From Bifidobacterium boum (GTDB lineage: Bacteria > Actinomycetota > Actinomycetes > Actinomycetales > Bifidobacteriaceae): a stretch of 64,000 nucleotides of DNA. Where the stretch lies: positions 124,001 through 188,000 of the forward strand of contig NZ_JGYQ01000007.1 of NCBI RefSeq assembly GCF_000741535.1, read 5' to 3'. Both the position numbers and the translations under genes were made by a program. The notes beneath the pieces were generated by a model. That model searched no databases and was not told the DNA's origin. It saw only the letters and a list, made by a program, of their open reading frames with translations. This document shows, piece by piece, positions 1 through 64,000 of this stretch (within the stretch, counting starts at the first letter, position 1; the number at the start of each line of letters is the position of its first letter).

Positions 1-436
1 ACGCGCACCAGATGGCGCTCGGCTTGCGCTGCACTTGGAGCACCTGCTTGAGTGTGGCGCCTTTGAGACTGTAGTTGGAGACGTTGGTGAGATTGGACAG
101 CGCGAAATCCGCCACCCCGTTATTGACTGACTGTTCGGCGCCCGCCTGCGCGACGGCGACGATATCGACGTCAAGTCCGGCTCGTTTGAAGTAGCCGTTG
201 TGTTTGGCCACATACACGCCGATATGGTTGGTGTCCGGCGCCCAGGAGAGCATGAAGGTGGTTTTCATCAGCCTGCTCGACGACGACCGTGCTGCCGCAC
301 CGCACGCGCCGACCGACGTCATCATGACGATAGCCGCCGTTGCGGCGATGATGCGACGCGCACGTCCGGCGCGCAATGGTGCGGATGATGATGTGAAATG
401 CTGCCGCAATCCGGCAGCCTGTGGCAGAAGCCTCAT
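1..436 (-). CDS. NMT1/THI5-like ABC substrate-binding lipoprotein (3' part beyond window)
   Basis: Reading the minus strand from an ATG at 436 gives an open frame to the left edge, so the C-terminus is missing. The first ~45 residues carry basic residues, a hydrophobic stretch and a lipobox (SVGAC), followed by a Ser-rich linker, as in an actinobacterial binding lipoprotein. After that the segments FMLSWAPDTNHIGVYVAK, GYFKRAGLDV and VNNGVADFALSN match the start of the NMT1/SsuA/ThiY family, which binds thiamine-pyrimidine precursors, alkanesulfonates or nitrate-like ligands. AGGA lies about 10 nt before the ATG. A matching permease is encoded divergently at 1633-2412. The ATPase is not in view and may lie further left. 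The substrate is not determinable; I saw no TPP riboswitch upstream. Confidence 0.8.
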   Translation of the reverse strand, partial: MRLLPQAAGLRQHFTSSSAPLRAGRARRIIAATAAIVMMTSVGACGAAARSSSSRLMKTTFMLSWAPDTNHIGVYVAKHNGYFKRAGLDVDIVAVAQAGAEQSVNNGVADFALSNLTNVSNYSLKGATLKQVLQVQRKPSAIWCA

Positions 437-660
437 ATGATTGATGTCCTAAATCATGGTGTGTTCCGTTCTCTGGATTCGGGCGGATTCGGCAGAGAAC
501 GAACGTGAGGGCCGGCCCCGCCTGCCCCATGTCCCCGTCCGACCGTCATGATGTCATGCGCGTTGACCACAGCCGAACGGTTTGCCACACATGGGCACGC
601 AAGCGAGTTCAGCATAACGTCAGGCGTCGTCATCGATGTCGGAACCCGCGCACCGCACAC

Positions 661-1434
661 TCAACGTGGCAAAGGGCCGGACCATGGTTTCACCACTGAC
701 GGCGGGATGTGTGAAACGTCGAACCGATAATGCCCGGTAACCGCCATATGCTTGCGGAACGCGAAATAATCGTTCTCCCGCTGCTTCTGTCCCATGTTGT
801 GGATGATCAGCGGCATGCCTTGCCTATCGCGCCGGTCGGAGACGACGCCGATATGCCGGTTGTGTTCGAAGACGACGATATCGCCTTGCTCCCAGTCATC
901 GCCGTGGATGTCCGTGCCCAGGTTCACACCGTAGGTGGCGAAAAAGACGTCAAGCACGCCGGTACGACGGAAATCGATATTCGGGTCAGGCTTGGAAATC
1001 ACACGCGAGTAAGCCTGCGGACGGGCGGCAATGTCGGCGTCGACCATGGCTTTGAGATCGTACCCGGCGTTGGCGAAGGCACGCCAGACGACATCAGTGC
1101 AGGCGCCACGGTCGGACGGCGGATACCCGCCTTGGTAATAGCCGGTATCGTACGCAGGCATCGCTTCGGCGTCCTTGCGCGCCCCACGCATGATATCCGT
1201 GTAATCGTCTACGCCGTTACCGTTCGCGTCGACCTTGCTGGTGAATGTCGGTGACGGCGCCGGCGAAGCGATGGAGCCGCCAGTACCAGCAGGCGACCCA
1301 GAGCCGTGGAAAACCCACAGGAATACGCCTGCAACGAGCATCGTGACGCCGAGAATCGCAAGAACGGATACCAGGATCGGCTTTCCTCGTTTTGGACGAC
1401 TGGTTGTCGTAACGCGTGTGCTGTGCTGCATCAT
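661..1434 (-). CDS. DUF1287 family membrane-anchored protein, putative NlpC/P60-like hydrolase
   Basis: The protein is 257 aa. One N-terminal membrane segment (about residues 20-42) follows a basic start, then a Ser/Pro/Gly linker, then an extracytoplasmic domain. The motif GACTDVVWRAF around residue 115, the later DDWEQGDIVVF and HIGVVSD segments, and IIHNMG are characteristic of DUF1287, a family thought to share the NlpC/P60-CHAP fold, with the Cys of GACTD as probable nucleophile and the His of HIGVV as partner. The substrate is unknown; a wall peptide bond is an inference. The gene lies between a binding protein and its likely permease, all with different transcription units. ATG codons at 1434 and 1431 are both possible starts; only a G-rich stretch precedes them. 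Confidence 0.75.
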   Translation of the reverse strand: MMQHSTRVTTTSRPKRGKPILVSVLAILGVTMLVAGVFLWVFHGSGSPAGTGGSIASPAPSPTFTSKVDANGNGVDDYTDIMRGARKDAEAMPAYDTGYYQGGYPPSDRGACTDVVWRAFANAGYDLKAMVDADIAARPQAYSRVISKPDPNIDFRRTGVLDVFFATYGVNLGTDIHGDDWEQGDIVVFEHNRHIGVVSDRRDRQGMPLIIHNMGQKQRENDYFAFRKHMAVTGHYRFDVSHIPPSVVKPWSGPLPR

Positions 1435-1632
1435 GTTCGCCCCCGTCCGACCACACTACGGTTCCATTGTGCCATCCAACCTGGTTCGGGGCAACGACGG
1501 GTCGAGGAGCGGTCGGCGGGTCCGTGATAATGGAATCGGCAACGAATGTTCCGGCCGACCGGCACGCGGGCTCCTCACCTTACTGCGTTCCCCGGCGGCG
1601 TGTGCGCCAGTGGCGCGGAAAGCAAGGTGAAT

Positions 1633-2412
1633 ATGGTTCGTCAATACATGCGATGGCTTCCCACGCTTGTAGCGGTGCTGCTTATTGTGCTCGTCTGGCA
1701 GATTTGGGTCGATGCCGCGCATGTGCCGCAAACCATGATGCCCTCCCCCATTGAGATCGCGCAGGCGAGCGTTGAAGCGTGGCCCACCTTGTGGCCGGCG
1801 ACGGTGACGACATTGGAAGAAGGCGCCGTCGGATTCCTGTTCGCCGTCGCGGCGGGCATCCTGGTGGGTGTCGGCTGTTACGCTTCAACAATCTTGGATG
1901 CGGCGTTGTTCCCGCTGTTGTACGCGGCACAGACCTTGCCGCTGATTTCCATCGCCCCGCTGTTCCTTATCTGGTTCGGTTTCGAGACAAGCGGGAAAAT
2001 CGTCATTGTCGCGATTTTCGGCTTGTTCCCCATCGCCGTGCAAACCATCCGCGGTCTTAAGGATGTCCCCCGCTACTATGTTGATGTCGCGCTCACCTGC
2101 GGGGCGAGCCCGGTATGGACGCTGTGGCATGTGAAGCTGCGGGTCGCAGCTCGGCAGATTTTCGGCGGTATCCGCATCAGCGCCGCATACACGTTCGCGA
2201 CCGCCGCCACGGCGGAATACCTAGGGGCACGTCGAGGGCTCGGCATCTGGCTGCAGGCGGCGTACAACTCGTTCCGCATGCCGCTGATCTTCTCGGCGAC
2301 CTTCATGATCATCGCGCTGACGTGCGTGCTGTTGGCGGCGGTGTCATTGACGGAACGTGTACTGCTCGGCCCGGCTGGCGAGGACGAAGATCCGGACGCC
2401 GACCAGTTGTGA
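1633..2412 (+). CDS. ABC transporter permease, SsuC/ThiX type
   Basis: This 259-aa integral membrane protein has about six hydrophobic segments. The cytoplasmic coupling loop is visible as DVALTCGASPVWTLWHVKL, the EAA-like motif of BPD_transp_1 permeases, and EYLGARRGLGIWL follows, as in SsuC/TauC/ThiX proteins. Together with the divergent NMT1-like lipoprotein at 1-436 it would form the membrane part of an importer for a small sulfonate, nitrate-like or thiamine-precursor ligand. The start at 1633 is chosen because AAGGTGA sits just before it; the frame is open further upstream but lacks family similarity there. No ATPase follows; the next gene is convergent. Confidence 0.82.
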   Translation: MVRQYMRWLPTLVAVLLIVLVWQIWVDAAHVPQTMMPSPIEIAQASVEAWPTLWPATVTTLEEGAVGFLFAVAAGILVGVGCYASTILDAALFPLLYAAQTLPLISIAPLFLIWFGFETSGKIVIVAIFGLFPIAVQTIRGLKDVPRYYVDVALTCGASPVWTLWHVKLRVAARQIFGGIRISAAYTFATAATAEYLGARRGLGIWLQAAYNSFRMPLIFSATFMIIALTCVLLAAVSLTERVLLGPAGEDEDPDADQL

Positions 2413-2477
2413 CCATCCGGTCGGGTCATCAAGCACGGCGGGCGCGGCGGCAGTACCGCACGCCCGCCTCAGATATG

Positions 2478-2557
2478 CGTTTGCCGACGCTGAGCCTGCC
2501 CTCAGTGTCGGCAAACGCTTCAACTGACACCTGAGGCCCCGTCAGCGTCGGTAAACG
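2478..2557. repeat. Two head-to-tail copies of a ~40-bp palindromic intergenic repeat
   Basis: Two adjacent 40-bp units (2478-2517 and 2518-2557). The first is an almost perfect hairpin with arms CGTTTGCCGACGCTGAG and CTCAGTGTCGGCAAACG around a 6-nt loop. The second is a diverged copy ending GTCAGCGTCGGTAAACG. The same unit occurs at 45042-45203 and at 55988-56036. It lies between convergent genes and could act as a terminator in both directions. Confidence 0.75.
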
Positions 2558-2599
2558 GTCAGGGATTGCATTCGATGAGCTGGACGTGTGCGGCGGATA

Positions 2600-2651
2600 C
2601 GTTCCGGCCCTGTCCGCAACGCTGGTACGTGTTGCGGACAGGGCCGGAGCG
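2600..2651 (-). terminator. Long stem-loop downstream of the UPF0182 gene
   Basis: The arms CGTTCCGGCCCTGTCCGCAAC and its inverted partner at 2631-2651 pair over 21 bp with one mismatch around a 10-nt loop. It lies 20 bp past the stop codon of the UPF0182 gene. No T-tract follows, so termination is inferred from position and stability. Confidence 0.55.
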
Positions 2652-2670
2652 TCATCATGGTTCGCGGCGA

Positions 2671-5600
2671 TTACTTGGTGGCCGAAGCCTTGTTCTCCTC
2701 CGCGAGCGCCTTGTTGATGGCGTCTTCGAGCTTCTTCTGGGCTTGGCCGTAGGCGGTCCAGTCACCGGACTTCATTGCGGCGTCGGAATCCTTCATCGCT
2801 TGTGCGGCATCGGCGAGCGCTGACTTCAACGCTTCGCTTTGGGTGGCGCCGGATGAGGGTTGGCTTGAAGAGCCTGACGATCCGCCGCCCTGTTGGTTGT
2901 CTTTGGCTTGTGACGAGTCGGAGGATCCGCCGTCGGCCGCTGACCGGTTGTCGACGTCGCCGGCGCTCGCACCGGAGTTGCCGCCGAAGACCTGGTCGAG
3001 CGCCTGGTCGAGCGTGTCGGCGAATCCGACTTGGTCGCCGAAGGCGACGAGGACTTTCTTCAGGAGCGGGAATTGGGTTGTGCCGCTGGATTGCACGTAT
3101 ACGGGTTCGACGTATACGAGGCCACCTCCGAGCGGCAGGGTGAGCAGGTTGCCTCGTTTGACGGTGGTTGAGCCGGATTCAAGCAGGTTGAGTTCCTTGG
3201 ACACGTCGGCGTCCGCGTTGAAGTTGTTCTGTGCTTGGCCTGGACCGGGGACGTTCGAATCCTTGGGCAGTTCCTGCAATCGGATGGTGCCGTAGTTGGC
3301 CCCGATGGTGCCGGCGGTGTTGCCCGCATCGGAGTCCACGGATAGGAAGCCGGTGAGGATTTCACGTGTGGATGTTGACGATCCTGCCGGAATGAACGAG
3401 GAGGTCAGGGAGAACACGGGTTCTTTGGATCCGCCGGTCTGCAAGGTCAGGTAGTAGGGTGGCTGGAGTACATCCTCTTTCTGGGCTTGCCTAGATTCGG
3501 TCGGGTCGACCGGTGACTGCCAGAAATCCTCGCCGGAGAAGAACTGGCTGGCGCTGTCCACATGGTATTTGGTCAGCAGCTGGCGTTGGACTTTGAACAG
3601 GCTTTCCGGGTAGCGCAGATGACTCATCAAATCGCCGGAGATCTCGGAGATCTGGTGGTAGTTGCCCGGGAAGATCCGCTGCCATGCCTTGAGCACCGGA
3701 TCATTGGGGTCCCACGCGTACAAGGTGACTGAACCGTCGTAGGCGTCGACGGTCGCTTTGACGGAGTTCCTGATGTAGTTGGCGTTCTGCGAGCCCAATC
3801 CTTGTACGGTTTGCGAAGTGAGCGTAGTCGAGTCTTGGGTTGCGGCTCCCAGGTCGGTCATCTGCGAATACGGGTAGGCGTCGGAGGTGGTGTACCCGTC
3901 CACGATCCATTTGACACGCCCGTCGACGACTGCCGGGTAGACGCGGCCGTCAAGCGTCAGGTACGGAGCCACCGCTGCCACGCGTTCCTTGGGGCTGCGC
4001 GTGTACAGGATCTGCGACTGGAAGTTGACACGGTCGGAGAACAGGATTTGGTCGGAACCGAACCGGATCGCGTACAGCAGTCGGGTGAAAATGTTGCCGA
4101 TACGCGGGCCGCCGTTGCCGTTGAACGTGGTGGTCGCGCCCTTCGAACCGGTCGGATAGTCGAATTCCCACGATTGTGTGCCTTCGGGGGCGCCGACGAT
4201 CGAGTATTCGGGGGCGTTCGGCGAGAAGTAGATGCGCGGCTCGTAATGTTCGGATTGGGTGAGCTCGCCTTGGGTGGGAATACCGGATTCGAAGAATTTC
4301 GGTTGGCCGTCCGCCGTGACCTTGTTGCCGTAGGCTGCGACCACGCCGTAACCGTGCGTGTACACCGTATGATCGTTGACCCAGTTGCGGTTGTCGTTAC
4401 CGTCAAGGTTGAGCTCGCGGGCGGCGATCACCGTGTCCTGGCTGGTGCCGTCGATGGTGTATTTGTCTACCGCGAGCGTGTCTGCGAAGGTGTAATACTG
4501 TTTGGACTGCTGGAGTTGTTTGAAGGTCGGCGAGACGATCTGCGGGTCCAGCAGGCGGATCTGCGCGGTGCTTTCCGCGTCGGAGCTCAACGCGCCGGAC
4601 TTGCCTTCCGTGGTCGCCGCATACTGTTCGACCTTGATATTGTCCAACCCGTACGCCTGCTTGGTGGCGTCGATATTGCGCTGGATGTACGAGGATTCCG
4701 CTTCCTGCGCGTTCGGGTTGACGCGGAAGCGTTGCATGAGCGCCGGCCAGACTCCGGTGAGTACGAGCGCGATGACGAGTGTTGCCGCGATGGCGATGGT
4801 CGGAGTACGCCACGCTTTGAGGGCCGCTCGGGCGCGCACACCGACAGGAGCCGGACCTTCAAGCTGGTGGGAGCGCATGAGCCACACGCCGAGCACCACG
4901 CCGAGAATCGCCGTCAGTGCGGCCATGATGAACGTGACCGGAATCGTGGCGTGGACCGTGGTGTAGGTGGCGCCGGTGATCCGGTCGCCTTGTGCGGTGA
5001 GACTGGAGAACACGCCGAGCACTTGGTTGGCCGACCAGACGAGCATGTTGAGGATCAGCCAGATGCCGATCTGACGGCGCGCATGCTTGGTGATGGCGAA
5101 CAGGCCGCGCCCTTGCACCGGCATGGTCAGGCGAATACCGCCGACCAGCACATGTGTGACGATGGAGAAGATGATCCCCATGACAAGCAGCATGGACACC
5201 GCGGACATCACGAGACGCAATCCCGGCAGCACGAAGACGTAGAACCCAGTGTCCAAGCCGAACTGCGGATCGGTGGTGCCGAACCGTTGCGCGTTGAACA
5301 TGAGCAGGATCTGCGACCAGTTCGAGTTGAATTGCGATCCGAAGATGATGCCGACAATCAAGGAGACGACCACAGCCACACGCGTGGCGGTACGGGTGCT
5401 GACCCCTTTGCCGATTTCGATGACATCACCGTGCACACGCACCTTGGAGCCGTCCGCCCCGCTCGGCCGTGTACGGATCGCCAACACCGCAGCGATGAAA
5501 CTCACCAATGCCATGAGCACCGCGTATGCCACCCATAAGCCGATTTTCACGCCCAACTGGGTCCAGATGACACGCTGGAAACCAAGTTGGTCGAACCACA

Positions 5601-5877
5601 TGACGTCGGTGATGAACCGCGACAGCCCGAAGAACAGGCCGATGATCACGACCAGCACGGCGACAATGGTCAATCCGACCGCGCTGCCGGCATGATGCTT
5701 CTTCGCAGCACCGGAAGGACGCCGGGTCAGGCGCGGTCCGGACGTGGTGCCGCGCGGCGGTTGGTTGCCGGAGCCTGCGGCGTCGCCGTCGACTTGCACG
5801 TCAACGACCTCGGGATCGTCGTCTCGTCGCCCTTTGCCGCCGGGAAAGCCGAACATGTTGCCGAAATCATCAAACAT
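2671..5877 (-). CDS. UPF0182 family large membrane protein
   Basis: This protein of about 1068 aa has a short acidic/basic N-terminus (GKGRRDDDPEV), then about seven transmembrane segments within the first 350 residues, then a very large extracytoplasmic region with conserved family stretches such as NWVNDHTVYTHGYG, PRIYFSPN, FMFS-like Tyr-rich segments and TLYAWDPNDPVLKAW. A Ser/Gly/Gln-rich low-complexity linker precedes a helical tail. UPF0182 proteins are common in actinobacteria but have no established function. ATG at 5877 is preferred because GGAAA lies 8 nt upstream; ATG at 5883 and TTG at 5907 are in frame. The gene appears monocistronic between two hairpins and a divergent ABC gene. 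Confidence 0.88.
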   Translation of the reverse strand: MFDDFGNMFGFPGGKGRRDDDPEVVDVQVDGDAAGSGNQPPRGTTSGPRLTRRPSGAAKKHHAGSAVGLTIVAVLVVIIGLFFGLSRFITDVMWFDQLGFQRVIWTQLGVKIGLWVAYAVLMALVSFIAAVLAIRTRPSGADGSKVRVHGDVIEIGKGVSTRTATRVAVVVSLIVGIIFGSQFNSNWSQILLMFNAQRFGTTDPQFGLDTGFYVFVLPGLRLVMSAVSMLLVMGIIFSIVTHVLVGGIRLTMPVQGRGLFAITKHARRQIGIWLILNMLVWSANQVLGVFSSLTAQGDRITGATYTTVHATIPVTFIMAALTAILGVVLGVWLMRSHQLEGPAPVGVRARAALKAWRTPTIAIAATLVIALVLTGVWPALMQRFRVNPNAQEAESSYIQRNIDATKQAYGLDNIKVEQYAATTEGKSGALSSDAESTAQIRLLDPQIVSPTFKQLQQSKQYYTFADTLAVDKYTIDGTSQDTVIAARELNLDGNDNRNWVNDHTVYTHGYGVVAAYGNKVTADGQPKFFESGIPTQGELTQSEHYEPRIYFSPNAPEYSIVGAPEGTQSWEFDYPTGSKGATTTFNGNGGPRIGNIFTRLLYAIRFGSDQILFSDRVNFQSQILYTRSPKERVAAVAPYLTLDGRVYPAVVDGRVKWIVDGYTTSDAYPYSQMTDLGAATQDSTTLTSQTVQGLGSQNANYIRNSVKATVDAYDGSVTLYAWDPNDPVLKAWQRIFPGNYHQISEISGDLMSHLRYPESLFKVQRQLLTKYHVDSASQFFSGEDFWQSPVDPTESRQAQKEDVLQPPYYLTLQTGGSKEPVFSLTSSFIPAGSSTSTREILTGFLSVDSDAGNTAGTIGANYGTIRLQELPKDSNVPGPGQAQNNFNADADVSKELNLLESGSTTVKRGNLLTLPLGGGLVYVEPVYVQSSGTTQFPLLKKVLVAFGDQVGFADTLDQALDQVFGGNSGASAGDVDNRSAADGGSSDSSQAKDNQQGGGSSGSSSQPSSGATQSEALKSALADAAQAMKDSDAAMKSGDWTAYGQAQKKLEDAINKALAEENKASATK

Positions 5878-6030
5878 TGACATGGTTTCCAGCGTACCGG
5901 GCGGCAAGGAAGAGCAATACGCCCAGCATAATCACAGACTGGTCTGGTATGAGGCAGGTTGGGGACAATCCGCGAAACGCCATACAACAAACAACCGTCC
6001 GGTTCGCCCAGAACGCGATAGCCTGTATCC

Positions 6031-6783
6031 ATGAGTACGCATCTGTTCAGCGCACGCGACATGACGTGCGCCCTCCCCGCGCCGGAAGGGGAAAAAACCA
6101 TTTTCCGCGGCTTGTCCTTCGACATCGACGCCGGCGAAATCGTCGACCTTGTCGGCCCGTCAGGCTCCGGCAAAAGCAGCCTGCTGACCGCGTTCGCACG
6201 ACTCAACCCGCACGCCCACGGCACCATGAGCCTCGAAGGACGGGCGTCGGCGGAGTTCAGCCCCCAACAATGGCGCCGCATGGTCGCCTATCTGCCGCAA
6301 CAACCGGTGCTGATCGGCGAGAATGTCGCCGATGTGATCCGCCTGCCATGGACGCTCGCCATCCGCAATGAGCGCCATGCCGATAATACGGACGCCGCAA
6401 GCCAGTCCAAGTCGTACGGTAGAAGGCATCATCGCAGCATCTGGGGATCTACGCACAGCGGAACCGACGCACTGCCGGACAGCACCATCCGCTCCACGCT
6501 CGACGCCATGGGCTGCGAGGACATCGACCTTGCCAGGGCGCCGCATGACTTATCCGGAGGCCAAGCGGCACGCGTCAGCTTGGCACGCACCTTACTGACC
6601 GACCCCAAACTCCTGCTCGCCGACGAGGTCGATGCCGGGCTCGACGACGACAACGCGGCAAAAGTCGCCACGATTCTCAGTCACGCGGCGCAACGCGGCA
6701 TGGCGGTCATCCGTATCCGCCACCGGCCGCCAGACGGGGTCGCCACCCGTACCGTCACACTCGACAAGGGGGTATTACGATGA
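6031..6783 (+). CDS. fetA: ABC transporter ATP-binding protein, FetA/YbbL-like
   Basis: The 250-aa protein has a full set of ABC ATPase motifs: Walker [10 protein letters not shown] near residue 43, a Q-loop in YLPQQPVL, signature LSGGQAARVSLAR, Walker B KLLLADEVDAGLDD and a switch His in IRIRHRPP. Between Q-loop and signature there is an insert of about 45 residues rich in His, Ser and Arg that typical FetA proteins lack. The stop codon overlaps the start of the downstream UPF0014 permease by 4 bp (ATGA), so the two are translationally coupled. FetAB of E. coli is implicated in iron export under oxidative stress; the same role here is inferred by homology and order. Confidence 0.82.
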   Translation: MSTHLFSARDMTCALPAPEGEKTIFRGLSFDIDAGEIVDLVGPSGSGKSSLLTAFARLNPHAHGTMSLEGRASAEFSPQQWRRMVAYLPQQPVLIGENVADVIRLPWTLAIRNERHADNTDAASQSKSYGRRHHRSIWGSTHSGTDALPDSTIRSTLDAMGCEDIDLARAPHDLSGGQAARVSLARTLLTDPKLLLADEVDAGLDDDNAAKVATILSHAAQRGMAVIRIRHRPPDGVATRTVTLDKGVLR

Positions 6784-7643
6784 CTAGCACCATCTTGACA
6801 ACCACGGGCATGTATCCCGTCGCCGTCCAAGCTTCCGGCACCTCCTACCCCATTGACATCTGGGGTCTGCTCATCGCGCTCACGATGGTCATCGTGGCTT
6901 CAGGCCTGTCATGGCTCATGCACCTGGGCATCGGCAAAACACTCCTGTGGTCGGCCTGCCGTGCGCTCGTCCAATTGTGCGCCATGGGATTCATCATGGG
7001 CTATGTCATCAAGTCCGGCAACCCGTGGCTCGTGCTCATCCTCATCACCGGCATGCTGGTGGCGGCCGTGCAAATCACCCTGTCACGCGCCAAAGGCGTA
7101 CCGAAAGGCCTCGCAGGCCCGGTACTACTGTCCTTGGTCATCACCATGCTGCTCATGATCTCCATGGTCACCGAACTGGTCATCCGCCCCCACCCGTGGT
7201 ACGCGCCGCAACTCGTGGTGCCGCTGACCGGCATGCTGCTGGGCAACACGGTCTCCGCACTGGCGGTAGGGTTGAGCCGCTTCTACGAAAGCATGAAAGA
7301 ACGCCGCAACGAAGTGGACACGTTGCTCGCACTGGGCGCCACCCGTTGGGAGGCCGCACGGCCATCAATCATCTCCTCGATCCGTCTCGGCTTGCTGCCG
7401 ACCACGGCATCACTCGCCTCCAGCGGTATCGTCACCATCCCAGGCATGATGGCCGGTCAGGTCATCGCCGGCGGCGACCCGTTCAACGCGGCGAAATACC
7501 AGTTCGTGATCCTCGCCTCCATCGCCGCGCTCACCCTGCTGGCAGACACTCTGATCATGGTGATGGTGTATCGCACGTGCTTCACCGCGGATGACCAGTA
7601 TCGAGACAAGCCGGTTGTCGAACACCGCAAGCGCAACCGCTGA
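6780..7643 (+). CDS. fetB: UPF0014 family ABC permease, FetB/YbbM-like
   Basis: This 287-aa integral membrane protein has about seven hydrophobic helices. Family signatures visible are ALVQLCAMGFIMGYV, GMLLGNTVSALAVGLSR, ERRNEVDTLLALGATRWEA and SSGIVTIPGMMAGQVI, which place it in UPF0014 (FetB). It overlaps the ATPase gene by 4 bp and needs that protein for energy. A hairpin with a GAAA loop 60 bp downstream ends the unit. The metal exported, if any, is inferred only from the E. coli proteins. Confidence 0.85.
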   Translation: MTSTILTTTGMYPVAVQASGTSYPIDIWGLLIALTMVIVASGLSWLMHLGIGKTLLWSACRALVQLCAMGFIMGYVIKSGNPWLVLILITGMLVAAVQITLSRAKGVPKGLAGPVLLSLVITMLLMISMVTELVIRPHPWYAPQLVVPLTGMLLGNTVSALAVGLSRFYESMKERRNEVDTLLALGATRWEAARPSIISSIRLGLLPTTASLASSGIVTIPGMMAGQVIAGGDPFNAAKYQFVILASIAALTLLADTLIMVMVYRTCFTADDQYRDKPVVEHRKRNR

Positions 7644-7702
7644 CACAACACGCGCAGACCGGCAGACCGTTTGCACCACGGTTTGACAGCATGACAACAA
7701 CG

Positions 7703-7734
7703 TGGGCCGCACCCTGGAAACAGGATGCGGCCCA
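7703..7734. terminator. Bidirectional terminator hairpin
   Basis: TGGGCCGCA pairs with TGCGGCCCA and, after one mismatch, CCTG pairs with CAGG around a GAAA tetraloop. It lies between the convergent fetB-like and uracil permease genes. Confidence 0.6.
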
Positions 7735-7771
7735 TATCATATGCGAATGCATCTCACGCCGAATCAGGCGA

Positions 7772-9064
7772 TCATAGTACGTCCGGATCGTCCTTGGCGA
7801 TTGTGCCGGTCGCCTTGCCGATGGCCTTGAGTCCGTGGTACATGACGAGCACCACAATCGTGCCGATGGCGATGCCGTTGAACTGCACGCCGCTGACCGC
7901 GAAGGTGAAGTCGGCGATGCCGATGATCATCGTGACGGCCGCGGTCATCACGTTGACCGGCTTGTCGAAGTTGACATGGTTGTCCACCCAGATGCGCACG
8001 CCGATCATGCCGATCATGCCGTACAGCAAAGTGGTCACACCGCCGAGCACGCCGGCGGGAATGGTGTTGATCACGGCACCGAACTTCGGGCACAAGCTCA
8101 AAATCAAGGCGAACGCCGCGGCACACCAGTAGGCGGCGGTCGAATACACCTTCGTGGAGGCCATGACGCCGATGTTCTCACCGTATGTGGTCGTACCGGA
8201 GCCGCCGCCGAAACCGGCGATTGCGGTGCCGATACCGTCGGCCATGAGCGCGGTGCCGATCTGGTTGTCATAGTCTCGACCAGTCATCTGGGCGACCGAC
8301 TTGACGTGGCCCACGTTCTCGGCGACCAGCACGAGGACGACCGGAATGAACATCGCAAGAATCGAGAAATCAGCCTGTGGCAGATGGAACTGCGGCAAAC
8401 CGACCCAAGCGGCGCTTTCCACCGCCTTGAAATCGACCTGACCGCGAGCGCACGCGTACGCGTAACCGACCAGCACGCCCAGCAGGATGTTCAGACGGCC
8501 GATCAGGCCGCGGAACAGCACGCCGATCAGCAGGACGGCGACCAGTGTCACCACTGCCGTATCCGGAGCCTTCTGGAAGTTCGTCCACACGGACGGGGCG
8601 AGGTTGAAGCCGATGATGGCCACGATCGCGCCGTTGACCACCGGGGGCATGATCTTGTCGATCCACTTGGCGCCCGCGAAATGGACGAGCACGCCCACCA
8701 AGGCGAGCAGCAGACCGGTGACCATGATGCCGAAGCTTGCGACCGCAATGCCCTTGTGGGCGGATGCGACCGCCGCGATCGGGGCGATGAAACCGAAGGA
8801 GCTGCCAAGGTAGCTCGGAAGCTTGTTCTTGTTGATCAACAGGAACAGCGCCGTCGACATGGCGGTGAAGAACAAGGTCGTCGACGGGTCAAAATGAGTG
8901 AGGATCGGAACCAGGAAAGTCGCCCCGAACATCGCGATGACATGCTGTGCACCGATGCCCGCCGTGCGCGGCCAGGACAGACGCTCGTCAGGTTCGACCA
9001 CCTCCCCCGGCTTCAAGGTCTTGCCGTCACCATGCAGTTTCCACGTGAACAAGCCGCTACTCAT
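7772..9064 (-). CDS. uraA: Nucleobase:cation symporter-2 family permease (uracil/xanthine type)
   Basis: The 430-aa protein has about 12-14 hydrophobic helices. Conserved NCS2 features are QHVIAMFGATFLVPIL near the N-terminus, SYLGSSFGFIAPI, LVAENVGHVKSVAQMTG, and GFGGGSGTTTYGENIGVMA, the last close to the UraA signature region. UraA-type carriers take up uracil with protons; xanthine specificity cannot be excluded from sequence. The ATG at 9064 follows AAAAAGGAGCGGTAG, a strong ribosome binding site. The gene is alone, with about 170 bp upstream containing several TGTGAC-like half sites but no recognised PyrR or purine riboswitch structure. Confidence 0.88.
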   Translation of the reverse strand: MSSGLFTWKLHGDGKTLKPGEVVEPDERLSWPRTAGIGAQHVIAMFGATFLVPILTHFDPSTTLFFTAMSTALFLLINKNKLPSYLGSSFGFIAPIAAVASAHKGIAVASFGIMVTGLLLALVGVLVHFAGAKWIDKIMPPVVNGAIVAIIGFNLAPSVWTNFQKAPDTAVVTLVAVLLIGVLFRGLIGRLNILLGVLVGYAYACARGQVDFKAVESAAWVGLPQFHLPQADFSILAMFIPVVLVLVAENVGHVKSVAQMTGRDYDNQIGTALMADGIGTAIAGFGGGSGTTTYGENIGVMASTKVYSTAAYWCAAAFALILSLCPKFGAVINTIPAGVLGGVTTLLYGMIGMIGVRIWVDNHVNFDKPVNVMTAAVTMIIGIADFTFAVSGVQFNGIAIGTIVVLVMYHGLKAIGKATGTIAKDDPDVL

Positions 9065-9235
9065 CTACCGCTCCTTTTTCTTCTGATTTCGCCGGAGTGC
9101 ACGATACGCGCCGGCGCCTTGCAACATGGTAGCGGTGTCAATGTCACAATCTTCGGCAACCTGTGTAAACCCGCGGATATTCAGGCGTGTCGCATCATGT
9201 GACGCCAAGTCGTCACAATGTGTAACGATCGTACG

Positions 9236-10063
9236 CTACTTGGCGAACTGGGTGAGGTGGGGGTCGACCGAATGCACGACATCAACCAGATCGCCATTCG
9301 ACAGCAGCGGACGCTGAAACTCACGCCACGGTTCCACTTGGACCTCCCAACGGCCGGTCTCATGGTCGAGCACCGGGCGGGCGGTCTGCTCCCAGCGCAG
9401 CCGTTCCGTCGTACGGCCGGTATGGGGGTCACGACGGGAGTAATGCAGGCACGTGCAATTCGTGATCTTCCAATCATCGCTATCCGCACGACGCAGGAAC
9501 TCCTCATCCGACAGGTCTTCAAGCGTGAGCATCATCGCCATCATGAAATCCCCATGCGTAACCGCGACCACCGACTCCGACTCGGCGCGGCGGTTCAGTG
9601 AGGTAAGCAGGTTATGCACACGATCCTCGGCGACATCGGCGATCGACTCACCTGCCGGCGGACGCCAATAGAGCGGATCGGTACGTTTGAACATCCAGTT
9701 GCGCTCATAATTCGTTTTGAACTCGTCCTGCGTGATGGTGTTGATCTCGCCCCACGAACGTTCACGAAGCACACGGGTTTCCTCCCACTTCGCTTTCGGC
9801 AAGGCCATCGTCGCGGCGGTTTCGCGGGCACGCACATACGGCGAAACCAGATAGCGGTCGAACAGTTGCTGCTGGGAGACCAACCAGCGTCCGATACAAT
9901 CCGCCTGACGACGGCCGGTCGCCGTCAGGCGCCATGAACGATCCGGCACCGTCACGTTATCCTGCGTGTACAAGGAGGTGTCTCCCTGCTCCCCCGCCTC
10001 GATAATCACATTCGCTTCGGATTCGCCGTGCCGAATCACGTACAAATCAAGCGGCATCCCCAT
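9236..10063 (-). CDS. Histidine phosphatase superfamily protein (phosphoglycerate mutase-like)
   Basis: A 275-aa cytosolic protein. The catalytic RHG motif is in YVIRHGESEAN near residue 11; the second Arg is in SPYVRARETA and the second His in VVAVTHGDFMMAM. It is longer than typical GpmA proteins, has a C-terminal extension, and lacks GpmA-specific segments, so a broad-specificity phosphatase is more likely than a glycolytic mutase. The substrate is unknown. The start at 10063 follows AAAGGAG with a 5-nt gap. The gene appears to be transcribed alone. Confidence 0.8.
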   Translation of the reverse strand: MGMPLDLYVIRHGESEANVIIEAGEQGDTSLYTQDNVTVPDRSWRLTATGRRQADCIGRWLVSQQQLFDRYLVSPYVRARETAATMALPKAKWEETRVLRERSWGEINTITQDEFKTNYERNWMFKRTDPLYWRPPAGESIADVAEDRVHNLLTSLNRRAESESVVAVTHGDFMMAMMLTLEDLSDEEFLRRADSDDWKITNCTCLHYSRRDPHTGRTTERLRWEQTARPVLDHETGRWEVQVEPWREFQRPLLSNGDLVDVVHSVDPHLTQFAK

Positions 10064-10192
10064 AAGCGCTCCTTTCTGTGAGCTGTCAGCCGTGTCCTGC
10101 TCCGACGCGGGACGATACTGACTACCACGCTACCGCAAGACGGGCGGCCGCGTCAGCCGACTTCGCGCGCAAAGCGCAAACGACACCGACAA

Positions 10193-10225
10193 TTCACCGC
10201 TCGTCCATACAGGCGGACGAGTGAA
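10193..10225 (-). terminator. Hairpin downstream of the L,D-transpeptidase gene
   Basis: TCGTCC and flanking TTCAC pair with GGACGA and GTGAA around a short loop with a 3-nt bulge. It starts 26 bp after the transpeptidase stop codon. Confidence 0.4.
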
Positions 10226-10250
10226 ACGACCGGCAAACGGTCAGACAAGG

Positions 10251-10964
10251 TCAGCCGATGTGTACGGGTGTGCCGTCAGGGACCTGATCGTACAACCATT
10301 TCGCGTCGGCAAGCGTCAGCCGCACACAACCATGCGACGCCGGATGTCCGAGCTTCACCGCCTCACTGACCACGTATGAGCCCGCATCCTGCTTGGTGGG
10401 TACCGTGTGGAACAGGTACACGTTGTTGCGGAATGACACCCAGTAGTCCGCGCCCCATCCGTCAGAGGGATTGTAGAAATGGTCACCTCGGCCGTTGATG
10501 GTGAAATCGCCGTGCGGAGTGCTGTCATGCAGCCCCGTACTGGCGATCATCGTGTAAATCGTCTTGTCATTGGACCGTACGTACACCCGTTGGGCGGACA
10601 AGTCAACTGTGATATTCAAGTTGCGGTAGTTCGCAAGCTTCGGCTGGACACCTCCGGATGGGGCACGCCAGTCAATAGTGGTGCCGTTGTTCTGGGCGTT
10701 CGTATGCGTCCCCGGCTCGGGATTGATTGCCGGAACCATGGAACGCCGCAATGCCGTACGGTCCTCGACCCCGGCGGCCGCGTGACGGACAACAGGCTCA
10801 CGTGCCGTTTGGGATGTGACGGCAGCTTGACGGTCGGCATGGTTCTGCTGGGTGGCGAAGAATCCGAAAATCAGGATGATACAGATAATCGCTGCAAGCA
10901 GAATCTCGGCATTGTTGCGCAACGGATTGCGATCGGGAGATTGCCCGCCGGTAACAGCCGCCAT
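10251..10964 (-). CDS. L,D-transpeptidase (YkuD domain), membrane anchored
   Basis: The 237-aa protein has one N-terminal membrane helix (about residues 20-37), a low-complexity linker, and a YkuD catalytic domain over roughly residues 115-237. The catalytic motif is LGHPASHGCVRL near residue 212, with the nucleophilic Cys and upstream His present. HTVPTKQ and GDHFYNPSD resemble substrate-groove regions. Such enzymes form 3-3 peptidoglycan cross-links or attach proteins to the wall. No LysM or Ig-like wall-binding module is present, so anchoring depends on the membrane helix. The start follows GGAG with a 6-nt gap. Confidence 0.88.
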   Translation of the reverse strand: MAAVTGGQSPDRNPLRNNAEILLAAIICIILIFGFFATQQNHADRQAAVTSQTAREPVVRHAAAGVEDRTALRRSMVPAINPEPGTHTNAQNNGTTIDWRAPSGGVQPKLANYRNLNITVDLSAQRVYVRSNDKTIYTMIASTGLHDSTPHGDFTINGRGDHFYNPSDGWGADYWVSFRNNVYLFHTVPTKQDAGSYVVSEAVKLGHPASHGCVRLTLADAKWLYDQVPDGTPVHIG

Positions 10965-11499
10965 ACTTGTCTCCGTTCATCTGTCATACCGAACGCGGGC
11001 TTGAAACCGCCCGCGGCGCCCAGTGTCTCCGGGTGAATCCGCTCACATACCCGTTATAACGGTACGCACGTCAATACCGCGCGGACTGGAGCCATATTAT
11101 GGTACTACGTGCCATAGGCGACATCACTGTGGCGGACGCCGCCGGCCATGCCGGCGACATCAGGGGACGGCAATGGCATCGCGCCCGGCCGAATGACGGT
11201 TCCGTATCAGCTCGTTGTGCGACGGCACCGTCACACAACGGACGGATAGCGGACACACGGACGGCACAGCAGCAGGATACCGGCCTGCGATGCGACGATA
11301 CGGTCACACAACAGCGAGATAGAGCGACGCCCGTCCTCCTCCACCCACCAAACAGCGGATTCCAGTGAGCTTCGCAACACTGGTGAAGCGGACCCCATTC
11401 CCGCACCGATGACCCGATTCCCATGAACACCACAACCATGCTTGGCGCCATGCAAGCCGCACATACGACCCGTGCCAGTGCGTGCCGTAAAGTTGAGAT
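10965..11499. other. Divergent intergenic region, no gene supported
   Basis: This 535-bp stretch separates the leftward L,D-transpeptidase gene from the rightward rhomboid gene and should hold both promoters. Short open frames in it have no family features. Visible structures are a hairpin at 11213-11240 (CGTTGTG, GACGG pairing with CCGTC, CACAACG) and a second CGGTCACACAAC-like sequence about 60 bp further right. I see no known RNA in it. Confidence 0.5.
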
Positions 11500-12288
11500 A
11501 TGACTTCGTCTATCAGATTGTCCCCAACCCGTTGGATCCGCCACCTGCGATACGAATGGAAGCATCGCGGACCGGTCATCACCAGCATTATCATCACAGT
11601 ATGCGTGCTGATGTGGCTGGTGGAACAAATCGCCTATTACGCTGACAAGAACGCGTTCACCGGCATGGTGTACCGCATGGCGTTCATCCCGGCACTGACA
11701 GCATCACAACCGTGGACCTTCCTCACCTCCCTGTTCATGCACGCTCCCGGTATCGACGTTTGGCACATCCTGTGCAATATGATCACGCTATGGCTTGTCG
11801 CACCCTCATTGGAAAAGCTTCTGGGACACTGGCAGTTCCTGATGCTGTATCTGCTCAGCGGACTGGGAGGTGACGCAGGTACCATGGTCGCCGCCCGTAT
11901 ACTTGACGATCCGCAGTCATGGCTGCAATCCTCATTTGGTGCTTCCGGTGCGATTTTCGGTGTGCTTGGCGCACTGATGGTCACATCTTCGCGCACGCAT
12001 CTTGACTTGCGGCAACTGATTGTGCTTACGGCCATCAATCTGGTTATGCCGCTCTTTGTTCCGGATATCGCTTGGCAGGCGCATATCGGCGGCCTGCTCA
12101 CCGGCGCCGGCACGTCCAGTATGCTGGTCGGAACGACAGCAATCCGCCGCGTTCTGAATTATCGCAAGCGCACCATCATCACCATGATAATCATCTTCGT
12201 GGTTATTGCAGGCGTCGTACTGCTATCACAGAACACCAGTACGCTGGTCACGCGGCTTTCAGGCTCGCCGATCGTGTTGGACAGCTGA
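11500..12288 (+). CDS. Rhomboid family intramembrane serine protease
   Basis: This 262-aa protein has six to seven membrane helices. The catalytic serine is in SSFGASGAIFGVLGA near residue 150 (GASG motif) and the catalytic histidine in QAHIGGLLTGA near residue 195. WTFLTSLFMHAPG and WHILCNMITLW match the conserved L1/TM2 region of rhomboids. These proteases cut membrane proteins within the bilayer; the substrate here is unknown. The start at 11500 has a weak GAGAT upstream; MTSSIRLSP is a short basic lead. A good terminator follows 5 bp after the stop codon. Confidence 0.88.
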   Translation: MTSSIRLSPTRWIRHLRYEWKHRGPVITSIIITVCVLMWLVEQIAYYADKNAFTGMVYRMAFIPALTASQPWTFLTSLFMHAPGIDVWHILCNMITLWLVAPSLEKLLGHWQFLMLYLLSGLGGDAGTMVAARILDDPQSWLQSSFGASGAIFGVLGALMVTSSRTHLDLRQLIVLTAINLVMPLFVPDIAWQAHIGGLLTGAGTSSMLVGTTAIRRVLNYRKRTIITMIIIFVVIAGVVLLSQNTSTLVTRLSGSPIVLDS

Positions 12289-12292
12289 GTGC

Positions 12293-12332
12293 GGTTGCCG
12301 CCGCGTGGGCTGATTCTCGCACGGCGGCAACC
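12293..12332 (+). terminator. Terminator hairpin after the rhomboid gene
   Basis: GGTTGCCGCCG pairs perfectly with CGGCGGCAACC over 11 bp around an 18-nt loop, starting 5 bp after the stop codon. Confidence 0.6.
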
Positions 12333-12722
12333 GGCAGGTTCGGCTCGATACTGTCACGCTTTCACACGGCTCGGAAGAATGCGGTTCCATTGCGAATCCG
12401 GAAGGTGTCGGCGAATTGCGTCATTCGGCGTGGGACTTTTCGCAGTATTGGTGATATTGCGTGTAAACTCCCAAGGGCTTGATTTCGGGCATGTTGGTAT
12501 TTCAACGTTTTCGTTGTCACATTACCGCCGCATCCCGTGTGCATGCATAAACTCCCGGGAGTTTGCCACTGTTTGTGTCGTCCCCGCTAAAAGTCCCGCA
12601 TCCTGCGAAGTCCCGGGTCGAATACTGCCGGCGAGCGCCCTCGAAAGGGCACTCTAAACGCACTCATTCGATGGCGACAACCGCCCGGAGCGTGGCTGGA
12701 ACGGCCTGTTTCCGTGCATTCA
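12333..12722. other. Gene-free interval with TAAACTCCC motifs and a 16-bp palindrome
   Basis: No gene is supported between the convergent rhomboid and ychF units. The interval holds TAAACTCCC at about 12463 and the perfect palindrome AAACTCCCGGGAGTTT at 12549-12564, followed by AAAAGTCCCGC and GAAGTCCCGGG. Similar TCCCG/CGGGA-rich sequence is found at 44.74-45.0 kb. Confidence 0.5.
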
Positions 12723-12778
12723 AAAACGGCGCGATTGCAACGTTTCGCAGTGTGGAATCGTTGGAATCGCGCCGTTTT
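12723..12778 (-). terminator. Strong terminator after ychF
   Basis: AAAACGGCGCGATTGCAAC pairs with the inverted sequence ending AATCGCGCCGTTTT over 19 bp with one mismatch. On the minus strand the right arm begins and the left arm ends with T-runs, as expected of a Rho-independent terminator 16 bp past the ychF stop. Confidence 0.75.
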
Positions 12779-12794
12779 GGCGGGGTGTGGGCGG

Positions 12795-13889
12795 TTACTT
12801 GGATACGTTGAACTTGAATTCGACGATGTCGCCGTCCTGCATCACGTAGTCGCGGCCTTCGAGGCGAAGCTTGCCTTCCTCCTTGATGGTGTTCATCGAG
12901 CCGTTGGCGGCGACGAAGTCATCGTAGGAGACGATTTCGGCTTTAATGAAGCCACGCTCGAAATCGGTGTGGATTACGCCGGCGGCCTGCGGGGCGGTCC
13001 AGCCCTTGTGGATCTGCCAGGCGTGCACCTCCTTCTCGCCTGCGGTGAGGAAGGTCTGCAAACCGAGGATGTCGAATCCGACGCGGGCAAGCTGGTCGAG
13101 CCCGGATTCCTTGAGTCCGGCGTCCTCGAGCATTTCACGCGCGTCTGCCTCGTCAAGTTCGGTCAGGTCGGCTTCGAACTGGGCGTTGAGGAAAATCGCT
13201 TTCGCAGGGGCCACCAGGTCAGTGAGCTTCTTGCGCAGCTGCTCGTTGCCCAGTTCGGCGTCGTCCACGTTGAACACGTAGATGAACGGCTTGGCGGTCA
13301 ACAAGTGCAGGTCGTAAATGTCGTCCTTGTTGATTTTGCCGGCCTGCGCCGCATGGTCGATGGTTTCACCGGCTTCGAGGATCTTCTTTGCGGCGTTCAC
13401 GGCGTTGACGTATTCCGGCGTGACCTTCTTGCCGCGCAGCTCCTTCTCCAGTTTGGGCAGCGCGTTTTCGATGGTTTGCAGGTCGGCGAGGATCAGTTCG
13501 GTGTTGATGGTGTCGATATCGTCGGCGGGATCGACTTTGCCGTTGACGTGCACGATGTCATCGTCTTCGAACGCGCGGACGACCTCGCAGATCGCGTCGG
13601 CTTCACGGATGTTGGCGAGGAACTTGTTGCCCAGGCCTTCACCTTCCGAAGCGCCCTTGACGATACCGGCGATATCGACGAAGGTGACGGTTGCGGGCAC
13701 GATTTTCTCGGTGTGCACGAGCTTGGCGAGCACCGGCAGTCGGTCATCCGGCAGGGGCACGATGCCGGTGTTCGGCTCGATGGTGGCGAACGGGTAGTTT
13801 TCCGCCAGCACATTGTTGCGGGTGAGCGCGTTGAACATGGTGGACTTGCCGACATTCGGCAGGCCGACGATTCCGATAGTTAAAGACAT
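12795..13889 (-). CDS. ychF: Redox-regulated ATPase/GTPase YchF (Obg family)
   Basis: The 364-aa protein matches the usual YchF length. G1 is [14 protein letters not shown] near residue 8, G3 is [12 protein letters not shown] with the family-specific GAS, and NVDD replaces the NKxD motif, which explains ATP preference in this family. The C-terminal TGS domain is recognisable in [31 protein letters not shown]. YchF binds ribosomes and affects stress responses in other bacteria. The start at 13889 (MSLTIGIVG) fits the family N-terminus; GGAAAG lies just upstream. It is a single-gene unit with terminators on both sides. Confidence 0.95.
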
Positions 13890-13923
13890 GCTTTCCAGTG
13901 TAGAGGCATGATGGACGTAGCGC

Positions 13924-13937
13924 ACGTGCCGGCACGT
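13924..13937. promoter_or_regulatory. 14-bp perfect palindrome upstream of ychF
   Basis: ACGTGCCGGCACGT lies 35 bp upstream of the ychF start codon and immediately before the proC terminator. A dimeric regulator site is possible; no known consensus fits. Confidence 0.25.
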
Positions 13938-13940
13938 CAC

Positions 13941-13982
13941 CACGCCGGCCGGTTCGCACTACGCTGTCAGCCGGCCGGCGTG
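13941..13982 (-). terminator. Terminator hairpin after proC
   Basis: CACGCCGGCCGG and CCGGCCGGCGTG pair perfectly over 12 bp around an 18-nt loop, 32 bp past the proC stop. Confidence 0.6.
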
Positions 13983-14014
13983 ATTGACCCTGCAGTATTG
14001 CACGACAGCCGGTA

Positions 14015-14812
14015 TCAGCCTTCGACGGCTTGTACGGCGGAAATCACGTCACCGCGGAACCCGTGCTGCTCCAACGCGACCACACCACGGATTGTCGCGC
14101 CGCCCGGAGAGCAGACCGCATCCTTCATGGCCGCAGGCAGGCGGCCGTCGCTGACTTGCAGGGCGCCCGTGCCTTCGACCATTTTCGCGGCGAGCCGGTA
14201 TGCGCTGGCCCGCTTGAGCCCGTATTGCACGCCGGCGTCGGCGAGTGCCTCGATGTACATGGCGGTGAATGCGGGGGCGCAACTGGAGATGGTGCCGGCT
14301 TGGGACATGTGCGCGGTGTCGACGGTTTCGAGCATGCTGACCGGTTCAAGGAGCGCACGGACCAGTCCCGCCTGATAATCGGTGAGATTATGTTTGTCTT
14401 CGATGACGCTGACGCCTTGGCCTACGGCGATTGGCGTGTTGGGGATGATGGAGATGTGCGGGGTGTGATTTTCGAGCACGCTTTCAAGCCGGTCGAAGGT
14501 CCACCCCCAGGCGACGCATACGACAATGCTGTTGGCGAGCTCATGCAGGATCGGCGTGACGACCTGTTCGATCAGGTTCGGTTTGACGGCGAGGATGACG
14601 ATATCGCTTGCTGCGGCGACTTCGGTGGCGCTGCGCATGGGGCGTACGCCGAGTGGTGCGGCGGTGTCTACGAGCTTGTCGTAGTGTCCTGCGCAGGCGA
14701 GCATCTGCGAGCCTTCGAGAACGCCGGCGTCCACGAAGCCTTGTGCCATCGCTTGTGCCATCGCACCGTAGCCGATGAATCCTACGGTGATGTCGCTCAA
14801 TTGTTGGGTCAT
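14015..14812 (-). CDS. proC: Pyrroline-5-carboxylate reductase
   Basis: This 265-aa enzyme catalyses the last step of proline synthesis, NAD(P)H-dependent reduction of pyrroline-5-carboxylate. The Rossmann nucleotide-binding motif is GFIGYGAMAQAM near residue 10; VILAVKPN is the conserved second strand; ISIIPNTPIAVGQGV and the C-terminal signature around CSPGGATIRGVVALEQHG are diagnostic of ProC. AAGGAAC precedes the ATG at 14812. It lies 82 bp downstream of a prolyl aminopeptidase gene on the same strand, so both proline supply routes could be co-transcribed. Confidence 0.93.
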   Translation of the reverse strand: MTQQLSDITVGFIGYGAMAQAMAQGFVDAGVLEGSQMLACAGHYDKLVDTAAPLGVRPMRSATEVAAASDIVILAVKPNLIEQVVTPILHELANSIVVCVAWGWTFDRLESVLENHTPHISIIPNTPIAVGQGVSVIEDKHNLTDYQAGLVRALLEPVSMLETVDTAHMSQAGTISSCAPAFTAMYIEALADAGVQYGLKRASAYRLAAKMVEGTGALQVSDGRLPAAMKDAVCSPGGATIRGVVALEQHGFRGDVISAVQAVEG

Positions 14813-14894
14813 GGTGTTCCTTTCCTGGGTTGTCGCCGGCGCTGTACCGGCCACGATATGCGTTCAGGTTTCAGCTGCGACGGCAGCGGACGGC

Positions 14895-16244
14895 TTACCG
14901 CACGTCGGCGAGGTCTCCTCGCCCCAAGGCCTCTTGGTATTCGCGGGCGAAGACGCTGGGGTCGGTGCGCAATCCGTCATGCTCGTATTCGTTGGTCGCC
15001 CAGTAGTGGCTGTTGCCTACGCGGGACAGGGTATCAAGCTGGAGTGTCGAATCGACGTACATGTCGTCCACATAGACGGTCGCCTGCAGCGGCACCTCGT
15101 TGCGTGCGAGCTGGTCGGCGTCGTAGATCTTGCCGAAATGGGTGTCCTGCATGAGGATGTCCATGGCGGCGGCGAAGGGGCGCAACGCTTGCTCCTGCTG
15201 GAACATCCACGGGAAGATCGCCTCCCCGGTGAACAGCAACGGCCGTGCGGACATGGAGAATTGTGGTCGGGCGTCGCAGGCGCGTTGGGCGGCCCAGTTG
15301 ATGGGATGATCAAGCTCGCCGTCCGCATAGATGAACTCCTGGAGCGGCCAGTACAGGGGGCGGGACGCGGTCGTATCCATCACGTGGGTGAGGAATTCGT
15401 CGGACAGCGGGGACGCGGTATCCGCGGAACCATCGCCGTCGACAAAGGCCTCGTCGAACAGCCAGTGAATCTGTTCGAAACTCGGCTTCATGCCGAAGCC
15501 GCCGCCCAGCGTCTGCAACCGTTCGACGGTGAGCGGGTCGCCGTTGGGCAGCGCTACTCCCCCTTGTGCAACCCGATCGGCCACGGCGGCGACACGCTCA
15601 CGGTCCTGCGGGTAACACGCGTAATACTGCATGGTTTTGGATTCCATGCGCGGGAAGGTGTGCGCGTACACGTCATCCGCATCGGCGGGCACGTGCGGGA
15701 TACCTCCATTGGTGAAGCATGCGGCCAGACCCTGTGGGAACAGGGACAGGTAGCTCAAGGTCAGGAACCCGCCGTAGCTTTGCCCGAGCGTCACCCACGT
15801 GCGGCCGCCGAACACGGTCAGCCGCAGATGCTCGAAGTCCCGGATGATCGAATCGGCGAGGAAACGCTTGAGATACGCCGCCTGCGCCTGCGCGTCCCCG
15901 ATGCGGGACATGACGTGCGAATCGACACGCGAGGAACGCCCAGTACCGCGCTGGTCGGGCAGTACGACCCGGAAATGCCTCAACGCTTCGGCAAGCCACG
16001 CGTCCCCGCCGCCATCGGCCATCGGGCGCGGCCCGGCACCGCCCGGCCCGCCTTGCAGGAACAGCAGCAGCGGCAGGTCCTCATGCTCGCGTCCCGCCTC
16101 GCACACCACCCGATAGAACAGCCGGATCGTCTCCCCCGACACTGATGCGCCAGGTGTGTTCCCCCGCCAATCCAACGGGACATCGATCGCATGATCCTCA
16201 ACATACCGCCCCGGAACGTAATACTGCGCCAACGCCGTCACCAT
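14895..16244 (-). CDS. pip: Prolyl aminopeptidase (peptidase family S33)
   Basis: This 449-aa alpha/beta hydrolase has the oxyanion-hole motif LQGGPGGAGPR near residue 65, the DQRGTGRSS segment, and the nucleophile elbow GQSYGG near residue 145, all typical of proline iminopeptidases that remove N-terminal proline from peptides. The family-specific INWAAQR-like cap region and long C-terminal part are also present. No signal peptide is visible, so it acts in the cytoplasm on imported peptides. The start at 16244 follows GGGAGG with a 3-nt gap; an upstream in-frame ATG lacks such a site. proC follows 82 bp downstream. Confidence 0.88.
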   Translation of the reverse strand: MVTALAQYYVPGRYVEDHAIDVPLDWRGNTPGASVSGETIRLFYRVVCEAGREHEDLPLLLFLQGGPGGAGPRPMADGGGDAWLAEALRHFRVVLPDQRGTGRSSRVDSHVMSRIGDAQAQAAYLKRFLADSIIRDFEHLRLTVFGGRTWVTLGQSYGGFLTLSYLSLFPQGLAACFTNGGIPHVPADADDVYAHTFPRMESKTMQYYACYPQDRERVAAVADRVAQGGVALPNGDPLTVERLQTLGGGFGMKPSFEQIHWLFDEAFVDGDGSADTASPLSDEFLTHVMDTTASRPLYWPLQEFIYADGELDHPINWAAQRACDARPQFSMSARPLLFTGEAIFPWMFQQEQALRPFAAAMDILMQDTHFGKIYDADQLARNEVPLQATVYVDDMYVDSTLQLDTLSRVGNSHYWATNEYEHDGLRTDPSVFAREYQEALGRGDLADVR

Positions 16245-16359
16245 GTGCCTCCCGAAAGTGAACCCGAACACGAATCGCTACGCCCACCATAGCCCCACCC
16301 CGGCCTTTCATCCTTACGCATGATGGCAATCATGCCCGCCAAACGCTAGGGTAAACAGC

Positions 16360-18942
16360 ATGAATTGGATGACACGGATGACCGCATGGGCGAAAAGCCA
16401 CGTCTTGGCAGTAGACACGGCGTGCACCCTACTGATCGGCGTGATCCTCCTCCTCATCACGACAAACACCGGGTCCATCCCCGGCGTGTTCTTCTCATGC
16501 CCGCCCGCAGTCCGCGTGTTCTGGCAGATCGCCATGCTGATCCCCATGGCCTTACGCCGGTGGAAACCGGAACCAAGCGCATGGGCGATCACGGCGATCA
16601 CCACCGGACAGCTCATCCTCGGCCCCGCCCTCGTTCCCGCCGACCTGTTCGCGTTGACGGTCCTGTACGCCGTCATTGTGTACGGCAACCCGAAACGCAG
16701 CCGCCTGTTCGCATGCCTCGCACTCGCCCTCGGCATCATGGCTTCGCTCGCGCTCGCCGCGTCCAGCAGCCTCGGCCCGGTGTTCGGTTTCGCGTTGTCA
16801 CCATACCGGGTCTCACTGTGTCAGGGCAACGACCCTCACACGTGTTCGCAGAATTTCCTGGCATCATTCGCGGGCAGTCTTATCATCACCATCCTGTGCA
16901 TCATCACCGTGATATTCTTCGCCTACTGGCAGCGTGCCCGCAACACGACCATCACGGCGCTCAGGGAACGCAATACGGCGTTGCAGGCCGGGGAGGAGGA
17001 ACGCCGCCGTATCGCTGCCCTTGCGGAGCGCGCACGAATCGCCCGCGATATGCATGATATCGTCGCGCATACGCTGTCCATCATCATCGTGCAATCCGAC
17101 GGCGGCAGGTATGCCGGGGCTTCGAATCCGGATATCGCCAAACACACCATGCATACCATCAAGCAGGAATCCGAGCGGGCGATGCAAGATATGCGGCATC
17201 TGCTGGGCGTGTTCGGCGAACCTGACCATGCGGATTACCGGCAGGTTTCCACGCTGATTGACGAGGCGCGCCATACAGGCGGTGATATCCGGCTTGCGTA
17301 CCGGGTTCATGGACAGCCACATCCGGCATGGTTGAGTGAAACCGCCAGTACGGCGATGTACCGGATGGTGCAGGAGGCGCTGAGCAATATTCGCAAATAC
17401 GCTGGCCCGGATGTCCACGTGAATATCGATGAGATATGGGACATGCAGAAGCTGACCGTCAGTGTCACCGATGACGGCCGTGGCGCGAGCGCCGCCATTG
17501 ACGGGCACAAGCCGGGATACGGTTTGCAAGGCATGCGTGAACGCATCGCGATGGCGTCCGGGAGTGTGCAGGCAGGCCCGCGACTCAGTGGCGGGTTCGA
17601 AGTCACAGCGAGCGTACCATACCGTGATGTACCGGGATACGGCGGCCCCGGGGCGCTCGCCGCACGCGCTGCCGCCGTAGCGACACCGACGGCACGCCCC
17701 GCCAACCGCGCTGCTGTCATACATGACAGTGATACGGTTGATGGTGGATCGCACCACGAACGCCATCAGGTCACCCGACCGCCGTCGGCCGCCCCGACAC
17801 GGGATCGCAAAGCCGCCCGACCGGCAGCCGCATCCTGGATATCCCGGGCGTGGCGACACTATGTAAGCAACCGGCAGGCGACGCCCGTCATGTCCGACGG
17901 CACGCGACACGGGGCGAACACCGTTGAACGCATGTCCGGATGGTGGGAGCATCATTACCTGTTCTCCGACATCCTGTCCGGCATACTGATCGCCATCATG
18001 TTCAGCTACTCGGGGGTGAACGTGGGCAACAACCTGCAATTCGTGCTTGCCGGGCGCCAAACGGATGCGATCGACCAAACCGTCATATGGATAGTGACCA
18101 TCATGGTCATGCTGCCATGGATGTTCAGACGCCGGTTCCCCCGTGCCAGCGCCGCCGTCGCGGTCATCTTCGCCCTGATCCAAATCATGGTCATGCCATG
18201 CATTCTGTTCGTCAATATCATGACGCTGGGCGTGCTCTCCGCCGTCATACTCTACGGAAACGAACGCACCGTCAGAGGCGCGATCGCCGCCGCCGGTCTC
18301 ACCACCTGCGCTTGTGCAGCATCGGTTCTGGCTGGGACCATGGGGTACCGCTGCCTGCTGGCGATGCTCGCCGACATTCCCCGACTGGCAAGAACGAACG
18401 GCACCATGCTGGTCGAAACCGCTTTGGCATTCGTGGTCATTGCCGCCCTCTGCCTGATCACCATCGTGTCAGCATTGTGGAAACGTTCCAGCGGCAATGA
18501 TGCGCTCGTCCAGCAGGCCCGGGAACAAGCGTTACGCGAAGAAGCGCATCGCCAGCAGACTCTCGCCGCGAACGTGGAACGCGACCGGATCAGCGCGAAT
18601 ATCCAAAGCGAAGTCACGCAGACACTGCAATCCGTCATCGCCCGCACCGATGCCGGTCTGGCTATGTTCGAGCAGGCGGAGCGGGAAGGCAGCGAACCTG
18701 ACGCTGATGCGGTACGCAACGCGTTCAAACAGATCGGCGAACAGGGTCGTGAGGCGTTGGCTCGGATGCGTGAGCTACTCGGCGTGCTGCGCAAAACCGG
18801 GTTCAGCGATGAAGATCACGATCGTTCGGAGGATATCGCCCCGCTCGCCCCGGTTACCCCGGGGGCCGTATCCGATGCGCTATCTGCCGCCGAAACTGCC
18901 GCCACCGGCACCACCGCCGCCACCGCCGAATCCGCCGGATGA
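16360..18942 (+). CDS. Tandem sensor histidine kinase (HisKA_3) with a degenerate second kinase half
   Basis: The 860-aa protein has two similar halves. Half one: about five membrane helices (residues 15-190), a coiled coil, the phospho-acceptor H232 in ARDMHDIVAHTL, N-box EALSNIRKYA, DDGRG at 371-375 and GYGLQGM at 386-392, i.e. a complete NarL-type kinase. After a 100-residue Ser/Ala/Arg-rich linker, half two repeats a membrane domain (about 535-705), a coiled coil and a dimerisation-like segment ERDRISANIQSEV, where the acceptor His is Gln (749) and the next Asp is Ser; no ATPase domain follows, only an Ala/Thr-rich tail. The response regulator at 21366-22103 is the likely partner. The 3' end overlaps the convergent DUF2207 gene by 63 bp. 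The ligand is unknown. Confidence 0.85.
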   Translation: MNWMTRMTAWAKSHVLAVDTACTLLIGVILLLITTNTGSIPGVFFSCPPAVRVFWQIAMLIPMALRRWKPEPSAWAITAITTGQLILGPALVPADLFALTVLYAVIVYGNPKRSRLFACLALALGIMASLALAASSSLGPVFGFALSPYRVSLCQGNDPHTCSQNFLASFAGSLIITILCIITVIFFAYWQRARNTTITALRERNTALQAGEEERRRIAALAERARIARDMHDIVAHTLSIIIVQSDGGRYAGASNPDIAKHTMHTIKQESERAMQDMRHLLGVFGEPDHADYRQVSTLIDEARHTGGDIRLAYRVHGQPHPAWLSETASTAMYRMVQEALSNIRKYAGPDVHVNIDEIWDMQKLTVSVTDDGRGASAAIDGHKPGYGLQGMRERIAMASGSVQAGPRLSGGFEVTASVPYRDVPGYGGPGALAARAAAVATPTARPANRAAVIHDSDTVDGGSHHERHQVTRPPSAAPTRDRKAARPAAASWISRAWRHYVSNRQATPVMSDGTRHGANTVERMSGWWEHHYLFSDILSGILIAIMFSYSGVNVGNNLQFVLAGRQTDAIDQTVIWIVTIMVMLPWMFRRRFPRASAAVAVIFALIQIMVMPCILFVNIMTLGVLSAVILYGNERTVRGAIAAAGLTTCACAASVLAGTMGYRCLLAMLADIPRLARTNGTMLVETALAFVVIAALCLITIVSALWKRSSGNDALVQQAREQALREEAHRQQTLAANVERDRISANIQSEVTQTLQSVIARTDAGLAMFEQAEREGSEPDADAVRNAFKQIGEQGREALARMRELLGVLRKTGFSDEDHDRSEDIAPLAPVTPGAVSDALSAAETAATGTTAATAESAG

Positions 18943-21090
18943 TCCAGAGCCTGAGGAGCTGAGCGTGGTCTCAACCGCACTCTGGACCTCAACGAACCCG
19001 TCATTGAGCTGCGCACCCAGATCCGCGAAAGACGACGGCTCGAATGCCGCGACACCGGACCCGCCGCCTGCTGCAATGCCGGCGATGACGGTGTTGGGCA
19101 GCATCGTCGGACGGTACATCCAGTACAGCAAGGTGCCGTCCGCGTGGTCGTCAAGCCATTGCGGGTCGGACAGTTCGGGAACCGCATGGGCAAGTTGGTC
19201 CATCACCCGTTCGGACAGGCCGAGCGCCGCGGCATACACCAGGTAGCTGTCCCACAATGCGAGATCGGGCGTCCCACGATCAGTAAAATCGCTGAAATCA
19301 TTGAGATAGCGCTTGAAAGCGTCCAACTGTGAAGCCAGCTTGCTGCCACGCTCATTCAAACCGGAGAACCGCATCAGGCCCATGCATAGACCCACGCACA
19401 ACGCGACCGGAAGAATCGTCACCGCCTGCAAGAACAGGTTGTCCGCAAGCAACGCGCAACCGGCCACCAAGTAGATGAACGCGGCGATACTGACGATGAT
19501 GCTCCCCCGGCCTGCGGGCACGGTGAGGTTCAGCTTCGAGAATTCCTCCTCAAGCAACGCCACCATGGTCCGCTGTTCTTTCGCGCCGTGTTCCCAATCC
19601 TTCATCAAGGAACGCATCTGCCGCATGTCGAATACCCGGGTCTTGCCGCGCTCCCCTACTGTTTCAAGGAAATCCAGCAGGTCGTCCTCGCTGTCGCACA
19701 GGCGTAGCGCCGCGCGGCCGCCGGGTTCATCGCAGCCAGGTTCGATGACGATGGTCACGTCATCGGGTTTGACGGCGACGGTCGTACGTCCGCCGGACCG
19801 GTCCACGCTGTATTCGACAGCCGGAGACTGCCCGACGCCCGACAGTACGGCGGCGCGATCCGCTCCGGACACATCGATGCCATCATACGATTCGGCGGCT
19901 CCCGGGAGGATTCTGATGGCATGCTTGGAGGCGAGCGACAGCATGGTGGCGCTCAGCGCACGCGCATTCGTTTGCGAAGAGGTGCAATGCTCGATCAGCG
20001 CGTTGAGCCGTGCGGCATTGTTCGGCGTCAGGTCGGGCGGTTCGCGGCGGTATGCGGTGTCCTTGGGGAACGACGTCTTGCACATGTTGCCGCGCAGACA
20101 GGCAAGCATGGCCACGCACAGGATGATGCCGATAGTTGCGATAATGCAGGCACGCATGACGAGTTCCCGGCGTTGGGCGTCACGGTGTCGCGCCCAGCTG
20201 TCTGCCTTGGCCTGTTCCGAGACAATCAGGCCCTCCCGGTGTTCACCACCTGGCTCATGGCGGGAGACATCGTTCATCTGGGCGGCATCGACCATGGCGA
20301 CCACGTCGAGATACATGCCGGACTTCACGTTTTTCGCACTGAAATGCACCGTGCCGTCCTTGTCACGCGTGATCTGCGAGTCCGCACCCTCGAAGTGCAG
20401 CCAAGTCGCTGAATTCTTCGTCGTGACGCCATCGGGGAAAGTCACCGTCCCCGTGACTTCACCGATCGGGACGGTGTTTCTGGTACCAATCGGCTCCCAC
20501 TGGAATGCGGCGACATCGTCATAGGCGGTGCAGACCCCTTCGAAGGTCATGGTGATGTCGAAACCCATGCTGTCTGCGTTCTCGGTCACGGGGATATTCC
20601 ATCCGATCTCGATGGTGGGATATCGGTCCGAATAGCCGCCCGAGGCGTCCGGCTTGTCACGCTCCGGGTCATACGTCTGCGTACCGATTCCGGCCCGTTT
20701 GATGTACCAGTGTCCCGCATACGTGGAGTCCCACAGTGGCGTGGACTGGCCGCTGGGCACGATCGGGTCGGCTTGGGTGTAGGTCCTGCCGGTCGTGGTG
20801 TCCTTGACGCTCACCCCGGTGATGGCGGTGAGCTGGTCAGGATCAAGACGATACTGCTGGTACAGTTGCCGCCAAGGCTTGTTTCGTTTCTTCAGCGTCA
20901 CATCGATATGCTCGCGGATTGTCAGATCGCCGTTGCGCTGGACTTCCACCTGATAGTCGACGCTCCGATACGCCATGTCCGCGGAAGGGTGCATTTCGGC
21001 GTAGGTCCTGACGATAACGAAGGTGCAGGCGAGCACCACAGCGATCGCAATACCGACCGCCCTTTTCCATGCCCCGGCTGTATACTTCAC
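18880..21090 (-). CDS. DUF2207 domain membrane protein with Gly-rich tail
   Basis: The 736-aa protein has an N-terminal signal/membrane segment (about residues 8-27), an extracytoplasmic DUF2207 domain starting YRSVDYQVEVQRNGDLTI, a membrane helix near residue 315, a cytoplasmic-looking middle, two further helices near 565-610, and a C-terminal tail of Gly/Ser repeats ending SFGGR, as is usual for DUF2207 proteins. The function of the family is not established. The start is GTG at 21090, with AAGGAG 9 nt upstream; no other start is as good. It lies between the kinase and regulator genes on the opposite strand, and its tail-coding DNA overlaps the kinase 3' end. Confidence 0.85.
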   Translation of the reverse strand: MKYTAGAWKRAVGIAIAVVLACTFVIVRTYAEMHPSADMAYRSVDYQVEVQRNGDLTIREHIDVTLKKRNKPWRQLYQQYRLDPDQLTAITGVSVKDTTTGRTYTQADPIVPSGQSTPLWDSTYAGHWYIKRAGIGTQTYDPERDKPDASGGYSDRYPTIEIGWNIPVTENADSMGFDITMTFEGVCTAYDDVAAFQWEPIGTRNTVPIGEVTGTVTFPDGVTTKNSATWLHFEGADSQITRDKDGTVHFSAKNVKSGMYLDVVAMVDAAQMNDVSRHEPGGEHREGLIVSEQAKADSWARHRDAQRRELVMRACIIATIGIILCVAMLACLRGNMCKTSFPKDTAYRREPPDLTPNNAARLNALIEHCTSSQTNARALSATMLSLASKHAIRILPGAAESYDGIDVSGADRAAVLSGVGQSPAVEYSVDRSGGRTTVAVKPDDVTIVIEPGCDEPGGRAALRLCDSEDDLLDFLETVGERGKTRVFDMRQMRSLMKDWEHGAKEQRTMVALLEEEFSKLNLTVPAGRGSIIVSIAAFIYLVAGCALLADNLFLQAVTILPVALCVGLCMGLMRFSGLNERGSKLASQLDAFKRYLNDFSDFTDRGTPDLALWDSYLVYAAALGLSERVMDQLAHAVPELSDPQWLDDHADGTLLYWMYRPTMLPNTVIAGIAAGGGSGVAAFEPSSFADLGAQLNDGFVEVQSAVETTLSSSGSGSSGGFGGGGGGAGGGSFGGR

Positions 21091-21365
21091 CGCTCACCAC
21101 TCCTTGTGGCCTCTCCTCGCGCTTTCTCCAAGCGACCTCTCCCGCCGCGTCGGGCAACGCCGTCGGGGCTTATGCCCGGGCACGCAGTCCGTCATCAAGA
21201 CGCTGCACACAGCCGCCATGGCAGGCCTCTCATGAGTACCAGTATTCCAACAGTCGAGTACATCGGGGGTCGCCACTGCCGTCGATGTCCGTCCCGCGAA
21301 CGCATATACGCACGATATGGGACTACATCTGGCGAGCGACCCCGTCACCGGATACAGTGGAGATC

Positions 21366-22103
21366 ATGAATCAACAGCAGCATATCCGTGTAATCATCGC
21401 GGACGATCAGGAGCTCGTGCGCGTCGGGTTCGCCATGGTTATCGGCTCCCAAGCGGACATGGAGGTGGTCGGACAGGCCGGCGACGGCGACCAGGCTGTC
21501 GAGCTCGTGCAAGAGCTGCATCCTGATGTCGTGCTCATGGACGTACGCATGCCCAGCATGGACGGGATTGAGGCGACCCGGCTCATCACCGGTATGGAAT
21601 CCAGTTCACCCCGAACTGATGACGACGGTACCGGGCATGTCACCCGTGTCATCATCCTCACCACTTTCGATCTGGACGAATATGTGATGTCCGCCATCAA
21701 TGCGGGCGCATCGGGCTTCCTGCTCAAGGACACTGAGCCGGAAACGCTGCTGGCCTCCATCCGTACCGTGTATCAGGGCAACGCGATCATCGCCCCGTCC
21801 GCAACCAAGCGGCTTATCGAGAATATGGTCGAAGGCAAGCTCGCCCCCACCGAGCAACCCGAGGTTTCCGACGGCACCGGAACGCAGTACACCGATCCGG
21901 AACTCGCCGAATTGACCGAACGCGAGCGTGAGGTGCTCATTGAAATCGCGCACGGGCTGAGCAATCAGGAAATCGCCGACAAACTGTTCATCAGCCTGCC
22001 GACCGTGAAAACACATGTGGCGCATATCCTCGCGAAAATCAATGCGCGCGACCGGGTGCAGGCCGTCGTGTTCGCTTACGAGAACGGACTGGTCCGCCCG
22101 TAG
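21366..22103 (+). CDS. Two-component response regulator, NarL/LuxR family
   Basis: This 245-aa protein has an N-terminal receiver domain with acidic pocket ADDQ (residues 12-15), phospho-acceptor D59 in VVLMDVRMPSMDG, T in ILTTFDLDEYV and K in GFLLKD. A 15-residue insert rich in Asp/Ser (around residue 80) interrupts the receiver before the fourth strand. The C-terminal LuxR-type HTH is LTEREREVLIEIAHGLSNQ through TVKTHVAHIL. The class fits the HisKA_3 kinase at 16360-18942, so the two likely form a pair in spite of the DUF2207 gene between them. GGAG lies just before the ATG. Candidate targets are DUF2207 and the ABC transporter at 22247-25710. Confidence 0.9.
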   Translation: MNQQQHIRVIIADDQELVRVGFAMVIGSQADMEVVGQAGDGDQAVELVQELHPDVVLMDVRMPSMDGIEATRLITGMESSSPRTDDDGTGHVTRVIILTTFDLDEYVMSAINAGASGFLLKDTEPETLLASIRTVYQGNAIIAPSATKRLIENMVEGKLAPTEQPEVSDGTGTQYTDPELAELTEREREVLIEIAHGLSNQEIADKLFISLPTVKTHVAHILAKINARDRVQAVVFAYENGLVRP

Positions 22104-22135
22104 ACTCGACACGCCGAACCGTACGCCAGTATGCA

Positions 22136-22186
22136 GATGCGCTGTGGCCCGCCACTGCTCAAAGTAATGGCGGGCCACAGCGCATC
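22136..22186. terminator. Bidirectional terminator, 19-bp perfect stem
   Basis: GATGCGCTGTGGCCCGCCA and its exact inverted copy flank a 13-nt loop between the convergent response regulator and FtsX-type permease genes. Confidence 0.7.
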
Positions 22187-22246
22187 TATCGGCGGTATCT
22201 GCAATCCGCGTCCCACCGGTCATCACCGGCCGGCGGGACGTCTGGA

Positions 22247-24868
22247 TCACGCTTCGGCGAGCGCTTCAACCGGCGGGGTCTTGACCGCGCGTCGTGCCGG
22301 GAAGACGCTGGCGAGCAGGGCTGCCAGTGCGGCGACGACCAGCACACCGATGTTCAGCTGCCAGTTGGCGACCAGCGCGACTTTGCCAAACGTGCTGAAC
22401 ACCATGTAGGAGCCGACCCAGCCGAAGGCGATGCCCAGAATCTCGCCTACGATGCCGGCGACCAGTGAGATGACCAGCGATTCGACGGCCAGCGACCATC
22501 GCAGCTGGCCACGGGTCATACCGATGGCTCGCAAGGTCGCGGATTCGCGGGTGCGTTCGATAACCGACAGGCTCAACGTGTTGGCCACGCCGATCAGCGC
22601 GATCAGCACGGCGACCGCAAGCAGCGCGACCAGAAGCGTGAGCATTGTGTCGACGATCTGGTTCCACCGGACGCGTTCGGCGATAGGACCGGACAATGAG
22701 GCGCCAGCGCTTGTGCCGATGATGGTCTGCGCGTTGGTGAGGATGTCCACGGCGGAAGCCTTCGACGTGTCGACCGCGGCGAGGATGATATGCCCGTCCG
22801 CCTGCACTTGCTTGGTCTGGAAATAGGATTCGTTGACGAACAAGGTGACGATGACATTCGGATCGACATTGCGGTAATCCCTCTGGGTGACGATGTAGGT
22901 CAGCGTGTTGGCATCGGATGCGCCATCGCTGCCGTCATCGTGTGAAGCGCTGAAGCTCACTTCGTCGTTCTTGAACGAGAAGACCTTGCCGGTGAACGAC
23001 GAGTATGTGGGAGCCAAGGCCTTGCCTTCGTCAAGACTGACCCCGCTGAGATTCGCGTGCAGCACCTTGGACAGCGTGGCGGTGTCGGGCACGCCGATCA
23101 GGGTGGCGCTGCGCTCTTCGCCGTCGATGATGACGCTGCCGCGGGCGATGGGCGCGTACAGTGTCGTTGTCACGCCGTCGATCTTGCCGATCTTGTCGGC
23201 GACGGACTGGCTCAGTGTGCTGCCCTTGGCGATCATATCGACGCTGTAGTGCGTGTCGAGCGTGTTGTTCATCGTCTGTTTGGCGCAGGCGGCACCGGTC
23301 CCGATGCATGAGACGAGTGTCACGCCGATCAGCAGGGCGACACCGGTGGATGCGACACGCCTCGGGTTCTTTTGGATATTGGCATGCGCGATTTTCGCGG
23401 CAGGACCGAACAGTGCGGCGAACGCGCCGCCGAGACGCATAAGCAGCGGCATCCAGAAGGCCGCGGTGACCACCAGACCGATAAAGATCAGGGCGCAGCC
23501 TGCGATGGCGGACAGCAGCATCGTCGGATAATCGTCGCTCAGATTCGAGGAGGACATGGACGAGCGGAGCGTCATCACCGCGCCGACGGTCAACACCGCA
23601 CCGAGGATGATCAGCAGGAAGCCGATGACGCCCCGGACGATGCCGGCACGCTTGTTGTCGCTGATATCGATGGGGCGCAACGCCTCCAATGGGGTGACTC
23701 GCGTGGCGGAACGCGCGGACCCGATCGAGGCGAGCACGGTCATGATGACACCGAACGCGAGCGGAATCACGAAGACCTGCCATGTGAATACCAGTCCGCC
23801 GGTCATGCCCAGGCTCTTGAGCGCGTGGCTGTGGACGACGATCGCCATGATCGCGGAGCCGAACGCGATGCCCAGTACCGAAGCAATCACGCCGAGGATG
23901 CCCGCCTCGCCGATGACGGAACGGTACAACTGACCTTTTTGCGCGCCGATCGTGCGCAGCAACGCCAAGGTGCGGCGGCGTTGGGCGACCAGCACTTGGA
24001 AGGTGTTGGCGATGACGAGCGCCGCCACGAGCATCGCGAGGATGCCGAAGCACATGAGGAACACCGTGACGGCGTTGGTACCGGATTGGCTGAGCGCCTT
24101 GAGCGCCTCATCCCCCGCTTTCTGCCGGGTTTCGATGCTGTAGCCGTTCGGCAGTTCCTTCTTGATCGATGCGACGGCGGTATCGGCTTTGGTTTCGTCG
24201 ATGTCCAGGGTCATGCCGGTGAACATGAGGTCGGATTCGCTGTCCGCCCCCTCAAGGTTCGCCAAGGTTTGCATGCTGATGACAGCGGCACCGCCATAGG
24301 CGCCGAATGCGCCATTGGCGTCTTCGGTGAAGCCGCTGACCGTCAACTCGACGGAATCGCTGCCTCTCATGCCGGAACCGTAGTTCGCGGCGAGGGTCAC
24401 CTTGTCGCCGATGTTCACCGACAGCTGGTCGGCGAGCTTGGCCGGCAGTGCGATTTGCTTATCCCCCGTCGGCTGATGGCCTTTGACCATGGTGACCGGC
24501 AATAGGCGGTCATCGCTCGACGCGTTGATGGCGAGCAGCGTGGCGCTGTTGTCTCCCGTTGATGCGTTGACCGGAATGCTCTGCTGGATGTACGTGGATT
24601 TCACACCGTCGGTGGAAGTGATCTGTTTGGTGTTCACCTCACCGATGGTGGGCGGTATCGAGCCTGATCCACTCATCTTGGACGTGCTTTGGATGATGTA
24701 ATTCGCTTGCGCATACTGGGCGGTCAGCTGGGTGCGCAGCGAATCGTTGAGCGTGTTGCCGAACAGGAAGGTGCAGGCGATGAACGCCGTACCGATCAGG
24801 ATGGCGATTCCCGCAGGAATCAGCATCTTCATGTTCTTTTTCATCATTTTGATCGTAATCGACCACAT
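22247..24868 (-). CDS. FtsX-like ABC transporter permease (MacB/antimicrobial-peptide type)
   Basis: This 873-aa membrane protein has an N-terminal helix, a MacB-like extracytoplasmic core (about residues 40-260), three helices forming a first FtsX domain with LALLRTIGAQKGQLYRSVIGEAG, further helices near 415-490, a second extracytoplasmic domain, and a C-terminal FtsX domain with SATLRAIGMTRGQLRWSLA. The layout suits transporters that export or sense peptides and lipophilic compounds using mechanotransmission. The ATPase gene is immediately upstream on the same strand (32-bp gap). AAGGAC precedes the ATG at 24868. No export substrate can be read from the sequence. Confidence 0.88.
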   Translation of the reverse strand: MWSITIKMMKKNMKMLIPAGIAILIGTAFIACTFLFGNTLNDSLRTQLTAQYAQANYIIQSTSKMSGSGSIPPTIGEVNTKQITSTDGVKSTYIQQSIPVNASTGDNSATLLAINASSDDRLLPVTMVKGHQPTGDKQIALPAKLADQLSVNIGDKVTLAANYGSGMRGSDSVELTVSGFTEDANGAFGAYGGAAVISMQTLANLEGADSESDLMFTGMTLDIDETKADTAVASIKKELPNGYSIETRQKAGDEALKALSQSGTNAVTVFLMCFGILAMLVAALVIANTFQVLVAQRRRTLALLRTIGAQKGQLYRSVIGEAGILGVIASVLGIAFGSAIMAIVVHSHALKSLGMTGGLVFTWQVFVIPLAFGVIMTVLASIGSARSATRVTPLEALRPIDISDNKRAGIVRGVIGFLLIILGAVLTVGAVMTLRSSMSSSNLSDDYPTMLLSAIAGCALIFIGLVVTAAFWMPLLMRLGGAFAALFGPAAKIAHANIQKNPRRVASTGVALLIGVTLVSCIGTGAACAKQTMNNTLDTHYSVDMIAKGSTLSQSVADKIGKIDGVTTTLYAPIARGSVIIDGEERSATLIGVPDTATLSKVLHANLSGVSLDEGKALAPTYSSFTGKVFSFKNDEVSFSASHDDGSDGASDANTLTYIVTQRDYRNVDPNVIVTLFVNESYFQTKQVQADGHIILAAVDTSKASAVDILTNAQTIIGTSAGASLSGPIAERVRWNQIVDTMLTLLVALLAVAVLIALIGVANTLSLSVIERTRESATLRAIGMTRGQLRWSLAVESLVISLVAGIVGEILGIAFGWVGSYMVFSTFGKVALVANWQLNIGVLVVAALAALLASVFPARRAVKTPPVEALAEA

Positions 24869-24900
24869 GGGAGTGTCCTTGCTTGTCTCGTAATACTCGT

Positions 24901-25710
24901 TCAGCGGTTGAGACCGTCATCCATGACGGCGGCAGGCGGCTGGGACACGCCTTCAGCCAGGTTGAGCGTGGCGCGTCGGCGCTCCTGCATGAGCAGCTCG
25001 CTCATCTGGTCGGCGCTCGGATGATCGACATCGGCGACGATCTGACCGTCGGCGAACACGATGGCACGGTCCGCGTAGGAAGCAGCGACCGCATCATGCG
25101 TGACCATGATGATGGTCTGTCCCAGCTCCTTGACCGAACGTTTGAGGAAGCTCAGCACTTCCGCGCTGGAAACCGAGTCGAGATTACCGGTCGGTTCATC
25201 CGCGAACACGACCGACGGCTTGCTGATGAGAGCTCGTGCGATGGCGACTCGCTGCTGCTGGCCGCCGGACAGTTCGTTCGGACGGTGGCCGAGACGTTCA
25301 CGCAATCCCAGGGTGTCCACCAGCATGTCGAACCACTTGCGGTCAGGCTTCTGTCCGGCAAGGGTCAACGGCATCAGGATGTTCTGCTCGGCGGTGAACA
25401 TCGGCAGCAGGTTGAAACTTTGGAAGATGAAGCCGATCTTGTGACGGCGCAACAGGGTCAGCTGCTTGTCATTCATCGTAGTGATATCGGCGCCGTCGAG
25501 CAGGATATGGCCGCTGGTCGCCGAATCAAGGCCTGCCAGGGTGTGCATGAGCGTGGATTTGCCGGATCCGGACGGTCCCATGATCGCGGTGAACTTGCCT
25601 CGTTCGAACGTGACATTCACGTTGCGCAACGCGTGGACCGCGTTCTCGCCGGCACCATACACCTTGACCAGGTCGACCGCTTCGACAGCAATAGGATTCG
25701 GGGTTGCCAT
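24901..25710 (-). CDS. ABC transporter ATP-binding protein (LolD/MacB/BceA class)
   Basis: The 269-aa ATPase has Walker [10 protein letters not shown] near residue 43, Q-loop [10 protein letters not shown], signature [15 protein letters not shown], Walker [14 protein letters not shown] and switch His in MVTHDAVAA. The EPTGNLD form is characteristic of the MacB/LolD/BceA subfamily, which works with FtsX-type permeases such as the next gene. A C-terminal extension of about 40 residues follows the ATPase core. The ATG at 25710 is preferred because GGAGGGAAGAG precedes it. It is the first gene of the two-gene unit. Confidence 0.92.
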
Positions 25711-25921
25711 GGCTCTTCCCTCCATTCATTCGTCCGGAACCTTTCCTGGACGGTATGGTTCCAATGTACCGAAACGAGGCGGGAACGCCCATCATGCGCG
25801 GGATGGAAAACGCGCATCATACGGCATCATCCCCAAGGATGAGGCGGAAACGGGTGTATGGGTGGAATCCCTGAGCGACGAGGGTGCCCCCCGACCGGCA
25901 GGCGTAGCGCCTGTTCAGCAC

Positions 25922-26731
25922 TCAGGACAGCATCATGATGACCACCGCGATCGCGGTGAGCGCAACCGTGACCGCCAGTATCCCCCAGTCGGCGGGCCGC
26001 ATTGCCAGCCGCACCCGGTAGGAGCGTTTGACACCCGGCAGTCCCAGGCCACGCGATTCCATCGCCCAGCCGACGCTGCGGCTCATCCGGAACGCGCGGA
26101 TCAGCACGGCGACAATCACCGGAACCCACGCGCGCGCCCGCGCCAGCATCAGCGTGAACGGGTTGCGGATGCCCCGCATCCGCGCGCCTTCACCGGACAA
26201 GTCCAAACCGCGGGCGCGTTGTGCGTCACGCACTTGGGTGACGATCCGCGCGAATACCGGAATGTAACGTAATGCAGTCGCCAACGTCAAACCGGCACTG
26301 TACGGCATGCCTACGGCGACCGCCCCACGGATGAGTTTCGCTTGGCTTGTGGTGAACAGGGTGAGGAAGCATGCGAAACCGAGCGCGGGAATACGCAAGC
26401 CCATCACCGCTGCCATCACCAGGTTCTCCCGGGTCAACCGCAACCAACCCCAATCGGCGATGACATGGGTGCCGGACCGGTCGAATATCGGCCACAACAC
26501 CACGATGAGCGCGATGATGACGGCGAGAATGCGCCACACCCACACGATGTTCTTCCAGGGAATATGGTCGGTAAGCAGCATGATATGTTCAAGCGCCAGC
26601 ACGCCAAGGATGAACGGCCAGCTTCGCCACACCAGGCACAGGACCAGCAAGGCGAGCGACATCAGGAATTTGACGCGTGGATCGGTGCGGTGCAGCCAGC
26701 CGTCGCCGGGTACATACAGGTCAGCGTCCAT
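25922..26731 (-). CDS. ecfT: ECF transporter transmembrane subunit EcfT
   Basis: This 269-aa protein (CbiQ family) has an N-terminal GDGWLHRTDPRVKFL typical of EcfT, several hydrophobic helices, and the two cytoplasmic coupling motifs around AQRARGLDL and AMESRGLGL, the Ala-Arg-Gly and Ser-Arg-Gly motifs that bind the ATPases. Its ATG at 26731 lies inside the end of the fused ATPase gene, an 11-bp overlap, with GGAGG 7 nt upstream. It joins the ATPases to the S component encoded at 28298-28936. Such transporters import vitamins or metal ions. Confidence 0.9.
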   Translation of the reverse strand: MDADLYVPGDGWLHRTDPRVKFLMSLALLVLCLVWRSWPFILGVLALEHIMLLTDHIPWKNIVWVWRILAVIIALIVVLWPIFDRSGTHVIADWGWLRLTRENLVMAAVMGLRIPALGFACFLTLFTTSQAKLIRGAVAVGMPYSAGLTLATALRYIPVFARIVTQVRDAQRARGLDLSGEGARMRGIRNPFTLMLARARAWVPVIVAVLIRAFRMSRSVGWAMESRGLGLPGVKRSYRVRLAMRPADWGILAVTVALTAIAVVIMMLS

Positions 26732-28283
26732 CAATCCGCCTCCCCGTCAGTCCTGCCGGATGCCACGGATCATCTGCGGCAAGCGCCAAACGTCCGCAAG
26801 CACGCAACCGGCCATCATCCAAGGTGATGAGCATGGTGCACCGTTCACGGACCACACGCATATCATGGCTGATCATCACCATGGTGGCGCCTTGCCGGTT
26901 GCGTTCCGACACGGCATCCAACATCATGCCGGACAGGCGACGGTCAAGCCCGGCGGTCGGCTCGTCAAGCACCACAATCGGCGTGTCCATGACCAGCACG
27001 GATGCGAACGCGACCAGTCGACGCTGCCCATACCCTAAGGTGGCCGGCGACTGGTCGGCGACATCCTCAAGGCCGAACCGGGTCAGTATCCGGTCTACAC
27101 GCCGGTCGATCTCGTCGCGCGGCACTCCCAGGCACGCAGGACCGAATGCGATTTCATCGCGTGTGGTGGAACAGAAAATCTGATGGTCGGGATTCTGGAA
27201 CGCAACCCCGACATGGGCGGCCATTTCGCCGACACGATGACGGGACACGTCAAGACCGTCAACCGTGACCGTTCCCGAAGTGGGGTGCAACATCCCGTTG
27301 AGATGACGGGCGAGCGTGGTTTTGCCCGAACCGTTGCGCCCGATAAGACCGACGAATTCGCCACGTGGAATAGTGAAGCTGACATCATCGAGCGCCGCGG
27401 AATCATTACCGCCTTGAGCATACCGGTAGGTGACCGATTGGAAGCGTATGGCCGGCGCGCTCCCATCGTCGTCTTGATGCACCGGCATCGGGGAGGTTCC
27501 CGGCGTCGGAGGTTCGGCTCCCGGCAGTGCGACACCGAGTTCGATCAACCGGTCACGATGGACGGTAAACAATGATGCGTCACTTTGCATGATGATGCTG
27601 CCATGGTCAAGCACCATGATGTGGTCGGCGTATCGTGCCAGATCGTCAGTATCCTGTTCGGCCATGATGATGGTCATCTTGCGCTGTGCCCGCAGTTTCT
27701 CCACGACGGCGCACACGTCCTGCTTGCCTTCAGGGTCGAGCGCCGCGGTCGGTTCGTCAAGCACAAGTACCTGCGGGCGGGCGGCGAGCGCGGCCGCAAT
27801 GGCTACTCGCTGCATTTGTCCGCCGGACAAGCTGGTCGGCACGCGATGACGGTACCCGTCCATGCCGACCAGATGCAGCAGGGTATCAATCCGTTGGTCT
27901 ATGAGGTCGGGATCGACACCGCGGCTTTCCATCGGAAACGCGAGTTCATCCTCCACGCTGGCGCAGAACAATTGGGATTCCGGATCCTGTTGGACGTATC
28001 CGACCGCGCTGGAGAGTTGTGCGACAGTGCATTCGGCGGTGTCGTATCCGGCGACGGTCATGCCGCCGCGCATCACCCCGTCTTCAGGGTTGGGGATGAT
28101 GCCGGCGAACGCCATGCACAGCGTGGATTTGCCTGCCCCCGTAGGGCCGATGATGCCAGTGAAGGATCCGGATTGGATGGCGAAATCCAAGCCGTTCAGC
28201 GCTTGGATCGGTTCACCGGTATCGGTTTGCGGCGTGTACCACCAGCTGAGATGGTGCGCCGTGATGATGGGGGCGTCGCTCAT
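26721..28283 (-). CDS. ecfA: ECF transporter fused double ATP-binding protein (EcfA-EcfA')
   Basis: The 520-aa protein has two ABC ATPase domains in one chain. First: Walker A GPTGAGKST, Q-loop VQQDPESQL, signature LSGGQMQRVAIA, Walker B VLVLDEPTAALD. Second: Walker A GRNGSGKTT, Q-loop FQNPDHQIF, Walker B IVVLDEPTAGLD and switch His in MISHDMRV. The second signature is LGYGQRRLVAFA, differing from LSGGQ at two positions, so one ATP site may be weaker. Fused EcfAA' proteins are common in actinobacteria. The S-component stop lies 14 bp upstream and EcfT overlaps downstream, so the three form an operon. Confidence 0.92.
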   Translation of the reverse strand: MSDAPIITAHHLSWWYTPQTDTGEPIQALNGLDFAIQSGSFTGIIGPTGAGKSTLCMAFAGIIPNPEDGVMRGGMTVAGYDTAECTVAQLSSAVGYVQQDPESQLFCASVEDELAFPMESRGVDPDLIDQRIDTLLHLVGMDGYRHRVPTSLSGGQMQRVAIAAALAARPQVLVLDEPTAALDPEGKQDVCAVVEKLRAQRKMTIIMAEQDTDDLARYADHIMVLDHGSIIMQSDASLFTVHRDRLIELGVALPGAEPPTPGTSPMPVHQDDDGSAPAIRFQSVTYRYAQGGNDSAALDDVSFTIPRGEFVGLIGRNGSGKTTLARHLNGMLHPTSGTVTVDGLDVSRHRVGEMAAHVGVAFQNPDHQIFCSTTRDEIAFGPACLGVPRDEIDRRVDRILTRFGLEDVADQSPATLGYGQRRLVAFASVLVMDTPIVVLDEPTAGLDRRLSGMMLDAVSERNRQGATMVMISHDMRVVRERCTMLITLDDGRLRACGRLALAADDPWHPAGLTGRRIDGR

Positions 28284-28297
28284 ATGGGTACCGTTAT

Positions 28298-28936
28298 TCA
28301 GTGGCCGGCGCCTGCAGGGGTGTCCGGTTTGGCTGTTGCGGTTTCATCGGAAACGCCGGTCTGCTGGTTGGAAGCGGCGGCATCATCCTCAGGAATCGTG
28401 ACCGTAGGCTGCACGCCCAGATTGCCCATGCGTACGAGCGGCGGATAGGCTTTGCGGACGGCGGCGAACAGTGCGTATGCGATGACCAGGCCGACTGCCA
28501 TCTGTCCGGCGTTGCCGGCCACCTCGCCCAAGGCTGGCCCCCAGCCGGAGAGGATGCCGCCGGCAATGAAATAGCCGAATACTTTCCACACGCCGGCGAT
28601 AACGGAGCCGGCAATCATATTGGCCGGGCGGAACTTGCGCACAATCAGCCCGACGAGCACCGCTTGCAGACCGTCAATGATGAACGTGAATACCGCCCAC
28701 TGCGGGTAGCCGGACAGCAGGTCGGACAATGCCGGTCCGAGCCCGCCAATCACACCGCCGACCCACGGGCCGAACGCGTAGGCGGAAAAGAAGATCATCG
28801 CGTCGGACAGGTTGAGATACCCACGTGTCGGTGTCGGTAGTTTCACCAGCATGGTCATCACCGTGGTCAGGGCGGTCATGATGGCGATCAGCGGAATCAT
28901 GCTTGCTTTGAATGTGGTTTTGGATTGTGCAGCCAT
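28298..28936 (-). CDS. ECF transporter substrate-binding (S) component
   Basis: This 212-aa membrane protein has about five to six helices. Near residue 40 GYLNLSDAMIFFSAYAFGP and GGVIGGLGPALSDLLSGYP match the ECF S-component family that includes HmpT/YpaA-like proteins (PF07155 group). The C-terminal 35 residues are a polar Asp/Thr/Pro-rich tail. The ATG at 28936 follows GAGAGGGAACAC. It is the first gene of the ecfS-ecfA-ecfT operon. The vitamin is not determinable; no thiamine, riboflavin or cobalamin riboswitch was seen in the 127-bp leader. Confidence 0.85.
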   Translation of the reverse strand: MAAQSKTTFKASMIPLIAIMTALTTVMTMLVKLPTPTRGYLNLSDAMIFFSAYAFGPWVGGVIGGLGPALSDLLSGYPQWAVFTFIIDGLQAVLVGLIVRKFRPANMIAGSVIAGVWKVFGYFIAGGILSGWGPALGEVAGNAGQMAVGLVIAYALFAAVRKAYPPLVRMGNLGVQPTVTIPEDDAAASNQQTGVSDETATAKPDTPAGAGH

Positions 28937-28961
28937 GTGTTCCCTCTCTTCAATACCATAG

Positions 28962-28997
28962 GCGTGTGATACGCCACTATGCCGGCGCATCACACGC
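28962..28997 (-). terminator. Hairpin between the binding-protein gene and the ECF operon
   Basis: GCGTGTGATACGCC and GGCGCATCACACGC pair over 14 bp (one G-U) around an 8-nt loop. It lies 25 bp before the S-component start and about 65 bp past the preceding stop. It may end the upstream transcript or act as an attenuator. CTTACGTAAG, a 10-bp palindrome, lies beside it at about 29002-29011. Confidence 0.5.
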
Positions 28998-29063
28998 ATA
29001 TCTTACGTAAGCTGACCGCTGGTACGTCTGTTCGCGTCCATATCGTGTGGACGTGCGCGTGGC

Positions 29064-30713
29064 TCAGCTGTTGACTGTCAGCTTGTAGTAATCGGGCAGC
29101 CCCATGTAGTTGAAGGACAGTGACCCGACCTGCTTGCCGGCTGCCGCCGTGACATTCGTGTACCACAGCGGGATCACGGGAAGGTCTTGGAACAGCTGTT
29201 CTTCGGCCTTGTGGTAGTAGCTGATCGCCCCGTCAAGGGTGGTTTGGCGTGCCGCCTGGTCGATGAGCGCGTCGAATGCGGCGCTCTTGTAGTCGCCGTT
29301 GTTCAGGCCCTTGCCGTCCGCGGACGCGGAATCGTAGGCTTGTACCAGGTAGCCTTCCGGATGCGGGTAGTCCGATTGCAAGCCTTGGATGAATGCGGCG
29401 CCGACGGTCCTGTTGTGGATGGCCGTGCTCAGTTCCTTGGAGGTTGAGAAGATCAGCGGTTGCGCGTCGATGCCGAGCGCGTTCCTGATGGAGTTGCAGA
29501 TCGCATCGATCCACGGCTTGTTGCCGCTGTCGGTGCTGTAGGCGAGTCGGAAGGTCCCTTCCCACGGGCTGATGGCGTCGGCCTGTTTCCACAGTTTCTT
29601 GGCTTGCTGCGCATCATAGTCGAGCACTGAGGCCCCGGAGAGGATTTGACTGTATCCGGCGATGGTCGGAGCGGTGAAGTCGGTCGCCTTGGTGGCGGTA
29701 CCGTACAGGACCTTCTTGATAATGGATTCGCGGTCGACGGCGTGGGCGATGGCCGCCCGCCGCAACGCGCCCTCCTTGCCGGAGAAATGCGCCATGCTCT
29801 GGGGTATCGTGAAGGATTTGAAGCCGGGTCCGGGCTTGCTTACGGTTTGCAACTGTTCTTGGCTGTAGGTTTTCAGCGCGCTTGACGGAATCGAATCCAA
29901 CACGTCGAGATTGCCGGCCAGCAGGTCGGAGTATGCGGCATCGAGACTGGTGTATAACTCGTAGGTCACACCCCCGTTCTTCGCTTTGCGCGGCCCGGTG
30001 TACTTGGGGTTGGGTACGAGTTTGATTTCCTTGTCGTGCGACCAGGAGGCGAGCTTGTACGGCCCGTTGCCGACCGGGTGCTCGCCGAACGCGTCGATGT
30101 TCCTGTACGCGCTTTGCGGCAGCGGCAGGAACGCGACGTCGCCGACCTTATACGGGAACGAGGAGTCCGGGGCGGCGAGTGTCACTTCAAGCGTGGTGTC
30201 GTTGACGGCCTTGAGCCCCGATAATTGGGCGTTCTTGTCGCCGCTTTCGTCTTGCAGCGCATCATAGCCCTTGATGGTGGAGAAGATGGCGGCACCGAGC
30301 TGTCCGTTGGCTGCGTTCGCCGCAAACGACCATGATTTCGCGTACGTGGAGGCGGTGATCTTCTCTCCGTCTGAAAAATGCAAGCCGGATCGTAATGTGA
30401 TGGTGTATCGGGAAGCATCGGCGTTCGGCGTGATGGATGTGGCGTCCGCATAGATGAGTTTCCCCGCGGCATCGAAGGTGACCAGGCCTTCATACAGTTG
30501 CGTGACGACCTTCCAGCCGGCAAGGTCGTCGGTATTGCTGGGGATCAGCCCTGCAGCGGGCTCGACATTGTTGACGGTGACGATGCTTTTCGCCGGCGCG
30601 GAAGCGGATGCGTCGGAGGATGTGCCGCCGGAGCAGCCTGATACGAGCATTGAGGATGCGGCAAGCACCGCTACGGCGGCCCTTGTAATCAAACGATGCA
30701 TAGTCTTCTTCAT
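29064..30713 (-). CDS. Family 5 extracellular solute-binding lipoprotein (oligopeptide type)
   Basis: This 549-aa protein has a basic start (MKKTMHRLITR), hydrophobic core and lipobox LVSGC near residue 28, then a Ser/Ala-rich linker. SBP_bac_5 features follow: VTQLYEGLVTFD, TITLRSGLHFSDGEKITA and NGPYKLASW. Family members deliver peptides, nickel or sugars to ABC importers. No permease or ATPase gene adjoins it, so it must share a transporter encoded elsewhere. The ATG at 30713 follows AAGGAAC; an upstream frame extension lacks a signal peptide. It lies upstream of the ECF operon, separated by a hairpin. Confidence 0.9.
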   Translation of the reverse strand: MKKTMHRLITRAAVAVLAASSMLVSGCSGGTSSDASASAPAKSIVTVNNVEPAAGLIPSNTDDLAGWKVVTQLYEGLVTFDAAGKLIYADATSITPNADASRYTITLRSGLHFSDGEKITASTYAKSWSFAANAANGQLGAAIFSTIKGYDALQDESGDKNAQLSGLKAVNDTTLEVTLAAPDSSFPYKVGDVAFLPLPQSAYRNIDAFGEHPVGNGPYKLASWSHDKEIKLVPNPKYTGPRKAKNGGVTYELYTSLDAAYSDLLAGNLDVLDSIPSSALKTYSQEQLQTVSKPGPGFKSFTIPQSMAHFSGKEGALRRAAIAHAVDRESIIKKVLYGTATKATDFTAPTIAGYSQILSGASVLDYDAQQAKKLWKQADAISPWEGTFRLAYSTDSGNKPWIDAICNSIRNALGIDAQPLIFSTSKELSTAIHNRTVGAAFIQGLQSDYPHPEGYLVQAYDSASADGKGLNNGDYKSAAFDALIDQAARQTTLDGAISYYHKAEEQLFQDLPVIPLWYTNVTAAAGKQVGSLSFNYMGLPDYYKLTVNS

Positions 30714-30869
30714 GTGTCGGTTCCTTCTCTGGGGAAATGCCCGCACCATAGGTGCCGCGACCATAGCGTTCTATCAGACTACACTCCAAGGTATCGAGGA
30801 CATTGCGCCGAGAACGCAATTGCGATGGCATGCCTGTAGCCGCTTCCAAGCGCCGCTCCAGACAAGACA

Positions 30870-30906
30870 GCGCGGGTGCGGTGACGTCGTATCACCGCAC
30901 CCGCGC
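30870..30906 (-). terminator. Terminator after the sulfhydrylase gene
   Basis: GCGCGGGTGCGGTGA pairs perfectly with TCACCGCACCCGCGC over 15 bp around a 7-nt loop, 38 bp past the stop codon. Confidence 0.65.
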
Positions 30907-30944
30907 AACCAATCGCATGCTGATTATGCCCTACCGGTCATGTA

Positions 30945-32261
30945 CTACTTGGCGAGGCCGGATTCGCGCAGCGCTTTGAAGCCGCCTTCGAGATCCTCGA
31001 TGATGTCATCGATGTTCTCCAAGCCGATGGACAGACGAATCGTGCCCTGATGGATGCCCTGATCCTCAAGCTCCTCCGGGGACTCCTGGGAGTGCGTGGT
31101 GGATGCCGGGTGCACGACGAGGGACTTGGCGTCGCCGACGTTCGCCAGCAGCGAGAACAGGTGCAGGTTGTTGATGAACACGCGTGCCGCGTCCTTACCA
31201 CCCTTGATGTCGAAGGTGAAGATGGAGCCGCCGCCGTTCGGGAAGTACTTGGCGTACAGGTCGTGGTCGGCGCGTCCCGGCACGGCCGGGTGGCTTACGG
31301 ACTCGACTTCCGGCACGGTCTGCAGGTACTCGACGACCTTCAAGGCGTTCTGCACGTGGCGTTCGACACGCAGGGAAAGCGTCTCGGTGCCCTGCAGCAG
31401 CAGGAATGCCGCGAACGGGGAGAGCGTGGCGCCGGTATCGCGCAGCAGGATGGCGCGGGCGCGGGTCACGAAGGCCACGGGGCCGAGGGCCTCATAGAAG
31501 TTGAGGTTGTGGTAGGAAGGATCCGGCTCCGTCAAGGTCGGGAACTTGCCAGGCACCGCAGCCCAGTTGAACTTGCCGCCCTCGACGATCACACCGCCGA
31601 GCGTGGTGCCGTGGCCGCCGATGAACTTGGTGGCGGACTCCACCACGATGTCGGCGCCATGCTCGAGCGGGCGGAACAGGTACGGGGTTGCGAAGGTGTT
31701 GTCGACGACGAGCGGCAGGTTGTGCTTGTGGGCGATGTCGGCGATGGCTTCGATGTCAGCCAGGTCGGCGTTCGGGTTGCCGAAGGTCTCGATGTAGACG
31801 AGCTTCGTGTTGTTCTGGATGGCGTCCTCGAAGTTCTTCGGATCGCTCGGCTCGACGAAGGTGGTGTTCACGCCGTCACGCGGCAGCGTGTGGCGCAGCA
31901 GATTGAAGGTGCCGCCGTAAATGTGCTTGGAGGCCACGATATGGTCGCCGGTCTGCGTGATGTTGCGCACCGCGTATTCCACGGCGGCGGCGCCCGAGGC
32001 GACGGCGAGGCCGGCGGTGCCGCCTTCGAGCGCGGCGATACGATCCTCGAACACGCCCTCGGTGGTGTTGGTCAAGCGGCCGTAGATGTTGCCCGGATCC
32101 TGAAGGCCGAAACGGGCCTCGGCATGATCGAAGTCATGGAAAACGTAGCTGGTGGTCGCGTAAATCGGGACCGCACGGGAATCGGTCGCGGGATCCGCCT
32201 GTTCCTGGCCAACGTGCAGCTGCAGGGTTTCGAAACGGTAGTGGTTGTTCTTTTCAGCCAT
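30945..32261 (-). CDS. metY: O-acetylhomoserine sulfhydrylase (PLP-dependent Cys/Met metabolism family)
   Basis: The 438-aa enzyme begins [32 protein letters not shown]-like, as is usual for OAH sulfhydrylases ([11 protein letters not shown] through ATTSYVF). Other landmarks are [31 protein letters not shown] and the PLP-lysine in [13 protein letters not shown]. The length and [18 protein letters not shown] favour an O-acetylhomoserine sulfhydrylase over a cystathionine lyase. It would make homocysteine or methionine directly from sulfide or methanethiol. The ATG at 32261 follows AAGGAGCACC. It is divergent from pyridoxal kinase, which supplies its cofactor. Confidence 0.92.
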
Positions 32262-32612
32262 AATGGTGCTCCTTGGATTGATGGTGTGATGGCCTATCCG
32301 TCTTGCCCTCACGTTCCTGTTGTGCAACCGGCTCGTTGAGGTGTTGATTGAGAGATTAGGACACCCGGACAAGCCCTGCAAGGGCGTTGTTATCGCGCTT
32401 AGCTATAACCACTTCATCAAGCTTGAAATCAAGGGAATCAGCAACATCGAACGAAGCGAAAAACTTGCCTGAACGTACGCGACACGCCGGGCGTGCGACG
32501 GGAACGCGACACCGATGGACGGCACAGAACCGGGACGAAAGCCGGCAGGACAAGGCCGCAGACTACAGTCGTTGACGACGCGGCCGCAAGCCGGCGCGCA
32601 GAAAGGCTTCCC
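32262..32612. promoter_or_regulatory. Divergent promoter region of metY and pyridoxal kinase
   Basis: This 351-bp region holds no gene I can support. For the leftward metY a candidate promoter reads TTGATT (32432-32427), 18-bp spacer, TTATAG (32408-32403), giving a leader of about 135 nt. GCCCTTGCAGGGC, a short inverted repeat, lies in that leader at about 32377-32390. No clear promoter is visible for the rightward kinase gene. Confidence 0.4.
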
Positions 32613-33521
32613 ATGACTCAAAACACGACCACCAATGATGCAATCACCCCAGACGTGACGCTCTACCAGCGCGATCCGAAGTACATTCCCCGCGTGGCCG
32701 CGGTGCACGATATGTGCGGCTACGGCAAATGCTCGCTGACCGCCGCGATTCCGATCCTGTCGGCGGCGGGATGCGACGTGTGCCCCGTGCCGACCGCCTT
32801 GTTCTCCGCACATACCAGGTACCGGGTCTTCACCATGCATGACACGACCGATATTCTGGAGGGTTACCTTGACGCGTGGCGGCAGGAGAACGTCGATCTT
32901 GACGGCGTGTACAGCGGTTTTCTGGGATCGGCCGATCAGGTCGCCATCATCAAGCGGCTGTACCGGGAATACCCGCATGCGTTGCGCTTGGTCGATCCGG
33001 TGATGGGCGATGGCGGCGAGATGTATCCGACATACACGGCGCAACTATGCCAAGCCATGGGCGAACTGGTTGATGGCGCCGACGTGCTCATGCCGAATCT
33101 GACCGAGGCGAGCATCCTGACCGGTCAGGACTATCCGGGGCAGAATCTCGACGACGGGCAGGTTGACGACATGCTCGAGGCCCTGCTCGCTTTGGGCGCC
33201 AAGAACATCGTGCTCAAAGGCATCGATCGCGGGGATGGCACGCTGCGCAACTACGTGGTGAGCGCTTCCACAGGTATCGCGGGCAAGCGCGAGCTCGTAC
33301 ACGACAAGCTTCCTTATATGACCCATGGCACCGGTGACGCCTATGCTTCCGCCATGTGCGGGGCAATCATGGCGGGACGGGGCTTGGCCCAATCCGCGAG
33401 GATCGCCGGCGAATTCGTCCGCCATGCGATGCTGCATACCATCGACCAGCCGCATCATGAGGAGCGTGGTGTGAATTTCGAACTCGATCTTGGCGATCTC
33501 ACCGGCCTGGTCAACAGCTGA
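32613..33521 (+). CDS. pdxY: Pyridoxal kinase (PdxY/PdxK family)
   Basis: This 302-aa ribokinase-fold enzyme phosphorylates pyridoxal, giving the cofactor PLP. Near residue 30 VAAVHDMCGYGKCSLTAAIPIL is the substrate region of PdxY-type kinases; DPVMGDGGEMYPTY carries the metal/ATP-site segment; MPNLTEASILTG and HGTGDAYASA, with the catalytic Asp and anion hole, are diagnostic. AAAGG precedes the ATG at 32613. It is transcribed alone and divergent from the PLP-dependent sulfhydrylase. Pyridoxamine kinase or hydroxymethylpyrimidine kinase activity is less likely given the VAAVHDMCGYG motif. Confidence 0.9.
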   Translation: MTQNTTTNDAITPDVTLYQRDPKYIPRVAAVHDMCGYGKCSLTAAIPILSAAGCDVCPVPTALFSAHTRYRVFTMHDTTDILEGYLDAWRQENVDLDGVYSGFLGSADQVAIIKRLYREYPHALRLVDPVMGDGGEMYPTYTAQLCQAMGELVDGADVLMPNLTEASILTGQDYPGQNLDDGQVDDMLEALLALGAKNIVLKGIDRGDGTLRNYVVSASTGIAGKRELVHDKLPYMTHGTGDAYASAMCGAIMAGRGLAQSARIAGEFVRHAMLHTIDQPHHEERGVNFELDLGDLTGLVNS

Positions 33522-33631
33522 ACCAGCGGTACAACAAGGTGAAAACAGTGTAATATCAAGGTTCATCATCTTCTGACCACATTGCCCCGGCGGGCTGGCG
33601 GCACAGCTTCGATGCATGATGCAATAGCGGC

Positions 33632-34099
33632 ATGGACTACACCAACCCACTATCATCATCCTGCAGCTATCCACACGCGCACACGCAAGTCACCGACTCC
33701 ATCGAACGTGCCCGCGCGACCCTGCTTGAGCCGTCCACGTCGGCGAAAACACTGGGGACGGCCGGCGAACAGTACGCCGCGTACACGTTGATCGCCGACA
33801 ACTGGCATCTTCTCGCCTGTAATTGGCGTACACGGTACGGCGAAATCGACTTGATCATGCTTGCCGACGATTTGACGCTCGTCTTCGTGGAGGTCAAGAC
33901 GAGACGGTCATCCCGGTTCGGCACTCCACAAGAAGCGGTGCATGCCGGCAAACAGGCGGCGTTGCGGAAAACCGGCCGCCTATGGCTCAGTGAGCATCAT
34001 GATGATCGCCCGTATTATCGCGCAATCCGTTTCGATGTCGTCAGCATTGAAATCCGCGACGGCGATATCCATGTGCAGCATATCCGCGGGGCGTTCTGA
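33632..34099 (+). CDS. yraN: YraN family nuclease-fold protein (UPF0102)
   Basis: The 155-aa protein contains the UPF0102 core: GTAGEQYAAYTLI, NWRTRYGEIDLIM and VFVEVKTRRSSRFG, which carry the Asp and Glu-x-Lys residues of a PD-(D/E)XK nuclease fold. An extra 40-residue N-terminus precedes the core. The true start could be further downstream, for example within the leader, since no strong ribosome site precedes 33632. Its stop codon TGA overlaps the ATG of comM by one base. yraN-comM-dprA is a conserved gene order linked to DNA processing and transformation. Confidence 0.88.
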   Translation: MDYTNPLSSSCSYPHAHTQVTDSIERARATLLEPSTSAKTLGTAGEQYAAYTLIADNWHLLACNWRTRYGEIDLIMLADDLTLVFVEVKTRRSSRFGTPQEAVHAGKQAALRKTGRLWLSEHHDDRPYYRAIRFDVVSIEIRDGDIHVQHIRGAF

Positions 34100-35631
34100 T
34101 GGTACGGATCGGCAGCGCCTCATCTGTCGGCTTCCTCGGATTGCGCGCCTTCACCATACACATGCAGGCGTTCGTATCCCAAGGATTGCCCTACTTTTCC
34201 ATCATCGGGCTTCCTGACGCGTCACTGAGCGAAGCCCGCGAACGGGTCAAGTCCGCGTGTCAAGCCGCCGGTTTTGAATGGCCGCAAACCAGGGTGACGG
34301 TGAACCTCTCCCCCGCATCCATGCCCAAACGCGGTTCAGCGCATGATCTGGCAATCGCGGCGAGCGTATTGGGCGCGGCGGGGAAAATCACCGGTGACGC
34401 CCTGGCACGGACCGTCATGCTTGGCGAAGTCAACCTTGACGGCAGCGTACTGCCGGTACCCGGCGTGCTTCCCGCTGCACTGCACGCCAAAGCATGCGGC
34501 ATGAACCGGATCATCGTCCCGGAAGCAAACGCTGATGAAGCCCGACTGGTGACGGATATCGCGGTGACCGGCGTGCGGCACGTCGGCGAGCTGATTGAAC
34601 TGCTGGGCGGTGAAGCACGGTACACGCTTTCCGATCTGCCGGAACACACCGCGGACGATGGGCACGCCATGGCCATGCCCCCGGTGGGTGACATGGCGGA
34701 AGTGATCGGTCAGGATCACACGAAATGGGCGTTGCAAATCGCGGCCGCCGGCGGACACCACGCGCTGCTGGTCGGTCCTCCCGGCGCCGGCAAAACAATG
34801 CTCGCTTCCCGTCTTCCCGGCATCATGCGCCCGTTGGATGAGAACGAACAGTTGGAAGTCGCATCGGTACGCTCATTGTGCGGCACGCTGCCGCGATTCG
34901 GAATCAGTGATATTCCACCGTATGAGGCACCACATCATAGTGCTTCCGCCGCCGCGCTCGTAGGAGGCGGCAGCGGTATCGCTACACCGGGCGCGATCAC
35001 CAGAGCCCACCGTGGCATCCTGTTCATGGATGAGGCGCCCGAATTCGCCGCCCGCGCCCTGCAAACCCTTCGTGAACCGTTGGAATCCGGGTGCATCGCC
35101 TTATCCCGAGCGAAAGGCACCGCCTGGTATCCGGCACGATTCCAACTGGTTATGGCGGCGAACCCCTGCCCATGCGGCTTCGCGTACGGTACCGGCGAGC
35201 GCTGCACGTGTCGCGAACGCGACCGGGTCCGGTATTTCTCCCGGTTATCCGGTCCGATTCTCGATCGGATCGACATTCAGGTGGAGGTGCCCCCGATCAA
35301 TGAGATTGTCGCCGGCGTCTTGCCCAAGGACGGCAAGGACAGCGCGTCGATGCGGCAGGAAGTCATTCAGGCCCGGGATTGTGCGACGGAACGTTTCCGA
35401 GCACAAGGCTGGTCATGCAACGCGCAAGCTGATGGCGTGTGGCTGCGCGCCAACACGTCGCGTCAGGCCATTGAACTGGTCAACCGGGCTTTGGATTCGA
35501 GACGGTTGAGTCTGCGGGGCGCCGACCGTGCGATGCGGTTGGCGTGGACGCTTGCCGACATGCAGGGCAAAATGTCCCCGGACCGGCAGGACATGGCCCA
35601 GGGTATCGCGTTACGGACGCGTATGGCCTAA
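34099..35631 (+). CDS. comM: ComM/YifB family Mg-chelatase-like AAA+ ATPase
   Basis: The 510-aa protein has an N-terminal ChlI-like domain (IIGLPDASLSEARERV, VNLSPASMPKRGSAHDL), an AAA+ ATPase core with Walker A GPPGAGKTM near residue 224 and Walker B GILFMDEAPEF, and a C-terminal Mg_chelatase_C domain. NPCPCGFAYGTGERCTC has the Cys pairs seen in this family. ComM is a helicase that aids branch migration of transforming DNA in other bacteria; its role in bifidobacteria is not settled. It is translationally coupled to yraN and followed by dprA after 67 bp. Confidence 0.92.
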   Translation: MVRIGSASSVGFLGLRAFTIHMQAFVSQGLPYFSIIGLPDASLSEARERVKSACQAAGFEWPQTRVTVNLSPASMPKRGSAHDLAIAASVLGAAGKITGDALARTVMLGEVNLDGSVLPVPGVLPAALHAKACGMNRIIVPEANADEARLVTDIAVTGVRHVGELIELLGGEARYTLSDLPEHTADDGHAMAMPPVGDMAEVIGQDHTKWALQIAAAGGHHALLVGPPGAGKTMLASRLPGIMRPLDENEQLEVASVRSLCGTLPRFGISDIPPYEAPHHSASAAALVGGGSGIATPGAITRAHRGILFMDEAPEFAARALQTLREPLESGCIALSRAKGTAWYPARFQLVMAANPCPCGFAYGTGERCTCRERDRVRYFSRLSGPILDRIDIQVEVPPINEIVAGVLPKDGKDSASMRQEVIQARDCATERFRAQGWSCNAQADGVWLRANTSRQAIELVNRALDSRRLSLRGADRAMRLAWTLADMQGKMSPDRQDMAQGIALRTRMA

Positions 35632-35698
35632 TTGCCTGGCAGGTCTAACTGTTTCAGGCTGTATTCCATAGCATCGTTATCGACAGGAAAGGACCAGT

Positions 35699-37172
35699 AT
35701 GGGGGTATCGGATTGCCCGTGGCAAGCTTCCAGCCGGATTGACGGCACCCTGCCGCCAAGTGATGACACGCTCGCCCGTGCGGCGTTGACCTTCACCGTG
35801 GACAGTGCCGACGCGTTGATGTTCGCGACGCTGAAAGGTGCGCCGGACGCGTGGAGCGTGCTGTCCGCATTGTATTGCAGCGCCCCATGGTCGCCGCACG
35901 CCCATGATGGGCTGCACAGCTTGGCTGTCAGACAATTGGAATCCTGGTTTGCGGCAGGCACCGCACGGTGGGGCTGCCGCGTGGATGGGCGGGCGATGGG
36001 GGCGTTCCGCAAATCGTTGAGCGGATGGCATGGCCGGCTGTACCGGCTGTTCGAGCAGCTTGGAGCCACAACCATGGGTGTTGGCCACATGCCGTGGCGG
36101 TTGGATGACCATACTGGCGGCGTCCCGATGCCGCCGGTGTTCGCGCAGCCGCTCCTTGAGGCCGCTACCGGACACGGCAGGTTTTGGATTATCGGCCCGG
36201 ACAGCCCATGGTGGCCCCGCCAGATTGATGATTTGCCGATCCGGAAGAATTGGGCGGCCCCCTTGTGCTTGTGGGGCATGGGGTACGCTCCCGCATTGCA
36301 GGCTTGTGACAGGCCGTTGGCGATTGTCGGGTCGCGTGGCGTCAACGACTATGGCCGTACAGTCGCCCATCATCTCGCCCGCCATGCGGCAGCCGACGGT
36401 CACACGGTGGTGTCCGGAGGCGCGATGGGTACGGATGCCGCCGCGCATTGGGGCGCCATCCGTGCCCCGCGAACAGATGGGGGGCGCAGCCGGAGCGACC
36501 GTAGCCGTGTTCGCCGGCGGGCTGACCCATATCGGACCGCGAAGCAACCAGCTGCTCTTCGACGCGATCGTCGATACCGGGGGTATCCTGCTCAGCGAGC
36601 TCTTCCCCGGCACGATTCCGCAAGCCCACCGGTTCCTGCTGCGCAATCGCATCATCGCCGCCCTCGCGTCCACCGTGGTCATCGCCCAAGCACGCCAACG
36701 GTCAGGAGCATTGAACACGGCGACATGGGCGAGCGAGCTCAACCGGGAAATCTACGCAATCCCCGGCGACATCACCACGCCGGGCAATAGCGGATGCAAC
36801 CGTCTCATCGCCGACGGCAAAGCGCAACTGCTGGCCAGCTACGAATCCGTGGAAGACATCTGCCACAGCCAGCACGCCCCCGCCTATCCAGACACCGCCC
36901 GCAGCGACACCGCCGGAACAGTCGGGCAGCAAGCACGTACGCAATCGAGCGACACGCAGGAGCGCTCCCCATCGGATGGATTACAGGAGCGCATCCTGAA
37001 CGCACTCGGCAACCAACCCATGCGACTCGAAGACCTCCATCAAACGCTGATGCACGATGATGCAACGACACCAGCCGTCCAGGATATACTCACCGCATTG
37101 GGGCTGCTGGAACTCGACGGCATGGTCGAACACACCGCCGGCGGGGTCAAGCGTGCCACTGGCAGCGGCTGA
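35699..37172 (+). pseudogene. dprA: DprA DNA-processing protein gene, interrupted by a frameshift
   Basis: The first frame from the ATG at 35699 (AAAGGACCAGT before it) encodes LAIVGSRGVNDYGR and VVSGGAMGTDAAAHWGAIR, the start of the DprA Rossmann domain. It then loses similarity and ends at 36790. The remainder, AVFAGGLTHIGPRSNQLL, GGILLSELFPGT, RFLLRNRIIAALA and a C-terminal winged-helix-like tail, is in the next frame to 37172. The crossover is near a run of six G at 36479-36484; removing one G restores a single ~490-aa protein. A one-base insertion, a sequencing error, or slippage at the G-run are all possible. DprA loads RecA on incoming DNA in naturally competent bacteria. Confidence 0.85.
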
Positions 37173-37509
37173 GATCAACCCGCAACCCCGGCGCCCCGGC
37201 ATTGCCACGCTCGCAAGGCTCCACGAACGTCACGCCTTCGCTTCGCAGCAGGGCACGCTGCCGGTCGGGACCGCCAAACGCGAACCCTGGGGCGAGCGAA
37301 CCATCGCGGAACACCACCCGATGGCACGGTATCACCCCAGGTTCAGGATTGGCATGCAACGCGTACCCGACAGCCCGTGCGTTACGCGGCTTACCGGCGA
37401 GCGCCGCCACCTGCCCGTACGTGGCAACGCATCCCGCCGGAATCTGTTTGACGATGTCATACACATGGTCGTTGAACGATGCACACATACCGCTATTATC
37501 CACCCGCAT
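37147..37509 (-). CDS. MGMT/Ada C-terminal-like DNA-binding protein
   Basis: This 120-aa protein matches the DNA-binding domain of O6-methylguanine methyltransferases: [24 protein letters not shown], the RARAVGYAL-like helix ([13 protein letters not shown]) and the active-site motif IPCHRVV. Cys is retained, unlike alkyltransferase-like proteins that carry PWHR. After it, [11 protein letters not shown] replaces the usual GYxGG loop of true MGMTs and resembles short ATL proteins, so repair activity is uncertain. The start at 37509 follows GAGGTGAA at a long spacing; 37488 is an alternative. Its 3' end overlaps the dprA 3' end by 26 bp on the opposite strand. Confidence 0.8.
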
Positions 37510-37579
37510 CCCGTACGGTTCACCTCGCGATGCCCCGCAAATGCCATGCTTCGTCCTGCCTTGTGCGAGAATCAAGAGT

Positions 37580-39499
37580 ATGAGTCCGAAACATGTGGAA
37601 CAGATGTACGATGCCCTGATTGTGGGAGCCGGCGCCGCCGGATTATCCGCCGCACTCGGCCTGTTGCGTTCCGAACGCATCACCGCGATGATCCAATCGG
37701 GAACAACACCGAAGATTCTGGTGATCTCCAAACTGCAACCGCTGCGCTCGCATACCGGTTCCGCAGAAGGCGGTATCGCCGCAAGCCTTGGCAACGTCGC
37801 CAAGGACGACTGGCATTGGCATTATTACGACACCGTCAAAGGCGGCGACTGGCTGGTCGACCAGGATGCAGCCCAGCTGCTCGCCCAGGAAGCCCCAGCC
37901 ACCGTCATCAACCTGGAACGTTCCGGCGTCGCATTCTCACGCACCGCGGACGGGCATATCGCGCAACGCAAATTCGGCGGCCATACCGCACAGTTCGGCC
38001 AGCAGCCGGTGCCCCGCGCCGCCTATGCAGCGGACCGGATCGGCCATCAGATCCTTCACACGCTCTGGCAGCAGTGTGTGGCGCAAGGCGTGGAATTCGC
38101 CGAAGAATGGTATGTCACCGATCTTGTTCTTAACGAACACCGCACGCAGGTGCAAGGCGTGGTCGCCTATGACACGCACACCGGCACCGTGCATGCGTTG
38201 CACGCGCACAACGTGCTACTCGCCACAGGGGGTGCCGGCCGACTGTTCCACACCACGTCGAATTCGTGGGATCTGACCGGTGACGGCATGGCGCTTGCTC
38301 TTGAAGCGGGTTTGCAGCTTGAGGACAGCGAATTCGTCCAGTTCCACCCCACCGGGCTCGCCCATACCGGCATCCTGATTTCGGAGGCGGCCCGCGCTGA
38401 AGGCGGTGTCCTGCGCAACAGTGATGGCGAAGCGTTCATGCAACGCTACGCGCCGGAGCATGCCGATCTTGCCGCCCGCGATGTGGTCAGCCGCTCGATT
38501 ATGGCTGAGATCGATGCCGGCCGTGGTGTTCCCGATCCGAAGGATCCGCAAGGTCCGCACGATTGTGTGTGGCTGGATATGACCGGTATTGACCCTGATC
38601 ACATGCATGCCGTTCTCCCGCAGGTTGTGGAAACCATCAAAGAGTATGCCGGCATCGACCCGACCAAACAGGCTGTGCCGGTCAAGCCGACCGCCCACTA
38701 TACGATGGGCGGTATTCCCATCACCACCGACGGTGAAGTGTACACGTGGGTTGACGGTGAACGCCGTCCGGTTGCCGGACTGTACGCTGCCGGCGAATGC
38801 TCGTGCGTCAGCGTGCATGGTGCGAACCGGCTTGGAGGCAATTCCCTGTTGGATGCGTGCCTGTTCGGCAATCGGGCGGGAGCCGCATTGGCGTCGCGCA
38901 TCGCCGACACGATGGGAACGGACGACACCGTGACCGTCCACAGCACGACGGACGACGAAACGACTGGCGCAAGCCCGTCCGATGATGCTGTTGCAGCAGC
39001 AGCCAAGGCACGTCGCAACGAACTGCAAACCCTGTTGACGGCTGGCGGCGAAGCCGATGACCGCGCTGACGCCGAATCCACGCCCCAGCAGCCAGCGACG
39101 AAAGACGACAACGCGTATCAGCTGCTCGCCGATCTTGGGGCCGCGATGGAACGCGCGCTCGCAGTACGCTGCGACAGTGCAAGTATCGATGCCGCACTCC
39201 AACTGGTTGACGGCGAGTTCGCCACACGCGCACGCGCATTGCATACGCACAGTGACGCGCCGGCGTTCAATCAGGAAATCACCGCGATTTGGGAGGTCCG
39301 GCATATGCTGGAGCTTGCCCGCACGGTGTTATGCGCATCCGACGCACGTCACGAGTCACGCGGTTCGCTCAAGCGCACTGATTATCCGGAACGCGACGAT
39401 GAGCATTATCTCGCTCATTCGATGACATCGCGCGACGGTGCAGTGCAATGGCAGCCTGTGCATATTGTGGATATGCCCCCGCAGCGGCGTGACTATTAA
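37580..39499 (+). CDS. sdhA: Succinate dehydrogenase/fumarate reductase flavoprotein subunit
   Basis: This 639-aa FAD protein starts with [33 protein letters not shown] contains the His that binds FAD covalently in SdhA/FrdA and is absent from L-aspartate oxidase, which argues against Nad[11 protein letters not shown] and [13 protein letters not shown] are active-site segments; [10 protein letters not shown] and [16 protein letters not shown] follow as in the family. The C-terminal helical domain contains an Ala/Asp-rich insert of ~70 residues. The Fe-S subunit is encoded 53 bp downstream. No cytochrome b anchor gene is near. The start at 37580 has a weak site; ATG at 37604 is an alternative. 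Confidence 0.9.
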
Positions 39500-39552
39500 T
39501 CGGGCACTGGTTGTGGCACACTATATTCGGTTCGGACAACAGGAGGCTGGCA

Positions 39553-40473
39553 ATGAATGGCAATGACGAGACTCGTGCCTTGGTGACACTTCGCGTGCAT
39601 CGGTTCACCCCGCGCGCTGAACGCAACCGTTCTCGTTCCGGCAGCCCGTTCGCCAAGCAGAGCTCGCCCTTCGGCTCTTCGAGTGCCCGTCGGCCTCGAG
39701 GCAAGCAATGGGTTCAGGATTATGAGCTGTCCGTGCTTCCGGACACGACGATTCTCGACTGTCTGCTCACCATCAAACGCACGCAAGACCCCAGTCTCGC
39801 ATTCCGTTACTCGTGCGGCCACGGCATGTGCGGCTCGGACGCCGTAGCAGTCAACGGCACTCCCACGCTGCTGTGCACGGCGAAAGTCAAAGACTGGGCG
39901 ACTCCAGACCGTCAAGCGGCAATCGATGATGACGGGTTCCGTAAGACCGCAAGCGCTGACGATGCGTCGCCCGCACCAGTGCAGGGCGGCAACTCCCTCG
40001 GTGTCATCGAATTGGCTGCGTTGCCGGGATTCCCCGTCCAGCGTGACCTGATCGCCGATATCGATCCGATGCTCGAACAGATCAAACGGCTCAAACCCTA
40101 CCTTCAAGCAAGCGGTAAGCTCGCTACCACGAAGGACGGCAATGTCGATGTCTTCGAATATTTGCAACAGCCCGAACAGCTTGCCGCGTACGAGACACTC
40201 AGCAATTGCATCGCATGCGGCGTATGCGAAGGCAGCTGCCCCGTGTTCGCTGGCGGCGAAGCGTTCATCGGTCCGGCCGCCCTTATCACCGCTTCACGCT
40301 TCATCAATGATTCACGCGACACCGCTGCCGATGCCAGAATGGACGCAATCGACACCGCCGACGGTATTGCGGCATGCCAGTCGGTGCGCGCCTGCTCGCG
40401 TCAATGCCCGCGCGGCATCGACGTGGGTGAGGAGATTTGGCAGCTCATCGCCAAGGTCAAAGAACGCCAGTGA
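39553..40473 (+). CDS. sdhB: Succinate dehydrogenase/fumarate reductase iron-sulfur subunit
   Basis: The 306-aa protein has an extended basic Ser/Arg N-terminus (about 45 residues), then a plant-type ferredoxin domain. CGHGMCGSD followed by a Cys 12 residues on gives the [2Fe-2S] ligands, with Asp at the third position as in E. coli SdhB. The C-terminal dicluster domain has CIACGVCEGSCP and a later RACSRQCPRGID for the [4Fe-4S] and [3Fe-4S] clusters. AGGAGG precedes the ATG at 39553. With SdhA it forms a two-subunit enzyme. A hairpin overlaps its stop codon. Confidence 0.92.
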   Translation: MNGNDETRALVTLRVHRFTPRAERNRSRSGSPFAKQSSPFGSSSARRPRGKQWVQDYELSVLPDTTILDCLLTIKRTQDPSLAFRYSCGHGMCGSDAVAVNGTPTLLCTAKVKDWATPDRQAAIDDDGFRKTASADDASPAPVQGGNSLGVIELAALPGFPVQRDLIADIDPMLEQIKRLKPYLQASGKLATTKDGNVDVFEYLQQPEQLAAYETLSNCIACGVCEGSCPVFAGGEAFIGPAALITASRFINDSRDTAADARMDAIDTADGIAACQSVRACSRQCPRGIDVGEEIWQLIAKVKERQ

Positions 40474-40517
40474 CCGCTCGCATGCGGTACACTGGACTTG
40501 CCCCGCATGCCGGGGCA
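40467..40517 (+). terminator. Two adjacent hairpins at the end of sdhB
   Basis: The first, CCAGTG-ACCGC pairing with GCGGT-(A)-CACTGG at 40467-40495, overlaps the sdhB stop codon. The second, TGCCCCG/CGGGGCA at 40499-40517, ends 26 bp before the methyltransferase start. They may terminate or attenuate read-through into that gene. Confidence 0.4.
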
Positions 40518-40542
40518 CTGTTATGTAATGGGGACACACGTC

Positions 40543-41211
40543 ATGGAATACACCTCACCGTCATCGTTCACCGCAGCATGGTCTTACATTGAAAACCATG
40601 CATTGGAACGGCAATCCCCCGCTCTTCAGGAGGCGCGCCTTCGTGCCGCCGAAGCGGGATTGCCACAAAGCTCAGCCGCACAGACAGCACTGCTGGGGGC
40701 TCTCGCCCGTTGGATAGACGCGACATCGGTGATTGTCATCGGCACCGGAACCATTGTCGAAACCATACAGCTTCTTGACGCCCTTGGCGAGCGTGGACAA
40801 GTAACCACCGTTGATTCATCCGTGCAAGGCATCGCCCTGATCCGCACCCTGCTGCGTGGCGTCCCGGACGGCACCCAAGCGACTTTGCGGGCGGTGAACG
40901 CGCCAGCCCACGTGTTCCTCCCTCGATTGAACGCAGAAGATTACGATCTTATCGTCGTTTCCGGCGATGCGGACAACTATCCTGCGGCGTATCTTCAAGC
41001 ACCGCGGCTGTTGAAGCACAGCGGCATGGTCGTATTCACCGACATGCTCGCGCTCGCCCGGCAGGAGGACGACGGGGTGCTTGACCCGGATAACCACAGC
41101 AAGAAAGCCGATATTGTGCGGCAATTGCTTGACGATGTCGAAGCGGATGACCGTTTCGACAGTACGCTCACCTTCAGCGGGACCGGTCTGCTGCTGGCAC
41201 GAAAACGCTGA
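40543..41211 (+). CDS. Class I SAM-dependent O-methyltransferase (family 3)
   Basis: This 222-aa protein resembles the Methyltransf_3 group found throughout actinobacteria. SSAAQTALLGALARW, SVIVIGTGTIVETIQLLDALG, TTVDSSVQGIALIRTLL and YDLIVVSGDADNYPAAY are the motif I, II and IV regions. The glycine-rich loop reads VIGTGTIVET, slightly different from the common EIGTGxGYS. The catalytic metal ligand region is less clear. The acceptor is unknown. ATG at 40543 is chosen; ATG at 40528 is also in frame. A strong terminator follows 7 bp after the stop. Confidence 0.78.
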   Translation: MEYTSPSSFTAAWSYIENHALERQSPALQEARLRAAEAGLPQSSAAQTALLGALARWIDATSVIVIGTGTIVETIQLLDALGERGQVTTVDSSVQGIALIRTLLRGVPDGTQATLRAVNAPAHVFLPRLNAEDYDLIVVSGDADNYPAAYLQAPRLLKHSGMVVFTDMLALARQEDDGVLDPDNHSKKADIVRQLLDDVEADDRFDSTLTFSGTGLLLARKR

Positions 41212-41218
41212 CACTCCA

Positions 41219-41259
41219 GCTCCGGCCGGCTTGCACATGATATACAAGCCGGCCGGAGC
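41219..41259. terminator. Bidirectional terminator, 15-bp perfect stem
   Basis: GCTCCGGCCGGCTTG pairs with CAAGCCGGCCGGAGC around an 11-nt loop between the convergent methyltransferase and LOG genes. Confidence 0.7.
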
Positions 41260-41296
41260 CTGCCTTAGACGCATCACGTGCAAGTCGTTCACACTG

Positions 41297-42076
41297 TCAG
41301 CGCCCGCCGAGCGCCATATCCACCGCCTCATTCGCATCATCAGTGAACCGTACCAAATGCGGGTCAAGCGGCGAAATCATATGCCGCTCCTCAACCGTTG
41401 TCGTCACCCAGTCAAACAGCCCACGCCAGTAAGCCGTATCGAACAAGACGATTGGCATGGATTTGACCTTGTGCGTTTGGACGAGCGTGAGCAGTTCGAA
41501 CATTTCGTCCAGCGTGCCGAAGCCGCCGGGGCAGACGATAACACCCGACGAGTATTTCATGAACATGGTTTTGCGTACAAAGAAGTACCGGAAACTCATC
41601 CCGAGATTCACCCACTCGTTGAGCCCCTGCTCATGCGGCAGTTCTATACCCAAGCCGACCGACTTGCCGTTCATCTCGCAAGCGCCACGGTTCGCGGCCT
41701 CCATAATGCCCGGCCCTCCCCCGGTGATGACCGCATACCCGGCTTTGGCGATTCTCCCGCCCATAATCCGCGCAGCATGGTAGGCAGGATCATCACGGGA
41801 TGTGCGAGCGGATCCGAACACGCTGATCGCCGGGCCGAGTTCCGCGAGCGCGCCGAACCCGTCGACGAATTCCGCTTGGATGCGCAGCACTCTCCACGGA
41901 TCCATATGCAGCCAGTCGGTAGGCTGGTTTTCGCGCAGCAGATTCGCAGTGGCGCTCTCTTCGGGGATCATCCGGCCGCGCAGCATGACCGGGCCGGACA
42001 TATAGGTCATTTGATCGTCCGTCTCGTCTTGGCTGGTTTGCGATGCCGGTGTCGAAGGTTCCGTCATATCTGTCAT
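41297..42076 (-). CDS. LOG family nucleotide phosphoribohydrolase-like protein
   Basis: This 259-aa Rossmann-fold protein carries AISVFGSARTS, the GGGPGIMEAANRGA motif and the catalytic PGGFGTLDE motif of the LOG (lonely guy) family. Members cleave nucleoside 5'-monophosphates to the free base and ribose phosphate, and in plants release cytokinins. The bacterial role is unsettled. An N-terminal extension of about 45 residues is acidic and disordered-looking. The nhaA stop lies 33 bp upstream on the same strand, so co-transcription is likely. Confidence 0.88.
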   Translation of the reverse strand: MTDMTEPSTPASQTSQDETDDQMTYMSGPVMLRGRMIPEESATANLLRENQPTDWLHMDPWRVLRIQAEFVDGFGALAELGPAISVFGSARTSRDDPAYHAARIMGGRIAKAGYAVITGGGPGIMEAANRGACEMNGKSVGLGIELPHEQGLNEWVNLGMSFRYFFVRKTMFMKYSSGVIVCPGGFGTLDEMFELLTLVQTHKVKSMPIVLFDTAYWRGLFDWVTTTVEERHMISPLDPHLVRFTDDANEAVDMALGGR

Positions 42077-42109
42077 CGGGGTACGCTCCTTACGTACGTG
42101 GTAGGTGGA

Positions 42110-43504
42110 TTATTGCTGATGGGTGGCATGATCATGCTTGTCCGGGAACAGCGTGCTGCTGACGACTTCCGTACCATCAGACAGCACACTGACAGCTTCC
42201 GCGGTTGCATCCTGATCACGCACCGGAAGGGTTGACGTTTGCGGAGCGGACTTGGCGAGTTGCTCATACTTCTTGGATTGTCGGCTGAGCAATATGCCGG
42301 ATATCACCGCAGCCAGCAAGGATGCCATCAGCACACCGAATCGCGCTTCAGCAGACAATTCGGCATCCTTGTAGGCGAGTGTCGCGATCAGGAACGACAC
42401 GGTGAAACCAATGCCGCATGCGCAGGCCGCCGGGAATAAATCCCGAACGTGGAGCCCTTTCGGCATACTCAACCCTGTGAAACGCGTCGACAACCATGCG
42501 GTAAGCATGATGCCTAACGGTTTGCCGACGACCAAAGCCACCACAATGCCGATGACAATCGGCGACACGAACAGCAGCGCGGACAGTGAGCCGAGATGCA
42601 CGCCCGTGGCGAACAGCGCGAAGATCGGCAACGCCAGCAGCGCCGAGAACGGCTGCAACTTGTCATGGTAGCGTTCCGCCCGAGGAGACGCCTCGCCGTA
42701 CATTTCCCTCGCCGGAGTGAGCAACCCCACCAGCACACCGGCGAGCGTAGGATGGATACCCGCTTCGAACATCATGACCCATGCGAGAATGCCGACGGCC
42801 CCCACCGCCAGCCATGGCACGCGCTTGCGGCGAACCAGCAGATACCAAGCGACAGCGCAAGCCGCGATGCCAAGGAACCAATACCAGCCGTTGAGTGAGG
42901 AGAAGAACACGGCGATCAGAATAATGGCCAGCAAATCATCGACCGTGGCGAGCGTCATCAGGAACGCCCTGATCGACCCTGGCAACGCTTTGGCGAACAA
43001 GGCGAGCACGGTCAGCGAGAACGCGATATCCGTAGCCGTCGGGATCGCCCATCCGTGCGATGCCGTGCCAAACGGTACGACAGCACCAGTCGCGATGGTC
43101 ATACTGCCGGCAGCCGGCGGCGCAAACTGCGAGTACAGGCTGATCACCGCGATGAACAGGATCGGCGGAACCAGCATGCCTCCCACAGCGCACAACATCG
43201 GTACGGCCGCCGCTTTGGGATTGGCCAGCGAACCGGTGGTCAGCTCCTGTTTGAGATCCAAACCGACCATGAGGAAGAACACCGTGAGCAGGCCATCCTG
43301 TGCCCAGTGGCTGATCGGCAGAACCAGATTGGTGCCGGGGATGCCGATGGTGTATTCGGCTACAGCTTCAAACCCGTGGAAGGTCCAAGGCAGGTTCGCG
43401 AGCAACAAGCCAAGCAGCGCGAAGCCGAGCATAATCAGACCGGATATGCGATCGGAGGCGGCAATGCGCCTGATAGTTGTCCAAACCCCGCGTCGTTGTG
43501 TCAT
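42110..43504 (-). CDS. nhaA: Na+/H+ antiporter NhaA
   Basis: The 464-aa protein has about 12 membrane helices. IPTATDIAFSL and TVDDLLAIILIAVFF carry the conserved Asp residues that bind Na+ and protons in NhaA; WAQDGLLTVFFLMVGLDLKQEL and FEAGIHPTLAGVLVGLL are further hallmarks. It exports Na+ or Li+ in exchange for protons. A C-terminal hydrophilic tail of ~65 residues ends DKHDHATHQQ. The ATG at 43504 follows GGAGCGAT. It is followed by the LOG gene after 33 bp. Confidence 0.93.
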   Translation of the reverse strand: MTQRRGVWTTIRRIAASDRISGLIMLGFALLGLLLANLPWTFHGFEAVAEYTIGIPGTNLVLPISHWAQDGLLTVFFLMVGLDLKQELTTGSLANPKAAAVPMLCAVGGMLVPPILFIAVISLYSQFAPPAAGSMTIATGAVVPFGTASHGWAIPTATDIAFSLTVLALFAKALPGSIRAFLMTLATVDDLLAIILIAVFFSSLNGWYWFLGIAACAVAWYLLVRRKRVPWLAVGAVGILAWVMMFEAGIHPTLAGVLVGLLTPAREMYGEASPRAERYHDKLQPFSALLALPIFALFATGVHLGSLSALLFVSPIVIGIVVALVVGKPLGIMLTAWLSTRFTGLSMPKGLHVRDLFPAACACGIGFTVSFLIATLAYKDAELSAEARFGVLMASLLAAVISGILLSRQSKKYEQLAKSAPQTSTLPVRDQDATAEAVSVLSDGTEVVSSTLFPDKHDHATHQQ

Positions 43505-43660
43505 ATCGCTCCTTCGTCAGTCCATGCTTGGGCATTCGGCAAAACCATACAGCACCATTGTAAAAAATCGTGCGCTGCTTGTTCCGCCCGGAGCTGACAC
43601 CGGTGTGTTTGGCGCGATGTGAATGCCCGTCGCGGCGAATGGCTCGGAAACGGGATTCGG

Positions 43661-44517
43661 TCATCTGCACTTGCGTTCATCATGAATCTGACGCGCAATC
43701 GCTTTACCCTGATCGTCGACGAGATATTTTTGCCGCGGCATCGCGTGTTTCCTGTGACTCATTCGGATCGTTGATGACTGGTATCACTGCGGAATTCAAG
43801 ACCTGCTCATTCGCACCGAAGAAGAGAACCGCGTAAGCGCTCGTCACACCCTCATAGCGGTCACCTGCGATGATGGGTTCCGTGGTTCCGCATGTGATGA
43901 GCATCGAACGATGCGATAGCTCATGCTTGACGGTAGCGAGAAAATACAAGTGGGACAACACATCGGGATAACTTGTAATCGCAGTATTGACATAGAACTT
44001 ATCACGGTTCGTTCTGTCACTTGTATCGCATTGTCATAGACGATTTTCGATTGCTTCGTTACGGCTTCATGCTCCTTGATCTGCCGGTTTTTCGCGGCAA
44101 CGGTACCCACCGCAAGTACCACAAATGCGGCAACAAGCACGATGGCGATAATGGCATTGGCGTGTGATTTCCGGGGATGTGACGCGTTGAGCAGGCATGC
44201 GGTAAACGGGAGCCGGCCGAAAACCCGGAATCGAATAGGGGCCTGTGGACGGTATCGCGTGATTCTGGAGTATAGGATGTGGAGGAACGCGGCGTGATGT
44301 GGTTGACGGTGGAAGCGCTGTAGGAACCCGTCGGCCTTGGTGCGGGACGTTGCGGCATTGCGGAATCTTGTGGTCGCATTGGCAGCGGTGGCATTGCCGG
44401 ACGTTGCGACGGCACTGGTTTTGCTGCTTGGCCTTGCGGCATTGCAGGAATCCCGGAAGTTCCAGAATGGGGCTGGTCGGGATAAGGGGCGTGTGATGGT
44501 TCTGGTGTCGGACTCAT
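43661..44517 (-). pseudogene. Pro-rich single-pass membrane protein gene broken by four frameshifts
   Basis: From the ATG at 44517 the frame encodes a Pro/Met/Gln-rich tail (MSPTPEPSHAPYPDQ). The sense then moves to a second frame near a G4 run at 44238-44241 (PYSIPGFRPAPVYRMPAQ), to a third near 44170 (KSHANAIIAIVLVAAFVV, a membrane helix, then a charged coil), shifts again near 44005 (RDKFYVNTAITSYPDVL), and again at a T5 run at 43727-43731 (YLVDDQGKAIARQIHDERK), ending with TGA at 43661. The pieces suggest a ~280-aa protein: Pro-rich cytoplasmic N-terminus, one membrane helix, extracellular domain. Decay is likely; systematic homopolymer sequencing errors would look the same. I do not recognise the extracellular domain. 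Confidence 0.6.
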
Positions 44518-45041
44518 AGACGATCCTCGTATCCTTCCTCAGACAGATGGGCTCCGTCGCTTCGCTGCTGGTCGATGCTTTCGCCGCGCCCCGAGCAGTA
44601 TCCCGGGATGTCGTTCTCTTCTTGCGTCGATTATCTTCGATGATTCCTTGATTATTGGAACCGAACCCGCAATGCATGTGGCGCATGCTTGCAGTCAATT
44701 TTCCGAGCATTCTCGATCGCTCCACCGCCGGACACACATGTGTGTCTATATCTCCCGTTGTGGGAGATTCTCCGCGAATCGGCAGCTTAGTTGTAAAGTC
44801 CCGTGGTTTCGTGGGAGTTCATCGAGGATTTACGGTTTCTAGGGTGTTCTCCCGTCGGCGGTTTCAAGGGCGATTTTCAGGAACCGCGGATTTCCAACGT
44901 TCCCGTTGGGACAATATCCGCAAGGACGCCGGATTCCCGCAAACTCCCACGCCGGATACGGGAGAACAGGCACGAACCGGGAAATCCCGACAGTTCTCCC
45001 GCATCATCCACACGCCACCGCCCCAATCCCAGCCTCCCCTG
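44518..45041. other. Gene-poor region with many short TCCC/GGGA inverted repeats
   Basis: No gene is supported. From about 44740 short inverted cores recur every 20-30 bp, for example CTCCCGTTGTGGGAG, TCCCGTTGGGA and GGGAAATCCC, plus GTAAAGTCCCG and CAAACTCCCAC. The sequence CCACCGCCGGACACACATGT at 44722 recurs in similar form at 45380 (24 of 29 bases over a 29-bp stretch). Confidence 0.45.
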
Positions 45042-45203
45042 CCTCCACCGACACCGACAACCACACCAGCATCAGCAGACACCTCCACCGACACCGACGG
45101 TAATCCCAGCGTCAGCAAACGCTTCTGACGACGCTGACGGTTACCCCAGCATCAGAGCAGACGCCTCTGCCGACACTGACAGCCGGCTCAGCGTCGGCAG
45201 ACG
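45042..45203. repeat. Four tandem ~40-bp repeats, same family as 2478-2557 and 55988-56036
   Basis: Units are 45042-45081, 45082-45121, 45122-45163 and 45164-45203 (40, 40, 42, 40 bp). Each has the pattern CYTC-N-GACRCTGAC, a variable centre, then CAGCRTCRGCARACG. The fourth unit folds on itself (TCTGCCGACACTGA with TCAGCGTCGGCAGA). The first two units are more diverged in the left arm. No protein frame fits them. Confidence 0.75.
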
Positions 45204-45448
45204 GTTCTGGCGGGCGTATAAGGGAAAAGGGGAAACGGCCGCATCGCAATCGTGATACAGGATTACAGGAATGCTACCGGGGCGGCTCCGCTGTCGAGCC
45301 AGGATTCCGTATCCGCAACAGGCACGTCGGATAGTCGACAACGAAGTCCACAGCACCACGTTTCCCTATACGCCCGGCCCCACCACCGGACACACGTGTT
45401 GGCCTATAACCCCCATAACCCGATTCCACGGTGGTGGGCGACGAAACA
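45204..45448. other. Intergenic tail between the repeat cluster and the tRNA terminator
   Basis: No gene is seen. The interval contains the second copy of a CCACC-CCGGACACAC-TGT sequence at 45380-45408. It lies downstream of tRNA-Arg. Confidence 0.35.
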
Positions 45449-45451
45449 CAA

Positions 45452-45475
45452 AAGCCCTCGGGATTCCGAGGGCTT
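45452..45475 (-). terminator. Rho-independent terminator of tRNA-Arg
   Basis: AAGCCCTCGG and CCGAGGGCTT form a perfect 10-bp stem with a GATT loop, followed on the minus strand by TTTTGTG, 5 bp past the tRNA 3' end. Confidence 0.8.
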
Positions 45476-45480
45476 ATCTG

Positions 45481-45554
45481 TGCGCCAGACAGGATTCGAA
45501 CCTGCAACCTGCTGATCCGTAGTCAGCTGCTCTAATCCATTGGGCTACTGGCGC
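45481..45554 (-). tRNA. tRNA-Arg (anticodon ACG)
   Basis: On the minus strand the 74-nt sequence folds as a cloverleaf: acceptor GCGCCAG/CTGGCGC with discriminator A, D arm AGCCCAATGGATTAGAGC, anticodon stem GCTGA/TCAGC with loop CTACGGA (anticodon ACG), and T arm GCAGGTTCGAATCCTGT. CCA is not encoded. It reads CGU/CGC codons after A34 deamination to inosine. It lies downstream of clpX on the same strand, but with its own terminator. Confidence 0.93.
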
Positions 45555-45682
45555 ATGTGCTTTCTTCGCGCTGATTGCTCAGCTCGTTTCCGGCAACTCC
45601 ATTACTATACAGCACGCCTCCCGGAACGCCAACTTACGGCGTGTCGCCTTACGGGACAAGGGTTGGGCCTTGTCATCGTGTC

Positions 45683-47125
45683 TTATGCCCGGCGCGGACC
45701 ATCACGGTGCGCATCATCATCAGAGCGAACAATGGCGATATCGGCAGTCGGCGCGCCATCATCCCCGCCGACGACGCTCAAGCGCATCCGTTCACGCACA
45801 TCCGAAAAACGCTGACCGGGCGCCAATGGGATAGGCCTGCCGGTCCCGTCAATGGCGTCGGCGTCGACAACCACGCGCGCGACATCCCGCCATTGCGGCA
45901 GGTCATACATCGTATCCTCGAGCGCGCGTTCGATAATCGACCGCAATCCCCTGGCACCAGTTCCCTGACGAATCGCCGTCGCCGCAATGGCTTCGATCGC
46001 CGCCTGCGTGAAATCAAGACGAACCCCATCAACCATGAACAGTTTCTGATACTGCTTGATCAGCGCGTTCGACGGATCGGTGAGAATACGCTCAAGGTCT
46101 TCCTGTCCCAACGCGTGCAAGGTGGTGATCACCGGCAGTCTGCCGATGAACTCGGGCAGCAAACCGAATGCTTCCAAATCGTCGGCGTTGACTTGGGCAA
46201 GCAACTCATCGCCTGTCAGCTCAACATCATGCCAGGATGCGCTGAACCCGCTCTCGTGGGCGCCGATTCTTGACGCGACAATATCCGCCAGTCCCACGAA
46301 CGCGCCGCCGCAGATGAACAGAATGTCACGCGTGTCGATGTGCACGCTCTCCTGCTCACGATGTTTGCGCGTGCCTTCCATGGGTACGGTTGCGACCGTG
46401 CCCTCAAGGATTTTCAGCAGCGCCTGTTGAACGCCCTCGCCGCTGACATCCCGTGTGATTGACGTGTTCTCCCCGCTCTTGCGGGCGATCTTATCGATCT
46501 CATCGATGTAGATGATGCCGTGGCGAGCCCGTTCGATATCACCGTCCGCCGCTTGAATCAGCCGTTGCAGCACAGTTTCCACGTCGTCGCCGACATACCC
46601 GGCTTCCGTTAACGTGGTCGCGTCAGCGATGACGAATGGCACGTGCATGACATGGGCGAGCGTCTGCGCCAAATATGTTTTCCCGACGCCCGTCGGTCCG
46701 AGCATGAGAATATTCGATTTCGCCACACGCACATCGGCAAGCGGGTCAGGCAGCCGGCTGACCTTGCCGGAGCCTTGCAGGCGTTCCAACTGCTCCTTGG
46801 CCGAGCTTGCAGCGGACTCCTGAAGCTCCATGTTCACGCGCTTGTAATGGTTGTACACGGCAACCGACAGTGTCCGCTTCGCCTCGGGCTGCCCGATGAC
46901 ATACGTATCAAGGTATTGTGCGATCTGTGCCGGCGTCGGCACTTCGAGTGCATGATCGGCGGCTTCGCGGCGCTGCTCCTCCCCGATCATATCAACGCAT
47001 AGGGCGATGCATTCATCGCAAATAGCTACACCAGGACCGGCGACGAGTTTGCGTACCTGTCGTTCGGTTTTCCCGCAGAACGAGCATTGCTGGATATCAT
47101 CCTGATAGCTGATCACTCGGCTCAT
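45683..47125 (-). CDS. clpX: ATP-dependent Clp protease ATP-binding subunit ClpX
   Basis: The 480-aa AAA+ unfoldase starts with a zinc-binding domain, Cys14, 17, 36 and 39 (CSFCGKT through CDEC). Walker A is [12 protein letters not shown], Walker [14 protein letters not shown], and the RKH-like and sensor regions follow ([15 protein letters not shown]). It delivers tagged proteins to ClpP. It is longer than E. coli ClpX by about 55 residues, partly in the C-terminal tail after the lid domain. It lies 116 bp downstream of clpP2, in the same direction, and may be read from the clpP promoter or its own. GGAGC precedes the ATG. Confidence 0.95.
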
Positions 47126-47241
47126 AACAGCTCCTTCGTGCGGTCAACGACTGTGATTCACGGCTTGGAACACCTCATAACGAGCATACCCCCAACGTTG
47201 CCGTCGGGGGTATGTCTCGCGTAATTACAGTTTCCTGCGGC

Positions 47242-47913
47242 TTACTTGCGCGGGGAAAGCACAGCGTCGACCATGCCGTACTCTTTGGCTTCCTCAGCCG
47301 TCAGGAACGTATCGACTTCGATGTCCTTGCGGATCTTCTCAACGTCCTGCCCGGTGTGCTTGGCCAGGGTTGTCTCCAACCATTCGCGCATACGCAGCAT
47401 TTCCTTGGCTTGGATTTCGATTTCCGTAGCCTTGCCGAAGCCTTGGTCAATGGAGGGCTGGTGGATAAGCACACGCGCGTTCGGCAGAATCATGCGCTTG
47501 CCCTTGGTGCCGGCGGCAAGCAGAATCGCCGCCGCGGAAGCCGCCTGCCCCAGACACACGGTCTGTACATCCGGCTTGATGTACTGCATGGTGTCGTAAA
47601 TCGCGGTCATGGCTGTCATCGAACCGCCGGGTGAATTGATGTACATCATCACATCGCGATTCGGGTCTTGGCTTTCCAACACCAGCAGCTGGGCCATGAT
47701 GTCATCAGCCGACGTGTCGTCAACCTGCACGCCCATGAAGATGATGCGATCTTCAAACAGCTTGGTATACGGATCCTGCGTCTTCATGCCGTATGGCGTC
47801 CGCTCGCTGAATTGCGGCAGCACATACCGGTCCTGCGGCTGGTAGCCTCCGATGCCCTGAGGGCCGGCCAGACGCTGGGCGCGCTGGACGAATCGTGCCT
47901 CTTCACTTGCCAT
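47242..47913 (-). CDS. clpP2: ATP-dependent Clp protease proteolytic subunit ClpP (second copy)
   Basis: This 223-aa serine protease has the nucleophile in CLGQAASAAAILL, the His in RVLIHQPS, and the Asp in RKDIEVDTFLTAEEA, the ClpP catalytic triad. [19 protein letters not shown] is the oligomer handle region. Its N-terminal extension of ~25 residues (Arg/Gln-rich) may be a propeptide. The ATG lies 3 bp past the clpP1 stop codon with GGGAG upstream, so both are co-translated. In actinobacteria ClpP1 and ClpP2 form a mixed tetradecamer. Confidence 0.94.
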   Translation of the reverse strand: MASEEARFVQRAQRLAGPQGIGGYQPQDRYVLPQFSERTPYGMKTQDPYTKLFEDRIIFMGVQVDDTSADDIMAQLLVLESQDPNRDVMMYINSPGGSMTAMTAIYDTMQYIKPDVQTVCLGQAASAAAILLAAGTKGKRMILPNARVLIHQPSIDQGFGKATEIEIQAKEMLRMREWLETTLAKHTGQDVEKIRKDIEVDTFLTAEEAKEYGMVDAVLSPRK

Positions 47914-47916
47914 AGG

Positions 47917-48543
47917 TCACTCCCCCTTCGCCGTGTCGGAGTTCATCGTGCCCGGCGTGGTCACGATCTTGTCGACGAAACCATAATCCAACGCCTCCTG
48001 GGCGGTGAACCAGTGGTCATACTCGTTGTCTCGGTAGATTTCCTCAACCGTGTGGCCGGTCTGCTTGGCGGTGAGCTCGGACAGGGTCTTCTTCATGTCC
48101 ATGATGAGTTCCGCGTTGATGCGCACATCGGTGGTGGTGCCGCCGATTCCGCCGGACGGCTGGTGCATGAGCACACGCGCATGCGACGTGATGAACCGCT
48201 TGCCCGGCGTGCCCGAGCTCAGCAGGAACTGCCCCATGGAAGCGGCCATGCCGACCGCCACCGTGGCGACATCAGGCTCGATAAGCTGCATGGTATCGTA
48301 GATCGCCATACCGGCGGTGATGGAACCGCCAGGCGAATTGATGTACAGCCAAATGTCTTTCTTCGGGTCCTCTGCCGCGAGCATGAGCATCTGGGCGCAG
48401 ATGACGTTCGCGTTGTCATCCTTGACTTCAGAGCCCAACCAGATGATGCGGTCCTTGAGCAGCCGGTTGAAAATCGGGTCGGTTGGCCCCGCCGGCATGT
48501 CCTCGCCGGCCATGACGGGCAGGATTGCACTGGAATTGCTCAA
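47917..48543 (-). CDS. clpP1: ATP-dependent Clp protease proteolytic subunit ClpP (first copy)
   Basis: This 208-aa protein carries the catalytic Ser in [15 protein letters not shown], His in [10 protein letters not shown] and Asp in [29 protein letters not shown]-like and [19 protein letters not shown] segments match ClpP. It is first in clpP1-clpP2-clpX. AAGGAGAC precedes the ATG. A near-consensus ClgR-type box lies about 70-80 bp upstream, and a terminator separates the gene from trigger factor. Confidence 0.94.
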
Positions 48544-48611
48544 CCTTGTCTCCTTCGGTAAATCGTATGTCCTTTAGCCTACCGCTTTGAATCGACGCAG
48601 ACTCATGATTG

Positions 48612-48622
48612 CGCGGTCAGCG
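48612..48622 (-). promoter_or_regulatory. Candidate ClgR operator upstream of clpP1P2
   Basis: On the minus strand CGCTGACCGCG fits the actinobacterial ClgR core CGC-Y-N-A-N-R-GCG except for one position. ClgR activates clp genes in actinobacteria. Position, about 70 bp before clpP1, suits an activator. The match is by eye. Confidence 0.35.
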
Positions 48623-48643
48623 CACGGATACGCGGATACGACA

Positions 48644-48677
48644 ATGCGGCGGCCTGGAAGAATCCAGACCGCCGCAT
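48644..48677 (-). terminator. Terminator after trigger factor
   Basis: ATGCGGCGG-CTGGA pairs with TCCAG-CCGCCGCAT with a single C/A mismatch and a 4-nt loop, 66 bp past the tig stop. Confidence 0.6.
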
Positions 48678-48742
48678 ACGCTCACGTACAGCTCACGCCG
48701 CGGGTATCATCCGCGTGTCAAGCTGACGGCATGACATGCATG

Positions 48743-50113
48743 TCACTCAGCGTCCTTGTCGTTAGCAAGCTCGTCAGCCACAGCTGCGGCAGCGGAAGCG
48801 GCTTCGACGCTCTCTTCTTCCTCATTCTCCGGGGTGTCGCCGAGGAACTCGCTCAAGTCGAGCGGCTCGCCTTCGGAGGTGAAGGACACGGCGCGCATGC
48901 CGGCGAGCATGCCCTTGGAACGGCCGACTTCCTGAACGGCGGAGCCAAGCTGGCCGTTGCGCACGATGGCGTTGATGAAGGCGGTCGGATCCATGCCGTA
49001 CTGCTGGGCGATGGAAGCGAGGAAGTTGGTGACGTCCATCTGGGAGACCTTCACGTCAAGCTTCTCTGCGAGGGTGTCGAGCACGATTTGATCGCGCAGT
49101 TCCTTCTCGACTTCCTGCTCGGCGTCAGCCTTCTGCTCCTTGGTGGCCTTGTCGGGATCGACACCGTTGTTCTTGAGCTGCTGCTCAAGCAGTTCGGCTT
49201 TCACGCCCTTCGGCACCGGGATGTCGAGGCCATCCTGCAGCTTGGCGAGGAACGCGTCGCGAGCTTCAGTCGCCTGACGGCCCTTGGCATCCTGCTCAGC
49301 GGCCTTGCGCACATCAGCCTTGAGCTCGTCGAGCGTGTCATATTCGGAAGCTTCCTGAGCGAAGTCGTCGTCAAGCTCCGGGAGCTCTTCCGCCTTAACG
49401 GAGTTGACCTTGACCTTGATCTGAGCTTTCTCGCCCTCATGCTCGCCGGCTTCCAGCGTGCCTTCGAAGGTGGTTTCCTCGCCTGCGGACAGGCCTTCAA
49501 GCGCCTCATCCAGACCGTCGAGCATGGTGCCTGAGCCGAGCTCGTAGCTCACGCCTTCCTGGGAATCAACGGACTCGCCGTCAATCTGGGCGTCGAGATC
49601 GATGTTGGCGTAATCACCCTTGGCGGCCGGGCGATCCACGCCGACCAGCGTGGCGAAGCGCTGACGCAGGGAATCAAGACGCTTGGTGATATCCTCATCG
49701 GTGACAGCGGCGGCCGGCACGTCGATGGTCATGCCGTCGAGTTCCGGAAGTTCGATTTCCGGGCGACGCTCCACGGTCGCGGTGAACTTGAGCTTGGTCT
49801 CATCCTTGGCGGACGCCGGCACTTCCTGCACGTCGAACTCAGGCTGAGCCATCGGGCGGATCTTCTTCTCTTCGAGCGCCTTGGAGTACAGCTCCGGCAC
49901 GCCGTCATTCACTGCTTCGCCGGCCACAGCACCGAAACCGACGCGGGTGTCGATGACCTTGGCGGGCACGTGACCCTTACGGAAGCCGGGGACGGTGATC
50001 TGCTTGCCGATTTCCTTGCGAGCCTGATCGAGATACGGGTCGAACTCCTCGGGATCGACGGTGATGGTGAGCTTCACCTTGGTGGGTTCGAGGTTCCTAA
50101 CGCTGATTTTCAC
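48743..50113 (-). CDS. tig: Trigger factor, ribosome-associated chaperone and prolyl isomerase
   Basis: The 456-aa protein begins VKISVRNLEPTKVKLTITV; the ribosome-docking GFRKGHVPAKVID segment (trigger factor signature) is near residue 45. The FKBP-type isomerase domain spans about residues 155-240 (KGDYANIDLD, EGVSYELGSG, GLSAGEETTFEG). The C-terminal substrate-binding domain follows, with an acidic Glu/Ala-rich tail. The start is GTG at 50113 with AGGAG 8 nt upstream; an upstream in-frame codon lacks a site. rnd ends 52 bp upstream, and a terminator separates tig from clpP1. Confidence 0.94.
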   Translation of the reverse strand: MKISVRNLEPTKVKLTITVDPEEFDPYLDQARKEIGKQITVPGFRKGHVPAKVIDTRVGFGAVAGEAVNDGVPELYSKALEEKKIRPMAQPEFDVQEVPASAKDETKLKFTATVERRPEIELPELDGMTIDVPAAAVTDEDITKRLDSLRQRFATLVGVDRPAAKGDYANIDLDAQIDGESVDSQEGVSYELGSGTMLDGLDEALEGLSAGEETTFEGTLEAGEHEGEKAQIKVKVNSVKAEELPELDDDFAQEASEYDTLDELKADVRKAAEQDAKGRQATEARDAFLAKLQDGLDIPVPKGVKAELLEQQLKNNGVDPDKATKEQKADAEQEVEKELRDQIVLDTLAEKLDVKVSQMDVTNFLASIAQQYGMDPTAFINAIVRNGQLGSAVQEVGRSKGMLAGMRAVSFTSEGEPLDLSEFLGDTPENEEEESVEAASAAAAVADELANDKDAE

Positions 50114-50164
50114 GCTTGCACTCCTGTTGACGAGTATGCATTCTTCTGCCGTATAAGGCAACCG

Positions 50165-51571
50165 TTATATGATAGCGCGACTTACGGACGCGGCGACCAG
50201 ATGCACTTGCCATTCGCGCGCCCCTTGTTCTGTGAGAAACTCCGCGACGTTCCTGTCGTTCGGACGATCAGTCCAACATAAGTTGCGCAGGATTTGAGGC
50301 TTGATGATGATTTCCGCCGGAGTACGCGTATCCTGTGCGATTTGCGCAACTGTGGCACGTACCCGCTGCAAGGTTTCGAACCGGTTCGGATGGTGCGTTT
50401 GCCAGTATTTCATCGACTTGGGGGCATTGGTTTGCGCGTCATGGTGTTGGGCGGGCATCGTGGGCCATCGGCTTGGAGGAAGCGTCAGCGCCTGCTGGAT
50501 TGTCGTCTTCCACAGCGAAGGTTTGATTGCACGCTGAATCGGCGCATACCGTTCGAACATTTTGTCCTGTTCACTACCGGTGTGGATCCGCACCCGCTCG
50601 TTCAACGAACGAATCGCACGGAATTCACGGTTGTTATGCGGTTTTTTACGGGCGGCTTCGATGATCGCGGCATCAGATAACAGCAGGCTCGGCTCGATGT
50701 CATACTGCCGGGCCAACCGGTCACGCTGCTCCCACAATGCTTTGGCGACAGCCTGCCCTTGACGGTCATGACTCAACGCGGTGATATGCGAGATACGCAT
50801 CCACGGCACCGGATGCGGCTTGCGCGGCTGCGCTCCTTCACGCAAAGCGTAGTCGAATTCCTCCTGCGCCCATTGCATTTTGCCTTGACGCTTCAGGTCA
50901 CGGGTCATATGTTCTTCAAGTTCGATGAGCAGCTCGACATCCAACGCCGCGTAATCCCGCCAATCCCGTGGCAACGGGCGGTAGGACCAGTCGGCTGCGG
51001 AATGCTCCTTGGCTAGCGTGATGCCGAGATAGTATTCGGTGGCCGCGCTCAAGCCGAACCGGTGCAATCCCAACAGTCTCGCCGCGATTTCCGTGTCGAA
51101 CAGATTCAGCGGGCGCATGCCGATGTCAAAAAAACCGGGCAGATCCTGCAAGGAATCGTGGATAATCCACACCGCATCGCCTACCGCCTGGTTGAACTCG
51201 TCCCAGTTCGCCCCTTGCTGCCCCAACGCGATCGGGTCGAGCAGACCGATACCTGCACCTTGGCGTTTGAACTGGACCAGCCAATCTTCATGACCGTATC
51301 GGTATCCGCTGGCTCGTTCCGCATCCGCCGCAAGCGGACCGCAGCCTTGTGCAAGCGCATCACAATACCGGTGGAATCCATCGAGCGTGTCGATGACATC
51401 CGGTACACCGTCACGAGGCTCGGTCATCAGTTTCGGCTCGCCGTGGAACCTCGGATCGTTATCCGAAGGCACCGACCTTTCCGTACTCACCGTACCCGTC
51501 ACGCGCCAGCTCTCCTTACTCGCCGCATTGTTCGCGATATCCCAATCCGATACCGTCCGACCGTATGACAT
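50165..51571 (-). CDS. rnd: Ribonuclease D (3'-5' exonuclease, HRDC domains)
   Basis: The 468-aa protein has the DEDDy exonuclease motifs: Exo I PLAADAERASGYRYG, Exo II NLFDTEIAARLLG and Exo III DYAALDVELL with the preceding Tyr. C-terminal HRDC-like regions follow, ending with a long basic tail. RNase D trims tRNA 3' ends. The frame is open far upstream through the DUF3000 gene; I place the start at 51571, just after that gene, because family similarity begins near LMTEPRDGVPDVIDT, but no strong ribosome site is visible and a later start is possible. The neighbour DUF3000-RNase D pairing is conserved in actinobacteria. Confidence 0.88.
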   Translation of the reverse strand: MSYGRTVSDWDIANNAASKESWRVTGTVSTERSVPSDNDPRFHGEPKLMTEPRDGVPDVIDTLDGFHRYCDALAQGCGPLAADAERASGYRYGHEDWLVQFKRQGAGIGLLDPIALGQQGANWDEFNQAVGDAVWIIHDSLQDLPGFFDIGMRPLNLFDTEIAARLLGLHRFGLSAATEYYLGITLAKEHSAADWSYRPLPRDWRDYAALDVELLIELEEHMTRDLKRQGKMQWAQEEFDYALREGAQPRKPHPVPWMRISHITALSHDRQGQAVAKALWEQRDRLARQYDIEPSLLLSDAAIIEAARKKPHNNREFRAIRSLNERVRIHTGSEQDKMFERYAPIQRAIKPSLWKTTIQQALTLPPSRWPTMPAQHHDAQTNAPKSMKYWQTHHPNRFETLQRVRATVAQIAQDTRTPAEIIIKPQILRNLCWTDRPNDRNVAEFLTEQGAREWQVHLVAASVSRAII

Positions 51572-51608
51572 AGTACCGGCACCGCTGACTGAGCCGGCGC
51601 ACGGTGAA

Positions 51609-52316
51609 TCAGCCGATACCGTGAGCGACCAGTTCAGCCCATTGCGCCACCTGCATTCCCGCATCGATGGAGTCAGGGGTGTCCAAGTCCCGGGCTGGAG
51701 GCGTCCATGACACGCGTAATTCGCATCGTGCCGGCATATTATCGTTCGCTTGCCTCCCGAAAAACGTGTCATGACTGACGGTAATCGTGCCGGAAATCGT
51801 ATCGGTGTCGACTCCGGTCTTGTGCAGTCCGCTGTTGACGGCATGCCAGCAGGCGGCAGTGTAGTGCCCGTCATCATCATGCGTGTCCGGCTGCCCGGGG
51901 ATACGGCAGAACGCCACGCACCGCCATCGTGATTCCCATTCTTGCGGCGGGTCGGCGTAATACAGCAGCATGATCCAGCCCCACGCGGCTTCACCAACAA
52001 TCTTGTGCATATCTCCGCTTCCGATGGCGTTACCGCCTTGGATGCCACCGGGATGGGCACAGGAGTAGACATACCACAGCGCCGACCAATCATCCGATTG
52101 CGTGGCGTCGTCGGCTCGGACCATACCTACGCCGATACCATAATCGGCAATGGACTTGGGCACTGGAACTTCGTGGAATTGCACTCCCGGCACCGTCGGC
52201 ATGGCAAACACGGACTGCACGGCATGCCACACGGTATCGGGGACACCGTCGGGGCGTACCGGCGGATGCTCACGACGTGCGGAAGCCCTGCCGGGGAATG
52301 AGAATATCTGTGCCAT
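51609..52316 (-). CDS. DUF3000 family protein
   Basis: This 235-aa protein of unknown function is placed in DUF3000 by PIADYGIGVG-like KSIADYGIGVGMVRADD, GEAAWGWIMLLYYADP-like and ASWTPxA-like (VSWTPPARDLD) segments and by its position just upstream of rnd, which is conserved in actinobacteria. It is soluble, rich in Trp and acidic residues, with no signal peptide. The ATG at 52316 (MAQIF) has GGAAG directly upstream. No activity is known. Confidence 0.78.
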   Translation of the reverse strand: MAQIFSFPGRASARREHPPVRPDGVPDTVWHAVQSVFAMPTVPGVQFHEVPVPKSIADYGIGVGMVRADDATQSDDWSALWYVYSCAHPGGIQGGNAIGSGDMHKIVGEAAWGWIMLLYYADPPQEWESRWRCVAFCRIPGQPDTHDDDGHYTAACWHAVNSGLHKTGVDTDTISGTITVSHDTFFGRQANDNMPARCELRVSWTPPARDLDTPDSIDAGMQVAQWAELVAHGIG

Positions 52317-52425
52317 ACTTCCAAGCGTAAGACTCGCAGATGCCAAATGGTTACGATGACACTCGCTTTATTCTCCCATCACCATATCCGCATGAATCAG
52401 ACCGGCGGCACACGGCATACGCATA

Positions 52426-53349
52426 TCAGTACACCTTGAACCCGTGAGCCTCGAACTGGCGGGCAACCCGGGCGCGCAACTTCGCGTCCGGCCCTTTGGC
52501 GTCCTCAAGCGGGTACGGGATCCGCAGCTCATGCCATTTGGGCCGTCCAAGCTGATGGAATGGCAGTACGTCAATATGCTCGACCGCATCACCGAAAGTT
52601 TCGCAGATGCGCGCCACGTTCTCCACGTTCTCCTCAGCATCAGTCAATCCCGGCACAAGAACGAAACGCACCCAGATTTTCTTGCCGGCCGCAGCCAAAC
52701 GCTGCCCGAATTCAATGGTCGGGGCGAGAACACCGCCGGTGACCCGATGATAGGTTTCCTCATCGCCTGATTTGACATCCAACAGACACAGGTCGATATC
52801 CTCGATCATGGCGTCAGTGTAGTTACGGTTGAGGAATCCGGAGGTGTCGAGGCAAGTGTGCACGCCCATCTCCTTGGCGGCGCGAAACACGCGGGAGACG
52901 AACGCCGGCTGCATCATGGATTCGCCGCCTGAGAACGTGATACCGCCGCCGGTGGCTTTGAACAAATCCTGGTAACGGTCGATTTTCTTGATCATGGCTT
53001 CCAGATACACCGGCTGGCCGTCGCGCATTTTCCACGTGTCGGGATTCTGGCAGTACTGGCAGCGCAAGGGGCATCCACTCATGAACACGGTCATGCGCGT
53101 GCCCGGCCCGTCAACCGAAGTATTGATATCCCACGAGTGCACGAACCCGATATCGCCGGTGCGCAACGCTTCGATGCGGTCGCGTCGATCCATGCCAATC
53201 GGTGACTCGAATCCCGACAGTCCACCCATGAGCGTCTGGCTGGCATACTGTTTGGACGTTTTCAACATATGCGGGGTGGTGGTGTGGAAGCCCGCGGTTT
53301 CCACAGTTGCTGTCCGCTCGTGCGAATCTGTGCCTGTCGATGACATCAT
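52426..53349 (-). CDS. pflA: Pyruvate formate-lyase activating enzyme
   Basis: This 307-aa radical SAM enzyme has the CPLRCQYCQNP motif (Cx3Cx2C) for its [4Fe-4S] cluster, GGGITFSGGES and the WDINTSVDGPGTRM opening typical of PflA. It abstracts a hydrogen from a glycine of PflB to make the radical. An N-terminal extension of ~65 residues before SWDINTSVDG exceeds the E. coli enzyme. GGAGG precedes ATG codons at 53349 and 53346. It lies 131 bp downstream of pflB, with a hairpin between, so expression may be lower than pflB. Confidence 0.94.
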   Translation of the reverse strand: MMSSTGTDSHERTATVETAGFHTTTPHMLKTSKQYASQTLMGGLSGFESPIGMDRRDRIEALRTGDIGFVHSWDINTSVDGPGTRMTVFMSGCPLRCQYCQNPDTWKMRDGQPVYLEAMIKKIDRYQDLFKATGGGITFSGGESMMQPAFVSRVFRAAKEMGVHTCLDTSGFLNRNYTDAMIEDIDLCLLDVKSGDEETYHRVTGGVLAPTIEFGQRLAAAGKKIWVRFVLVPGLTDAEENVENVARICETFGDAVEHIDVLPFHQLGRPKWHELRIPYPLEDAKGPDAKLRARVARQFEAHGFKVY

Positions 53350-53391
53350 TGTCCTCCTTCTCATACGGCCTGTTGCCGATTGCGGAAACAG

Positions 53392-53421
53392 CCGGGGCGG
53401 AACCTTTCGGCCCCGCCCCGG
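53392..53421 (-). terminator. Hairpin between pflB and pflA
   Basis: CCGGGGCGG and CCGCCCCGG pair over 9 bp around a 12-nt loop, 60 bp past the pflB stop. It may cause partial termination before pflA. Confidence 0.5.
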
Positions 53422-53480
53422 TATCCGTGCATGGTCATGCCATACGTCCGTCAACGCCGCCGTGGATGACGGCGGGTCGG

Positions 53481-55856
53481 TCAGTCGACGACAGCCCCCT
53501 GGTGGAAGGTGCGGGAGATGACGTCAAGCTGCTGTTCACGGGTGAGTTTGACGAAGTTCACCGCGTAGCCGGAAACACGAACCGTCAGATGCGGGTACTT
53601 TTCAGGATGTTCGACCGCGTCTTCAAGCTGCTCCTTGCGCAGCACGTTGATATTCGCGTGATACAGGCCATGCCCGTTACCGGCGTCGAGGATGCCGACG
53701 AGATTGTTGATACGCTCGTCTTCATCGCGGCCGAGGCCTTCCGGCGTGATGGTGTTGGTCAGCGAAATACCGTCAAGCGCATCGTTGTAATCGATCTTGC
53801 CGACCGAGAACATCGACGGAAGCATGCCGTGGGAGTCCATGCCGTTCTCCGGGTTGGCGCCCGGGGCGTACGGGGTGCCCTTCTTGTGACCGGACGGGAA
53901 GGAACCGGTGTTCTTGCCGTACTCCACATTGGAGGTGATGGTCAGAATCGACTGGGTCGGAACGGCACCGCGGTAGACCGGCAGACGCTTGACCTGACCC
54001 ATGACCGTAGAAACCACCCACTTGGCAAGGTCATCGGCGCGATCATCGTCGTTGCCGTAAATCGGGAACTCGCCTTCGGTGCGGTAGCCGACCACCAGAT
54101 CGTCGTCGGCGCCTTCGACGTACTCCTGCTCATGGCCCGGAGTGTCCTTCGCGTCCTTGTTGTAGACCGGGTACACCTTGGCGTACTTGAGGGCGGACAG
54201 CGAGTCAGCGGCAATCGACAGACCGGACATGCCGCAACCCAAGGTGCGGTACACCTCCTTGTCATGCAACGCCATCTCGATGGCCTCATACGCGTACTTG
54301 TCATGCATGTAATGGATGATGTTCAGCGCTTCGACATAAGTCTCGGACAGCCATTCAAGAGCCTTCTCATAGTTGGCCTTGACCTTCTCGAAGTCAAGCG
54401 TGCCGTCGGCTTCGGGGGCGATCGGGTCGATGACGCCCTTCTCGATGACCTGCATGCCGGTCATCTCATCGCGGCCGCCGTTGATGGCGTACAGCAGGGC
54501 CTTCGCGGAGTTGACGCGGGCCGCGAAGAACTGCATCTGCTTGCCCACACGCATCGGGGACACGCAGCATGCGATGGCCGCGTCATCGCCCCAATGGGAG
54601 CGAATCTCCTTGTCGGACTCATACTGGATGGCCGAAGTGTCGATGGAGATGCGGGCGCAGAAACGCTTGTAGGCTTCAGGAAGCTTCGGATCCCAGAAAA
54701 TCGTGATGTTCGGCTCAGGACCCGGTCCCAAATGCTCGAGCGTCAGCGTGTTGAGCAGGCGGAAGGAGGTCTTGGTGACCATGCAACGGCCGTCATCGCC
54801 GAAGCCGGCATCCGACCAAGTCGCCCAGTACGGGTCGCCGGAGAAGATCTGGTCGTAGGCCTTGGTGCGCAGGAAGCGCACGATGCGCAGCTTCATGACG
54901 ATCTGGTCAATCAGCTCCTGGGCGCCCTGCTCGTCAAGCTTGCCGGACTTCAAGTCACGCTCAATATAGATGTCAAAGAACGCGGAGTTGCGGCCGAAGC
55001 TCATGGCGGCGCCGTCCTGGCTCTTGACTGCGGCAAGATAACCCATGTACGTCCACTGGACGGCTTCCTGCGCGGTCTGCGCCGGGCGGGACAGGTCGAG
55101 ACCGTACTCGTTGCCGAGGTTGATGAGTTTCTTCAGTGCCTTGATCTGGTCGTCATGCTCTTCGCGGAAGCGAATCCAGTGCTCGATCTCCGGCTCGGTG
55201 AAATCGTTGCGGTACGGCACGGAATCCTTGTCGCGCTGCTTGAGCTTGATCAGCGTGTTGACGCCGTAGAGGGCGACACGGCGGTAGTCGCCGATGATGC
55301 GGCCACGGCCGTAGGCATCCGGCAGACCGGTGAGGATCTTGTTATGGCGGGCGATCTTGATGTTCTTGGTGTACACGCCGAACACGCCGTCATTGTGGGT
55401 CTTGCGGTACTTGGTGAAAATCTTCTTGACTTCCGGATCGGGATCCTTGCCGGCTTCCAGAATGGCTTGCTCGACCATGCGCCAGCCACCGTTCGGCATC
55501 ATCGCGCGCTTGCAGGGTTCATCGGTCTGCAGACCGACCACGACATTGTCGACTTCCGGGCTCTCGATGTAGCCGGCCGGGAATGCGTCGATATCGGCCG
55601 GGGTGTGGGTATCCACGTCATACACACGCTGGCGGCGCTCGACGGCGAGATAGTTGTCGTCGAGATACTTCCACATGTGCTTGGTCTTGTCAGTAGCATC
55701 GGCCAAGAAGGACTCATCGCCTTCGTACGGCGTGTAGTTCTTCTGAATGAAGTCGCGAACATCGATATCCTGCTGCCAATGCCCGCCGTTGAAGCCGTCC
55801 CATGCCTTGGCTTCAAGTTCCTCCTGGGAGAGCGCGGTCTGGTCAACTGCTGTCAT
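53481..55856 (-). CDS. pflB: Formate C-acetyltransferase (pyruvate formate-lyase)
   Basis: The 791-aa glycyl-radical enzyme cleaves pyruvate with CoA to acetyl-CoA and formate. The paired active-site cysteines are in [11 protein letters not shown], and the radical glycine is in [11 protein letters not shown] near the C-terminus. In bifidobacteria it feeds extra ATP from the bifid shunt and produces formate. ATG at 55856 follows AAGGAGTGGAT; the in-frame GTG at 55862 overlaps that site and is less likely. The upstream region has a promoter, a palindromic operator and a leader hairpin. Confidence 0.96.
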
Positions 55857-55878
55857 ATCCACTCCTTGGTGTCAGTTG

Positions 55879-55966
55879 CGCAACGCACCGTTACGTTGCG
55901 TTTACCCATTATTGTAGTGCCACCGGACCGGCGGCAAGTCGGTATCAGACGTGACTTATATCACAA
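55879..55966 (-). promoter_or_regulatory. pflB promoter with Rex/CRP-type operator and leader hairpin
   Basis: Minus-strand TTGTGATATAAGTCACGT at 55966-55949 fits the Rex half-site arrangement TTGTGA-N6-TCACAA (16 of 18 counting N) and equally TGTGA-N6-TCACA of CRP/GlxR-type regulators. Downstream lie TTGCCG (55937-55932) and a -10 within TACAATAAT (55916-55908). A leader hairpin CGCAACG/CGTTGCG occupies 55900-55879, close to the predicted transcript start. All matches are by eye. Confidence 0.45.
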
Positions 55967-55987
55967 TCGGTAGCATCGGTGCGCCGC

Positions 55988-56036
55988 CCCTGCTTCTGCC
56001 GACGCCGAGCGGCACTCAACGTCGGCAGAAGCAGGG
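55988..56036 (-). repeat. Single copy of the ~40-bp palindromic repeat
   Basis: CCCTGCTTCTGCCGACG and the inverted CGTCGGCAGAAGCAGGG flank a short centre, giving a stem of 22 positions with two mismatches. It lies 8 bp downstream of the 62-aa gene and probably ends the metQ-nadE transcript. Confidence 0.7.
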
Positions 56037-56043
56037 ACCAGCG

Positions 56044-56232
56044 CTATTTACCCCATCGATTCCATTGACGGTCCTGCTCGTTCCACGTGGCGTTGCGTTC
56101 CTTGACGATCTTCCACGCGTCAAGCGCGTCCTGTCGGGTCTTGTACGGCCCCATACGTTGCGAATCCGGTGAAATCATGCCGTATTCGGGTTGTCCGGTC
56201 ACCCTGTTGAAGTACCACTGTTTATCAGTCAT
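56044..56232 (-). CDS. Small SPOR-like conserved protein
   Basis: This 62-aa protein is rich in Trp, Arg and Gln. WYFNRVTGQPEYG, then RMGPYKTRQDALDAWKIVKER resembles the small SPOR-like proteins of actinobacteria that are often annotated only as hypothetical. GGAGG precedes the ATG at 56232. It starts 26 bp after nadE and is the last gene of the run. No signal peptide is present, and its role is unknown. Confidence 0.72.
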   Translation of the reverse strand: MTDKQWYFNRVTGQPEYGMISPDSQRMGPYKTRQDALDAWKIVKERNATWNEQDRQWNRWGK

Positions 56233-56258
56233 ATGGCATCCTCCAGTCCACAGTAATC

Positions 56259-57956
56259 CTACTCGCGGAACGCGTTCGTGACCGGCAGTCGACGATCGCG
56301 TCCGAAGGCGAGCGCCGTGACTTTCGGTCCGAGCGGGTACTGGCGACGCTTCCACTCGGCGCGGTCAACCAAACGCATCACCGTGTCAACAGTGTTCTCG
56401 TCGAATCCGTCGGCCAGCAAATCGGCACGGCCATGCGCATGCTCGATGTATGCGGCAAGCACTTGGTCGAGCAGCGCGTATTCAGGCAGCGAATCAGAGT
56501 CCTTCTGCCCCGGCCGCAGCTCCGCACTCGGAGCCTTGGTGATGGAATTGACCGGGATGATGACGCCGTTCGGGACGGGCTTGCCGTGCTCCCCTGATTC
56601 GTTGCCGACGATATGCAAGCCGCCGACACCCATGCCTTGTTCGGCGGCCTTGTTGCGCCAACGGGCAAGTTCCCATACGCGGGTCTTGAGCAGGTCTTTG
56701 ATTGGTGCGTACCCGCCGACGGCGTCGCCGTAGATGGTTGAATACCCGCAGGCGAGCTCGGACTTGTTGCCCGTGGCGAGCGCGAGTACGCCCTTCGAAT
56801 TGGAGTACGCCATGACGATGACGCCGCGGATACGCGCCTGAAGGTTTTCAGCGGCGACGCCGTCCAGTTTCAACTGGTTCTGATAGGCGACGAACAGCGG
56901 CTCGATGGGCTGGATGTCATAGTGGGCGCCGATATTGGCGGCGAGATCGGCAGCGTCGTCCTTCGAACCGTCAGAGGAGTACATGCTGGGCATGGAGATG
57001 CCCCAGACATTCGACCCGCCGCAGGCGTCCGCAGCCATGGCGGCCACCAGTGCGGAATCAATGCCGCCGGACAGGCCAAGGCATACGCCGTGGAAGTGGT
57101 TCTTACGCATGTAGTCTTTCAGGCCGAGCACACACGCCGTGTAGACTTCCTCATCCGGATCAGGGGCCGGGGCGATATCCGTGACGAGCTGACGTGCGGT
57201 TTCGGTATCGAAATCGAACAATCCCAAGTGCTCAATGAACATGGGCGAGCGTTGCAGGAGCGTACCGTCGGCATCAACCGTGAAACTGCCACCGTCGAAG
57301 ACGAGATCATCCTGCCCTCCGACCTGATTGACATAGACTACGGGAGCGGCGACTTCCTGCGCACGTTTGACGGCCAAGTCGAAACGTGTGTGTGTTTTGC
57401 CCTCCTCGTAAGGCGAACCGTTCATGGTGACCAGCACGTCGATGCCGCGGCCGGCAAGCTCGGCGACCGGGCCGCCGTCCTGCCAGATGTCTTCGCAAAT
57501 GGCGAATCCGAGCCGGACACCGTCAACTTCAACGATGGTAGAGTGGTCACCCGCCGAGAAAATACGGAATTCGTCGAACACCCCGTAATTGGGCAGGAAA
57601 TGCTTGTCGTAGCCCGCCCAGACGACCCCGTCATGCAGCACGACCAGACGGTTGCGTGGCTTGTCGGAAGCGTGGTCAGTACCGACCGTGCCGACGACGA
57701 CATACAGATCCCCCAACCCGTCGGCCTCAAGCTCGGTGGCCAGCCAGTTCGCCTTGTCCCACGCGGCTTTGCGGAAGGTGCGTCTGAGTGCGAGATCCTC
57801 GATCGGGTACCCGGTCAAGGTCATTTCCGGGAATACGACCACCTGCGCATGCTGCTTTGCCGCGCGGTGCGCGTACTCCAGTGTCTTCTCGGCGTTGCCT
57901 TCAAGGTCGCCAACGCAGGTGTCGATCTGTGCGAGTGCTATGCGAATCTGTGCCAT
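56259..57956 (-). CDS. nadE: Glutamine-dependent NAD+ synthetase
   Basis: The 565-aa protein has an N-terminal nitrilase-type glutaminase domain (VVVFPEMTLTGYPIEDL with Glu, YDKHFLPNYG with Lys, GFAICEDIWQ with Cys) and a C-terminal NAD synthetase domain with the ATP-pyrophosphatase loop LGLSGGIDSALVA and ATGNKSELACGYSTIYGD. It amidates nicotinate adenine dinucleotide, with ammonia channelled from glutamine. The ATG at 57956 matches the family start MAQIRIALAQID. It is 45 bp downstream of the M20 gene and 26 bp upstream of the small gene, suggesting an operon. Confidence 0.95.
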   Translation of the reverse strand: MAQIRIALAQIDTCVGDLEGNAEKTLEYAHRAAKQHAQVVVFPEMTLTGYPIEDLALRRTFRKAAWDKANWLATELEADGLGDLYVVVGTVGTDHASDKPRNRLVVLHDGVVWAGYDKHFLPNYGVFDEFRIFSAGDHSTIVEVDGVRLGFAICEDIWQDGGPVAELAGRGIDVLVTMNGSPYEEGKTHTRFDLAVKRAQEVAAPVVYVNQVGGQDDLVFDGGSFTVDADGTLLQRSPMFIEHLGLFDFDTETARQLVTDIAPAPDPDEEVYTACVLGLKDYMRKNHFHGVCLGLSGGIDSALVAAMAADACGGSNVWGISMPSMYSSDGSKDDAADLAANIGAHYDIQPIEPLFVAYQNQLKLDGVAAENLQARIRGVIVMAYSNSKGVLALATGNKSELACGYSTIYGDAVGGYAPIKDLLKTRVWELARWRNKAAEQGMGVGGLHIVGNESGEHGKPVPNGVIIPVNSITKAPSAELRPGQKDSDSLPEYALLDQVLAAYIEHAHGRADLLADGFDENTVDTVMRLVDRAEWKRRQYPLGPKVTALAFGRDRRLPVTNAFRE

Positions 57957-58001
57957 ACCCCCAGCATAATGAGGGCATGGCACAATACGATGTCCTGCTT
58001 G

Positions 58002-59153
58002 TCACGACCTGACTTCGTCGAGCACGCGCAACGCGGCGTTGATATAGAACTCGGCGCCCGTCTTGACGGCGGCGTCCTTGGCGATGAACTTCGGGCTATG
58101 CAGGCCGTGATGATCCGGACCGCCGTTCGAGCCGACGAAGGCGAAGACTACCGGGCAGACCTTGCTGAACTCGACGAAATCCTCCCCTGCCATGGATGGG
58201 TGAATCGGCTGCAAATCCGCATAGTTCGGCACGTCCTTGGCGACGGCTTTTGCCAGATACGGGTCGGAGACCAGCGGGTCCTGGAAGTCATCCCAGCGGA
58301 AATCGGCGCTGATGCCGTACGCGGCGGCGGTGTGTTCCACGATCGCGCGCATGCGGCGTTCGGCGAGCTGGGAGTCTTCCTTGTAGAAGTAGCGTACGGT
58401 GCCGAGGAATCCGGCTTCTGCGGGCACGACATTCCACACGTCACCGCCGTGGACTTCCGTCACGGAGACGACCAGCGGGTGGAACGGCGTCGCATTGCGG
58501 CTGACGATAGTCTGTATGGACAGGATCATCGACGCCATCGCCTCCAGCGGACCGGTGCCCAGATGCGGGTATCCGGCGTGCGTGCCTTCGGCGTGCAGGT
58601 CGACATAGAATTTCACGCATCCGGCCATCATCGGCTCGACACCGACCGCCAGCTGTCCCGGCGTATAGTCCGGGTTGTTGTGCGTGCCGATCATCGCGTC
58701 GAGATCGTCCACCGCGCCGGAATCGACGACGGATTTGGCGCCGCGTCCGGTCTCCTCAGCGGGTTGGAACACGATTTTCAGGCTGCCGTTGATCCGGTCG
58801 CGGTGGGAGGCGAACCATTCGACCGCTCCGAGCAGGCTGGTCATATGGATGTCGTGCCCGCAGGCGTGCATGACGCCCGGGTTGTGCGAAGCGAAATCCA
58901 AACCGCTTTCCTCGGTGACCGGCAGGCCGTCGATGTCGGCACGCAAGCCTACACGAGGACCATCATGGTCCCCTTGAATCAGGCCGATGACACCCGTCTT
59001 CAACGGGGTGTCAAGCACTTCCACGCCGAGCGAGCGCAGTTTGTCCGCCAGGAATGCGGTGGTGTTCACTTCCTTGAAGCTCAGTTCCGGTGTCTCATGC
59101 AGATGGCGTCTGGTCGCAATCAGATCGTCAGTGAGTTCGATGTGTTCTGCCAT
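58002..59153 (-). CDS. M20 family amidohydrolase/peptidase
   Basis: This 383-aa zinc hydrolase has RRHLHETPELSF at its start, GLRADIDGLPV, MHACGHDIHMTSLLG and FQPAEETGRGA, which hold the metal-binding His, Asp and Glu residues of M20D amidohydrolases (hippurate hydrolase, N-acyl-amino-acid deacylase group). The dimerisation domain follows at VDLHAEGTHAGYPH. The substrate is probably an N-acyl amino acid or dipeptide-like compound. It lies 27 bp downstream of metI, so N-acylated or N-formyl methionine is a reasonable candidate substrate, by context only. GGGAGGAACAAC precedes the ATG. Confidence 0.9.
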   Translation of the reverse strand: MAEHIELTDDLIATRRHLHETPELSFKEVNTTAFLADKLRSLGVEVLDTPLKTGVIGLIQGDHDGPRVGLRADIDGLPVTEESGLDFASHNPGVMHACGHDIHMTSLLGAVEWFASHRDRINGSLKIVFQPAEETGRGAKSVVDSGAVDDLDAMIGTHNNPDYTPGQLAVGVEPMMAGCVKFYVDLHAEGTHAGYPHLGTGPLEAMASMILSIQTIVSRNATPFHPLVVSVTEVHGGDVWNVVPAEAGFLGTVRYFYKEDSQLAERRMRAIVEHTAAAYGISADFRWDDFQDPLVSDPYLAKAVAKDVPNYADLQPIHPSMAGEDFVEFSKVCPVVFAFVGSNGGPDHHGLHSPKFIAKDAAVKTGAEFYINAALRVLDEVRS

Positions 59154-59180
59154 GTTGTTCCTCCCCTGTGTCGGTATTAC

Positions 59181-59888
59181 TCACCGCTGCCGTTTGAGCA
59201 CGTGCTTGGCGAGCGCGTTGGCGATCGCCTGCACGACCTGTACCAAGACAATCATGATGACCACCGCAGACCAGGTGACCGTCTGGTCGAACTTCTGGTA
59301 ACCGTAGGCGATGGCGAAATTGCCCAGACCGCCGCCGCCGATATACCCGGCCATCGCGGACATGTCGAGCACGCCGATGAACAGGAAGGCGTACGCGAGG
59401 ATCAGGGGCCCCAGCGCCTCGGGAATGAGCACCGTGCGGATGATGGTGAATTTCGAGGCGCCCATGGCCCGCGCCGCTTCGATGACGCCGGGATCTACGG
59501 GCACAAGGTTCTGTTCGACCAGCCGTGACGTGGCGAAGGTACACATGACCACCATCGGGAAGATGGCGGCGGCCGTGCCGATGGACGTGCCGACCACCTT
59601 GATGGTCAGCGGCTGCATCGCGGCGAGGAAGATGATGAACGGGATCGGCCGGATGATGTTCACAATCACGTCCAGGATGTGATACACCACGGTATTCTCG
59701 AACAGGTTGCCCGGACGCGTGCCATAGAGAATCACCCCAAGTACAAGCCCCAGGAACCCGCCGATCAGCAGAGTGACCAGCACCATCTCCAGTGTTTGTG
59801 CCACCGATTGCAACAAGAGCGGCTTCAACACGGTCCAGTCGGATTTGCCGGCAAGACTCGTTGCCGCGTCAATCGTCCATGCGTTCAT
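59181..59888 (-). CDS. metI: Methionine ABC transporter permease MetI
   Basis: The 235-aa membrane protein has five to six helices. QTLEMVLVTLLIGGFLGLVLG, IRPIPFIIFLAAMQP, GVIEAARAMGASKFTIIRTVLIPEALGP (the EAA loop) and AGYIGGGGLGNFAIAYGYQKF are typical of MetI. It forms the MetNI importer for D- or L-methionine. Its start overlaps the metN stop by 4 bp. The M20 hydrolase gene begins 27 bp downstream. Confidence 0.95.
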   Translation of the reverse strand: MNAWTIDAATSLAGKSDWTVLKPLLLQSVAQTLEMVLVTLLIGGFLGLVLGVILYGTRPGNLFENTVVYHILDVIVNIIRPIPFIIFLAAMQPLTIKVVGTSIGTAAAIFPMVVMCTFATSRLVEQNLVPVDPGVIEAARAMGASKFTIIRTVLIPEALGPLILAYAFLFIGVLDMSAMAGYIGGGGLGNFAIAYGYQKFDQTVTWSAVVIMIVLVQVVQAIANALAKHVLKRQR

Positions 59889-61021
59889 CGTGTCTCTCCT
59901 TCATTCGCAGCGACCGCCACATCGTATTCGACGGGGTGGCTTGCGGTACCGAAATCAATGACATCACTGTCCCGACGCAGCGCTTCAAGGAACTCGCCGA
60001 ACCGCGGGTTCGAGTCGTCGAACACGTAGGTGATCGCACCGACCGCCGAACCGCCCACCGTGTCCATGCCGCCGTAGACCAGCCCGCTGTGGATGCCGTA
60101 TTGAGCGATGAGGTCGGAAATGTTCTGCCCCGATGCCTTGACCGCGGGGCGTCCGTCGGCGGCTGGGATATCCTTCTGCCGCACCAGCACGCTGACGAGC
60201 CTTCCGTCCCATTCCTCATGCAGTTTCGCGACACGCGGGGCGTCCGGCAGCCCGGACAATGCGGTGGCGATGAACCGGCGGGTCACACTGCGCTGCGGGG
60301 CGGCGAACACGTCGTACACGTCACCGCGCTCCACGATTTTGCCTGCACTCATAACCGCCACCTTGTTGGCAATCTGCTGGACGACGTTCATCTGGTGGGT
60401 GATCAGCACAATGGTGACACCAAGCTGCTCGTTGACGCGTTTGAGCAAGGCGAGCACTTCCGCCGTGGTTTCGGGGTCGAGCGCACTTGTCGCCTCATCG
60501 GCCAGCAGGATCTTCGGGTTCGTGGCGAGCGCCCGTGCGATACCGACCCGCTGTTTCTGCCCGCCGGACAGCTGTGAGGGGTATTTGTCCTTATGCGCAC
60601 GCAGCCCGACGAAATCGAGCAGCTCATCCACGCGCTTGTCCTGGTAATCCTTGCGCCAATGGTCCAGTTGCAGCGGGTAGGCGATGTTCTGTGCGACCGT
60701 CTTGGTGGAAAACAGGTTGAATTGTTGGAAAATCATGCCGATTTTCTGCCTGATCGGCCGCAGTTTCGATTCACTCAACTGGTCCACACGCGTGCCGAGC
60801 ACGGTGACCGACCCTGATGTGGGGCGTTCCAGCGCGTTGATCATGCGCACGAGCGTCGATTTGCCGGCCCCCGAATATCCGATGATGCCGTAGATATCCC
60901 CGGCGTTGATGTCAAGACTGACATCGTCCACCGCACGGGTCGTCCCATGCTCTTGTCCGCCACCCCCGCGACGACGGTACTCCTTGACCACGTGGTCGAA
61001 GGTGATGACCGCTTCTGCCAT
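59885..61021 (-). CDS. metN: Methionine ABC transporter ATP-binding protein MetN
   Basis: The 378-aa ATPase has Walker A GYSGAGKST near residue 45, Q-loop IFQQFNLFSTKT, signature LSGGQKQRVGIARAL, Walker B KILLADEATSALDP and switch His in LITHQMNVV. The C-terminal NIL domain (about residues 270-360), which binds methionine and shuts down transport in MetN, is recognisable around RLVSVLVRQ and GMDTVGGSAVGAITYVF. It overlaps metI by 4 bp. metQ lies 120 bp upstream with a hairpin between them. Confidence 0.95.
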   Translation of the reverse strand: MAEAVITFDHVVKEYRRRGGGGQEHGTTRAVDDVSLDINAGDIYGIIGYSGAGKSTLVRMINALERPTSGSVTVLGTRVDQLSESKLRPIRQKIGMIFQQFNLFSTKTVAQNIAYPLQLDHWRKDYQDKRVDELLDFVGLRAHKDKYPSQLSGGQKQRVGIARALATNPKILLADEATSALDPETTAEVLALLKRVNEQLGVTIVLITHQMNVVQQIANKVAVMSAGKIVERGDVYDVFAAPQRSVTRRFIATALSGLPDAPRVAKLHEEWDGRLVSVLVRQKDIPAADGRPAVKASGQNISDLIAQYGIHSGLVYGGMDTVGGSAVGAITYVFDDSNPRFGEFLEALRRDSDVIDFGTASHPVEYDVAVAANEGETR

Positions 61022-61069
61022 CGTTACCTCCCTGATCTGCCTTCCATGTTTGCGCCTTCCACCGTCGAA

Positions 61070-61102
61070 GGCCCGGCCCAGACTCTCGCCTGGAACCGGG
61101 CC
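61070..61102 (-). terminator. Hairpin in the metQ-metN gap
   Basis: GGCCCGG and CCGGGCC pair over 7 bp with a 19-nt loop. It may reduce read-through, allowing more binding protein than transporter, or stabilise the metQ mRNA. Confidence 0.4.
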
Positions 61103-61141
61103 TACGACATCAGGATAGCCGCGATTATGCCATCGGCGAAG

Positions 61142-62131
61142 TCACTGCTGCGCCTTGGCTTCCTTCTCGATGGTCGCCAGGTAGCTTTGCAGCTGCTTGG
61201 CGGTGAACTTGCTCGCCGAGACGGCGGTGCCGTCGGACTGGGCGTTGAGTTTGTCGAACACCTTCTTGGACTGGGCGATCTTGACGAGCTTGAGGTAGGT
61301 CTCGTTGTTCACATCCGCCTTGCGGGCGACGAAAGCGTTGATGTACGGGCGGGCCTCCTCGCTCTCGGCGTCATCCTGGTAGATGGCGTCCTTGGCTTTG
61401 AGCCCTGCGTCCGCGACGTAGTCGTTGTTGATCACACCGGCGACGACCTGCGGGTCCTTGAGCGAGTTGGCGACCTGCTCGGCCTTCAGCGGGGTGACCT
61501 TCACCTTGGATTTGGCGGTGTCGATGTCGTTCGGGGTGGCGAATGCGGTCCACTTGCCCTTGAGCGTCACCAGCCCTGCGGACTTGAGTACGCCGATGGC
61601 GCGCGCCTGGTTGGTTTCGTCGTTCGGGATGGCGACCGTCTGCCCGGCCTGGATGTCGTCGATGCTCTTGACTTTGGTGGAGTAGACGCCCAGCGGGAAG
61701 ATCGCGGTGCCGCCGATCGGCTGCAGGTCCTTGTTGTTCTTCACGTTGTAGTTCGCCAGGTACAGCAGGTGCTGGAACTCGTTGAGGTCAAGATCGCCGG
61801 AGTCAAGCGCCGGGTTCTCTGACGTGTAGTCTTGGAAATCAATGATTTTCACGTAGATGCCGGCGGCTTCGGCTTCCTTCTGGAATTCCACCCACTGCGG
61901 GTCGGTCGCGCCGACCACGCCGATCTTCACCGGGTTGGACTTGGAGCCCTTGGCTGCGGAATCACTGCCGCCCTTGGCCGCACGGACGCCGAAGAACACC
62001 GCGACCGCGATAAGCGCGATGACGATGACGGCGATGACGATATTGCGGCCGGTGTGGTTGACGCGGACCGGCTCCTGCGGATCGGACAGCGGCGCTGTCG
62101 GCTGGTTGTGCTCGGAAGACGCTTGTGCCAT
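61142..62131 (-). CDS. metQ: Methionine-binding protein MetQ, membrane-anchored
   Basis: This 329-aa NlpA/MetQ-family protein has KIGVVGATDPQWVEFQKEA, the IIDFQDYTSENPALDSGDLDLNEFQH-type region (DLDLNEFQHLLYL), IAIPNDETNQARA-like AIPNDETNQARAIGVL and INNDYVADAGL. It captures methionine for MetNI. Unlike most MetQ proteins it has no lipobox; a single membrane helix at about residues 30-50 (VIAVIVIALIAVAVFFGV) after a hydrophilic 30-residue cytoplasmic lead anchors it. The ATG at 62131 follows GAGAGGAAACAACC. It is the first gene of the metQNI-M20-nadE run. Confidence 0.92.
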   Translation of the reverse strand: MAQASSEHNQPTAPLSDPQEPVRVNHTGRNIVIAVIVIALIAVAVFFGVRAAKGGSDSAAKGSKSNPVKIGVVGATDPQWVEFQKEAEAAGIYVKIIDFQDYTSENPALDSGDLDLNEFQHLLYLANYNVKNNKDLQPIGGTAIFPLGVYSTKVKSIDDIQAGQTVAIPNDETNQARAIGVLKSAGLVTLKGKWTAFATPNDIDTAKSKVKVTPLKAEQVANSLKDPQVVAGVINNDYVADAGLKAKDAIYQDDAESEEARPYINAFVARKADVNNETYLKLVKIAQSKKVFDKLNAQSDGTAVSASKFTAKQLQSYLATIEKEAKAQQ

Positions 62132-62434
62132 GGTTGTTTCCTCTCTCTTGTGCGATGCGGTGCACCGCGATTCATGCGCCGCCGGATTCTTTCGGCTTGC
62201 TGTATCCAACACCATAGCCGCCGTTTGGCGCTGTTCAGCCGGTTTTATGCGAATTGCCTTATTCATGTTCGTTATAGCGTGCGACGAAACCGCAAGGATT
62301 CAAGGTTTTTCTTGGTGTGCGACCAGACGCTTCCTGAACAGCGAAGCAGCGCTCTCCCCCGTTTCGGGTGTCCCATGCGCGGGCGGGTGGCACGCGTACA
62401 CTGGTGGCGTACAGTGACAAGGAGCGACACCGAC
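62132..62434. promoter_or_regulatory. Divergent metQ/HAD promoter region
   Basis: A 303-bp spacer between leftward metQ and rightward HAD gene. On the minus strand GCTATAACG near 62270 could be the metQ -10, leaving a ~130-nt leader. I see no SAM riboswitch, T-box or McbR-type palindrome, and no gene. Confidence 0.35.
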
Positions 62435-63259
62435 ATGACTTTCCAACTATCCTCCGAGGCGGCGGCGCGTATGAAAGCCGCATTCTTCGACATCGACGGC
62501 ACGCTGACCAGTTTCGTCACGCATATCGTGCCACAGTCGACCATCGACGCGTTGCATGCGCTTCAGCATCGCGGCATCCGCGTGTTCATCTGCTCTGGGC
62601 GTGCCCCTTCGCATATGCAGGTCGTGCTGGATACGATCCCGGTGCATTTCGACGGCATCGTCGCGCTCAACGGCCAGTATTGCTTCGATGACTCAGGATA
62701 TCACGAGAGCGAGTCGCTCGACCCGGACGATATCCGCACCATCGTGTCCTGGCTGGACGCCCATCCGGACGTCGTGGCGAATTTCTGCGAGCGTGACTAC
62801 GTGTATTTCAACCAGATCACCGACACGATGCGCGACACGTGGCGGCAGCTGGGAAAAACCGCGCCCAAGGTGTTCGTCGACGACCCGCATGTGCGCATCC
62901 CGCAACATGTGACCTACCAGATCAGCCCGTATATCACTCCTGAGGCCGAGCGCGAACTGACGGCGTTATGCCGGCACACCACGGGGGTCCGCTGGCACCC
63001 CTCGTTCACGGATCTGATTCCCGCGGACGGCGGCAAACCACGCGGCATCCAACGCTTCTGCGACCATTACGGCTTCACCCGTGAGCAGACGATCGCGTTC
63101 GGCGACGGCGGCAACGATGCGACGATGCTCGCCTATGCGGGACTCGGCGTGGCGATGGGCAATGCGACCGATGATGCCAAGCAGGCGGCGGATTATGTGA
63201 CCGACGACGTGGATCATGACGGCATTCTGCACGCCTTGCAGCATTTCGGCATCCTGTGA
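62435..63259 (+). CDS. Cof-type HAD superfamily phosphatase
   Basis: The 274-aa protein has HAD motif I FFDIDGTLTS near residue 18, motif II in VFICSGRAP, motif III with Lys in DGGKPRGIQRF, and motif IV FGDGGNDATMLAYAG, followed by GVAMGNATDDAKQAADYVT, as in Cof/YidA-type HAD-IIB enzymes. These dephosphorylate sugar phosphates or cofactors such as HMP-PP and FMN; the substrate cannot be assigned. The ATG at 62435 follows AAGGAG with a 9-nt gap, although the frame is open much further upstream antisense to metQ. Confidence 0.9.
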   Translation: MTFQLSSEAAARMKAAFFDIDGTLTSFVTHIVPQSTIDALHALQHRGIRVFICSGRAPSHMQVVLDTIPVHFDGIVALNGQYCFDDSGYHESESLDPDDIRTIVSWLDAHPDVVANFCERDYVYFNQITDTMRDTWRQLGKTAPKVFVDDPHVRIPQHVTYQISPYITPEAERELTALCRHTTGVRWHPSFTDLIPADGGKPRGIQRFCDHYGFTREQTIAFGDGGNDATMLAYAGLGVAMGNATDDAKQAADYVTDDVDHDGILHALQHFGIL

Positions 63260-63277
63260 CGGCAAGCGCCGACCTCC

Positions 63278-63322
63278 CATAGCGTGAGGAACATCACGGG
63301 TCTCCCCCGTTCCCTCGCTATG
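63278..63322 (+). terminator. Terminator after the HAD gene
   Basis: CATAGCGTGAGGAAC pairs with GTTCCCTCGCTATG with one bulge around a 16-nt loop, 19 bp past the stop codon. Confidence 0.6.
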
Positions 63323-64000
63323 AGACGATGGAGACATGGCCACAGTTATCATGCGCACCTCTGACGATAATCGCATGTGGTCGTTTTCGGCGTTATTCAA
63401 GGTTTTCAATTTTAGGGAAACCTGCTGATCAGCCTCGTTTTCCACGAGGCATCTACAGGCACCCGAAAATAATCCGGGAACACCGTCAACTGCGACTCCA
63501 GACGTTTGTCGACTCCCGGAGCGATGGCGGATATGGTGCACGTCATGCATTTTCACCGCTGGTTGCAAAACTTGATTTTTCGGTTCTTCCGGCAATCCAT
63601 GTCTTTGTAGCTCTGCCATTGATCTGTGAATTTTGAGCATTCCGGCTTGAGTTTGAGATTGAATGCGCACAGCGAAAACCTTGGGTGTTGGACGAGGATA
63701 AGTTCGATTCCGTCCGGATCTGTCTTTCGTTGCACAATCCGAGGCCGTACGCCATGAGAACGGTGTCCGCATGCTGGCATCATACAGTGTCCGAATTCTT
63801 GGGAAGGAGGAACCAGAGGTCTTCTGCCGTCTATGCGTACCCGCCCCTGTTCATTGCGGATGTCACAATAACGACGGCGTCGATCTCGTTAGCGAATGAT
63901 GCTAGTTTTCCCAGCGCCATGCCTCATTCGCAGCCTGAATTGTCGACGATGGCGTCGATGCAATGCAGAGCTATGAGTTCCAGGCCGACGGTTCTTTTCA
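63323..64000. other. No gene supported; AT-richer region with coding-like fragments
   Basis: This 678-bp end segment lacks any recognisable gene. It includes a 30-codon open frame at 63336 (MATVIMRTSDDNRMW) and, on the minus strand near the right edge, fragments such as MALGKLASFANEIDAVVIV and DLWFLLPKNSDTV interrupted by stops. A decayed gene entering from the right edge is possible. I see no insertion-sequence ends. Confidence 0.4.

Follow-up and report, generated by a model that had tools for sequence, protein, structure and literature searches.

The minus-strand locus at positions 43661–44517 of the window, the 64,000-nucleotide stretch of the Bifidobacterium boum genome analysed here, is best explained as a recently inactivated gene, a reading to which we give a probability of roughly 0.93. 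The ancestral product would have been an anchored protein of about 503 aa carrying gluzincin-type residues, and the copy in the window is broken by four lesions. The gene is intact at the same place in the sister, Bifidobacterium thermophilum JCM 1207, a conserved motif is retained in one piece of the remnant, and the flanking genes are intact. The features of the region, all on the minus strand, are listed below; the lesions are from pairwise alignment.

42110–43504: downstream flanking gene, open frame, no indel relative to the sister; we take it to encode an nhaA-type Na+/H+ antiporter
43661–44517: pseudogene, the remnant of a Pro-rich surface protein of 503 aa with one helix and an HExxH motif (compared with the intact orthologue L010:4789-6300 and L011)
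43727–43731: lesion 4, a single-base insertion in an A run (TTTTT on the plus strand)
43851–43853: codon for Glu, matching the conserved downstream residue E441 of the orthologue and presumed to supply the third zinc ligand (from the frame and relatives)
43911–43925: HELSH, the HExxH motif of the C-terminal piece, not in frame with the start codon (from the frame and relatives)
Between 44020 and 44021: lesion 3, 646-bp deletion (orthologue nt 508–1153, residues 170–385)
44093–44164: remnant of the single transmembrane helix (orthologue residues approximately 121–145; from the frame and from helix prediction and hydropathy of the orthologue)
44173–44176: lesion 2, a single-base insertion in a C run (GGGG on the plus strand)
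Between 44325 and 44326: lesion 1, 11-bp deletion (orthologue nt 193–203)
44326–44517: N-terminal Pro-rich segment, whose 64 codons, counted from the start, keep the original frame
45481–45554: upstream tRNA gene, probably tRNA-Arg, as its counterpart in L043 is tRNA-Arg (acg) and L087 is 94.5% alike
45683–47125: upstream flanking gene, open frame, no indel relative to the sister; presumably clpX

The remnant and its lesions

The stretch from 43561 to 44560 was read in the three minus-strand frames, and the lesions were placed by a MAFFT alignment of the minus strand of the window with the JCM 1207 gene. The remnant extends from a start codon at 44517–44515 to a stop codon at 43663–43661 with four frame changes between them, and each of the four is a disabling lesion when compared with the intact orthologue. 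The start codon now opens a frame of 152 aa in which only the first 64 codons follow the original frame; the departure precedes the helix, so that no anchored or catalytic product would be expected. The frame containing the C-terminal piece is 85 aa long. The remnant may well have no function at all, and the decay may be fixed in the species.

An initial annotation, made from the sequence of the window, had described a gene with four frame changes, as the alignment with the 503-aa orthologue bears out, but had placed three of them at homopolymers where there are two (GGGG at 44173–44176 and TTTTT at 43727–43731). The G4 run at 44238, given as one of the shifts, is unchanged and the real break is the 11-bp deletion, 87 bases earlier in reading order. 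The pieces that had been followed are present, but the stretch from 44325 to 44238 was already in the wrong frame. The third change had been taken as a point shift and is the 646-bp deletion. As that deletion is invisible from the window alone, the intact product had been estimated at about 280 aa, rather than the 503 aa seen in the sister. The C-terminal HExxH domain, the part most telling on function, had been missed.

The intact orthologue and its neighbourhood

In JCM 1207 the gene is a single open frame of 503 aa (JGZV01000004.1, L010:4789-6300) located, as is the window copy, between clpX/tRNA and nhaA. The window copy, in contrast, has four frame-breaking lesions and lacks residues 170–385. 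When named genomes were scanned with the 85-aa frame, the one relative found was JCM 1207 (L010), with 94% identity over residues 1–78 of that frame, and the pieces are thus protein-coding in origin, as had been proposed, and not chance frames. Genome G119 (L011) yields the same 503 aa and agrees with L010 across 1,700 bases surrounding the gene, the two compared stretches overlapping only in part. The two were counted as one genome, which supplies the only intact orthologue available at this place.

In G046, which belongs to the same group but is less closely related (nhaA 81% identical), no homologue was detected between nhaA and the tRNA-Arg gene (tblastn, 1e-5), and therefore the gene was either gained at this place by the pair formed by the window and its sister or lost in G046. 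The corresponding interval in G118 is at a contig end and is outside the comparison.

Architecture and motif of the parent protein

The orthologue contains 31 Pro in residues 1–122 and one strongly hydrophobic segment at approximately 121–145 (highest 19-residue hydropathy 3.08, starting at 125–126), followed by a helical region and a C-terminal domain. This agrees with the earlier description of a Pro-rich, single-helix surface protein, although the Pro-rich part is not present in the relatives L012-L014 and L016-L018. In the ancestral protein so reconstructed, some 120 aa of Pro-rich cytoplasmic N terminus would lead through a single membrane-spanning helix and a helical stalk to an exported C-terminal domain of roughly 160 aa. 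This domain would have carried the residues of a gluzincin-type zinc metallopeptidase, namely HExxH and a Glu 23–28 residues from the first His. In the window copy the frame was broken by the 11-bp deletion and the two single-base insertions, and the 646-bp deletion took away the beginning of the C-terminal domain together with most of the stalk.

HExxH with a downstream Glu is the ligand pattern of gluzincins. H417, E418 and H421 (HExxH) and E441 of the orthologue are invariant in all 27 rows of an alignment of relatives (A2), as are C428, P433, Y447, G453, Y483, A493, H497 and C502, and the spacing from the first His to the Glu was 23, 24 or 28 in each of 23 rows examined. The complete pattern is present in the aligned rows, and the exceptions (L058, L055 and L063) are outside the alignment. 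L063 ends soon after HEPAH and L055 has Asp at the Glu position. L058 (G085:C3:58985-59839) has a long open frame of 626 codons in which HExxH is lost, and is possibly a non-catalytic member. A profile of the C-terminal domain (A3), which includes the sister orthologue, finds the window piece with an E value of 1.2e-27 over positions 47–141 of 150. The likeliest reading, in which we have reasonable confidence, is that the parent works like a membrane-tethered zinc peptidase; zinc binding, peptidase activity and the topology are predicted.

Predicted structure and database comparisons

The C-terminal domain alone was modelled with a mean pLDDT of 89.4 and a pTM of 0.85. In this model (positions numbered from A3) the HExxH residues H76, E77 and H80 are found on a helix at 68–87 and the Glu, E100, on the next helix at 93–111. 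The model of the whole protein had a mean pLDDT of 63.6, and its fold matches were set aside as they fell on the low-confidence helical part. Foldseek with the domain alone gave no match at E ≤ 0.001, an absence that proves nothing. In a second-look structural alignment over the 113 best Foldseek chains, all scores of the entries named here were below the trusted level. The top row was 6i89 (Z 5.3, rmsd 3.8, 112 aligned), and 6bh8 (Z 4.5, rmsd 4.6, 111 aligned) and 6oiu (Z 4.4, rmsd 3.8, 127 aligned) were also recovered, with three lethal-factor entries (Z 3.4–4.3) and 2oc2 (Z 2.7, rmsd 4.5, 125 aligned) lower down. We take these to be ArdC of R388 (6i89), ZMPSTE24 (6bh8), aminopeptidase N (6oiu) and ACE (2oc2), and all of them, including the lethal-factor entries, to be zincin-like metallopeptidases.

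Neither the 503-aa orthologue nor the 85-aa frame of the window had a credible match in Pfam (one weak row, E 0.11) or any in NCBIfam. Matches of the 27 A2 rows were taken as chance in each library. Those in Pfam were scattered (best E 0.011). In NCBIfam the best was 0.00048, for one member with a mevalonate-pathway enzyme, and the family with most A2 members took in six of the 27 (best E 0.022). In PADLOC the best was 0.00036, with two members. There was no PHROGs match at 0.01 in the 23 members of A3. Seven rows up to E 1 were obtained with the profile against PDB sequences, and the best, a keratin at 0.0045, was taken as low-complexity helix. A search of plasmids gave no DNA match at 1e-5. 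The literature searched, including passages of PMC5561799 (on the B. thermacidophilum/thermophilum group), contained nothing on the locus or the family.

Indels and substitutions in the remnant and its flanks

Indels and substitutions were compared in the same two assemblies over window positions 41003–48500. The five flanking genes, presumed to be part of clpP2, clpP1, clpX and nhaA together with the gene at 41297–42076, contained no indels in 584+672+1443+1395+780 = 4,874 aligned bases. The four frame-breaking indels of the remnant fall in 855 aligned bases (Fisher p 5e-4 against the flanks), and the non-coding stretch at 44518–45682 has four in 513 aligned bases. Indels are therefore building up in the remnant as in non-coding DNA. 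One further indel, of 2 bases at 41224, is outside the five genes. Substitutions were found at 34 of 855 positions in the remnant (4.0%), compared with 1.5–2.2% in the five flanking genes and 3.9% and 5.1% in two neighbouring non-coding stretches.

The comparison of synonymous with nonsynonymous change that had been recommended in the initial annotation was made with Nei-Gojobori counts on the window and sister pair. The remnant has a dN/dS of 0.40 (bootstrap 0.19–0.89; 281 codons, 15 synonymous and 19 nonsynonymous), compared with 0.06 for clpX, nhaA, clpP1 and the 41297 gene pooled (1,425 codons, 69 synonymous and 13 nonsynonymous; singly 0.01, 0.24, 0 and 0.06, respectively). The ratios of nonsynonymous to synonymous change, 19:15 and 13:69, differ (Fisher p 3e-5) and the remnant, taken as a whole, is thus under relaxed constraint relative to its working neighbours.

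The signal is uneven along the remnant. The first 64 codons contain one synonymous and five nonsynonymous changes and the next 100 codons contain three and nine, giving a dN/dS of 1.1–1.8 in these two N-terminal pieces from few differences, a value that functional copies too may show in a segment of this kind. The C-terminal 117 codons contain 11 synonymous and five nonsynonymous changes (dN/dS 0.12). The N-terminal and C-terminal pieces differ (14:4 versus 5:11 nonsynonymous to synonymous, p 0.014), and between the C-terminal piece alone and the flanking genes there was no significant difference (p 0.16). In the 281 codons compared no substitution has created a stop, which is weak evidence of recency since 34 substitutions would be expected to yield few. 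With the low dN/dS of the C-terminal piece, this makes the loss look recent. The mark of selection that appears to persist in the C-terminal domain would reflect either recent loss or the sister's branch, two possibilities that a single pair does not tell apart.

Among the residues absent from the window copy are positions conserved in the 27 aligned relatives (A2), with E320 invariant and G279, G348, C362 and C381 at least 90% conserved, and the 646 bp were therefore lost by the window copy.

Distribution and recurrent decay of the family

The 85-aa query matched 27 of 112 Bifidobacterium genomes, at 32 places, and a 432-aa paralogue used as query matched 29 of the 112. The domain profile found members in 33 of 189 Bifidobacteriaceae genomes, in two of 16 genera, and the other 156 had no match at E ≤ 0.001. 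The homologues that the initial annotation expected among bifidobacteria thus exist, and a complete lack of them, named there as grounds for rejecting its reading, is not borne out. Among 394 genomes drawn from the class, that of B. boum included, only the B. boum genome was matched by the profile.

At 28 of the 32 places the open frame is at least 384 codons, and at the other four (the window, G012, G007 and G087) it is at most 260 codons. In G012 (L005) the Pro-rich and helix part is in one frame and the catalytic part in another, G007 (L006) has two in-frame stops and reads HGLAH, with the catalytic Glu replaced, and in G087 (L022) the pieces are in changing frames, as judged by eye. In the domain-profile search five of 40 places had frames of at most 260 codons, the fifth being a weak match in G069. 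With four of 32 places having a short frame, the decay of this gene appears to be recurrent in the genus.

Tentatively, and with slightly less than even confidence, we propose that these proteins make up an undescribed family of membrane-anchored, surface-exposed gluzincin-like peptidases seen so far only in Bifidobacteriaceae, patchy in distribution, sometimes duplicated or transferred and repeatedly inactivated. If so, such a pattern would be in keeping with fluctuating selection on a surface enzyme, such as might act where the cell meets its host or phages. The pseudogene itself matters little. The interest is in a parent family with no credible match in Pfam, NCBIfam, PADLOC or PHROGs, with what looks like the active site of a zinc peptidase and with a distribution both patchy and marked by decay, which bears on whether gut commensals display a membrane-tethered peptidase.

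A second family member in the same genome

The B. boum genome contains a second, intact family member, the 432-aa paralogue (G000:C18:121978-123273, L047). At the protein level it is 95% identical to G046:C6:700-1995 and 80% to G118:C4:322-1584, and all three are near contig ends. It is likely that the paralogue was transferred or is located beside repeats. The region containing it shares 91.8% DNA identity with G046 over 2,871 bp, and because nhaA is only 81% identical between those genomes, transfer is suggested. In the sister G119, a single family member was found with the 85-aa frame, the 432-aa paralogue or the domain profile as query.

Alternative explanations

The initial annotation had left a choice between very recent decay and sequence error. 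Decay, probably recent, stands, and an error of sequencing or assembly in a gene that is truly intact is a poor explanation. Short homopolymers with one base too many account for two of the four lesions, and the assembly is a draft in 18 contigs, but the 646-bp and 11-bp deletions are not homopolymer errors and error is disfavoured both by them and by the absence of indels from the 4,874 flanking bases; the raised dN/dS of the remnant also argues against it. We consider error very improbable. Programmed frameshifting or phase variation, in which the breaks would be regulatory and a functional product would be made or could be switched on, is if anything less probable still. The C-terminal piece retains the motif residues and a dN/dS of 0.12, a value for which constraint that preceded the loss, or that acted along the branch of the sister, is an equally good explanation. 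The runs, however, are short, no more than 4 and 5 bases long, the gene occupies a single frame in the sister, and the 646-bp deletion is irreversible and takes residues conserved in the family. Error, programmed frameshifting and phase variation were rejected on these grounds.

That the loss was tolerated because the intact 432-aa member took over would be a cause of the same decay and not an alternative to it. The presence of the intact copy here and of a single member in the sister, along with the apparent transfer of the paralogue region, is in keeping with such a takeover. However, identity between the two proteins is no more than about 36% in the aligning part of the C-terminal domain, and the 156 Bifidobacteriaceae genomes in which the profile finds no member indicate that loss may need no substitute. 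We regard a takeover as unlikely. Inactivation of the 503-aa protein by the four lesions remains the preferred reading, and the decay is ordinary, and probably of a recent and recurrent kind.

A dispersed repeat upstream of the remnant

A 640-bp stretch upstream of the remnant (window 44756–45395, core approximately 44795–45040) is absent at this site in the sister. It contains a dispersed non-coding repeat with at least 48 matches in the B. boum genome (40 of 101 first-look candidates scored). Of 19 matches touching the core, nine are located within 600 bases 3′ of a tRNA gene, all in the same orientation, and ten are not; at most 1.3% of the genome lies within such a distance. Among the tRNA types seen nearby are Phe, Leu and Ala. 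Within the genus, any match was found in six of 112 genomes and long ones only in the B. boum genome (G000), G119, G046 and G118. Apart from the tRNA, Rfam gave no match. A long hairpin is predicted in the repeat, with double changes in five of 43 pairs and an unfavourable covariation term. Four diverged 40-base units, spaced 40–42 bases apart and 63–78% like the first, are found at window 45042–45203 and overlap a stretch that recurs at many places in the genome on both strands.

Comparison with known systems

No credible sequence similarity was found between the parent protein and ArdC, ZMPSTE24, aminopeptidase N or ACE, and the Z scores are too low for a shared family. Like the gluzincin-type zinc metallopeptidases, the parent has HExxH and a downstream Glu, its function here being predicted from sequence and model. 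The remnant shows nothing unusual when compared with bacterial pseudogenes formed by indel decay, and likewise has several disabling indels, relaxed constraint and an intact orthologue in the nearest relative.
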